Shown here: positions 1 to 34,057 of the stretch, one piece after another
Layout of the letters: every line of letters starts with the position of its first letter
How positions within the stretch are numbered: position 1 is the first letter of the stretch
IMG/VR virus record: IMGVR_UViG_3300032073_000109
Location: 1 to 34,057 of that record
Source: a virus
DNA length: 34,057 nt
Strand: one strand, 5' to 3'
Notes under the pieces: generated by a model
Told to the model about the DNA's origin: nothing
Databases searched by the model: none
Seen by the model: the letters and a program-made list of their open reading frames with translations, nothing else
Position numbers and translations under genes: made by a program

Positions 1-3000
1 GAGTTCGTTTCACTTCCGTTATTCCCAAAGGACAGATGTATGCTGACTAACTCACAATCTTTTGGTATAGGGAAACCAATATCAGAGCCTGAAGAACTCC
101 GAGTTGTGTTTTGTTCTGCGTCACCATAGCCCAAGAAGAATCCATTTGCATTTCCTGCTCCTGCCGTTGATGTAACGTAAAAGTCTCCTTCGGCAGCATT
201 TATGACAAACTCCCTATCAGCAGGAGTAGATAACTTCCTGATGCTGATTTGCGATTGGTTAACCTCAGTTGAGATGTTTGTATTCTGCTGTGCATCTATT
301 CTTATCCTGATGTAATCGTTAGCAGTATGCTGATAGATGAAAGAGGCAGAAAGACCTGAACCACCGGAAGCCTCTCTTGTGTAGACCTGTGACCTTGACT
401 GTGTGATAGTTGTGAGGTTAGAAGAAAAGGAATCGTTGCTCGCAGTCTGAGCGAAGGCGAATATCCTTGTTCTGTCAGCCCCAGTGCTACCATCATCATT
501 AATGGGAAGGCTGTAAGAAACCTCATAGTATCCAGCATCAACGATTCTGATATGTCCATCAGCACCTTTCGATGCGTTGCCTGAAGGGTCTAATACCTCA
601 GTATCGAATGGTATGGTTCGCTCTGTTAGGTCTACATCGGTGTTTCCACTGTCCATATACACAACAGGTTTCGACCCGTCACTCTCTGCACTACTTCCTC
701 CACCACCTGCGTTTGCATCTACATACGCCTTGACAGATTGTTGTGTCGGTACTCTTGAAGCGGAGTTTGAAGCCATGTTGTCTTCGTCAATTGCTGCAAG
801 GACTGAGTTACCTGCTACTAGCAAATCGTTGAAGTGTCCTTCTGACCATCGCTTTCCATCTTGTCCAAGTGCAACAACTCCATTACCACCCGGTCTGATT
901 ATAGTATCTTGAATTATGAACTGAACAGTGTTGTCTATCGCAAAAGACATGTAATTATCAGTTCCAAAATCAATGTAGGCATCGGATGCTCCATAACCTA
1001 CTTTCAACGAGGAGTTCAGAATAGAAGCAATACCTGTTTGTGCCTCTGTTATCGCAATGTCATTTGCATTAGCGGTTATACCAGTTCCACCAATTACATT
1101 GAGTGTAGCAGAACCACTTGATGCTCCACCAGTTAAACCAGTACCTGCTACAACTGCGGTAATATCACCACTACCACCTGCACTAGCAACAAGGTCAATT
1201 GTACCATCAGCATCCTGATACGTTGCAGTAATGTTAGTCTCAGTGTTACTAGAGAACATCGCACCTACGATATCTTGCACTTGTTCAGTAGTAAGATTAC
1301 TATCTGTATCAGTAGTATAGCCATAAGCCTCAATCTTCTCCTTGATTGCTTGAGAAGTCATTAGGGAAGTGTCATTATCGGAGAAAGAAGTGTTGATTGT
1401 AGTGACTCTAGCACCAGTTCCAATCCGCAATCCTGAATCACTGATATCGATTCTAGAACTTCCTCCCGTTTGGAATTCCTGAGTATCAGTACCGAAGATT
1501 AGTCTGTTTTGTCCAGTCTGCCCTGCGTGTGCTAAGGCGTAAGCAACTGCGATACTACCGTCAACGTGTAATTCTGTTTCAGGAGTAGTAGTACCTATTC
1601 CGACATTACCATTAGTAGTCAAGATTGACAAACGTGCTATCGAATTATCTGTATAATCTTCTGCGGCATTGTAACTGGACATGGGGCTGCTTGTTCCTGC
1701 GGATAATTCTAACCTGCCTCTTCCATACGCATCAGTAGCGACAAACCTAACGCCAGCACCTATCCTACTACCTGTCTGTCCCGATGAGTCCTCGTTATTG
1801 TAGAACAACAGAGAGCCTATCTTGTCATCAGCAGCATAATCAGCATCTCTAGCATTGAGTAAGATAGTGGGGTTATTGGTAGCAGTGACATCAAGTAACG
1901 CTCTAGGAGTAGTAGTACCCATTCCGACTTTGCCATCCTCATCAATCGTCATTCTGACTGATGGAGAACCACTACCATCTGCATCTGTTCTGAATTGTAA
2001 GTAGCCACCACGACCTGAGCCATTTGACAGGGCATCTATCGTAGCACCTACACCAGCACCTGATGAATCTGCATTATAGAACTCAATCCCGCCGAAGATA
2101 GTATCACTGGGATAGGATGTGTTCGTGCTTGATAGTCGTAGATATGCTGCGCCTGTGCCTTGTTCTGTAATCTCAAGTAATCTATCAGGACTAGTAGTGC
2201 CTATTCCAACCGCATTTGCACTAGCATCAGAGAAGAAATTTGTCGAACCATCGTCTGATTTAATCAGCACATCCACGTTTCTCTCGGAGTTGTTGAATGT
2301 GATTTGGTTCGATGCAATTCGTAGGTTCTCTCTTGGACTTCCCATTTCATACAGTTTGAATTGGAATGCGGCATTTTCAGTAGCATCGGTTTCATCTTCA
2401 ATGAAGGTTATGATTTCACCATAAGTCACTTTCTCATCATTGTCATTCTCGCCTGTGAACTTGATATTACCGATAACATCGTTCACGGCGGGAGAAGCAG
2501 AATGCCTATACAAGTCGAATGTAGGTGCGGAGGCATTACCCGCCTCTGTTGATTCTAGCAACAACAACGTGCCGGTTGCGGTGCTTTTGACATGAAGTGG
2601 TGCATCAGGACTCGTAGTGCCTATTCCGACATCACCATCACTCTTGACTGTAAGATGGGGTGTGGATAAAGTTCCACTAGAACCGCCTCTTATGTTGACA
2701 TCGCCGTGTGCGTTATGAAGACCAAGTGTGTTCGGTGTACCTTGCCAATTGATGCCTACATCATGGTCAGTAGTGCCACCAGCATTGGTTAGTTGAATCA
2801 TGTAGTAATCTGCATCTTGGTCTTCCACTAAGAATGTCCCATCAGTCCTTGTGTTTCCTTGAACGTGTAGTTTTTCTTTGGGGTCTGATTCATTTATACC
2901 GACATCCTTAGTTAAGTGAGTCCTGTTCCAATAGAACTGTGCATGAGTTTGGTTGTATCTCATTATCCTTATATCGTTATCAGTGGTTGTTCCTATTGGG

Positions 3001-6000
3001 ACTGGGTTCGGGTCATCGAATGCCTTAGAGAAAGTCCACCTCAAACCACCTGCAACATCAAGGAGAACAGTATCCTCAGTCACTCCTGTTCCAGCAGGGT
3101 CATCTGTTTCCTCCCTCGTTATCTTCAAAGTACCATTCATTATCTCTAATGCTTCATCAGGACTCGTAGTGCCTATTCCTACTTTACCATCTTGTAAAAT
3201 ACTCATGGCTTCAATGGCAGTTCCTTGTTGGTTATCCATGAACATAGCATATCTATTACCTGTTCCACTACCACTACCCATGTACTTCATTGAGAAACCG
3301 TATTGACCGCTATCACTTTCTCCACTGTTGTTGTTTTGCTCCCCATCTATTCTAAGCAAAGTAATGTCATTACTATTTCCACCTGCTCCTATTCTAATAG
3401 CCGTTCCCGCATTGGATGAAATAGTAGGTAATATTCTAACTGAACCACTTTGAACATCTAACTTATATTCGGGACTCGTAGTGCCTATTCCGACCTTACC
3501 ATCATACGTGACTCTCATCTTTTCAGTAGGTGCGGCATTTGCTGAATTTGTTCCTCTAGTGTTAATTCTAAAATCTGCTCTATTGTCACCTGTGCCATTT
3601 TCTTCTGCACTTAAACTAACACTAGGAACTGTATCACTGCTGAAGTGCGAAAGACCGAGATGTGCAATGCCTTCGACAGAACCACTTGTTCCACCTGCGG
3701 TTGTGAATAAAGCAACGACTTCATCATTAGCCCCACCTTGAACATGAAGTGCAGCATCGGGAGAAGTAGTGCCTATCCCAAGTCTAGTGTTAGTTCCATC
3801 AATTGTTAGAACATCATTGCCAGCAGATGTGAATGTCATCGAGTCATCGCCTATGACTATCTGCTCACTTGATTCTTGGTTTCTTCTTATGGAGAAATCA
3901 CCGTTGTAGGATGCTATTGCATTCTCACCAATAACCAAGTCACGATTGAAGTAAAACCTAGTTCTGTCTGTGCTGATATGAGCAAACCCTGAGTTCTGTG
4001 GCCCGAACTCGATGTATCCGTTTTGATTGACTACCTTCAGTGACCTTCCTGTTCCCTTTGAATCGGCAACCCAACCGTCAATTGACTCATCATACAGGAA
4101 AGTCGGATTAGTGGCTGTTCCTCTGTCTATCTCTATTCCTGATGTTCCTGCTGTTATACCTGCTCCTGTTTCACCATCGTTCAATACTATTGTATTGTCT
4201 TCGACATTGAGATTATCAGTGTCTAATGTAGTAGTAGTCCCACTAACAGTTAAATTACCACTAACCACTAGATTGTTCGCTACTGTTGTTTGAGCATCTG
4301 CTACTGTTAGTCTTGTCGTGCCTTGTGTCTTGAGGTTTATGGGCGAAGAAGCGTTTGAAGTAATGATGTCCAAGTTTGTTCCTGCTGTGTAGAACCTAAC
4401 ATCATAGTCATCGGAGAATGGGTTCTTCATATCTATGAAAGCACCATTAGGCCCACCCATCTCAATAGAACCAAAATCAGTGCTTTCGATGTTGAGTCTT
4501 GTTCCATGTAAATGAGCAGATGCCTTGATGTCACCAACCACATGAAGTGCTTCATCAGGAGTTGTAGTACCTATTCCAACTCTTTGTTCACTACCATCGA
4601 ATCTGACGTATTCAGTGCTGCCTACCTTTACGATTAAATCATTATCAGGCTCTAATTCTATATGCCCATCTGAGCCTATGTGCAAATCCTCGGATGAATC
4701 TGTATCTGCATAGATGTAGGTGTCTGTGGAATCGAAGTATATTTTCTTATTTTCACCCATAGACAGGTCGCTTCCAACTATCACCTTGTCATTGACAGCA
4801 TCCAAGTCAAGCATCTTGACATGAGCAGAACCATTGTGGGCATACAACTCCAAGTTGTCAGAATTGTTGTATGTCTTGATGTAGCCCGGTCCTGAGCCAT
4901 AGCCGAGGAATAGGCCATTCATGGTGGCAAAGCCATCAGCAGTAAGTAATGCTGAACCTGCTTGGTTAACATTTCCAACGCTTATCGAACCAGTGTATTT
5001 CACGTTGTCATCGGTCTGTGTTCCGAATACTATGTCTCCACCTAAGTCTGAGTTCAGTGCAGATACTACCTGTGCATTGGATAGTTGGGTGTTAGTATCC
5101 GTTGGTGTCTCCCAAGCAACTCCGCTTCCTGTTGAAGTTAATACTTGTCCGTCACTACCTTGACCACCATTTATCTTGAAGTTCTCAGAATCAACTAAAC
5201 CAAAGTAAGAATTTTTGAACTTGAGAGATGAAGTTCCTAAATCCACATCGTTATCAACGGGCGGATAAACTGCACCATCTGTAATGTAAATTTGGTCATC
5301 ACCATTTGCTCTGAGTCTTAATTGATTGGACGAATGCATATAGGTGATTCCGCCAGCAATCGAATTAGAGGAATTAAAGAAAAAGATAGCATCGTTATTC
5401 ACATTTCCATTACTATCCCTTTTGAAATTAAGACGACCATACAAAGAAGAAATATCTATGTCTCCTGTTTCATCAAGCGTTCCTGTTATTGTTGGGGTTG
5501 CTATTGTCGGTGAAGTCAGCGTTTTGTTAGTGAGGGTTTGAGTTCCTGTAAGCGTAGCAACTGTCGAATCAATGGCTAGAGTTATGTTTCCACTTGAACC
5601 ACTATTTGCCCCACCAATACCTGTTCCAGTTGTAATTGTCTGATTGTTCTGTCCACCTGCACCTGCTGCAACCCAAGTAAAACCACCTGATGTAGAATCA
5701 AAACTTAGTAGATAGTTATCAACAGCAGTGTTTGTTGCTTTTAGATTCGCTTCATCTATTACGTTGTCTGCTATGACAGTAGCACCATCAGCAGTAGATG
5801 TTACTTCTCCACTATGATTGGGATGAACATAATTATTTGCTGATGTTGCGATACCATCTAATTTACTTTTGAGAGCATTAGTGAAGTTGTTTTGGGTTAA
5901 ACCGCCATCTCCTACTGTATACTCGGTATTTGGTGTTGTGACTGAGCCTCCTAGTGATATAGCAGCACCGTTAATTGTTATCGATGGGTTTGCTAATTTA

Positions 6001-7097
6001 GCATTAGTAATAGAGGGTATTCTATTGATGTTGAGAGTTCCTGTCCCTATCTTAGATGCATCCAAACTAGGAATATGAGATGCAGATAAGTTGGCTGTGA
6101 TATCACCAGCAGAAGATAGTGCTATTCCGCCCGAAGCAGATACTGCTACTGTTCCGTCTGCATTAGGTAAGAGAATTGTTTTATCGTCTCCACTTACTGT
6201 TCCTCCTTTTAATGTAATTTCAGTTGCCGCATTGCCCGCACCTTCAAAGACAACACCATTACTTGTTGATACAGTCTCTACATTGTTAGTAGTAACAGTA
6301 CCCGTTACAGTCAAACTTCCTGCTACGGACATGTCATTGTTTACAGTGATAGTTCCACTGCTGGATGTTCCAAGTGAATAATTAGCGACATCGTTCAGCA
6401 AGGCAGTTATCTCGGCTGCTGTTTGGTCATCGGTAGCGTCTGAGTCTCCTGTGAAACCTAAGTTCGCTAGTGTTAGTGTCCTAGTGGAAATCGAAGCGTT
6501 TGCGTCTGTGACATGTCCTAGTGTGTCAGTAGTCACATTGAAGTCCAAGTCTGATATGACCGTTGCACCTGTCAATAGCCCTGTATCGATGTTTATGTCA
6601 TCTCCATCATGAGTTGGATGAGAGTAGACAGTATCCGTTTGGTGAGTATCAATCATACTATGAATATCAGCAGGGGTAAATCTTCTAACAGCCGTTACAG
6701 TTCCATCTGTTCTTTCTTGTGAAGAAACTGCTGAAACTTGACTGTTGTATGCAGTTTCTACTTGTGCATTACTCAACTGTGTGTTAGTGTCACCAGTTCC
6801 TGTTATCGTTACTGCACCTGTTGCACCACTAATCGATATATTGCTTCCAGCGACAATAGAAGTAACACCATTGTTTGTTGATATATAGTCGAATACTGCA
6901 TCACCAGTAACTAAGTTAGCATTGCCATTAGCAATAGACCCTGATGTTGCTGCTATCGTTGAATTGAATGTCAGAGAACCATCATCATTGACTTCGATTG
7001 TCTTTTTTGTATCATTAGCACCAGTGACTTCTATCTTTGGTTTTGCTGTATTCCCAGTGTTAGGTGTAATTAGAATGTCCTTGTCTGAGTTACCCAT
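1..7097 (-). CDS. Giant repeat-built tail fibre protein, 3' end beyond the window
   Basis: This frame starts with ATG at 7097, overlapping the stop of the upstream fibre gene (TAATG), and I read it open to the window edge, giving at least 2365 residues. It should be a trimeric tail fibre that contacts the host. The N-terminal third is low-complexity beta-rich sequence with TNTQLSNAQV, KLDGIATSANNY and TLTNKTLTSPTIATPTITGT motifs. The region 4.06-4.26 kb carries a NLTVSGTTTT module, followed by about nine repeats of the form VGIGTTSPDxxLHV from about 4.6 to 1.6 kb. Towards the distal end it has SRVPTQQSVKAYVD and then a glycine/serine-rich domain. A VGIGTTSP array often precedes an intramolecular chaperone domain (peptidase S74) in other phages, but no such domain is visible before the edge. 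Recognition as a fibre is firm; the receptor is unknown. Confidence 0.85.
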   Translation of the reverse strand, partial: MGNSDKDILITPNTGNTAKPKIEVTGANDTKKTIEVNDDGSLTFNSTIAATSGSIANGNANLVTGDAVFDYISTNNGVTSIVAGSNISISGATGAVTITGTGDTNTQLSNAQVETAYNSQVSAVSSQERTDGTVTAVRRFTPADIHSMIDTHQTDTVYSHPTHDGDDINIDTGLLTGATVISDLDFNVTTDTLGHVTDANASISTRTLTLANLGFTGDSDATDDQTAAEITALLNDVANYSLGTSSSGTITVNNDMSVAGSLTVTGTVTTNNVETVSTSNGVVFEGAGNAATEITLKGGTVSGDDKTILLPNADGTVAVSASGGIALSSAGDITANLSASHIPSLDASKIGTGTLNINRIPSITNAKLANPSITINGAAISLGGSVTTPNTEYTVGDGGLTQNNFTNALKSKLDGIATSANNYVHPNHSGEVTSTADGATVIADNVIDEANLKATNTAVDNYLLSFDSTSGGFTWVAAGAGGQNNQTITTGTGIGGANSGSSGNITLAIDSTVATLTGTQTLTNKTLTSPTIATPTITGTLDETGDIDISSLYGRLNFKRDSNGNVNNDAIFFFNSSNSIAGGITYMHSSNQLRLRANGDDQIYITDGAVYPPVDNDVDLGTSSLKFKNSYFGLVDSENFKINGGQGSDGQVLTSTGSGVAWETPTDTNTQLSNAQVVSALNSDLGGDIVFGTQTDDNVKYTGSISVGNVNQAGSALLTADGFATMNGLFLGYGSGPGYIKTYNNSDNLELYAHNGSAHVKMLDLDAVNDKVIVGSDLSMGENKKIYFDSTDTYIYADTDSSEDLHIGSDGHIELEPDNDLIVKVGSTEYVRFDGSEQRVGIGTTTPDEALHVVGDIKASAHLHGTRLNIESTDFGSIEMGGPNGAFIDMKNPFSDDYDVRFYTAGTNLDIITSNASSPINLKTQGTTRLTVADAQTTVANNLVVSGNLTVSGTTTTLDTDNLNVEDNTIVLNDGETGAGITAGTSGIEIDRGTATNPTFLYDESIDGWVADSKGTGRSLKVVNQNGYIEFGPQNSGFAHISTDRTRFYFNRDLVIGENAIASYNGDFSIRRNQESSEQIVIGDDSMTFTSAGNDVLTIDGTNTRLGIGTTSPDAALHVQGGANDEVVALFTTAGGTSGSVEGIAHLGLSHFSSDTVPSVSLSAEENGTGDNRADFRINTRGTNSANAAPTEKMRVTYDGKVGIGTTSPEYKLDVQSGSVRILPTISSNAGTAIRIGAGGNSNDITLLRIDGEQNNNSGESDSGQYGFSMKYMGSGSGTGNRYAMFMDNQQGTAIEAMSILQDGKVGIGTTSPDEALEIMNGTLKITREETDDPAGTGVTEDTVLLDVAGGLRWTFSKAFDDPNPVPIGTTTDNDIRIMRYNQTHAQFYWNRTHLTKDVGINESDPKEKLHVQGNTRTDGTFLVEDQDADYYMIQLTNAGGTTDHDVGINWQGTPNTLGLHNAHGDVNIRGGSSGTLSTPHLTVKSDGDVGIGTTSPDAPLHVKSTATGTLLLLESTEAGNASAPTFDLYRHSASPAVNDVIGNIKFTGENDNDEKVTYGEIITFIEDETDATENAAFQFKLYEMGSPRENLRIASNQITFNNSERNVDVLIKSDDGSTNFFSDASANAVGIGTTSPDRLLEITEQGTGAAYLRLSSTNTSYPSDTIFGGIEFYNADSSGAGVGATIDALSNGSGRGGYLQFRTDADGSGSPSVRMTIDEDGKVGMGTTTPRALLDVTATNNPTILLNARDADYAADDKIGSLLFYNNEDSSGQTGSRIGAGVRFVATDAYGRGRLELSAGTSSPMSSYNAAEDYTDNSIARLSILTTNGNVGIGTTTPETELHVDGSIAVAYALAHAGQTGQNRLIFGTDTQEFQTGGSSRIDISDSGLRIGTGARVTTINTSFSDNDTSLMTSQAIKEKIEAYGYTTDTDSNLTTEQVQDIVGAMFSSNTETNITATYQDADGTIDLVASAGGSGDITAVVAGTGLTGGASSGSATLNVIGGTGITANANDIAITEAQTGIASILNSSLKVGYGASDAYIDFGTDNYMSFAIDNTVQFIIQDTIIRPGGNGVVALGQDGKRWSEGHFNDLLVAGNSVLAAIDEDNMASNSASRVPTQQSVKAYVDANAGGGGSSAESDGSKPVVYMDSGNTDVDLTERTIPFDTEVLDPSGNASKGADGHIRIVDAGYYEVSYSLPINDDGSTGADRTRIFAFAQTASNDSFSSNLTTITQSRSQVYTREASGGSGLSASFIYQHTANDYIRIRIDAQQNTNISTEVNQSQISIRKLSTPADREFVINAAEGDFYVTSTAGAGNANGFFLGYGDAEQNTTRSSSGSDIGFPIPKDCELVSIHLSFGNNGSETN
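1560..4600 (-). repeat. Array of about nine VGIGTTSPD-type fibre repeats
   Basis: Within the partial fibre gene the motif V/L-G-I/M-G-T-T-S/T-P recurs near 4570, 3770, 3485, 3170, 2620, 2200, 1915 and 1600. A degenerate copy (VGINESDPKEKLHV) lies near 2890. Each copy begins a unit of irregular length, about 70-270 residues. DNA identity is high at the motif: the plus-strand string ctcgtagtgcctattcc occurs at three places. Such repeats are typical of long beta-structured fibre shafts and are likely sites of homologous exchange. Confidence 0.8.
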
Positions 7098-10000
7098 TAG
7101 TATTCAACCTCCATCTTTCCAACATCCTTTCTCTCACCATGAATCAGATAGAAACAGTCAATGCCCTCGTCTGCTGCGTTTGCTACGAACACACGGTTGT
7201 CTTCTATCTTTTCCACATATAACATTTGGAAGTCACCATTAGCAGTAAGTTGAACGCTAATTGTATCCTCATCAACTAACTCTGTCCAATACTCAGGAAG
7301 AGCAATCGACACACCCATATTGTCGCTACCTGTTATTCTACCTCTATGATATACACCATGTTCCGGTCCTTCAAGAGAACCGTGTTGTAGTGTCTTACCT
7401 TCTTGTGTTGGGTGTGGAATAACGAAAGACTTGGTTTGTGCAGCAAACGAGCCTTCAACTTGTAGTTTGTATCCGGGGGTTGCTGTACCAATACCAACAC
7501 GGTTGTTTGTGCTGTCTATCTTGAATGTGTTAGTGTCTACTGTGACATCTCCTGATACAGTTAGAGAGGATAGTGTTCCAACGCTTGTTATTCCTGATTG
7601 TGCAGCATTTACGTTCAGTGTGTCTCCACTCAGAGTCAAACCAGTTCCAGCAGTTAGGTTTGTGTCGTCTGAGATGTCTATCTGACCTAGTGTAATTGCT
7701 TGACCGCTTATGCTCAGATAGTCATGACTGCTAGTAACAAGTGTGACATCCGTTGAGACCTGTGTTCCAGCAGCATCTACTCCTAACGCAGTTCTTGCAG
7801 CAGCCGCACTTGTAGCACCAGTTCCTCCGCTTGAGATTGGTATTGTTCCACCAGTTATTTGTTGTCCACTTAATGATAGATAATTTGTGTTTGCAAGAGT
7901 TACAGGAACTGAATTATCTGTTCCTGCTACATCCACATTCAAGTTAGTTCTAGCATTGGATTGCTCTGTTCCACTAAGTCCTTGTGAAGCAGTATCTACT
8001 CTGAGTCTGTTTCCTAATGCAGTGGTAACTGTTGCAGAGAAAGTAGCATCGTCATTTATTGCTGCTGCTAGTTCATTGAGTGTATTCAATGCACCCGGAG
8101 CAGAGTCAACTAATCCCGCTACTTCGGTATCCACATAAGCCTTGATTGATTGTTGAGTAGCAAGATGCGTTGCAGAATTAGAAGTCATATCATCTTCATC
8201 TTTTACTGGTACTGTCAATTCAACGGTATCACTAGAAGTGTCATAGGTTGAAGTGATAAATGTCTCAGTATTTCCTGTGAACATACCACCTGCGAAGTCA
8301 CGAACCTGTGCTTGAGATAGTTGTGTATCTGTATTCGCAAGGGTTTCTGATGCGGTTGATACACTTGTGACATGACCGTTTGAATCAAATTCTAAGTTCT
8401 GTATGTATGTTCTTCCTGAGTTACTTGTGTTGCTTGCAGCCCCACTAATAGTTGGGTGTGCAGTGAGGTATGTGCTTGCATCAATAGTGTAAGTACCTGC
8501 GCCTGTTCTTTTCATCAAGCCATTGCTAGTGAAGTCTCCATCCATTATCGCTCCGGCTGCTGCTACATTTGTCGCATCTGTGACATCAGCAGATGATTCA
8601 ATATTGTCTAATTTTGCTCCATCAACTGAGAGGTCTCTACCATCGAATTGTTGTGTAGAGTTGAAAGTTATGTTACCTGACATTGTTCCGCCTGATTTTG
8701 GTAGGGCTGCGTCAGCAGTCGTTCCTTGTGCAGCAGTGGCATAATCAGAGGAATCGAATGCTTTTACTTCCGATAGATTAGTTATCTCACTATCCATCAA
8801 CGCACCTGCGGCTGTGACATTAGCAGTGTCAGTTACATCTGCTGATGTTTCGATTCCTGATAGTTTAGTTCTCTCTGATGATGAGATTACTATTCCACTA
8901 CCTAAGTCAGTCAACCCACTTATTTTATCAACAGTTACTGCATCATCAGCAATTCTAGCCGTAGGAAATGTTCCTGAAGTAATCTTACTAGCAGCAAGAC
9001 TCGGTATTCTAGCAGTGCTGAAACTACCTGCGGTTATCTTCGATGCATTTAGATTCGGTATTCTAGTGGTTGTGAAAGTCCCTGCTGTTATCTTGGATGC
9101 GTTCAAAGTAGGAATGTCGGATTGTGAAAGACCATCATCTAGAATGTTTATTTCAGCAAGTGTAGCAGTTATCCCTAGATTTGTTAGTGCATTACTTTGC
9201 TCTGTTGCTGATATGGTTTGATTGTTGATATCTATCCTTAGCCTGTTTCCTAGTGCAGTGGTAATACCAGTAATATCACTGTCATTTGTTTGCAAGGCAG
9301 TGGCTAATTCTCCTAATGTGTCTAAAGTACCCGGAGCAGAGTTGACTAAATCTGATACTTTGTTCTCAACGAAAGTCTTGATAGACTGCTGGCTGGCTAC
9401 CTTAGTCGCAGAATTAGAGACCATGTTATCTTCATCTAGCAAGTCAGATGAGATTGAGTAGTTGTTAGCACTAGTAGCGATACCGTTTAGTTTCGTGTGG
9501 TCTGCGTCTGTGAATACATTGGAGTCAGTTGCTGCTTCAACAAGTGTTCGTATTTCAGATGCGGTTTGGTCTGCGGTTGCACCTGTCTCAATAGCATTCA
9601 ACTTGGTATGGTCATCATCAGTGAATACGTTTGAATTAGAGGCAGATTCAACTAGAGTTCTAATTTCTGCGGCAGTTTGGTCAGCAGTAGCAGCAGTTTC
9701 AATCCCTGCTAGTTTGTCAAACTGGTCATCAGTCATCAACCCATGAGCAGATGTTGTTGCATCAGGTATAGTAGCAGTAACTGTGGTAGCATCTGTTTTT
9801 GTTATGGTTAGCGTATTTCCACTGAATGCTACTGAACTTATTGGCTTACTTACTGAATCAATTGTCAGTCCCAAATCATTTCTTGAAATTGTAATGTCTC
9901 CTACACCTTGGATACCAATGGTTGTTCTTGAGCCATCTATACCATCGAGTGCAAGTTTCTTAGCATTCGATGTAGCACCATCAATAGCACTCAATGTATA

Positions 10001-13000
10001 CTGCGTATCAATAGCATCGAATATCTGAACATCCACATATGACTTTACAGCAGTTGTAGTTGGGATGGATGTGTTATGTCCACCTATGTTTGTCAAACTC
10101 GTATCTAACCCGCTTACATCTGACAAGTCTGAGATGCTTGAAGATGTTGACAGGTAACTACCAGCCGCTTGTTTTGTATCTAGTTGAGTCTGTATGGATG
10201 ATGTCACCCCATTTAGATGACTAATTTCAGCAGAAGATACTCCTGTCACTCCATCTAGTATGTTTATCTCTGAGGCAGAAGCAGTTACACTTAGGTCAGT
10301 AAGACTCTCTATCTTTGCATTCAAGGCTGCTGTGAGGCCAGTTACCTTACCTTGTGCAATAGCCAAAAGTTTGTCATTTGCAATAGAGCCAGCCAATTGT
10401 GCGTTTGTTATTCCTCCTGATTTTACACTAACTGCTCCACTGCTAACATCAAAATCAGAACTAGCGAAAGACGCTACTCCCTTGTTTGATGCAGTTGCAT
10501 CTTCAGCATCTATCGTTAATTCACCAGTTGCATCATTGTAGGTGGTTGTTATTCCCTCACCGTCAATAAGCAAGGCGTTTACTCTGTCATCTACTCTTTC
10601 ATCCGTATAGTACAGGTTTGAGCCTTCTGCTACGTTTGCAGTTGTGAGAGTGATACTGTTACCTAGAGCAACGGTACTTCCATTGATTGTTACAGATGAG
10701 TTTGCTAGTTTTGCATTGGCAATACTTCCTGCTAAATGTGCATTTGTGACATTTCCATCTCTATTAGTAACATTGCTAGTCCAATCAGCACCAGCAGTTG
10801 CTCCTGTTGCTATACCTGCCAACTTGGTGTTCAGTGCTGAAGTGAAGTTGATATCGGATTGAGTATCAGCAGACAGCACTCCTGTACCTGAATTCATGGT
10901 TAGGTTACTACCTACCTTTATTCCACCTAATGTCGAGGCACTGGCATGTTGTAGGATGAAATTGTTTGCATCAGCAGCAACACCATCCAATTTACTCTTC
11001 AGGCTGTCAGTGAAGTTGTTCTGTGATAGGCCACCATCACCGACTGAGTATTGAGTGTCAGTAACTGTCTCAGTAGCAACTGCCACACCAACAACGTGAC
11101 CATTGGAATCGAATGTCAGATTCTGAATGTAGGTTCTACCTGTGTTAGTGGTGTTGGATTGTGCGTTGGATATAGTGGGGTGAGCAGTCAGGAAACCTGA
11201 GTTAGAATTACTGTAATTGGATAAGTCAGTATCAACATTCAGAGTATCTCCTGATAGTGATATGTTAGTTCCTGCTACTAGATTCGTATCATCTGATATG
11301 TCTATTTCACCTACTGTGATTTGCTGACCATTCAAAGTCAGGTAATTTCTGCTTCCTGTTAGAGTAACATTTGTTGAATTGTCTGTTCCAGCAGTATCCA
11401 CATTCAGAAATGTTCTAGCAGCAGATGTGGAGATTGTCTCTATACCACCTGTACCATTTGTAGTTCTACCTAGAAGTACGCCTGATGCTACATCCTGAAC
11501 CTTGTCGAATGTAACTGCATTGTCTGCAATTCTAGACGTGGAGAATGTACCACTCGTTATCTTACTAGTTGCTATGTTAGGTATTCTAGCGACAGCGAAT
11601 GTACCACTCGTTATCTTAGAAGCGGGAAGACTTGGTAGATTCGACTCACTTATCTTGGAGAATATATTGTTTAAGGTAGTTTTTCTTAGAGTTCCATTGT
11701 CATTAAACATCAGATGGTCATTGTCTTTGTCTATGCCATTCTCAACGCTTAACTCGCTAATATCTACGTTTATTGTAGCACCTGAGTTTGATAGGCCAGT
11801 CCCAAACGTCAATGTTGCTTGTTTTCCTGCTAGGTCTGATGTTAGGTTGCTTATCTTAGATTGAGAAATACTACCCGCTAGTTTTGCATTTGTTACTGCA
11901 CTATCGACTATTACAGCAGTTCCTACTGCATTGTTAGCCATTAAAGCAGCAGTGATTTGGTCATCTGCGATATGAGCAGTCAGGACAGCATCATTTGCTA
12001 TCTTAGCACTAATCACTGCATTATTTGCTATCTTAGCAGAGGTAACGCCTTGATTCGCTATCTTATCAGTAGTGATATTTAGGTTAGCAATCTTAGCGGT
12101 TTCAACGGCTGAACCAGCAAGTTCCTCAGTATCTACAACTCCTGCTGCAAGACTGGTAGCCAATGCAACATTTCCAGTGCCATCAAAAGATACAGCACTA
12201 GCAGTTACATCTCCTGATATCGAGAAGTTTCTAGCATTAGCCAAAGCAGTAGCAGAGGAAACAGTCCCAGTTAGATTACCAATGAATGTTCCTGCAACGA
12301 ATGTCTCAGAACCTACTGTCCATCTTCCTGCACTCTCATCCCAAACCAGCGTCTTATTAGACTGGCTTCCTCTTTCTACCTCTATCCCTGCATCTTCAGA
12401 TGCTGGTGGTGTACCTGTCAAATCTGAGTTTAGGGTGATTATCCTATCTCCTATGTTGACGTTGTTTGAATCAATTGTAGTTGTAGTTCCACTGATAGTC
12501 AAATCTCCTGCTACTGTAAGATTACCAGCAACAGTAGTAGAATCGTTACTCTCCCCTAGAGTGAAATTACCTAAGTCTCCACCTAGAGCAGCCTTGACAT
12601 TAGCAGTACCAGTGACATCGGCATTGTTTGCTACATTAATCAAAGTTCTCAATTGGGTTGGAGTTATTGCTTGAACATCTCCTGAACCACTTGCTATTCT
12701 TGCAAGTATTCTATCTTGGGCAATATCAGTAATCTTATCCAGTGTTACTGCTCCACTTGCCAAGTCTCCCGACACTATTGTACCATTTGCAATCTTTGCT
12801 GAAGTAACAGCGTTGTCATTTATCTTGGCATTAGTAACAGCGTTATCAGATATGTGACCTGTTGCAATTGAAACTTCAGATACTTGCCCTGAAGCACTTC
12901 CAGTTCCAATCAACTTGAATGCAGCAGATAGGTCTTGCATCTTTGCGAAGGTAACTGCATCATCTTCAATCTTAATAGTTGATACTGAATTGCTTGCTAG

Positions 13001-13699
13001 TTTAGGTTCAGTTACTGCACCTGCTGCTAGACTACCTGCTACTAAGTTAGATATGTCAGAAGTCAAAGCAATAGTACCGCTTGCTGAAGGAAGGGTTAGT
13101 GAGTATGCAGTGGAACTAGGGGTGTGAGTTAGAGTTCCCTCTTTGTTTATTCTAAGTCTCTCAGTTCCTGCATTTATTGCTGAAAACTCTCTGATTGATT
13201 GCTCATAACCTAGATATTGATGCTTTCTAGTAGTTACATTTGCAGAAGAAGCAGCGTCTATCTTTGCAACTATGATTGGTATATCTCCACCTTTCAACTC
13301 TGCAACAGTGGCAGATGTGTTTCTAAGAGCATGACCAGTTACAGTGCCGGGTCTCCACTTCAATGTATTAGCCGTCTCACCGCTTTCTGTTCCATCACAT
13401 ACTACGATAACACCATACCAATCAGAAGAACCACTTTGTATTGTTCCAGTAGTTGTATCTAAGTTAGCACCTGAAACAGAGACAAGTTTACCGTTTCTCA
13501 AAACCTTACCTGCACCAACAATAAATCTAGTTGTACCACTGTTTGTAGATTGTGTTAGGTCAAAGCCATCTATTCCTCTGTTCTCACCAGTAGCCGCTTG
13601 AAGTGCTTTAATGACACCACTATGAATGTTGTCAACACCATCTTTCAGTTGTGCTACACTGGTGTCCATTCCACTGATTATTCCTATATTTGATGTCAT
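7097..13699 (-). CDS. Giant tail fibre protein with decapeptide repeats and conserved C-terminal tip domain
   Basis: A complete 2200-residue protein. The ATG at 13699 overlaps the upstream stop (TAATG) and has a GGTGGG ribosome-binding site about 6 nt upstream. Residues 1-190 look like an attachment domain (MTSNIGIISGMDTSVAQLKD, GKVLRNGKLVSV). Residues 220-620 are rich in AVTxAKIA decapeptides. The middle is assembled from duplicated modules: GRTYIQNLxFDSNGHV twice, NYLTLNGQQI-type twice or more, HTKLN tandem units, and ITAGTFxTARIP. A single VGIGTATPGYKLQV motif lies near residue 2070. The last 130 residues form a different, globular domain (KSFVIPHPTQEGKTLQHGS, LEGPEHGVYHRG, HGERKDVGKMEVEY) of a type I recall at the ends of fibre-like proteins in marine phages. 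It probably is a trimeric fibre with a receptor-binding or capping tip. It may pair with, or partly substitute for, the following fibre. Confidence 0.85.
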   Translation of the reverse strand: MTSNIGIISGMDTSVAQLKDGVDNIHSGVIKALQAATGENRGIDGFDLTQSTNSGTTRFIVGAGKVLRNGKLVSVSGANLDTTTGTIQSGSSDWYGVIVVCDGTESGETANTLKWRPGTVTGHALRNTSATVAELKGGDIPIIVAKIDAASSANVTTRKHQYLGYEQSIREFSAINAGTERLRINKEGTLTHTPSSTAYSLTLPSASGTIALTSDISNLVAGSLAAGAVTEPKLASNSVSTIKIEDDAVTFAKMQDLSAAFKLIGTGSASGQVSEVSIATGHISDNAVTNAKINDNAVTSAKIANGTIVSGDLASGAVTLDKITDIAQDRILARIASGSGDVQAITPTQLRTLINVANNADVTGTANVKAALGGDLGNFTLGESNDSTTVAGNLTVAGDLTISGTTTTIDSNNVNIGDRIITLNSDLTGTPPASEDAGIEVERGSQSNKTLVWDESAGRWTVGSETFVAGTFIGNLTGTVSSATALANARNFSISGDVTASAVSFDGTGNVALATSLAAGVVDTEELAGSAVETAKIANLNITTDKIANQGVTSAKIANNAVISAKIANDAVLTAHIADDQITAALMANNAVGTAVIVDSAVTNAKLAGSISQSKISNLTSDLAGKQATLTFGTGLSNSGATINVDISELSVENGIDKDNDHLMFNDNGTLRKTTLNNIFSKISESNLPSLPASKITSGTFAVARIPNIATSKITSGTFSTSRIADNAVTFDKVQDVASGVLLGRTTNGTGGIETISTSAARTFLNVDTAGTDNSTNVTLTGSRNYLTLNGQQITVGEIDISDDTNLVAGTNISLSGDTLNVDTDLSNYSNSNSGFLTAHPTISNAQSNTTNTGRTYIQNLTFDSNGHVVGVAVATETVTDTQYSVGDGGLSQNNFTDSLKSKLDGVAADANNFILQHASASTLGGIKVGSNLTMNSGTGVLSADTQSDINFTSALNTKLAGIATGATAGADWTSNVTNRDGNVTNAHLAGSIANAKLANSSVTINGSTVALGNSITLTTANVAEGSNLYYTDERVDDRVNALLIDGEGITTTYNDATGELTIDAEDATASNKGVASFASSDFDVSSGAVSVKSGGITNAQLAGSIANDKLLAIAQGKVTGLTAALNAKIESLTDLSVTASASEINILDGVTGVSSAEISHLNGVTSSIQTQLDTKQAAGSYLSTSSSISDLSDVSGLDTSLTNIGGHNTSIPTTTAVKSYVDVQIFDAIDTQYTLSAIDGATSNAKKLALDGIDGSRTTIGIQGVGDITISRNDLGLTIDSVSKPISSVAFSGNTLTITKTDATTVTATIPDATTSAHGLMTDDQFDKLAGIETAATADQTAAEIRTLVESASNSNVFTDDDHTKLNAIETGATADQTASEIRTLVEAATDSNVFTDADHTKLNGIATSANNYSISSDLLDEDNMVSNSATKVASQQSIKTFVENKVSDLVNSAPGTLDTLGELATALQTNDSDITGITTALGNRLRIDINNQTISATEQSNALTNLGITATLAEINILDDGLSQSDIPTLNASKITAGTFTTTRIPNLNASKITAGSFSTARIPSLAASKITSGTFPTARIADDAVTVDKISGLTDLGSGIVISSSERTKLSGIETSADVTDTANVTAAGALMDSEITNLSEVKAFDSSDYATAAQGTTADAALPKSGGTMSGNITFNSTQQFDGRDLSVDGAKLDNIESSADVTDATNVAAAGAIMDGDFTSNGLMKRTGAGTYTIDASTYLTAHPTISGAASNTSNSGRTYIQNLEFDSNGHVTSVSTASETLANTDTQLSQAQVRDFAGGMFTGNTETFITSTYDTSSDTVELTVPVKDEDDMTSNSATHLATQQSIKAYVDTEVAGLVDSAPGALNTLNELAAAINDDATFSATVTTALGNRLRVDTASQGLSGTEQSNARTNLNVDVAGTDNSVPVTLANTNYLSLSGQQITGGTIPISSGGTGATSAAAARTALGVDAAGTQVSTDVTLVTSSHDYLSISGQAITLGQIDISDDTNLTAGTGLTLSGDTLNVNAAQSGITSVGTLSSLTVSGDVTVDTNTFKIDSTNNRVGIGTATPGYKLQVEGSFAAQTKSFVIPHPTQEGKTLQHGSLEGPEHGVYHRGRITGSDNMGVSIALPEYWTELVDEDTISVQLTANGDFQMLYVEKIEDNRVFVANAADEGIDCFYLIHGERKDVGKMEVEY
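9460..9735 (-). repeat. Tandem 37-residue HTKLN fibre repeats
   Basis: About two and a half tandem units of the form ADQTAAEIRTLVESA followed by SNVFTDDDHTKLNAIETGAT. They repeat every 37 residues (111 nt) inside the 2200-residue fibre gene. Related single units occur in the next fibre gene (KLDGIATSANNY near 5.85 kb). Confidence 0.75.
11870..12115 (-). repeat. 30-nt period decapeptide repeat (xAVTxAKIAN)
   Basis: About seven units of exactly 30 nt encode decapeptides such as NQGVTSAKIA, NNAVISAKIA, NDAVLTAHIA, DDQITAALMA and NNAVGTAVIV. On the plus strand the string gctatctta recurs at 30-nt spacing near 11998, 12028 and 12058. A second, less regular set lies at about 12730-12990. The repeat is translated, in frame and ungapped, as expected for a fibrous trimeric shaft. 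Confidence 0.85.
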
Positions 13700-14073
13700 T
13701 AATTACCCACCTCTATCCGTACTTGAAATGAAACTACGTCACTTGCTCCAACTACTCCGGTGTTTGTGAAGGTGACTCGGCTCAATAAAATACCGTTAGG
13801 TGGGGTCGTTCCATTGCTCTCACCTGTTCCTGTTTTGAATATGCCTAGTTCAGATATTCCTGAAGATGGAATCTCCGCACCAGTAAAGGAAACGTTGTAT
13901 ATCAAGGAAGTACCAACAACATCCGGTATTTGTCCTACCTTCATTCTGACGAAACTGTTCAACCCAGTTGACTGCACAGAAGTTGTATCGCCACCATTTC
14001 CTACTGCTACCACTCTATACGTGGCTGCTATGTGATTCGCTATCTGATTCGCTCCTGTGTTTACTACTGTCAT
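13699..14073 (-). CDS. Small beta-rich tail-fibre-associated protein
   Basis: A 124-residue protein starting at ATG 14073, 2 nt after the hub stop, with GAGGA a few bases upstream. It overlaps the fibre gene by TAATG. The layout matches a common short phage appendage family that I recognise by pattern. It begins with a residue run ending in VVAVGNGG, where relatives have VALGTG. Its middle has EIPSSGISELGIF, where relatives have AEIGLF. It ends LLSRVTFTN followed by SFQVRIEVGN, like the usual strand that closes the fold. Members usually lie next to tail fibre genes and may link fibres to the baseplate or tip. The position between hub and first fibre fits an adaptor role. The family match is from memory of the pattern and has not been searched. 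Confidence 0.6.
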   Translation of the reverse strand: MTVVNTGANQIANHIAATYRVVAVGNGGDTTSVQSTGLNSFVRMKVGQIPDVVGTSLIYNVSFTGAEIPSSGISELGIFKTGTGESNGTTPPNGILLSRVTFTNTGVVGASDVVSFQVRIEVGN

Positions 14074-14075
14074 CT

Positions 14076-17000
14076 TTAATCCTCACTATCATACTTTACT
14101 AATACGCCTATTGATTGCCTACTAAACCCAACCTCTGTTCCACTGCTGTCTAGTTCCGCTATTGCATCTTCCGTTGCACCATCATCAAAGAAACCTACCT
14201 TTGCTCCAAAACCAACATTGGATGCTGCACCTGTTCCTGAGATTGCATATGTCACATTGGTTACTCTAACACCCAAAGTATCCTTTAGAAGTGTCTCACC
14301 AGTTACTGAGATACTGTTCTTGCCAAAAGTAGTGGATGTGTTTTCTCTTTGTCCAGTACCAAGTTCTGACAATCTCTCAGCGATTGTTTTACTGAATGTT
14401 CCAACCGTCATGGTTATTTGACTTGTGAGGACATTCTCTATTTCAAATATCACATACTGTCCACTTGGTATGGATTGTGCAGGGAAGTCTAACTCCACTA
14501 TATCTCCTGCCTCTAGAACCTCAAGTCCTTTTCTCTCTAACTGTAACTTTATCTTCCTACTGTCTTGACTATGTAGTTCCAATAACTCATTCGCCTTGAC
14601 CTTTGCATCCTCGCTGTTCTTTATTGTTGAGTCAACGAATGTCAGTTCCGTACCTTCCTCGTCAATCTGTGCAGTTGCACTTATTCTATCTCCTACGACA
14701 GTTACCTTGTTTGCCTTGGCAAATAACTCTGCATTGGTGTCTATTTTGAAAATTCTATTATTCTTGTAGTTTATCTTCTTCTTAGTCAATCCACTTGTTA
14801 CTCTCAATTTCCTGAAATCAACATGCTTACCTCTGACATTGAAATCCATCTCCTTCTTGCTTGCCAGTGTATTCATGGCATCAAATGCAGATACCTCGGT
14901 GAAGTTGTTAGTGGCTATGAAGGTCTTCTTCTCTCTCTTTATCAGTTCGTCATTTACCAATGGAGTATACCAAAGGTCGATATCAGTGTCAGTGTGAACG
15001 TCATTGAATGTTATATTGCTACCTGAGACTCCGTTAGTGGCTACCTTACCCAGTGGTAGTCCTTTGTGTGTGTATAGTATGTCACCATCACTAACCCCAA
15101 TGACATCCTTTTTGCAAGTTACTATGTTGTTACTAACGCTACTGACTATGTTTCCTGTGAATATTGACTGGGTTTGAATCGTGTCTGTTGTCATACCTGC
15201 ACTCTTTGCTATTCTATCAATCTCGGTCTCTACTTCAGAACCAATGGTCATTCTTGCTCCTATATGGCAAAACGATATGTTATCCAAGTCAGGCTTCCTG
15301 TCTAGTTCTAGGTTGATTATCTCACCAAAGGACACAACGCCGTTTCCTGTCAATGTTCCCTCAAAGGTAAGTTTTCTCTCATCGAATCTAACTCCGCCTG
15401 TTCGTGACTTTGGTGTTATCGAGGCAGTTACTAGTTTCCTCTGATTGTTGACTCCATCTGTGATGAAGCAGTCGAAGGTATCTCCATCTACAAATGGTAG
15501 GTTGGTAGATGAGAGACTTGCTAATGCAGGTACTAATGAGTGGTTATCACTTGAAGGTGGTGCTACATCTAAGTTCATCAAAACGTATGCACTGTATACT
15601 CCTTCAGTCATGTTCTGTCTAGTTGAGAAACTTTGTTGGTTGTTGCCTCTTTGACCTGTTAGGAAGGATGATGCTTCCATGCTGTAATCCAAACCAGTTC
15701 CATGTAGTCTGTTGAGTATTATCTCGTTTGGAGTATCTCTGAATGTCTTCTCAGCCAGTCTCATTAGTCTGTACTTTGGTCTCAGGCTGTGATGCTGGCT
15801 ACCAACTGTTTCAACGGCAGGTATTGGGTTATCAAGGGTCAGTGTATGTGTGATAGTACCCTGACTCATGGATGTCTGATTAGTCTCATGCTTGATTATC
15901 TTAGATAGGTATGATATGTTTCCGCCTTTGGTCTTCATATGGATGAACTTATGGTCATTATTGGTGATGTCTATTCCTACACTTCCCAAGTTTCTATCAA
16001 GACCATTTTCTTCCTCTTTCTCAGATACTAGATAATGCCCAGTCAACTCAGGAACGAAAGTAACCCAAGCATGGTTGGTAGTTCCCGATGTGGTGACTGT
16101 TATCACATCTCTATCGCTGTTCAGCGAAACATCTGATGCTGATATGTCCAATAGTGGCTTTATCATCATCTGTGCCTTGTAAAGACCACCAGCATCAGCA
16201 GTAGCAGTGATGTCATTGTATGAGAAGAATCTAGCATTGTCCTTTTGACCATTCTCTGCCTCATCCAAGAAATACCTTTCAATACTAATCGTACTGTTTC
16301 CAGTTGCTTGTGATTGTCCTGAACTTCTAGTCACTGTTCCTGCCACTGCGAAAGTGACAACACCAGTGCTTCCTGATGTTGGAATCTGAAAGACTCTAAC
16401 ATTGTCAGTGTGCAGGTCATTCGTATTGTCAGTAACACCACCACCGAATTGTTGAGAATGTGATAGTGCAGATGCACGAAAACCATCTGCCTCATCTGTT
16501 TGTAAACCTAACATGGCACTTGTCTGAATCATGTCATCAGGAACATCCAAACCATCACTGGATGCCTTTCTTATATTTCTGAAAACAGCAACGCAGTTGT
16601 CATACACGCTAGTACCTTCAGCAAGCCCATACTTCTGCGAGGTTGTGATTGAGGTTGCAGTGAAGTTGTTACCGTGACTATTCGCTGTTTGGTCTTTCAA
16701 CATTCCAGCGATAACTCTTGATGAGTTGAAGTAAGCATCTCCCCCCGTCAATGTGTGCCATGTCTCAGGTGGGTGATACGGTGATTGGTCCGACTTGTCT
16801 AACAGGCTAGTGGATGCATCATTGCTGAAAGATGAATCGAAAATCATCGGGAGATACAGGTTAGGTGCAACTGTATTTATCAAAATGCCTGACCCATTTC
16901 TCTTCAACAGTCCAAACTTGAACAGCCCAGTTTGAGACCTGTATGTTCCCTTTAGAAGATACACACTCGTAAAGTCAAGAGTAGCAACTGCGTTATCTAC

Positions 17001-20000
17001 CTCTACCTGTGTTCTTCCTGTTGAATTGGAAAACCCATTGAATATAGGGTTATTGAATGATTCACCACCGAACTTCATTATAGGGAAGGACAGTTCTCCA
17101 TAGTCCTTTATCATGTAAGCAGGAGTTGTCAGTGCAGTGGTACTGCCTGTAACGTTAATGAGATTAGTAGAGACAGTGTTCGATGAGATAGCCACGTTGC
17201 TTCCAAGGCAGACGAAAACCGCCTGACCAGTATCCTTCCTGAATATGACATCACCATTGTTGACAGTGACTGTTCCACCACCACCAAACGTAATCTTGTT
17301 ATCAGTTCCATCGATGACTACATTGAGACCGTTTATGTTTTGTTGTTGTCTGAACATCTGATACTTGGAAATACTCATCTTAGTCTCATCAGGTGTTGGT
17401 AGGTCATCTGAGTCTATTGGATTGAAGTGCCAATCGTATGTGGCCTCAACTAGCCTAGCAATACCGAATCTCTTTATTTGGTCAGTTGTCTTGCTTGCAG
17501 ATTTTATGGAAACTGCCTCATAGTTGGAGTCTTTTCTCTCTACAACATTCGTCTTCCCTGAGTATGAGGAATGGCTTATACTTGTATTAGACTGGCTTCC
17601 CTCACTCTCTAGCAGACATGAGAAGGAAGAGAAGTTCATTGCTCTATTTCCTATGTTGTTGTATCTCAGTTTTGAGTAGGGAAACAAGTCACCTGTTGCG
17701 AATAACTCATAGTTCTGTGCAGATGGAGAGTAGTTGAGAAGTTCTGCAATCTCAGGTTTGACCGAAGCCTCACCTCCTGTTCTAACCACTGTTTCAGTAG
17801 GTAGGGAAGTCGGGGGTGTTGCACTTCCTACGGTTGTGAAAGGACTACCAGCACTATGCCTCAACGTGTAGTTGTCATCTAGCATATTGCTGCCAAGTAT
17901 GGGAGAAGTGGAGGGAGATAGTGTTGGAGAGGATGGAGCAATGCCATTCCCCTTTATCGGATAGGCAATCGCATAACCACCGATAGCCTGTGGACTTTTG
18001 CTATTGAGATATAGACCAGCATCTGATTTTGTCACTGAGCCATAACTTAGTCTTTGCAAGTCCCAATATCTGTATGTCTCCCTTGGAGTATAGAACTCAT
18101 CTGCACTTGTGTAATCTAGAGTTGCTGTACCTCCGTCTTGTGCGTCTATTCTATGTATGAAACCTCCTGAGTTGAGGTTGTTGTTGACGAAGTAAAACGA
18201 GTATGATGTCCTTGCATCACTGGTGTTGTTCTCTAATCTGCCCATCACGATAGGACATCTAGGTGCGATTGATAGTGTAGCACCACCATCATCCTTGGAT
18301 GAGATAGATACTACATCAAAGGTTTCTGATGTGAAACTAGGTAAGATTGAGTCCTCAATTGTAACTCCTGAGTCATTGACGGGCTTAATGATAAATGTAG
18401 AATCGTTAATCGTGACATTCTCATTCAGAGAATCGACACTAATCAGAGAACCAACATCATATCCTAAAGAGCGATTTCTTAGGTAAGAACCAGTATTCGA
18501 TGTTCCTTTTAGGTTGCTAGTGCTGATAGTCCCATTGCTTGCCCTAACCAACTTCAGGCCGTCTTGGAAGACTATTCCCTTGTCACTAGTTCCCTTGAAG
18601 TCAGTGGATGAAGTTACAGAAGGATTGCTCGCTATGGCTTTGACACCTGATAGGTATGTTGTTTCAGTGAATGGGTCATAGTACAAGACTTCAGTATCAG
18701 CAGATGTTGAAAGACTAACTAAAGGCTTGTGAGTCAATGTAGTAGCAGTGGTTATTGCTGATGCCACTTCTCCAATGAACTCCATGCTGTTAGTAAACAA
18801 TAACATCTTCGGTGTTACAATTGTATCCCAATCAGTTATTGCAGCGTGACTAATCACCTTATCATTAACGCCACTAACATCCATAGTTACCGTGTTAACT
18901 GCGGATACAATTGGATTCAGAGTGCTATGTAGCATATCCTCGGTATGAACCAAATCACGCTTGACTAGTTTGTTGAGTAAAGAAGACGAGTCATCCCTGC
19001 CCTCTATTATCATTGTAGATAGACCACTTTCAGTTATGTTGTCTGTGGATTCTACAATACCAGTAAATACTTCTTCTTGTAGGCTGTATGAGTTATCGTA
19101 ATAGTAGAATCTCTGTATGTTCGTGTTCTGATAGAATTTCTTGTTCGGAGACTGCAACTTCACATATTCCATATTTCTATCAATGAAGTCAACGAGGTTC
19201 TCATGATGTGAAAGTGAATTGAAAGTAATTCTTGAATTGTAAAACTTGGTATTTTCCTTCTTGGTTGTAGAATCTGAAACGGACAATCGGTGATTGTCTG
19301 CATATATGACATCAGTTTCAGAGTCAAAATCCTCTGTATTTAGTACGCCTGTCCAAAATACAACCTTTGGAACTAAATTCGTAAACTCATGAACTGTTGG
19401 TCCTGAAGTGAAAGTATTCTCTGTCTTGGTCTTGCGAGCCTTTACTGTTAGGACTTGACTGCTTGAACTCTTAGCACCAAATGAGGAGACGACATAATGA
19501 TAGTCTCCTATCTCTATGATTGAGTTCACTGGTAGTTTCTCAGATAATTGGTAATCATGGGATTCCTTTATCTCTGTGAAAGTTATCGTGTTTGCTCCGT
19601 TGGTCTTAGAGGCTAATACTGGTAGTTCCTTCATTGTCGTTCTATCACTAAACTTGGTATTTAGAACTCGTAATTTCTGTCCTCTGACTATTTTCTCAGG
19701 TAGAATTCCTGAATTGTTTAATGCTATCATTCTAGCAATCTTGCTCATTCTGTTTCTTGGGCTATTGACTATAATATCCGACATCGGGCTTATCTTGTCA
19801 TTCCTAAAGGGTCTTGGGTCTGATGTGATGTATCTCGCAGGACCATTCAACTCTCCATCGAAGTGATTTGCGTCAACAGTAGCAGTAGTGCTGTCTTGCT
19901 CATGTCTTCTCATATTGACGAATGACTTTCCCCAAAAAGACGGATTGAAGTTGTTATCTGAGTTGTCAGTGTTTCTGAGGTTGTCTACAAGTATTGCATC

Positions 20001-21179
20001 CAACTTCTGTCTGCCTTTGTTCGGTATTGCTCCCTTTATTCTAGCCTCAGTTCTGAATACAACATTCTGTATTCCCCGACCTATCTTGTATGTTTGAGAA
20101 CTACCCGTATCAGCACTTATAGCGATTCTAGCAAAATCCAATTGAAAGAAATTTCCAGTAATATCCTTTATGTTTCCTAAGAATACATTGCTATTGTTGA
20201 AGATGGACATGCCTTCACACAGTTTATCCGTATCACTGGAACTAGCAACTTCAAATCTAACAGAACCACTGCCTTCTTGGTATTTCGTATGTGCATCAGT
20301 ATCGGTAATGGTTATGCTAGTGAGATTAGATAGCCATCTCATCCTAGTTAGTGTATGCTTTTCCATGTAGTCAAGTTGGTCATCTTGCTCAAGTCTGTCA
20401 TTGTAGAAGTAGAATGTTGGCTTGCTAACAACATTCAGCACATCGTAGTTGTCAGTGCTGGCAACCACATCCCCCCTCAGACCATAACTGACAGCAACAA
20501 CTGATTTATCTTCAGTTCCATCATCAAGATATTTTGCTGGTCCTTTGAATACCTCAAAATTAGTTCCTTTAGGAACTGGTACTGGATATCTAGGAGTAAA
20601 CTCCAACCCATCTCCAAACTCCTCAAAACTAGTTATCGCAGTAATTCTTGCGAAATGTGGTCTAACAGATGTTTGAGTGGTAGAACTAGTATCCTGTATT
20701 ATAGACGGGTTTAGAATGATAAAGTAATCGTAGTTATCTATGTCTATCCCTAGAGTGTCTGTTGCAGGAGAATCAATCGTAGAATATACGAATTTTCTAT
20801 TTGTGTCTCCACTTGCTTTAGGGTCATAGACCTTTATCTTGAATGGTGCAGAACTGTCTCTTGCAGTTCCATAGTCTGTGATAGTTGTATTTACTGGTAG
20901 TATTCTATTTCCTATCTGTGAGTTTGAGTCGTTGGATATACTAGAGTCATGTGGTCCTTTCCTTATTTCTGTGAAGATAACCGAGGGAACTGAGGTAACA
21001 GATGATGTTGTGGTTTCAGATGTAACATGTGTCGTCTTGAGTATGGGATTTACAGCAACATCCCTGAATGCTGTCCCATTGCTAAACTCAGATAATATGT
21101 TATCATAGTTTGAACCAGCATCAGCGATGTTCTTCTGAGAGGACATCGGATAGGTGAAAGTTCCATTTGCCTTAACCAT
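14076..21179 (-). CDS. Very large tail hub / tip protein (gp27-XkdQ-like) with a huge internal insertion
   Basis: I choose ATG at 21179 (2367 residues). It is 1 nt after the upstream TGA and preceded by GGTGAG. The longer GTG frame at 21215 overlaps the upstream gene and lacks such a site. Two regions look like the halves of a tail hub. Around residues 700-740, FTGIVESTDNITESGL and MIIEGRDDSSSLLNKL resemble the first hub barrel. Around residues 2085-2260, FTEVSAFDAMNTLASKKEMD, ELFAKANKVTVVGD and LEVLEAGDIVELDFP resemble the later hub domain of XkdQ or gp27-type proteins. About 1340 residues of mostly beta-rich sequence lie between them, without clear motifs. The final 100 residues are a separate small domain. 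In a virion the hub closes the tube and starts the tip. The gene lies between the LamG-like protein and the fibres, as expected. Domain naming is from motif memory; enzymatic activity is not evident. Confidence 0.65.
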   Translation of the reverse strand: MVKANGTFTYPMSSQKNIADAGSNYDNILSEFSNGTAFRDVAVNPILKTTHVTSETTTSSVTSVPSVIFTEIRKGPHDSSISNDSNSQIGNRILPVNTTITDYGTARDSSAPFKIKVYDPKASGDTNRKFVYSTIDSPATDTLGIDIDNYDYFIILNPSIIQDTSSTTQTSVRPHFARITAITSFEEFGDGLEFTPRYPVPVPKGTNFEVFKGPAKYLDDGTEDKSVVAVSYGLRGDVVASTDNYDVLNVVSKPTFYFYNDRLEQDDQLDYMEKHTLTRMRWLSNLTSITITDTDAHTKYQEGSGSVRFEVASSSDTDKLCEGMSIFNNSNVFLGNIKDITGNFFQLDFARIAISADTGSSQTYKIGRGIQNVVFRTEARIKGAIPNKGRQKLDAILVDNLRNTDNSDNNFNPSFWGKSFVNMRRHEQDSTTATVDANHFDGELNGPARYITSDPRPFRNDKISPMSDIIVNSPRNRMSKIARMIALNNSGILPEKIVRGQKLRVLNTKFSDRTTMKELPVLASKTNGANTITFTEIKESHDYQLSEKLPVNSIIEIGDYHYVVSSFGAKSSSSQVLTVKARKTKTENTFTSGPTVHEFTNLVPKVVFWTGVLNTEDFDSETDVIYADNHRLSVSDSTTKKENTKFYNSRITFNSLSHHENLVDFIDRNMEYVKLQSPNKKFYQNTNIQRFYYYDNSYSLQEEVFTGIVESTDNITESGLSTMIIEGRDDSSSLLNKLVKRDLVHTEDMLHSTLNPIVSAVNTVTMDVSGVNDKVISHAAITDWDTIVTPKMLLFTNSMEFIGEVASAITTATTLTHKPLVSLSTSADTEVLYYDPFTETTYLSGVKAIASNPSVTSSTDFKGTSDKGIVFQDGLKLVRASNGTISTSNLKGTSNTGSYLRNRSLGYDVGSLISVDSLNENVTINDSTFIIKPVNDSGVTIEDSILPSFTSETFDVVSISSKDDGGATLSIAPRCPIVMGRLENNTSDARTSYSFYFVNNNLNSGGFIHRIDAQDGGTATLDYTSADEFYTPRETYRYWDLQRLSYGSVTKSDAGLYLNSKSPQAIGGYAIAYPIKGNGIAPSSPTLSPSTSPILGSNMLDDNYTLRHSAGSPFTTVGSATPPTSLPTETVVRTGGEASVKPEIAELLNYSPSAQNYELFATGDLFPYSKLRYNNIGNRAMNFSSFSCLLESEGSQSNTSISHSSYSGKTNVVERKDSNYEAVSIKSASKTTDQIKRFGIARLVEATYDWHFNPIDSDDLPTPDETKMSISKYQMFRQQQNINGLNVVIDGTDNKITFGGGGTVTVNNGDVIFRKDTGQAVFVCLGSNVAISSNTVSTNLINVTGSTTALTTPAYMIKDYGELSFPIMKFGGESFNNPIFNGFSNSTGRTQVEVDNAVATLDFTSVYLLKGTYRSQTGLFKFGLLKRNGSGILINTVAPNLYLPMIFDSSFSNDASTSLLDKSDQSPYHPPETWHTLTGGDAYFNSSRVIAGMLKDQTANSHGNNFTATSITTSQKYGLAEGTSVYDNCVAVFRNIRKASSDGLDVPDDMIQTSAMLGLQTDEADGFRASALSHSQQFGGGVTDNTNDLHTDNVRVFQIPTSGSTGVVTFAVAGTVTRSSGQSQATGNSTISIERYFLDEAENGQKDNARFFSYNDITATADAGGLYKAQMMIKPLLDISASDVSLNSDRDVITVTTSGTTNHAWVTFVPELTGHYLVSEKEEENGLDRNLGSVGIDITNNDHKFIHMKTKGGNISYLSKIIKHETNQTSMSQGTITHTLTLDNPIPAVETVGSQHHSLRPKYRLMRLAEKTFRDTPNEIILNRLHGTGLDYSMEASSFLTGQRGNNQQSFSTRQNMTEGVYSAYVLMNLDVAPPSSDNHSLVPALASLSSTNLPFVDGDTFDCFITDGVNNQRKLVTASITPKSRTGGVRFDERKLTFEGTLTGNGVVSFGEIINLELDRKPDLDNISFCHIGARMTIGSEVETEIDRIAKSAGMTTDTIQTQSIFTGNIVSSVSNNIVTCKKDVIGVSDGDILYTHKGLPLGKVATNGVSGSNITFNDVHTDTDIDLWYTPLVNDELIKREKKTFIATNNFTEVSAFDAMNTLASKKEMDFNVRGKHVDFRKLRVTSGLTKKKINYKNNRIFKIDTNAELFAKANKVTVVGDRISATAQIDEEGTELTFVDSTIKNSEDAKVKANELLELHSQDSRKIKLQLERKGLEVLEAGDIVELDFPAQSIPSGQYVIFEIENVLTSQITMTVGTFSKTIAERLSELGTGQRENTSTTFGKNSISVTGETLLKDTLGVRVTNVTYAISGTGAASNVGFGAKVGFFDDGATEDAIAELDSSGTEVGFSRQSIGVLVKYDSED

Positions 21180-21180
21180 C

Positions 21181-23712
21181 TCACTCACCAAAAGTATAGT
21201 AGAACAAAGTATCACCGAAGTTTGGTGTTAACGTGGATATAGTAGAGCAGGGCTGAAGTCCCTTATGCATGGAAACTTCGTACAACTCGCCCATGAATTG
21301 AGTATTCGTGTTTGAACCATCCTGTCCTATGTAGCAATCCACATCATCAAACTCAAAGTTTTCAATATCAAGTTTCTTTCTCTGAACTAATATATTGTTG
21401 ATGTAGATAGACACATTTCTCTTATCAAACGTGCAAGACACTTTGTTCAACTGCTCAATATACATTGCCTCTTTCGGCTGTGATACATACATGGTTGAGG
21501 TGATAGGCGTAGCGGGTGAAGCAGTTAGAGTAATGTTGTTGACACTCACTGATGAAACTGTTCCAACTAATACACCTGCATTGTTGAAGACCTTATTACC
21601 AGCACCAACATCATCAGCCTCACCTGAACTGACGGTAAACGCATTACCACTACCACCACTAAATGAAGATAAAGTAATCTGTGAGTTCATGTTAGATGTA
21701 CTAGTCAATGCATGGCTTCCAGTTGATGCTGTTGCTGAAACCGTCACTACATTACTACTTGAGGATGCATTCATTGCAGGGCTGAACTGAGCATGACCAT
21801 TTGCACTGGCTATTGCATTTCTAAGGTTAGTTGCAGTATTAGTTGTACTACTAGTATCATTGAGGAAGTATATGACACCACTGTTCTCAGTTCCAGTAGA
21901 ACCTGTGCTTTCACCATTGTCTCCCTTACTAGGCTTATATCTTACTACATTTCCAGCAGAGTCGGTCAAAGTGATGAAAGCAGTTGGAGTAACTGCGGAA
22001 GAACCTGCAACGAAATCAGAAAAAGGACTGCTGCCAATTGTCACTACTGAGTTATAGTGACTGGTTTTCTGTACTACTTGACTACTTTGTACTCCTGTTG
22101 CGGGTGAAGTTATCGTCACTCTATCAGTATTGCTTCCTGATGAGGGTGATGTAGCAACAGTGCTTGGAAATTGACTATGTGAACCGAATGCGGTATTGAT
22201 AGCAGCAGCCAATTGATTAGCAGTGACGTTTTTGTTTCCTCCTTGTATGACCCTATATACAGTTTCTCCATTTGATGTTGTCGTAGTGCCATTTGACCCA
22301 CTTGAGAAGAACTTGAATCTTCTAGTTATAAGTTGCCCACTGCTTCCTCGCATACGGATTGTCATCTTCGCAGGAACAGTTGTCGCACCCACAGCATTTG
22401 TTCCTCCTGAGAAAACACTGGCAGTTAGTTTACCGCCATTTGCAATAGTAGAACCAATTACAGGGCCAGTGTTAGGAGTAGTGCTATGGTTTCCTGCTGT
22501 TCCAGTGGCATCTTGCATCAACGAAATACTTCCTGTAACACCAGTGGTATTGAGTGTTGCAGCAGTAATATCCAATCCTGAACTTGGGTTGCTTCCAGTA
22601 CCGTTGAATATGTTGATTGCGTGGGTTAACATGAATCTAAAATGTTGACTATTACCACTAGAAGTTAGCCCCACTTCAGGAACAAATACATCAGTCGAGG
22701 TATATCCCGCTTCGGTTAATGTATCGACTACAAAACTACCACCCGTCATGCCCGCCATACCATTTAAGTCCGATGCTCTTGCACTAGCCCCTTGCATCTC
22801 ATTAGGAAAACCATTACTGGAAGAATTATCAATGTAAAAGAATCTATATGTTTTATTTGCACTAGTTCCTGAACCTGTTTGTCTGTTCCTTAAAATGATA
22901 GCATTATTGTCACTAGGAGCAGTGCTTGCTGTTATCGGAGTAGGACTCCAACCACTGCTGAACGTTATTGACCCGTTTGCATTAGTTGCTGCTGAACCAC
23001 TGACATCCATCGCTCCCGTAACGCTAGATGGTTGGTTCGCCACAGTTATTGTCGCTGTTCCAAGTGTGGCGGAAACAGCCGCAGTGTTAGTGAAGGAAGC
23101 AAGATTTCCACCTATTGTAATTGTGGCTTGCTCAAATGCAGTAGTAGCAGTAGTGCTTAATTGAGTCTTATCTGAGGACAACCCACCATTTTCATAGAAT
23201 CCCCCACTGTCATAGTATCCCTTCAGACGATTTGAGGATGTTATCAAAGCATTATCACTCTCAATCGTATGGGTTTTAGTTCCTGAAATTAACTTGCATA
23301 CCAGTTTGTACTCTGCTGGTTGATTGAAGTTAGAGGAAGTTGTGTTCTCCAAGTAGAATTGAAAGTATGGGTTGTGGAACAACATCATCTTGTGAGTGTT
23401 CCTACCTGAACCGAAGTAACTTACACTCTGATAGTCTGAAGTTGTATCTGCATGGTCATCCAACGATAGGTTTGGGCTTGGCGGTGTTTTGGTGCTATCC
23501 AACCTTCCTAGACCACTTGTTCTGTGTCCAATTCCATTTACGTCATAAGGAGACACTATCGCCTCAAAGGTAAACCCCTCATCCTTATGACCCCATAGGT
23601 TATGCTTGTAGTTGGAATTACTGTTCTCACTGTAATCTAACTGTAAATATCCATTACACATAACAGGAAAGACCAATGCCCTACTATCTCCTATATGTGC
23701 TGTTGATGCCAT
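21181..23712 (-). CDS. LamG/concanavalin-like tail tip protein with a large repeat insert
   Basis: 843 residues, ATG at 23712 preceded by AGGGAT, 8 nt after the Dit-like stop. Residues 20-140 start like a LamG/concanavalin A-type lectin sandwich (LQLDYSENSN, EGFTFEAIVSPYD, FQFYLENTT). The last 95 residues finish like one: NKVSCTFDKRNVSIYINNIL, then DDVDCYIGQDG and FMGELYEVSMHKGL. Roughly residues 190-745 lie between, rich in Ser, Thr, Gly and Asn. They contain about three copies of a module with an ANQLAAAINTAFGSHSQF or ATNLRNAIASANGHAQF helix followed by a VTITSPATG-type strand. The protein probably sits at the tail tip and binds glycans or host surface. The lectin fold is inferred from motifs only, and the binding target is unknown. 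Confidence 0.6.
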   Translation of the reverse strand: MASTAHIGDSRALVFPVMCNGYLQLDYSENSNSNYKHNLWGHKDEGFTFEAIVSPYDVNGIGHRTSGLGRLDSTKTPPSPNLSLDDHADTTSDYQSVSYFGSGRNTHKMMLFHNPYFQFYLENTTSSNFNQPAEYKLVCKLISGTKTHTIESDNALITSSNRLKGYYDSGGFYENGGLSSDKTQLSTTATTAFEQATITIGGNLASFTNTAAVSATLGTATITVANQPSSVTGAMDVSGSAATNANGSITFSSGWSPTPITASTAPSDNNAIILRNRQTGSGTSANKTYRFFYIDNSSSNGFPNEMQGASARASDLNGMAGMTGGSFVVDTLTEAGYTSTDVFVPEVGLTSSGNSQHFRFMLTHAINIFNGTGSNPSSGLDITAATLNTTGVTGSISLMQDATGTAGNHSTTPNTGPVIGSTIANGGKLTASVFSGGTNAVGATTVPAKMTIRMRGSSGQLITRRFKFFSSGSNGTTTTSNGETVYRVIQGGNKNVTANQLAAAINTAFGSHSQFPSTVATSPSSGSNTDRVTITSPATGVQSSQVVQKTSHYNSVVTIGSSPFSDFVAGSSAVTPTAFITLTDSAGNVVRYKPSKGDNGESTGSTGTENSGVIYFLNDTSSTTNTATNLRNAIASANGHAQFSPAMNASSSSNVVTVSATASTGSHALTSTSNMNSQITLSSFSGGSGNAFTVSSGEADDVGAGNKVFNNAGVLVGTVSSVSVNNITLTASPATPITSTMYVSQPKEAMYIEQLNKVSCTFDKRNVSIYINNILVQRKKLDIENFEFDDVDCYIGQDGSNTNTQFMGELYEVSMHKGLQPCSTISTLTPNFGDTLFYYTFGE

Positions 23713-23720
23713 AATAATCC

Positions 23721-24449
23721 CTACAAACTGTTAATCGGGTTCTCCGCTATTACTGTGGCTATCTCAAAATCAAGATTAAAGGAAACCTCGTTGGGCTGCT
23801 CACCACTGAATGTCGTATTCAAAGAGCGAATGAAGCCAGTCATACCCAAGAGGTCTTCAGCCTCTGCCATATTACTGAAAGCCTCTAATGGTGACTCATC
23901 TATCTCTAGAGCAGATGGCAGGTAGTTGTTCGCTGTTCTCTTGAATTTCTCATCATATCTTCTGTTCTCAAAGGTGAATGGTATCTGAGGAAGCGCATTG
24001 ATATCATCTGATTCACTTGTATTTGTGTGTGGTAGAAAGTTAGTATCTACTCTGCTAGGTATTAGAATAATCAGTTTGTTCATTGCTTGGTCATCCTGTG
24101 CTGCACTGCTATCGACATAGGAGTGAATCAACTGTGCCATCTCAAAGGGCGATAGAGTAGGATGAACAACTGTCTCCCCTGAGTTCTTGGATAGTTTCTG
24201 ATTCAAGAAAACACCAGTCAAACTAACCGTCTTGCTTGCTAATCCCATATCAAAGGCCAGTGTCTCAGACTTTCCAGTTCCTATACTTGCAAACGGAACA
24301 GGAATAGTCGGAACGCTCTTGGATGTGGCTATCTGAATCTCAGTCACAAACAAGGGTATTCTGTTGATTGCCCTATCTCCGCCTTCTTCATTCCTTCTTT
24401 GTAGTTCCAGCCAAACGCTGAAGTTCGTATAATTGTCTCCTACTCCCAT
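23721..24449 (-). CDS. Probable distal tail (Dit-like) protein
   Basis: 242 residues. The ATG at 24449 overlaps the tape measure stop (TAATG), so translation is probably coupled. The N-terminal half is beta-rich (FSVWLELQRRN, IPLFVTEIQIATSK, PVPFASIGTGKSETLAFDMG, KTVSLTGVFLNQKLS), as expected for a ring-forming tail protein domain related to the tube. The C-terminal part ends with strands (GFIRSLNTTFSG, EVSFNLDFEIATVIAE). No signal peptide or membrane segment is visible. In siphoviruses the gene after the tape measure normally encodes Dit, the hexameric ring between tube and hub, and the next large genes here are tip proteins. The call rests on position plus general fold appearance, not on a diagnostic motif. 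It could be another baseplate or hub-associated protein. Confidence 0.5.
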   Translation of the reverse strand: MGVGDNYTNFSVWLELQRRNEEGGDRAINRIPLFVTEIQIATSKSVPTIPVPFASIGTGKSETLAFDMGLASKTVSLTGVFLNQKLSKNSGETVVHPTLSPFEMAQLIHSYVDSSAAQDDQAMNKLIILIPSRVDTNFLPHTNTSESDDINALPQIPFTFENRRYDEKFKRTANNYLPSALEIDESPLEAFSNMAEAEDLLGMTGFIRSLNTTFSGEQPNEVSFNLDFEIATVIAENPINSL

Positions 24450-26416
24450 TAGAATCTCACCACCGATGTTGCTGTTCTATTCATTCTTGAGTTGATTTCC
24501 TTCGCTACCTTGTTTGCTATATCTCTTATCTCAGTATCATTTGCACCAACTCTACCAGTTACCTGAACAGTGATATGATTGTTTATCGTAGTCCCACCAC
24601 TCATCATAGCAGCAGAGTCTCTGTTTGAACTGACTCTAGCACCTGCTGGAAGGTTGACCAACTCCGGTCCTCTTTCTCCAACAACTGCTATTCCTGAATC
24701 CTTTATCGCTCCACCAGTTGCCAAGAACGGTATCTTTTTTGCTATTCCTTTTATTGCATCACTGGGCTTTGGTATCTTGTCAAATATTTCTGATACTGCT
24801 TCCTTTATTCCTCGGATTAAGTCTCCAAGGAAAGAATTCATAACTTTGTCTTTGAAATCCTGAACGAAATCTAGATTGTTTATCCAACTAACTATTCCGG
24901 TTATTAGGGAAACGAGAGGGTCTATTGCGAAATATAACACAGTGGCAATACCTGCTACTAGTAAAGCAGGAAGAGCAAAGGTAGCACCAACTAGCAAGCC
25001 AATCGTACCTACAACCAATGCTATTGCTGCAACTACACCCGATACACCTTTGATTACATTACCAACTCCACCAATGATACCGTTTAGTCCACCACCTAAT
25101 TTATTGAAGCCATCCATGAACAGACTGCTGACGAATCCCCAAATACCTGCTAATAGAGTTCCTACTGTTGCACTTAGAAGACCAACCAGTAATCCGAGGA
25201 AACCAACTACTATTCCGCCTATACCTTCTGCTATCTGCATAAAATCCATGTTCATTATTCCTGAGACTACGTTATACACACCAGTTCCTATTGCCGATAA
25301 TGAGTCATAGACTAACCCTAGACTTGCCATGAATACACTTGCCATTGTTTTGATACCATCGTATATGTTACCCAAGAAAGGTTGAATGAACTTGAAGGCT
25401 GCAACTACCACCATAAGAAGCAGAAGCATCTTCATGAATTGTGCAGCAGCATAGAATACCATTTTGACTATACCAGCCGCTATTGACTTTAGAGCCTTGA
25501 AGGGTGCTTTGAGCATACCCATCATCTTTGCTCTCATACCATTTTGCTTCTTAGTCATCTTTGCAAGTTCGTTTAATTTGTCAAACTGCCTAGAACTTAT
25601 TCTCTGACCCTTGGCATTGAACCTATACAGTTTCCCATCTTTTCCTTGAGTTTCTCTTGGGGCTGCGACCTTTCCTGATTTGTCTAGTAATCCCTCTGTA
25701 TCTACCCCTAACTTACCTGCTTTCTTCTTCATCGCTTCAGTAATCTTGAGTTCCTTGTCTTTACCAAACATATACTGTTTGAGTTCCTTCTTGTTCAACA
25801 TCTCCTTGAACGCACTGAAAGACTTCTGTGCATTCGTTAGTCCTGAATAGTGTTTCATCTTCTCTTTGAAACCAGCCTTCTCAAAATCTAAGGATGCCTT
25901 CGCTGCATCTTGTATCTTCTTAGTTGCATCCACTTGGTCTTGTGTTATTTCTTGCAATACTCTTGCAGCCTTATTCGCATCGTTGTACTTGAACATCAAC
26001 CCTGAGAATATCTCTGACCTCTTCTCCAAGTCAGCGATTTCTTCTTGAGATATCTTACTGCCTTTTTCGATGAATACGTTTAGTTCCTCATTCAACTCAT
26101 TGATTTCTTTTTGGGACTTAGCCAACTCTGCATATTGCTTCAGTTGTTCTGCTTGCTTCAGCCTTGCTTTTTCCGATGTGCTGAGATACTCGTTCAGAAG
26201 CATCACGCTTGCTTTCACTCGATTCTGTAATCTCCAAAGGGGAGTTCCCGATATGAAACGGGAGAAGATAACCCAATTGGTGCTTTTTAGTATGTCATTC
26301 GTACTGCTAACGGAAGCCTGTAATTTTCTGAAATGTTTTGAACCGTCAAGTATCGCTCTATCAATGCCTTCAAACTTAGACTTAATCTCATTGATTTCCT
26401 TGTTGACATCACTCAT
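24449..26416 (-). CDS. Tape measure protein
   Basis: 655 residues from ATG 26416. The first ~230 residues are charged and helical with coiled-coil character (EKARLKQAEQLKQYAELAKS, EINELNEELNVFIEKG). Strongly hydrophobic segments lie near residues 312-345, 397-435 and 457-510. The C-terminus carries the motif common in tape measure proteins: FLATGGAIKD, VVGERGPELVNLPAGARV (about 575-592), then INNHITVQVTGRV and NKVAKEINSRMNR. The protein sets tail length, sits inside the tube, and may leave through the membrane during genome entry. At the usual ~0.15 nm per residue it would imply a tail of roughly 100 nm. It follows the chaperone pair, the standard order. Confidence 0.93.
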   Translation of the reverse strand: MSDVNKEINEIKSKFEGIDRAILDGSKHFRKLQASVSSTNDILKSTNWVIFSRFISGTPLWRLQNRVKASVMLLNEYLSTSEKARLKQAEQLKQYAELAKSQKEINELNEELNVFIEKGSKISQEEIADLEKRSEIFSGLMFKYNDANKAARVLQEITQDQVDATKKIQDAAKASLDFEKAGFKEKMKHYSGLTNAQKSFSAFKEMLNKKELKQYMFGKDKELKITEAMKKKAGKLGVDTEGLLDKSGKVAAPRETQGKDGKLYRFNAKGQRISSRQFDKLNELAKMTKKQNGMRAKMMGMLKAPFKALKSIAAGIVKMVFYAAAQFMKMLLLLMVVVAAFKFIQPFLGNIYDGIKTMASVFMASLGLVYDSLSAIGTGVYNVVSGIMNMDFMQIAEGIGGIVVGFLGLLVGLLSATVGTLLAGIWGFVSSLFMDGFNKLGGGLNGIIGGVGNVIKGVSGVVAAIALVVGTIGLLVGATFALPALLVAGIATVLYFAIDPLVSLITGIVSWINNLDFVQDFKDKVMNSFLGDLIRGIKEAVSEIFDKIPKPSDAIKGIAKKIPFLATGGAIKDSGIAVVGERGPELVNLPAGARVSSNRDSAAMMSGGTTINNHITVQVTGRVGANDTEIRDIANKVAKEINSRMNRTATSVVRF

Positions 26417-26421
26417 TTACT

Positions 26422-26634
26422 TCACGACCCTTTTGATGCCTTATTCATTTCCTCCGATTCTATCTTCTTTACTTCCCCATGTATCTCTAGCATCTCTTTA
26501 ATCAAGGATGCTGGTGTTTCATATGCGTCTTTTGGGTCAACGTGGAATGCCGAGCAATAGGAGTAAAGCATAATCTTCATCCCCACTCTTGTATCCACGC
26601 TCCCACCTTTCAAAGCCCTCCGAATCAGTTTTCG
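26422..26634 (-). CDS. Tail assembly chaperone, -1 frameshift extension (gpT-like part of gpGT)
   Basis: This segment is read in the -1 frame relative to the preceding chaperone gene. It continues from the slippery GGGAAAC and yields RKLIRRALKGGS and onward, ending LEIHGEVKKIESEEMNKASK. It adds 70 residues, for a fusion of about 190. As a separate gene it would need a TTG start at 26613 without a convincing ribosome site, so I treat it as the frameshift product. Short helical sequence such as KIMLYSYCSAF, then ASLIKEMLEIHGEV, resembles the second part of phage tail chaperones. These fusions bind the tape measure and recruit tube protein during assembly, and are absent from finished virions. 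It ends 5 nt before the tape measure start. Confidence 0.8.
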   Translation of the reverse strand, partial: RKLIRRALKGGSVDTRVGMKIMLYSYCSAFHVDPKDAYETPASLIKEMLEIHGEVKKIESEEMNKASKGS

Positions 26635-26993
26635 TTTCCCGTATCATCCCCCATGATGTCCATGAAGGGATTTGGGAGTATTTCTTTTAGTTGCGCCCCG
26701 ATGTACGGGTTGAGTCTGATTAAATCGGTAGCAGATAGTTGAGGGTCTGTCTTCTCTACGAAGTTCTCAACCATAAAGCGATACATCTTGTTAAGGTTGA
26801 TTCCCATAGTCTGACCTTGGGAATCCATATCCATAACAGACGACAATGCCTGTTCTACCTGTAACCAAGTTGGTTCTTTTACCCAAACTTGGAGGTATTC
26901 ATCACTATCAGGGCCAACCCTGAGATGATGGCTTTCGGTTGCCATTCTTGCGAACAGCGTATTCTTATCATTTACAATTTTTTTTTCTGTCAT
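26625..26993 (-). CDS. Tail assembly chaperone (gpG-like)
   Basis: 122 residues from ATG 26993, chosen because AGGTGG lies 8 nt upstream. The longer frame begins with GTG at 27005, inside or before that site. The protein is soluble, without signal or membrane segments, and helical, with MATESHHLRVGPDSDEYLQV, WLQVEQALSSVMDMD, MYRFMVENFVEKTD and LKEILPNPFMDIMGDD. Its position between the tail tube and tape measure genes, plus the frameshift site two codons before its end, matches the chaperone G of long-tailed phages. A share of ribosomes would slip to make the extended form. The role is established for the family; sequence similarity itself was not tested. Confidence 0.85.
   Translation of the reverse strand: MTEKKIVNDKNTLFARMATESHHLRVGPDSDEYLQVWVKEPTWLQVEQALSSVMDMDSQGQTMGINLNKMYRFMVENFVEKTDPQLSATDLIRLNPYIGAQLKEILPNPFMDIMGDDTGNEN
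26634..26640 (-). promoter_or_regulatory. -1 programmed frameshift slippery heptamer GGGAAAC
   Basis: Read on the minus strand, the zero-frame codons are ACG GGA AAC GAA AAC TGA. The heptamer G GGA AAC fits the X XXY YYZ rule exactly and differs only in the last base from phage lambda's GGGAAAG. Slipping back one base moves ribosomes into the frame of the downstream 70-residue extension. The zero-frame stop comes 6 nt after the heptamer. A small hairpin (cgaa, 6-nt loop, ttcg) follows immediately; a stronger stimulator is not obvious. Confidence 0.85.
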
Positions 26994-27016
26994 TTTTCTT
27001 TCCACCTACAAAACTA

Positions 27017-27038
27017 ATCAACAAACAAACGTGTTGAT
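27017..27038 (-). other. Intergenic hairpin between tail tube and chaperone genes
   Basis: A perfect 7-bp inverted repeat, ATCAACA and TGTTGAT, with an 8-nt loop. It lies in the 88-bp gap (26994-27081), the longest non-coding stretch between genes here. On the transcript strand it is followed by TAGTTTTG. It could attenuate transcription after the highly expressed tube gene, mark RNA processing, or be incidental. A weak AT-rich TTTTAATT lies upstream of it. No firm promoter is seen. Confidence 0.4.
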
Positions 27039-27081
27039 GGAATTAAAACAAAGAGAGCGTTACCTAATTTGGTCACGCCTC

Positions 27082-28650
27082 CTAATTACCTGTTGCCTGA
27101 CCGCCGAGGTTGTAAATTGCCCACTTTCCAGTGTAGTTGCATGAATTCAAGGTTCTAGCAGAAGCAGTTACCTCTACTTCCACTGCACCCTTGTCTTCAG
27201 GGAAAGGCACGTTTACTGAATTTATTATGTAGTCTGCAAATTGCAAGTCTATCTTCTCACCACTATCTTTCTCAAACTTCAATCGTAGAGTACCAGTTGA
27301 CTCATTAGCACTTCTCATCTCATCCCAAAGTTTCGTATCTGTGATTAACATGTTTAGACTGAGTTCATATGTTCTCTGTCCGGGTATGTGGGCAGACATG
27401 GTTTGCCTGTTGTAGTTGCCAATGAATCTCTGAGGTGTCAGGTTGTTTGCTATCGTTAGAGAACCACTCTTGACTCTAGCCATAGACTGACCGAATAGTG
27501 TGATAGTTCCATCCGAGAATAGGAATGGGTAATTGTCAGTCAGTGTTGCACTGTAATTATGCATACCAGTTCCTCCTGATGTGTTTGATGGAGCAGATAA
27601 GTCAGCACCGTTTCCTCCTAGTGGTATGTATCCATTAGGTGCATCGAATGCTCTTCTTGTTACTAGTTCTACACTTGACTTGAGTTCTTGTCCCTCTTCA
27701 AAGTTGAGTGCTAGGCTGTTTACTTGACATCCTGTGAAGATTCTAGAGTACATGTTCTCATTCGGTGTGAGTGAGTCTAGTGCAGAAGATGTAGCACTAC
27801 TACCTGCTTTCCTGTATACCACGTCAAGAGCGAAGGACGGTAGAACATCATTATCTGCTTCTTCAATAGTGTAACTGAATGTAGCACCGTTGTCATTGAA
27901 TGGTACACTAGCAGGGTCTACTATGTCTTCATCAGCACCGTCAGAACCATCGAATATCTCAGGATACATATTCTGTCCTATTACTCTAACAAGTTTCCTA
28001 CCACTACTAGTTCCAACAGTGAATCCTACTCCGTTCTGTGAGCCACTAGCACCTGAGTTTGAACCACTAGCACCTGCTGTAACTGCTAGGTTTGTTATCT
28101 TACCAAGAGTGTAATACAACCAAGACCCGTTGTTCAGGGATAGGTCGAGTGAGCCACCACTGACTGTCTCTGCTCCCTTGTACTGGTAATCGAAGTTCCT
28201 ACCACCAGCAACTGCTAGATTGAGTTGCTTCATTTCCACCTCTACGTTAGGTGGAGTGAATGTGTTGACAAGTCCTACCCAGTTATCTGATTGAATCAAA
28301 GGAGAACCCCCTGATGTCTTCTTTGCGTAGGCAGGTGCGCCGAATGCCATTATAGTTAGATTGTGAGTGTTAGTTCCACTTGAAGTAACGGCAGCATCTA
28401 GGGTAATTGTATTGGTAGTATTGGATACTACCATCCTGTATTCTGTCTCGTTATCAGAAGCGTTCAGGTCTACTTTAGCCATGCATCCAGCATATAGGTC
28501 TGCAACAAGTAACGTATCTCCTTGTTGTCCACTTGATAGTGTGAATAATGTCTTGGCAGCATCAACACTACCTTTCGGGAAAAACAAATCTAACTCAGGA
28601 CAAAAACCTACTTGTGCATTAGCACCTACAAATACTTCATTACTTACCAT
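27082..28650 (-). CDS. Major tail tube protein
   Basis: 522 residues, ATG at 28650 with GAGGG about 7 nt upstream. The protein is beta-rich and acidic with few lysines. The region at residues 365-425 (TLTDNYPFLFSDGTITLFGQ, ARVKSGSLTIANNLTPQRFI, MSAHIPGQRTYELSLNMLI) resembles the phage tail tube family with a VKSGSLTIxNNL-type strand. Gene order (after neck genes, directly before the tail chaperones) is where major tail proteins lie. It is longer than typical tube subunits (about 150-350 residues), so it probably carries extra surface domains: a Gly/Ser/Ala-rich stretch lies around residues 190-215 (TAGASGSNSGASGSQNGVG). It should form stacked rings around the tape measure. There is no neighbouring sheath gene, so the tail is probably non-contractile. 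Confidence 0.82.
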   Translation of the reverse strand: MVSNEVFVGANAQVGFCPELDLFFPKGSVDAAKTLFTLSSGQQGDTLLVADLYAGCMAKVDLNASDNETEYRMVVSNTTNTITLDAAVTSSGTNTHNLTIMAFGAPAYAKKTSGGSPLIQSDNWVGLVNTFTPPNVEVEMKQLNLAVAGGRNFDYQYKGAETVSGGSLDLSLNNGSWLYYTLGKITNLAVTAGASGSNSGASGSQNGVGFTVGTSSGRKLVRVIGQNMYPEIFDGSDGADEDIVDPASVPFNDNGATFSYTIEEADNDVLPSFALDVVYRKAGSSATSSALDSLTPNENMYSRIFTGCQVNSLALNFEEGQELKSSVELVTRRAFDAPNGYIPLGGNGADLSAPSNTSGGTGMHNYSATLTDNYPFLFSDGTITLFGQSMARVKSGSLTIANNLTPQRFIGNYNRQTMSAHIPGQRTYELSLNMLITDTKLWDEMRSANESTGTLRLKFEKDSGEKIDLQFADYIINSVNVPFPEDKGAVEVEVTASARTLNSCNYTGKWAIYNLGGQATGN

Positions 28651-28660
28651 TTATTTTCCC

Positions 28661-29194
28661 TCATAGTGTGCATCTAGCAAATCTCTTTAATTCTACCCCA
28701 ATCTTGTATCCCAATAATCTTTTCCCTCTATCATTCGCTTCACTTCTAGATGTTAGTCGTATTAAATCCGCATCTCCTAAGACCGCCGAAGTGGTATCGG
28801 CGGGTGTTGCATAGACAGTTGGCCTAAAAGAATTGTTCTCAAGTATATATCTGACAATCCTGTAAAGTGCTTGTAATCTATCTCTAGAAAACGTGTTACT
28901 AGTCATGTCTCTTCTATGTAGAACCCTCAAATGTAGGGTGAATGTGAAGTCTTCGTTTCTAACTGAATAATCAATAGTCGGATATGATGATGAAGCACTA
29001 TCCTCAAAGATTATGATTACTGATTCCGAATCTATATCTACTCTTCTTCCTTCTTTTGGTTCTATTGAACGTATGTCAATGAACTTAGGTGTGGCATTGT
29101 GACTAACAGTTATCTCACCAGCATTGACTAAGGTTGATGCAGCAGAACTCCAATTGTCTTGTAGAAGTCTGATAATCAAAGTTACTTCATCCAT
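28661..29194 (-). CDS. Probable tail terminator / neck protein
   Basis: 177 residues from ATG 29194, chosen because GGTGA lies just upstream. The longer TTG start at 29206 overlaps the previous gene by 8 nt. The N-terminus is helical (DEVTLIIRLLQDNWSSAAST), followed by alternating strands (ESVIIIFEDS, NEDFTFTLHLRVLHRRD), a helix (RLQALYRIVRYILEN) and a last strand (LLGYKIGVELKRFA). This helix-strand-helix plan is that of tail terminator and head-tail joining proteins such as lambda gpU or SPP1 gp17. Placement between the connector and the tube supports it. The role would be to cap the tube at the head end. No diagnostic motif is seen, so it may instead be another neck component. Confidence 0.55.
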   Translation of the reverse strand: MDEVTLIIRLLQDNWSSAASTLVNAGEITVSHNATPKFIDIRSIEPKEGRRVDIDSESVIIIFEDSASSSYPTIDYSVRNEDFTFTLHLRVLHRRDMTSNTFSRDRLQALYRIVRYILENNSFRPTVYATPADTTSAVLGDADLIRLTSRSEANDRGKRLLGYKIGVELKRFARCTL

Positions 29195-29198
29195 CAAA

Positions 29199-29393
29199 TC
29201 ACCCAAGTATCTTTTGCATTTTCTTTTCTATGACCTTTTCCATATGAGCCAACAAAGCCTCTCTAACTTCTGCATTAATCTGTTTCTCAGACATACCTAG
29301 AGATACACCGTATATTGATAATTCATCCATCGCAGACCTAGATTCTCTAATGTTATCTGCGATGTCGTCTAGAATTTTTAGGTCTTCGCTCAT
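29199..29393 (-). CDS. Small helical protein of the neck region, unknown function
   Basis: 64 residues, ATG at 29393, 4 nt after the connector stop and 4 nt before the next ATG, so it is clearly part of the operon. The sequence is charged and helical (LKILDDIADNIRESRSAMDE, GMSEKQINAEVREALLAHME, KVIEKKMQKILG). It has no cysteines, signal peptide or membrane segment. I do not recognise it. It could be a minor neck or assembly factor, but nothing in the sequence proves this. Confidence 0.65.
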   Translation of the reverse strand: MSEDLKILDDIADNIRESRSAMDELSIYGVSLGMSEKQINAEVREALLAHMEKVIEKKMQKILG

Positions 29394-29397
29394 AGTA

Positions 29398-30474
29398 TCA
29401 CATAATGAAGTGTATTACATCCTTCTTTCCATTCAGTATCGCATTGGCTTCCTCTAGTAGAATGTCATGCTTTGTCTTCAGGTCGATGTTAGAACCTGTT
29501 TCAGCAATTAGAATAGAGTTGTCGTCATGTCGTATGACTTCAGCCGCAACCAACTTAGTTGCTGCATCTTGTATGGTTGCTGGAACTCTAGCCTCACCAC
29601 TAACGTAGACTACTCTTATTGAGTTGGAATGTAGATGTGGGTATTCTTGCCTGAAGAATATCTTTCCATCCTTTCCTATTGCCCAATAATCTCCGAGTCT
29701 TCTTTGGTCTTGATGGTCTGTGAATGGAGTAGTAGTTCCAGTAGTAGAGGAGATTGTGCAAGCAGAACCATCATCGCCTAGAAGCAAGGATGAGATAACA
29801 ACAGTGTCTCCTGCTTCGCTGTCTGTCGTGGCATAGAAGAAGTCGGATATATTGACGGAAGATGAATTTTGAGCAGTCACAGTCTTAGCAGCAGTTTCAC
29901 CAGTGAACTTCGCAGTCTTATGTGGAAAGACCTCGTTGATTGCATCTGCTATCTGACTAGCAGTTGTCTTAGGTCCGTAGTTGTCAAAGAAGTCTGTCCC
30001 ACTATCTAGATGAAAGTCAAATGCTCCAACTCCCAATATTATTCTCCAAGAACTATTCTGAGGACCACTTGGAACTTTTATTTTAGCAGTAGCAGATGCT
30101 AAATCAATATATTGTGCGCCATTCCAAACTTCCAGTCTTACAATCTTCTGAACGTCTGCTCTCTCTAGTTGAACAAAACCAACATAATCTTTGTATCTTT
30201 GAACTGGGTATGCTCCATGCCTGAAGAACTCAAAGTTATGAAATTCATTATGATAGATTACTGGTCGATATGAATGTCCTACAATATCATCGACTCTCTC
30301 CTCTGCTCTCTTGATTAGATTACCAACTTCAGCAATTGAGGGAGTCGTAGATGAACTGAATGCTGCTATCTGCAATAACTGTGAGACATCAGTATGTGTA
30401 GTGTAGAATCCCTTACCCTGTGAGTAGTTGGCATTGATGTTGGTAAAGTCACTTGGGGAGGATAGTTTGCTCAT
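29398..30474 (-). CDS. Head-tail connector (gp6/gp15-like adaptor) with an extra domain
   Basis: 358 residues from ATG 30474, with GAGGT 8 nt upstream. The longer GTG start at 30480 overlaps the previous stop. The outline matches head-tail connector adaptors. There is an N-terminal helical part (TTPSIAEVGNLIKRAEERVD, DIVGHSYRPVIYHNE), then strands, then a C-terminal helical bundle (VPATIQDAATKLVAAEVIRH, then a KHDILLEEANAIL helix). Adaptors of this type form a 12-mer ring under the portal. About 100 residues in the middle (ILGVGAFDFHLDSGTDFFDN, SQIADAINEVFPHKTAKF, DTVVISSLLLGDDG) look inserted. They have the same helix-then-strand pattern as modules in the LamG-like protein. The gene starts 2 nt after the previous stop. 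Confidence 0.65.
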   Translation of the reverse strand: MSKLSSPSDFTNINANYSQGKGFYTTHTDVSQLLQIAAFSSSTTPSIAEVGNLIKRAEERVDDIVGHSYRPVIYHNEFHNFEFFRHGAYPVQRYKDYVGFVQLERADVQKIVRLEVWNGAQYIDLASATAKIKVPSGPQNSSWRIILGVGAFDFHLDSGTDFFDNYGPKTTASQIADAINEVFPHKTAKFTGETAAKTVTAQNSSSVNISDFFYATTDSEAGDTVVISSLLLGDDGSACTISSTTGTTTPFTDHQDQRRLGDYWAIGKDGKIFFRQEYPHLHSNSIRVVYVSGEARVPATIQDAATKLVAAEVIRHDDNSILIAETGSNIDLKTKHDILLEEANAILNGKKDVIHFIM

Positions 30475-30476
30475 CT

Positions 30477-31715
30477 TCACAACCTCGATATATATCTGTC
30501 CATAGTACGCACTAGTCTATTTATGCTTGCTATTTTTGCCACTGGCTTACTTCCTTCCATGCCACTTGTCTGAACGAATTGTTTTTGTGACATCAGTTTC
30601 AAATCTAGTTCATCATTAGGCTGAGTGACAGTGACTTTAGGTTTCATAGAAGAACCAAAATCTACCTCTATGATTACATCATTGATGTTTATTCTTTGGT
30701 CGTCACCAACAGGTCTGAAGAAGTATCCACCTATCCCTGACATGAACAATTTAAGGAAACCGTCTATCTTATTTTTTTCAAATAACGCATCTATTGCTTT
30801 ACCCCTTAACGTATCTAATCTTCCGATGTATGGCTCAAAGTCTCCATTCTCGTTTATCTCGCCCATCTTTACATTGTCATTAGTGTCATATGTGGTTTTG
30901 AGTCCTGCTATATCCGATGGATTCTTTCCCTGAATTGGAGTGAGTTGTTCCTCTATCTTGGTCTCAAGATACTTTGCTGGATATTGTGTTTCCTTTCTTC
31001 TTGCTGTCGTAGCAAAATTATCATCAATATCCATGCCCATAGTCTTGAACACTTCTCGATAGTATTCCTTCATCTCTATTGTGTATGTTGCTTTTCTTTC
31101 ATTTTTTTCAAGTTTAGTATTTTCTAATAGTTTCTTTTGGTCAATCAGGTCTTTTGGTTCTACACCACGTTCCAGTTTTCCTCTGAATGCCATTCCTTCT
31201 TCCGTTCCGCCAGTATACGCAGCACCAAGTTTAGCAGATTCGGTAAGTTCTCTGAATTTCTTACCCTTTATATTATCATAAAGTAGGTTCTTACCAGTAT
31301 CTAAAACTACATTCACTTTACCATCTTTATCTTTTTCTTTTTTGGTTTTCTCTTGACCAAAGACATCCTTGGAGGATTTTAGTGTCTCATTCTTGTCTAC
31401 TGAGGGAATAACATCTTGATTTTTTATGGTAGTGAATAGTTTTTTCATGTGCTTTTTGAAATACTTGAATTCATCTTCATTCTCAAACTTTTCAGCCCCT
31501 ACACTCAGTAGCCTACGAGTCCTAGTCCTAACTAGGCTGGCATCATCGTTTTTTCTGAAGTTAGCAGGGAATCCACTGAATAGAAATGGAATGAGATAGT
31601 CATCGGCTAGTTCTTTAGCGTCACCATTAAAGGAAGCGACATTTTCTTTGGTCAATTCGTAAGTCCTTTCCACTTTTGGAATAACTTCAGTATCTATAAT
31701 GACAGTCTCGCTCAT
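30477..31715 (-). CDS. Unknown 412-residue protein before the head-tail connector
   Basis: 412 residues, ATG at 31715, 15 nt after the previous stop; the upstream ribosome site is weak. The protein is highly charged and largely helical, with lysine- and glutamate-rich stretches (KFENEDEFKYFKKHMKKLF, EKTKKEKDKDGKVN, KKLLENTKLEKNERKATYT) and no membrane segment or cysteine motif. The C-terminal 130 residues are more structured (LKLFMSGIGGYFFRPVGDDQ, INDVIIEVDFGSSMKPKVTV). I do not recognise a family. It is unlike a portal or major capsid protein in its motifs, though its place just before the connector would suit a head or neck component. A scaffold-like or internal virion role would also fit the charge pattern, without proof. 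Confidence 0.65.
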   Translation of the reverse strand: MSETVIIDTEVIPKVERTYELTKENVASFNGDAKELADDYLIPFLFSGFPANFRKNDDASLVRTRTRRLLSVGAEKFENEDEFKYFKKHMKKLFTTIKNQDVIPSVDKNETLKSSKDVFGQEKTKKEKDKDGKVNVVLDTGKNLLYDNIKGKKFRELTESAKLGAAYTGGTEEGMAFRGKLERGVEPKDLIDQKKLLENTKLEKNERKATYTIEMKEYYREVFKTMGMDIDDNFATTARRKETQYPAKYLETKIEEQLTPIQGKNPSDIAGLKTTYDTNDNVKMGEINENGDFEPYIGRLDTLRGKAIDALFEKNKIDGFLKLFMSGIGGYFFRPVGDDQRININDVIIEVDFGSSMKPKVTVTQPNDELDLKLMSQKQFVQTSGMEGSKPVAKIASINRLVRTMDRYISRL

Positions 31716-31730
31716 TCATCTAGCCCCAAC

Positions 31731-32426
31731 CTACGCCAACCACTTTGCCCACGCTACGGCTTTACCTAATCCTTGTGCTAGTCCAAGACCGCTTTGTGGT
31801 GGAGTGTAAGTAGGTTGTCCGGTTGTAGGGTCAATCCAATATGGATTATTCATTTGGTCATATCCCTGTGGAGGCACAGGATAACCTGATGTGTTATTGA
31901 ATGCCATTGCTTGCTGATTCATTGCATTATTCATGCCCACTGCCATATTGTTTCCCTGTATGTTTGCAGGATTCATGCCTTGTGGATTACCCATTTGTTG
32001 TTGCATTCCACCAGTTTGTGAAGGAGAAGTAAATCCTTGTGACTCTAGGTATTGCTGCTTTGCCATTCTCCTTTGCATGATGACTTCCGAGTTAACGGCA
32101 GTCGCCAGTAGATTCACGATATCCAAGTCTATGTTCTCTTGTGTGATAGTGGTAAACTCTGATAGTGAGTCAGGATGTATTTCTAAGTCTCCATTGTTAT
32201 TAGATACGAATTGAAGTTTAACTAGCATCTGACTGACAACTCTTGTAGTTACGTCTTCTAATAATTGTTCAAATGCAAGAAGAAATTGTTCTCCGTGATA
32301 CTGGAAGAACTCTTCTACATGATTTTCTTGTAACGTTAACAAGTTGTTTACAGACTTAAAATTCTGCTGACTCATTGAATTCATTTGCGTTGATAATGCC
32401 CCGTTTGATGTTCCGAATAATCCCAT
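31731..32426 (-). CDS. Unknown protein with Gln/Met/Asn/Pro-rich C-terminal tail
   Basis: 231 residues; the ATG at 32426 overlaps the previous stop (TAATG). Residues 1-130 are mainly helical (LLTLQENHVEEFFQYHGEQF, LAFEQLLEDVTTRVVSQMLV). Residues about 135-215 are low-complexity, rich in Gln, Met, Asn, Gly and Pro (GGMQQQMGNPQGMNPANIQG, NNAMNQQAMAFNN, YWIDPTTGQPTYTPPQSG), followed by a short helix (LAQGLGKAVAWAKWLA). No signal peptide. It is not a known tail family to me. The disordered, methionine-rich tail could mediate assembly or membrane contacts. It lies in the block between the GTPase and the neck genes, which may be either virion or accessory. Confidence 0.65.
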   Translation of the reverse strand: MGLFGTSNGALSTQMNSMSQQNFKSVNNLLTLQENHVEEFFQYHGEQFLLAFEQLLEDVTTRVVSQMLVKLQFVSNNNGDLEIHPDSLSEFTTITQENIDLDIVNLLATAVNSEVIMQRRMAKQQYLESQGFTSPSQTGGMQQQMGNPQGMNPANIQGNNMAVGMNNAMNQQAMAFNNTSGYPVPPQGYDQMNNPYWIDPTTGQPTYTPPQSGLGLAQGLGKAVAWAKWLA

Positions 32427-33118
32427 TATGCTTCACTCTCCGTTGTCTCGACAGGCACTTCGACACCATTCGTCAATAAGGACTTAACTCTCTCTGACAT
32501 GGCTGATTGCTGAATCATTAGAGAATACAATTGCTCTTCAGGAGATGCAGAGGCATTCCGTGGAGGAGATATGCTCCAACCTAGAGAAGAAAGAGAATTG
32601 ATGTCTTCTTGCCTTAAATTGGTAAGTGGTCCTGACTTAACTAGATTAACTGGGTTCAAACTTCTAGCAGATGGTATATATGCACTGAATGAAAGACCAT
32701 GTTCCTCTGCTAGTATCTGTTGCTCCAACATCTCATACTGCATATGTATCGCTGCATGTTTCTCACAGTAAGTTCCTCTCATCGGATATCCCTTGCGAAC
32801 CTTGTGCAGTGGAAGCGGAGGTCTTCTAGTGTCATCTGCCGTCCAAAATTTCTGTGTACCACATATCACACATCTGTCTTTGTAGTTATATTTGAAAGAA
32901 TAAGGTATCTTTAGAAATTTTTTCTTCTCAGGTTTCAGTACCTTAACTATCTCTTTCAATTGTTTCTTAGGCTTCATCGCCTTGTATTCATAAGCCATTA
33001 CAGGACCAGCCGCCCTAGCCGCAGTAAAGCGGTCTAAGAAGGGATTGATGCTATTTGTATTGACTGTTGCATTCGTTGCTCCAATAAGACTTGGAGGCTG
33101 AAATTGTTGCATTGCCAT
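32426..33118 (-). CDS. Zinc-finger-like protein of unknown function
   Basis: 230 residues from ATG 33118, chosen because AAGGAG lies 11 nt upstream. A GTG at 33148 in the same frame lies inside a hairpin and has no ribosome site. Counting from this start, Cys83 and Cys86 (DRCVICGTQKFW) and Cys118 and His121 (GTYCEKHAAIH) form a CxxC-x31-CxxH zinc site. A basic stretch precedes it (KPKKQLKEIVKVLKPEKKKF). The C-terminal half is helical and proline/serine-containing (EEQLYSLMIQQSAMSERVKS). The zinc site could hold a nucleic acid or protein contact. I do not know the family. It is co-transcribed with the GTPase upstream and the Gln/Met-rich protein downstream. Confidence 0.7.
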   Translation of the reverse strand: MAMQQFQPPSLIGATNATVNTNSINPFLDRFTAARAAGPVMAYEYKAMKPKKQLKEIVKVLKPEKKKFLKIPYSFKYNYKDRCVICGTQKFWTADDTRRPPLPLHKVRKGYPMRGTYCEKHAAIHMQYEMLEQQILAEEHGLSFSAYIPSARSLNPVNLVKSGPLTNLRQEDINSLSSLGWSISPPRNASASPEEQLYSLMIQQSAMSERVKSLLTNGVEVPVETTESEA

Positions 33119-33140
33119 TCTTTTTTCAACTCCTTTTGAT

Positions 33141-33159
33141 AGGCTCACGCTATGAGCCT
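33141..33159 (-). other. Hairpin between GTPase and zinc-finger genes
   Basis: A perfect 7-bp inverted repeat, aggctca and tgagcct, around a 5-nt loop. It lies in the 56-nt gap between the GTPase stop and the preferred ATG at 33118. No T-run follows on the transcript strand, so it is not a good intrinsic terminator. It overlaps the alternative GTG start at 33148 and argues against that start. It may tune expression or RNA stability. Confidence 0.45.
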
Positions 33160-33174
33160 GTCTATGCTGACTAA

Positions 33175-33846
33175 CTAGTAGTCTTTTATCATTGTTAGGA
33201 TTCCTCGATAAACCATTTCAGAATCTGACTTAGCACTGACAATGTATTTGTGGCAAGGAATACCAGCATCGTTTAGTTTCTGCAAACCGGGTTTAAATGA
33301 TTCAAAAATTGGATGGTTCTCTATCTTACCGTCATGAGGATACTTGTCTTTCCATAAGTCATACTTGTTAGCCCATAACCCAACCGCTACTGGAAAGTCA
33401 TGGTATTGCTTTTTCTTCTTCCTACCACCAGTCTCCCAATACTTATTGCAGATTGTATCTACTAGAAACGTCCAACATAGTTGTTGCTCAATGTCATAGT
33501 GCTTGCTTAGATGTCTATCATCGAACATGAATATGATATATTTCACATGCCTACTACGCATGTCCTTTACCCATTCACCCCAGTATACTGTCTGACCACC
33601 TATATCTGCTGTCTTCACAGTATGTGCATCACCATCAATCTTCACGAATTTTCTACTTGCTCTATGTCTGCCTACTGTTCTCTTTGCTATTTCAGGAACT
33701 TCCCCTCTAGTCATCAGTTGCTTATGCAGCGTAGTTTTACCTGCTTGACTAGCACCGTAGACTCCGAAATTAATAGCATGAAGTCGGTTATACAGTTTAT
33801 TCATGGCTTCAACCATTAGTATTGCAAACCCTGCCATTACCGACAT
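33175..33846 (-). CDS. Arf/Ras-like small GTPase
   Basis: 223 residues, ATG at 33846 with GAGGTGA 4 nt upstream. All five GTPase boxes are present: G1 GASQAGKT (31-38), a candidate G2 Thr57, G3 DIGGQ (81-85, with the catalytic-type Gln), G4 NKYD (160-163) and G5 SAK (204-206). The DIGGQ and the TLHKQLMT helix look most like Arf/SR-beta-type enzymes or bacterial MglA. Residues 3-13 (VMAGFAILMVE) are hydrophobic, like the membrane-touching N-terminal helix of Arf. A basic loop, GRKKKKQ, lies at 141-147. It probably binds and hydrolyses GTP. Its partner and purpose are unknown. It is unusual beside a tail-assembly operon and may be a host-derived gene or a virion-assembly factor. Confidence 0.88.
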   Translation of the reverse strand: MSVMAGFAILMVEAMNKLYNRLHAINFGVYGASQAGKTTLHKQLMTRGEVPEIAKRTVGRHRASRKFVKIDGDAHTVKTADIGGQTVYWGEWVKDMRSRHVKYIIFMFDDRHLSKHYDIEQQLCWTFLVDTICNKYWETGGRKKKKQYHDFPVAVGLWANKYDLWKDKYPHDGKIENHPIFESFKPGLQKLNDAGIPCHKYIVSAKSDSEMVYRGILTMIKDY

Positions 33847-33900
33847 GCTATCACCTCTTCAGTGAGTCGGATGTCATAGAGCATTAAAATGGTTGAGAAG

Positions 33901-34056
33901 TCAATGACCGCCCCAAAGTGAACTTAGTACATGCCATCCACCTGAGAAAAGATTCACTCCAAATACCGCTACTGCATGGCCTATGAAGAAACAAGTAACG
34001 GAAGAGATTGCGCCCCAAAGCCAAAACCTTGCTCTCAAAAACCAAACATCAGCAGA
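33901..34056 (-). CDS. C-terminal end of a small membrane protein (partial)
   Basis: The last 51 codons of a gene whose start lies beyond the window edge. It ends with TGA at 33901-33903, 54 nt before the GTPase start. The sequence is aromatic and hydrophobic (VWFLRARFWLWGAISSVTCF, then FIGHAVAVFGVNLF and HVLSSLWGGH) and would make one or two membrane segments. The frame is the only open one here on the minus strand that I checked. Function is unknown. It could be a holin-like or other small viral membrane protein, without direct support. Confidence 0.5.
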   Translation of the reverse strand, partial: SADVWFLRARFWLWGAISSVTCFFIGHAVAVFGVNLFSGGWHVLSSLWGGH

Positions 34057-34057
34057 G

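Follow-up and report, generated by a model that had tools for sequence, protein, structure and literature searches.

A Shine–Dalgarno-like element and a conserved slippery heptamer at the probable −1 frameshift joining two tail assembly chaperone frames in a family of putative archaeal viruses

The comparative analysis presented here indicates that two overlapping reading frames in the window, the whole 34,057-nucleotide stretch of viral DNA analysed (IMG/VR record IMGVR_UViG_3300032073_000109, a virus record of its own), are very probably a single gene that encodes a tail assembly chaperone pair and is expressed by −1 frameshifting like the lambda G/GT gene. Few cases of programmed −1 frameshifting are known in archaea, namely a single Sulfolobus gene, a few halovirus chaperones and a chelatase in which it is suspected. 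The family described here, with at least 93 distinct sequences from apparently archaeal viruses, varies naturally in heptamer type, stop distance and hairpin, and thereby offers a ready-made mutational series on how archaeal ribosomes slip and on whether pairing with the anti-Shine–Dalgarno (anti-SD) sequence stimulates this. The case draws its interest from the Shine–Dalgarno (SD)-like element in an archaeal setting and from the modular signal, and it corrects the annotation of a widespread virus group in which T risks being overlooked or taken for a gene of its own. The features of the window are as follows.

26625 to 26993, minus strand: G frame, 122-residue tail assembly chaperone, start ATG at 26993, stop TGA at 26627–26625
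26422 to 26640, minus strand: T frame (−1), read as GKRKLIRRALKGG...KGS, stop TAA at 26424–26422
26634 to 26640, minus strand: slippery heptamer G_GGA_AAC, read at base level
26644 to 26646, minus strand: TGA closing the −1 frame just 5′ of the heptamer, which confines the shift to the overlap
26648 to 26652, minus strand: SD-like GGGGG, 7 bases 5′ of the heptamer (GGRGG in relatives)
26572 to 26625, minus strand: position of the 3′ hairpin of most relatives, absent from the window's own subclade
24449 to 26416, minus strand: tape measure protein (phrog_991, tail length tape measure, E = 2.5e-13)
27082 to 28650, minus strand: tail tube protein, the gene directly upstream (Phage_tube_2, E = 1.3e-16)

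The minus strand at the site reads GGG GAT GAT ACG GGA AAC GAA AAC TGA. An earlier sequence-only reading had placed GGGAAAC two codons before the stop of a 122-residue gene and a 70-residue second frame at exactly −1 to it, and both statements hold base by base, with the second frame opening just 5′ of the heptamer and ending at its TAA. Because the −1 frame is closed by the TGA at 26646–26644, its open overlap with the 0 frame, which runs up to the 0-frame stop and contains the heptamer, spans only 16 bases; slippage at the heptamer yields a product of 120 + 70 = 190 residues. Across the window's genes, 23 of 8787 codon pairs bear an in-frame X_XXY_YYZ heptamer and 10 of 8787 an A/G_XXA_AAN, frequencies that make a heptamer within this overlap about a 1% coincidence in one genome. 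The ATG at 26993 stands 8 bases 3′ of a GGTGG and is the better start for G, since the GTG at 27005 falls inside that Shine–Dalgarno sequence. GGTGG-type sequences likewise precede most G starts in the family, from which these viruses appear to use SD initiation. The tape measure gene starts 5 bases past the T stop.

The chaperone identity of both frames, as the sequence-only reading had proposed, is supported by the agreement of protein families, gene order and the predicted fold of G. Both products match tail assembly chaperone families, that of the 0 frame phrog_25860 and that of the −1 frame phrog_9001, each at E = 1.9e-5, and the gene sits between those for the tail tube (Phage_tube_2) and the tape measure protein. 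An AlphaFold model of G (pLDDT 81) matches the tail assembly chaperone of HHTV-2 in BFVD (TM 0.73, E 7.9e-7), with weaker fold matches to chaperones of a Bacillus phage, HCTV-2 and Mu (FS-gp41). T is predicted to be all-helical (pLDDT 93) and has no BFVD match below E 0.001. For G neither Pfam nor the PDB gave a significant match; nothing significant came from PDB sequence or Foldseek searches, and when G and T were run directly by tblastn against phage records, no match appeared. Elsewhere in the window, upstream of the tail genes, positions 33175–33846 encode a small Ras/Roc-like GTPase with the P-loop GASQAGKT (Pfam Roc, E 8e-5, below cut-off), carried here by what appears to be an archaeal tailed virus.

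Relatives of the gene were gathered from IMG/VR viral contigs by single-protein and profile searches, the census taking the best 80 of the 315–341 relatives found in each G-profile scan. It comprises 320 loci in which both halves were found, counted as loci and not as viruses since some contigs entered more than once; these reduce to 149 distinct sequences around the site and to 93 non-redundant representatives. The alignment of related contigs that the sequence-only reading had proposed thus gave a uniform result: in 320 of 320 loci T is in the −1 frame and the overlap contains an X_XXA_AAN heptamer in frame. In none of these loci is the second frame retained without a slippery heptamer, and in none do the two parts form separate genes lying in another frame. 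The remaining loci are truncations at contig edges, plus one (L135, 2988–3500) with an internal deletion and a stop in the T frame downstream of an intact GGGAAAC, in which T would be either a broken copy or an assembly error. Conservation of the heptamer, which had been put forward as a check, was borne out for the slippery type and not for GGGAAAC itself: the 93 representatives carry seven types, namely AAAAAAC (39), GGGAAAC (32), GGGAAAA (11), GGGAAAT (4), AAAAAAA (4), GGGAAAG (2) and AAAAAAG (1), and on the G tree the type must have changed between GGG and AAA at least four times. Two chaperone-bearing contigs stand out for other reasons. One (NZMJ01000011.1), the only match in genome_contigs, is filed as a Maricaulis MAG and is probably a misbinned archaeal virus contig, and another (IMGVR_UViG_3300021958_000021), with 184,733 bases about twice the usual 90–100 kb, is possibly a duplication or concatemer, or a larger relative.

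The same comparison bears on two other accounts of the broken frame. From a single metagenomic contig one might suspect gene decay or an error of sequencing or assembly, and the relatives refute this to the point where its probability is negligible: the same −1 relation recurs in the 320 loci with their 149 distinct site sequences, and the protein sequence is conserved in each of the two frames. Production of T as a separate protein from an internal start, with the heptamer incidental, is very improbable. The first possible starts in the −1 frame are TTG 26613, GTG 26598, GTG 26586 and ATG 26580, all within the conserved T domain. The GTG at 26598, which follows GGTGGGAGC and lies four bases past a GGTGG, would be one candidate and TTG 26613 another, and an SD-like stretch around +30 to +38 recurs in relatives. 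Against this, the codon aligned with GTG 26598 encodes Val in 36 of 93 representatives and is then mostly GTA or GTT, and within the first 21 T codons 22 of the 93 have no ATG, GTG or TTG and 50 have no ATG or GTG. T is moreover conserved from the residue right after the slip, and an internal start leaves the heptamers of all 320 loci unexplained. With no start codon conserved among the representatives we rejected internal initiation, and the claim of the sequence-only reading that the second frame has no good start of its own stands.

A frameshift is further argued for by the codons at the site. In all 93 representatives the base preceding the XXY codon fits that codon, and it does so through synonymous change: the codons are ACG, GAG, GCG or TCG before GGA and ACA, GAA, GCA or TCA before AAA. 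Threonine is encoded as ACG before GGA (27) and as ACA before AAA (2), glutamate as GAG before GGA (5) and as GAA before AAA (33), and alanine and serine behave alike. The XXY column shows the highest excess of synonymous codon identity among 113 columns (1.00 observed vs 0.40 expected). This tracking of the XXY codon by the X base is what tandem tRNA slippage requires, and it counts against a change of frame by transcriptional realignment of RNA polymerase. The AAAAAAA(C) runs of about half of the relatives could promote such transcript slippage, whereas GGGAAAN, in which runs of identical bases are short, is found in the window and in 49 of the 93 representatives, and the SD-like element and the 3′ hairpin are features that would act on ribosomes; we consider polymerase slippage very improbable. 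Taken with the families, gene order, predicted fold and uniform conservation, these observations give good support to the −1 frameshift interpretation, and from them we infer that it is the ribosome that slips.

The second-highest excess of synonymous identity in the gene belongs to the codon bearing the SD-like GGRGG, 7 bases upstream of the heptamer. At this codon glycine is GGG in 52 of 56 cases (GGG makes up 16% of Gly codons in the gene) and glutamate is GAG in 33 of 34 (GAG, 19% of Glu codons); the third base is G in 95% of these codons, as against at most half elsewhere in the gene except at the neighbouring codon. The ten-base segment whose 3′ end lies 3 bases short of the heptamer pairs with the archaeal anti-SD at a mean of −9.9 kcal/mol, compared with −0.9 for the background of the region and −7.5 for G starts, the anti-SD letters used being general archaeal ones and not those of a Poseidoniales genome, and it is the strongest anti-SD site within about 470 bases. 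We infer that the element stimulates slippage, with the reserve that SD stimulators of bacterial −1 sites are reported to need a spacing of 9–14 bases (PMC5009743). The spacing of 7, outside that range, together with the conservation of the acidic residues, is what would favour reading GGRGG as a by-product of coding for Gly/Glu-Asp-Asp, with the heptamer (and the hairpin where present) doing the work; the near-exclusive use of GGG and GAG and the synonymous excess argue against that reading, and we hold it to be unlikely. A second SD-like purine stretch (AAAGGTGG/AAAGGAGG, coding for KGG) lies at 26600–26612 on the minus strand of the window and at about +30 to +38 in relatives; situated some 30 bases past the heptamer, it may reflect an LKGG motif only.

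In the average over all representatives, folding stability in 60-base segments of the region is greatest for those beginning directly 3′ of the heptamer. In the clade with AAA heptamers a helix pairs columns 9–16 with 48–55 and encloses an inner helix, with 78% of cells paired and 67 cells changed on both sides compared with 26 ± 6 in shuffles, the pairing register having been fixed by inspection and the pairs then counted on those same sequences. The covariation score was reached by 0 of 500 shuffles, sliding the partner strand destroyed the helix, and the clade folds more strongly than synonymous recodings (mean z −3.5; 39 of 44 sequences below −1.5). A 23-sequence part of the other GGG sequences carries a similar hairpin with different spacing, and over all 39 of these GGG sequences the mean z against synonymous recoding is −1.7. 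RNAalifold on mixed alignments gave no or almost no structure, and Rfam returned no match. For the window's own subclade the hairpin was rejected, the 38.6% of cells paired being equal to shuffles; the window itself shows no hairpin at the usual distance (MFE z 0.1 vs synonymous recoding), and a more distal hairpin in the subclade (+30 to +92) is weak (mean z about −1 to −1.4). The hairpin thus seems to have been lost or replaced there, and since it is missing, the window's signal would consist of the SD-like element and the heptamer. The signal described in the sequence-only reading therefore proved correct in its GGGAAAC and incomplete elsewhere, as it also includes the SD-like GGRGG and, in most relatives, the hairpin. 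We give about even chances to the broader proposal that frameshifting on archaeal ribosomes is stimulated by an internal SD-like sequence placed unusually close to the heptamer, within a modular signal in which the SD-like element and heptamer are always kept, the 3′ hairpin is gained and lost, and the window's subclade works with SD and heptamer alone.

These features suggest a mechanism in which most ribosomes would terminate at the TGA at 26627 to yield the 122-residue G, and a minority would slip back one base with GGA in the P site and AAC in the A site. The slipped tRNAs would re-pair with GGG and AAA, and translation of 70 further codons would produce the 190-residue G-T fusion. The SD-like GGGGG, 7 bases upstream, probably pairs with the 3′ end of 16S rRNA and may stall or place tension on the ribosome, to which a downstream hairpin would add further stimulation in most relatives, having apparently been lost or replaced in the window's subclade. 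By analogy with lambda, G and G-T may cover the tape measure protein and bring in subunits of the tail tube, and the rate of slippage would set the ratio of G to G-T.

One pair of relatives suggests that the slip site is also a point of recombination. L021 and L024 share 98% identity over the 330 bases of G before the heptamer and 37% in T, with the breakpoint 4 bases past the heptamer. In L021 (5348–6850) neither T nor the 5′ part of the tape measure gene is related to its counterpart in L024, the region downstream matches again, and T is closest to that of the L147/L156/L157 group. T acts like a module that is attached at the slip site and can be exchanged, and in L021 the N-terminal part of the tape measure protein appears to have been transferred along with it.

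The sequence-only reading had likened the gene to the tail G/GT genes of long-tailed phages. The head and tail proteins of the family match archaeal viruses only; the window virus is, judging by these proteins, an archaeal virus and not a lambda-like phage. All 7 phage records matching the tail tube protein are haloarchaeal viruses. Among 50,697 phage records, all 11 matching the capsid protein and all 10 matching the portal protein encoded on the 84-kb contig of a close relative (L011) are archaeal, being viruses of Haloarcula, Methanomassiliicoccales and Methanofastidiosa only. The same contig encodes an ATP-dependent DNA ligase, an RFC-like ATPase and, as a weak match, a TFB zinc ribbon, and family B DNA polymerase (PolB) is present in 9 of 10 long relatives, sometimes in two pieces. 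Matches to TFIIB and MCM were weak and below curated cut-offs, and Pfam detected neither thermosome/chaperonin nor PCNA in the sampled contigs. The PolB gene varies in form, being split or stop-interrupted in several long relatives (loci L089–L093; G001–G004 and G007) and a single frame of 948–987 residues in G008–G010, among which are close relatives of the window.

These genomes look like those of magroviruses, viruses of marine Poseidoniales, which would make the latter the putative host. They share with the Magrovirales genomes of 90–100 kb, PolB (sometimes split), an RFC-like clamp loader, an ATP-dependent DNA ligase, a capsid related to those of haloviruses and an annotated TAC gene, a reference of the family Aoguangviridae carrying PolB-NTD/CTD and a TAC gene (PMC10768690), and they differ in that PCNA and chaperonin were undetected by Pfam in the sampled contigs. 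By layout the gene resembles lambda G/GT in its short chaperone, in the −1 slip on a G-run heptamer near the 3′ end, in T as an extension, and in its location between the tail tube and tape measure genes. The lambda heptamer is G_GGA_AAG, and the lambda site is not known to have an SD-like element. E. coli dnaX, with SD, A_AAA_AAG and stem-loop, has the three-part layout seen in most relatives; in this viral family, by contrast, the fusion is the longer product, the SD spacing is 7 instead of 9–14, and the window has no hairpin. Closest are the chaperones of haloarchaeal viruses (HVTV-1/HVTV-2, HCTV-1, HCTV-2 and HCTV-5), for which −1 frameshifting has already been reported (PMC5009743). HCTV-5, HVTV-2 and HCTV-1 carry joined chaperone coding sequences at the same place, that of HVTV-2 annotated as a putative −1 frameshift. 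Gene position, −1 relation and heptamer class are shared: HCTV-1 has a G_GGA_AAC identical to that of the window, HCTV-2 has A_AAA_AAC and HCTV-5 has G_GGA_AAG (PMC5009743). Their G is homologous to that of the window family by profile (E 2.4e-4), and an SD-like GGAGG or GGGGAG also precedes the heptamers of HCTV-5 and HCTV-1. The haloviruses differ in SD spacing (10 and 8 in HCTV-5 and HCTV-1, vs 7) and in the distance from heptamer to 0-frame stop (9 codons vs 2 in the window), sequence similarity is weak with no tblastn match, and the window virus is of marine type and not halophilic. The searchable literature, beyond whose reach several key papers lie, gave no report of frameshifting in magroviruses. 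The mechanism itself is known from haloarchaeal viruses; what is added here is that it extends to this family, that the SD-like element is under constraint and that the hairpin varies.

Follow-up and report, generated by a model that had tools for sequence, protein, structure and literature searches.

The stretch of viral DNA analysed here (the window, 34,057 nucleotides) carries a gene for a complete small GTPase, together with genes for structural proteins of a tailed virus on the same strand (Table 1). The preliminary description of the window had placed the GTPase gene at the head of a tail operon. The gene does lie beside structural genes but it does not head them, since portal, DNA ligase-like protein, protease, capsid protein (MCP) and two membrane protein genes precede it in longer related loci. 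The window ends 211 bases upstream of the GTPase gene and the last codons of the membrane protein TM1 lie within these bases; the apparent head position is therefore an artefact of the window edge.

Table 1 Features of the window surrounding the GTPase gene
Feature	Position	Strand	Basis
Small GTPase, Ras/Arf superfamily, 223 aa	33175..33846	−	Intact ORF from ATG, motifs, fold, shuffle controls
Shine-Dalgarno-like GAGGTGAT	33850..33857	−	Three bases 5' of the GTPase start codon
TM1, 3' part, last 51 codons (SADVWFLRARFWLWG...LWGGH*)	33901..34056	−	Translation; cut by the window end
Zinc-knuckle-like protein (ZnF), CxxC...CxxH, 240 aa, fourth cassette gene	32426..33148	−	Alignment
Conserved 231-aa protein after the cassette (MGLFGTSN...LLTLQENHVEEFFQYHGE)	31731..32426	−	Sequence comparison with relatives
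Adaptor-like protein	29398..30480	−	Family vs HVTV-1 gp125 (hhalign probability 91.9, E 7e-7); phrog_17057
Tail tube protein	27082..28650	−	Pfam Phage_tube_2, E 1.3e-16
Tape measure protein	24449..26416	−	PHROG 991, E 2.5e-13

The statement that the small GTPase is complete, with G1, G3, G4 and G5 intact, was confirmed: G1 is GASQAGKTT (residues 31-39), G3 DIGGQ (residues 81-85), G4 NKYD (residues 160-163) and G5 SAK (residues 204-206). The G2 threonine (Thr57), not listed previously, is also present. The residues of G1, G4 and G5, the G2 Thr and the G3 Asp and Gly are invariant across 171 relatives, with Thr57 and Asp81 found in 171/171 and DxGG unchanged throughout. When the residues of the protein were shuffled, none of 200,000 shuffles yielded the full motif set (G1 GxxxxGK[ST], G2 Thr, G3 DxxG, G4 NKxD, G5 SA[KL]) in order and with the spacing, and when the bases of the region were shuffled 2000 times, the longest open frame reached 74 codons in the median shuffle and never exceeded 190, as against the actual 223. 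A Shine-Dalgarno-like string precedes the start codon in 111 of the 171 relatives and occurs at 16% of random positions. At residue 85, which corresponds to Gln61 of Ras, 121 of the 171 relatives have Glu and only 50 have Gln, and the catalytic-type glutamine singled out earlier is thus not a family feature. At least two changes between Gln and Glu are needed on the tree of the relatives; as two suffice, repeated toggling cannot be claimed. Since Glu at the Gln61 position of Ras speeds intrinsic hydrolysis, Glu at residue 85 need not denote a dead enzyme. From these motifs we infer that the viral protein binds and hydrolyses GTP.

The AlphaFold2 model of the GTPase, built from 23 relatives, is of medium confidence (pLDDT 68, pTM 0.68; residues 34-61 poorly predicted) and consists of an N-terminal helix (residues 3-22) followed by the strand and helix order of a G domain. 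The structure prediction proposed as a check in the preliminary description thus matched G-protein structures: Foldseek found 1531 PDB chains at E ≤ 0.001, and the best matches listed were heterotrimeric G-alpha proteins, with E down to 3.8e-9. In a library of viral structures, the best 50 matches listed were mostly small GTPases of giant viruses (best E 7.8e-7), and no tailed virus was named among them. The curated cut-offs of the Pfam models Roc, Arf, Ras and MMR_HSR1 and of the NCBIfam model small_GTP were not reached. The best Pfam model for the window protein was Roc (E 8e-5, 23.3 of 27 bits), small_GTP scored 25.3 of 42.5 bits, and the SRPRB model gave E 1e-4 at best with the GTPase family, which also showed weak similarity to Arf and Roc. 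As all scores fell below the cut-offs, the family models do not support placing the protein in Arf, Ras, MglA or SR-beta, and such a placement was rejected. The model PF00025 also matches in E. coli and in most control genomes and is therefore not discriminating. The motifs and the predicted fold support a place in the Ras superfamily (TRAFAC), within which no named family can be assigned.

The GTPase shares with Arf and SR-beta a single G domain, a DxGG(Q) G3 and a hydrophobic N-terminal helix before the P-loop. It differs from them in scoring below every curated cut-off, in having Ser2 instead of Gly2, a weakly amphipathic helix and Glu85 more often than Gln85, and in being encoded in a structural cassette of a tailed virus. 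The suggestion that the N-terminus is hydrophobic as in Arf holds for the hydrophobic helix itself, but not for its weak amphipathicity (hydrophobic moment 0.18-0.32) or for residue 2, which is Ser in 170 of 171 relatives and leaves no myristoylatable Gly2. For the same reasons, and with no Arf-model match above the cut-off, Arf-like cannot be retained as a statement of membership. Residues 2-13 are hydrophobic throughout (Eisenberg mean 0.65), and the mean hydropathy of the N-terminal segment is 1.48, borderline for a transmembrane segment given the usual threshold of 1.6, which is reached in 41% of the relatives. Judged by this composition, the helix appears more like a membrane-inserting segment than like the Arf helix. 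Little or no variation is seen at its residues 4, 6, 7, 9 and 13 or over much of the C-terminal helix, as would be expected if both ends of the protein contact partners.

Ras-superfamily GTPases are well known in cells, and the viral protein shares with MglA and Rup the character of a prokaryotic single-domain switch of this superfamily (PMC4316618). MglA, however, lacks the conserved Asp in G3 (PMC4316618, PMC3000849), which is present in 171/171 members of the viral family, whereas Group 2 Rup proteins are archaeal and have this Asp (PMC4316618). No MglB/roadblock-like partner was identified among the genes adjoining the viral GTPase gene. The Ras/Rab/Ran GTPases of giant viruses (Pithovirus, Klosneuvirus and others) are likewise virus-encoded and have a similar predicted fold, but they show mostly 9-19% identity to the viral GTPase in structural alignments, belong to viruses of eukaryotic hosts and, as far as is known, lie outside conserved structural cassettes.

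The GTPase gene is the third gene of a cassette of invariant order, which consists of TM2 (127-146 aa, two hydrophobic segments and a long conserved polar C-terminal tail), TM1 (72-75 aa, one hydrophobic segment), the GTPase and the zinc-knuckle protein ZnF. In all GTPase loci with sufficient room, the other three genes were present (TM2 in 221/221, TM1 in 223/223, ZnF in 216/216), and the median distance from the TM1 stop to the GTPase start is 4 nt. On the head side, long loci carry the portal gene, several further genes, and genes for a ligase-domain protein, the protease, MCP and decoration-like proteins ahead of TM2; ZnF is followed by genes for a 231-237 aa protein, a variable protein, the adaptor, the tail tube, tail assembly proteins and the tape measure protein. 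The sole interruption of the cassette seen is an extra ORF of 178-183 aa with an MWKNILK or MWKDILK start between TM1 and the GTPase gene in some of the viruses (L102:5445-5996 and L165:5459-5995). The gene between that for the 231-237 aa protein and the adaptor gene varies from 412 to 1153 aa across the relatives while its neighbours are fixed (L077:12079-14028, L060:12098-15559, L012:12138-13574; 30477-31715 in the window). TM1, TM2 and ZnF gave nothing significant in profile searches against PDB or in single-protein scans against PHROGs and Pfam, and the AlphaFold2 model of ZnF reached pLDDT 61 and pTM 0.43. Since these three proteins match no known family, their partnership with the GTPase is suggested by gene order, and genes of a late operon can be constant neighbours without their products forming a complex together.

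By an alignment-based scan, relatives of the GTPase are encoded in at least 304 IMG/VR contigs, and a second query from a clade of 62% identity found 188; some contigs may have been counted in both sets, and nearly identical ones are numerous (171 GTPase proteins form 80 groups at 96.5% identity). Presence of the gene beside structural genes in related contigs, which had been suggested as a check, thus recurs in hundreds of viral contigs. Three samplings that did not select on the whole GTPase protein, using an MCP profile, PolB and a P-loop DNA pattern, all agreed. Among the marine loci fetched by the MCP profile led by HVTV-1, the GTPase gene was found in 48 of the 48 with more than 4 kb downstream of MCP. 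Over 214 loci the MCP and GTPase genes shared a strand without exception and were separated by 1306-2857 bases (median 1855). Similarly, the gene occurred in 12/12 long marine records that were fetched by PolB and contained MCP; it was absent from 8/8 PolB-fetched marine records without MCP, all of them fragments below 60 kb. All 116 contig stretches newly fetched by the P-loop pattern belonged to the viral GTPase family, with TM1 alongside in 112 and TM2 in 107. The GTPase is thus universal in the sampled marine viruses with this MCP, a sample that probably misses some published magrovirus groups (C, D and E), and its gene is single-copy and locked into the structural block.

Small GTPases do look rare in tailed viruses, as had been supposed: the viral structural matches were mostly giant viruses, and the GTPase had no match in 50,697 phage records, a result that says little on magroviruses because the MCP search found none in the same collection either. 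A scan of 84,980 cellular genomes with two peptides, narrow enough for distant host homologues to escape it, gave matches only in two contigs (L092 and L093) of one alphaproteobacterial MAG, Maricaulis sp. IN14. These are apparently misbinned magrovirus-type contigs, and L093 has the full viral gene order.

The relative G001 (102.7 kb) encodes PolB, RFC, a TFIIB zinc ribbon, RNR, a DNA ligase domain, TerL, the portal and an S78 protease, and the replication and structural genes of the relatives lie on opposite strands. The PolB of this record (L099:14891-17952, minus strand) occupies separate ORFs about 1 kb apart, which accords with the PolB-NTD/CTD split reported for Aoguangviridae. Magrovirales have been described as having a split-looking family B DNA polymerase, RFC, a TFB-like protein, a genome of 90-110 kb and an HK97-type structural module on the opposite strand (PMC10768690). 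By the gene content of these relatives the source virus fits this description and is a magrovirus-type tailed virus (PMC10768690, PMC12999244), an assignment made on long relatives, as the window is a 34-kb fragment with only the structural part. The published hosts of magroviruses are Poseidoniales, Marine Group II archaea (PMC10768690, PMC12999244).

The MCP of the relative L012 matches those of HVTV-1 and HCTV-1 (E 1e-19 to 1e-22; 25-28% identity, tblastn). These Druskaviridae share with the marine viruses the related MCP, the adaptor (gp125) and the order of the head and neck genes, but the TM2-TM1-GTPase-ZnF cassette is absent and an unrelated 110-aa single-TM protein, gp124, fills the slot, with gp125 directly after it. 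The GTPase is absent from HVTV-1, HCTV-1 and HCTV-5 (3/3), which were also among the records fetched by PolB and in which MCP is present. None of HVTV-1 gp121-gp128 matched TM2, TM1, ZnF or the GTPase in hhalign comparisons, in which the adaptor-gp125 match served as positive control; this match (probability 92) indicates that the method works and anchors the synteny. The cassette thus either was inserted between the head and neck genes in this lineage alone or takes the place of what the haloviruses have there.

The GTPase has a median dN/dS (omega) of 0.065 over 150 pairs (Nei-Gojobori, ungapped), compared with 0.09 for MCP, the GTPase value being approximate as dS is near saturation. Between the two main clades, the GTPase is 63% identical, MCP 64%, the protease 57% and the adaptor 51%; of the other cassette proteins, TM2 reaches 51%, ZnF 46% and TM1 39%. 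The GTPase is therefore under strong purifying selection and as conserved as MCP, which bears out the earlier supposition that the gene is in use.

An N-terminal tag, M[STNAG]Wxx[IVL][LIV]K (typically MSWFDILK), is shared by 12 different late-strand proteins of one 102.7-kb magrovirus record (L097:269, 2385, 3245, 3768 and 9027; L077:1221, 1541 and 2374; L101:12090, 12563, 13195 and 16259), one of which has a TTG-type start. No such tag was found in the reversed-peptide control, and MSWFDILK-like starts also occur in L012 and L060. It resembles in kind the tag on internal proteins of T4 and may serve to target proteins to the capsid or to mark them as cargo.

Both roles proposed in the preliminary description, control of the host membrane and virion assembly, are plausible. 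The reading that we prefer, with a probability of roughly 0.45, is that the GTPase is an obligatory, virus-owned GTP switch that is held at a membrane and acts in late assembly or release. It would be made together with the capsid and tail proteins, act late and work in its GTP-loaded form at the host cytoplasmic membrane, where its own hydrophobic N-terminal helix and, as we infer, TM2 and TM1 would anchor it. There its most likely task would be to gate how proheads and neck proteins are recruited to the membrane or assembled on it, or their release from it. The membrane site is favoured because two co-conserved membrane proteins are encoded upstream, and assembly ranks ahead of the other roles on account of the position of the genes, within the head-to-neck block, and of a universality equal to that of MCP.

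The same two small membrane proteins, encoded directly upstream of the GTPase, coupled to it and belonging to the late module, might instead form a release lesion or platform, with the GTPase timing or driving the remodelling of the membrane, whether the virus leaves by lysis or without it. Among the genes scanned, in a search that was not exhaustive, none was recognised as a lysis gene, which would suit such a role. On the other hand, TM2 with its long conserved polar tail is unlike simple holins, the haloviruses with the same head genes hold one unrelated TM protein in the slot, and lysis genes are unusual inside a head-neck block, so we regard an egress module as rather unlikely. A role in entry, in which the virion would carry the GTPase and the membrane proteins, either packaged or bound at the portal vertex, for action on the host membrane during DNA delivery, draws on the MCP-like conservation of the GTPase and on the fact that genes between MCP and the neck proteins usually encode virion parts. 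It appears improbable, because the GTPase lacks the MSWxDILK tag of the 12 other late proteins, if that is a packaging tag, and because to our knowledge ejection in known tailed viruses needs no nucleotide switch.

The DxGG(Q/E) G3 and the weak matches to the SRPRB, Arf and Roc models would also suit an effector that mimics or competes with an Arf/Rup-like GTPase of the host and redirects membrane or polarity functions. Yet the gene is universal and single-copy and sits among the structural genes, not in an early region of variable content, which argues against it, as does, weakly, the lack of a host homologue in the two-peptide scan of cellular genomes, and we give this explanation still less credence than entry. 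An ordinary host gene caught by misassembly, named earlier together with absence from the relatives as an outcome that would overturn the viral interpretation, was rejected: the neighbours are the same in hundreds of contigs, the contig from the lone MAG is itself viral in gene order, and no evidence supporting such an origin was found. Misassembly is hardly credible, and within the scope of the tests neither outcome holds.

By its sequence, the protein is a small GTPase in a new setting and would represent a new sequence family that no curated model claims. We did not find literature pairing 'magrovirus' with 'GTPase'; prior annotation in Philosof 2017, Prabhu 2025 or Zhou 2023 is possible. 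We tentatively propose, at somewhat less than even odds and with less assurance than for the switch as such, that magroviruses run an obligatory step of morphogenesis or exit by means of their own membrane-anchored GTPase and two dedicated membrane partners. No other tailed virus is known to have a switch module of this kind, which would also exemplify Arf/SR-beta-style membrane switching in an archaeal virus. In the usual view, particle building in tailed viruses relies on self-assembling proteins, on proteases and on a single packaging ATPase. That a switch should match the capsid protein in conservation throughout a whole group of marine viruses implies a step under GTP control, probably linked to the membrane, for which textbook phage assembly has no counterpart. 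Magroviruses are reported to be among the most abundant marine viruses, and we know of no cultured member. For these viruses the GTPase provides a directly testable biochemical target and, for the clade, a marker gene whose position in the genome is exactly defined. It may also bear on the origin of the archaeal Arf/Rup-like GTPases and on whether viruses carried them. We tentatively propose, at somewhat less than even odds and with less assurance than for the switch as such, that magroviruses run an obligatory step of morphogenesis or exit by means of their own membrane-anchored GTPase and two dedicated membrane partners.
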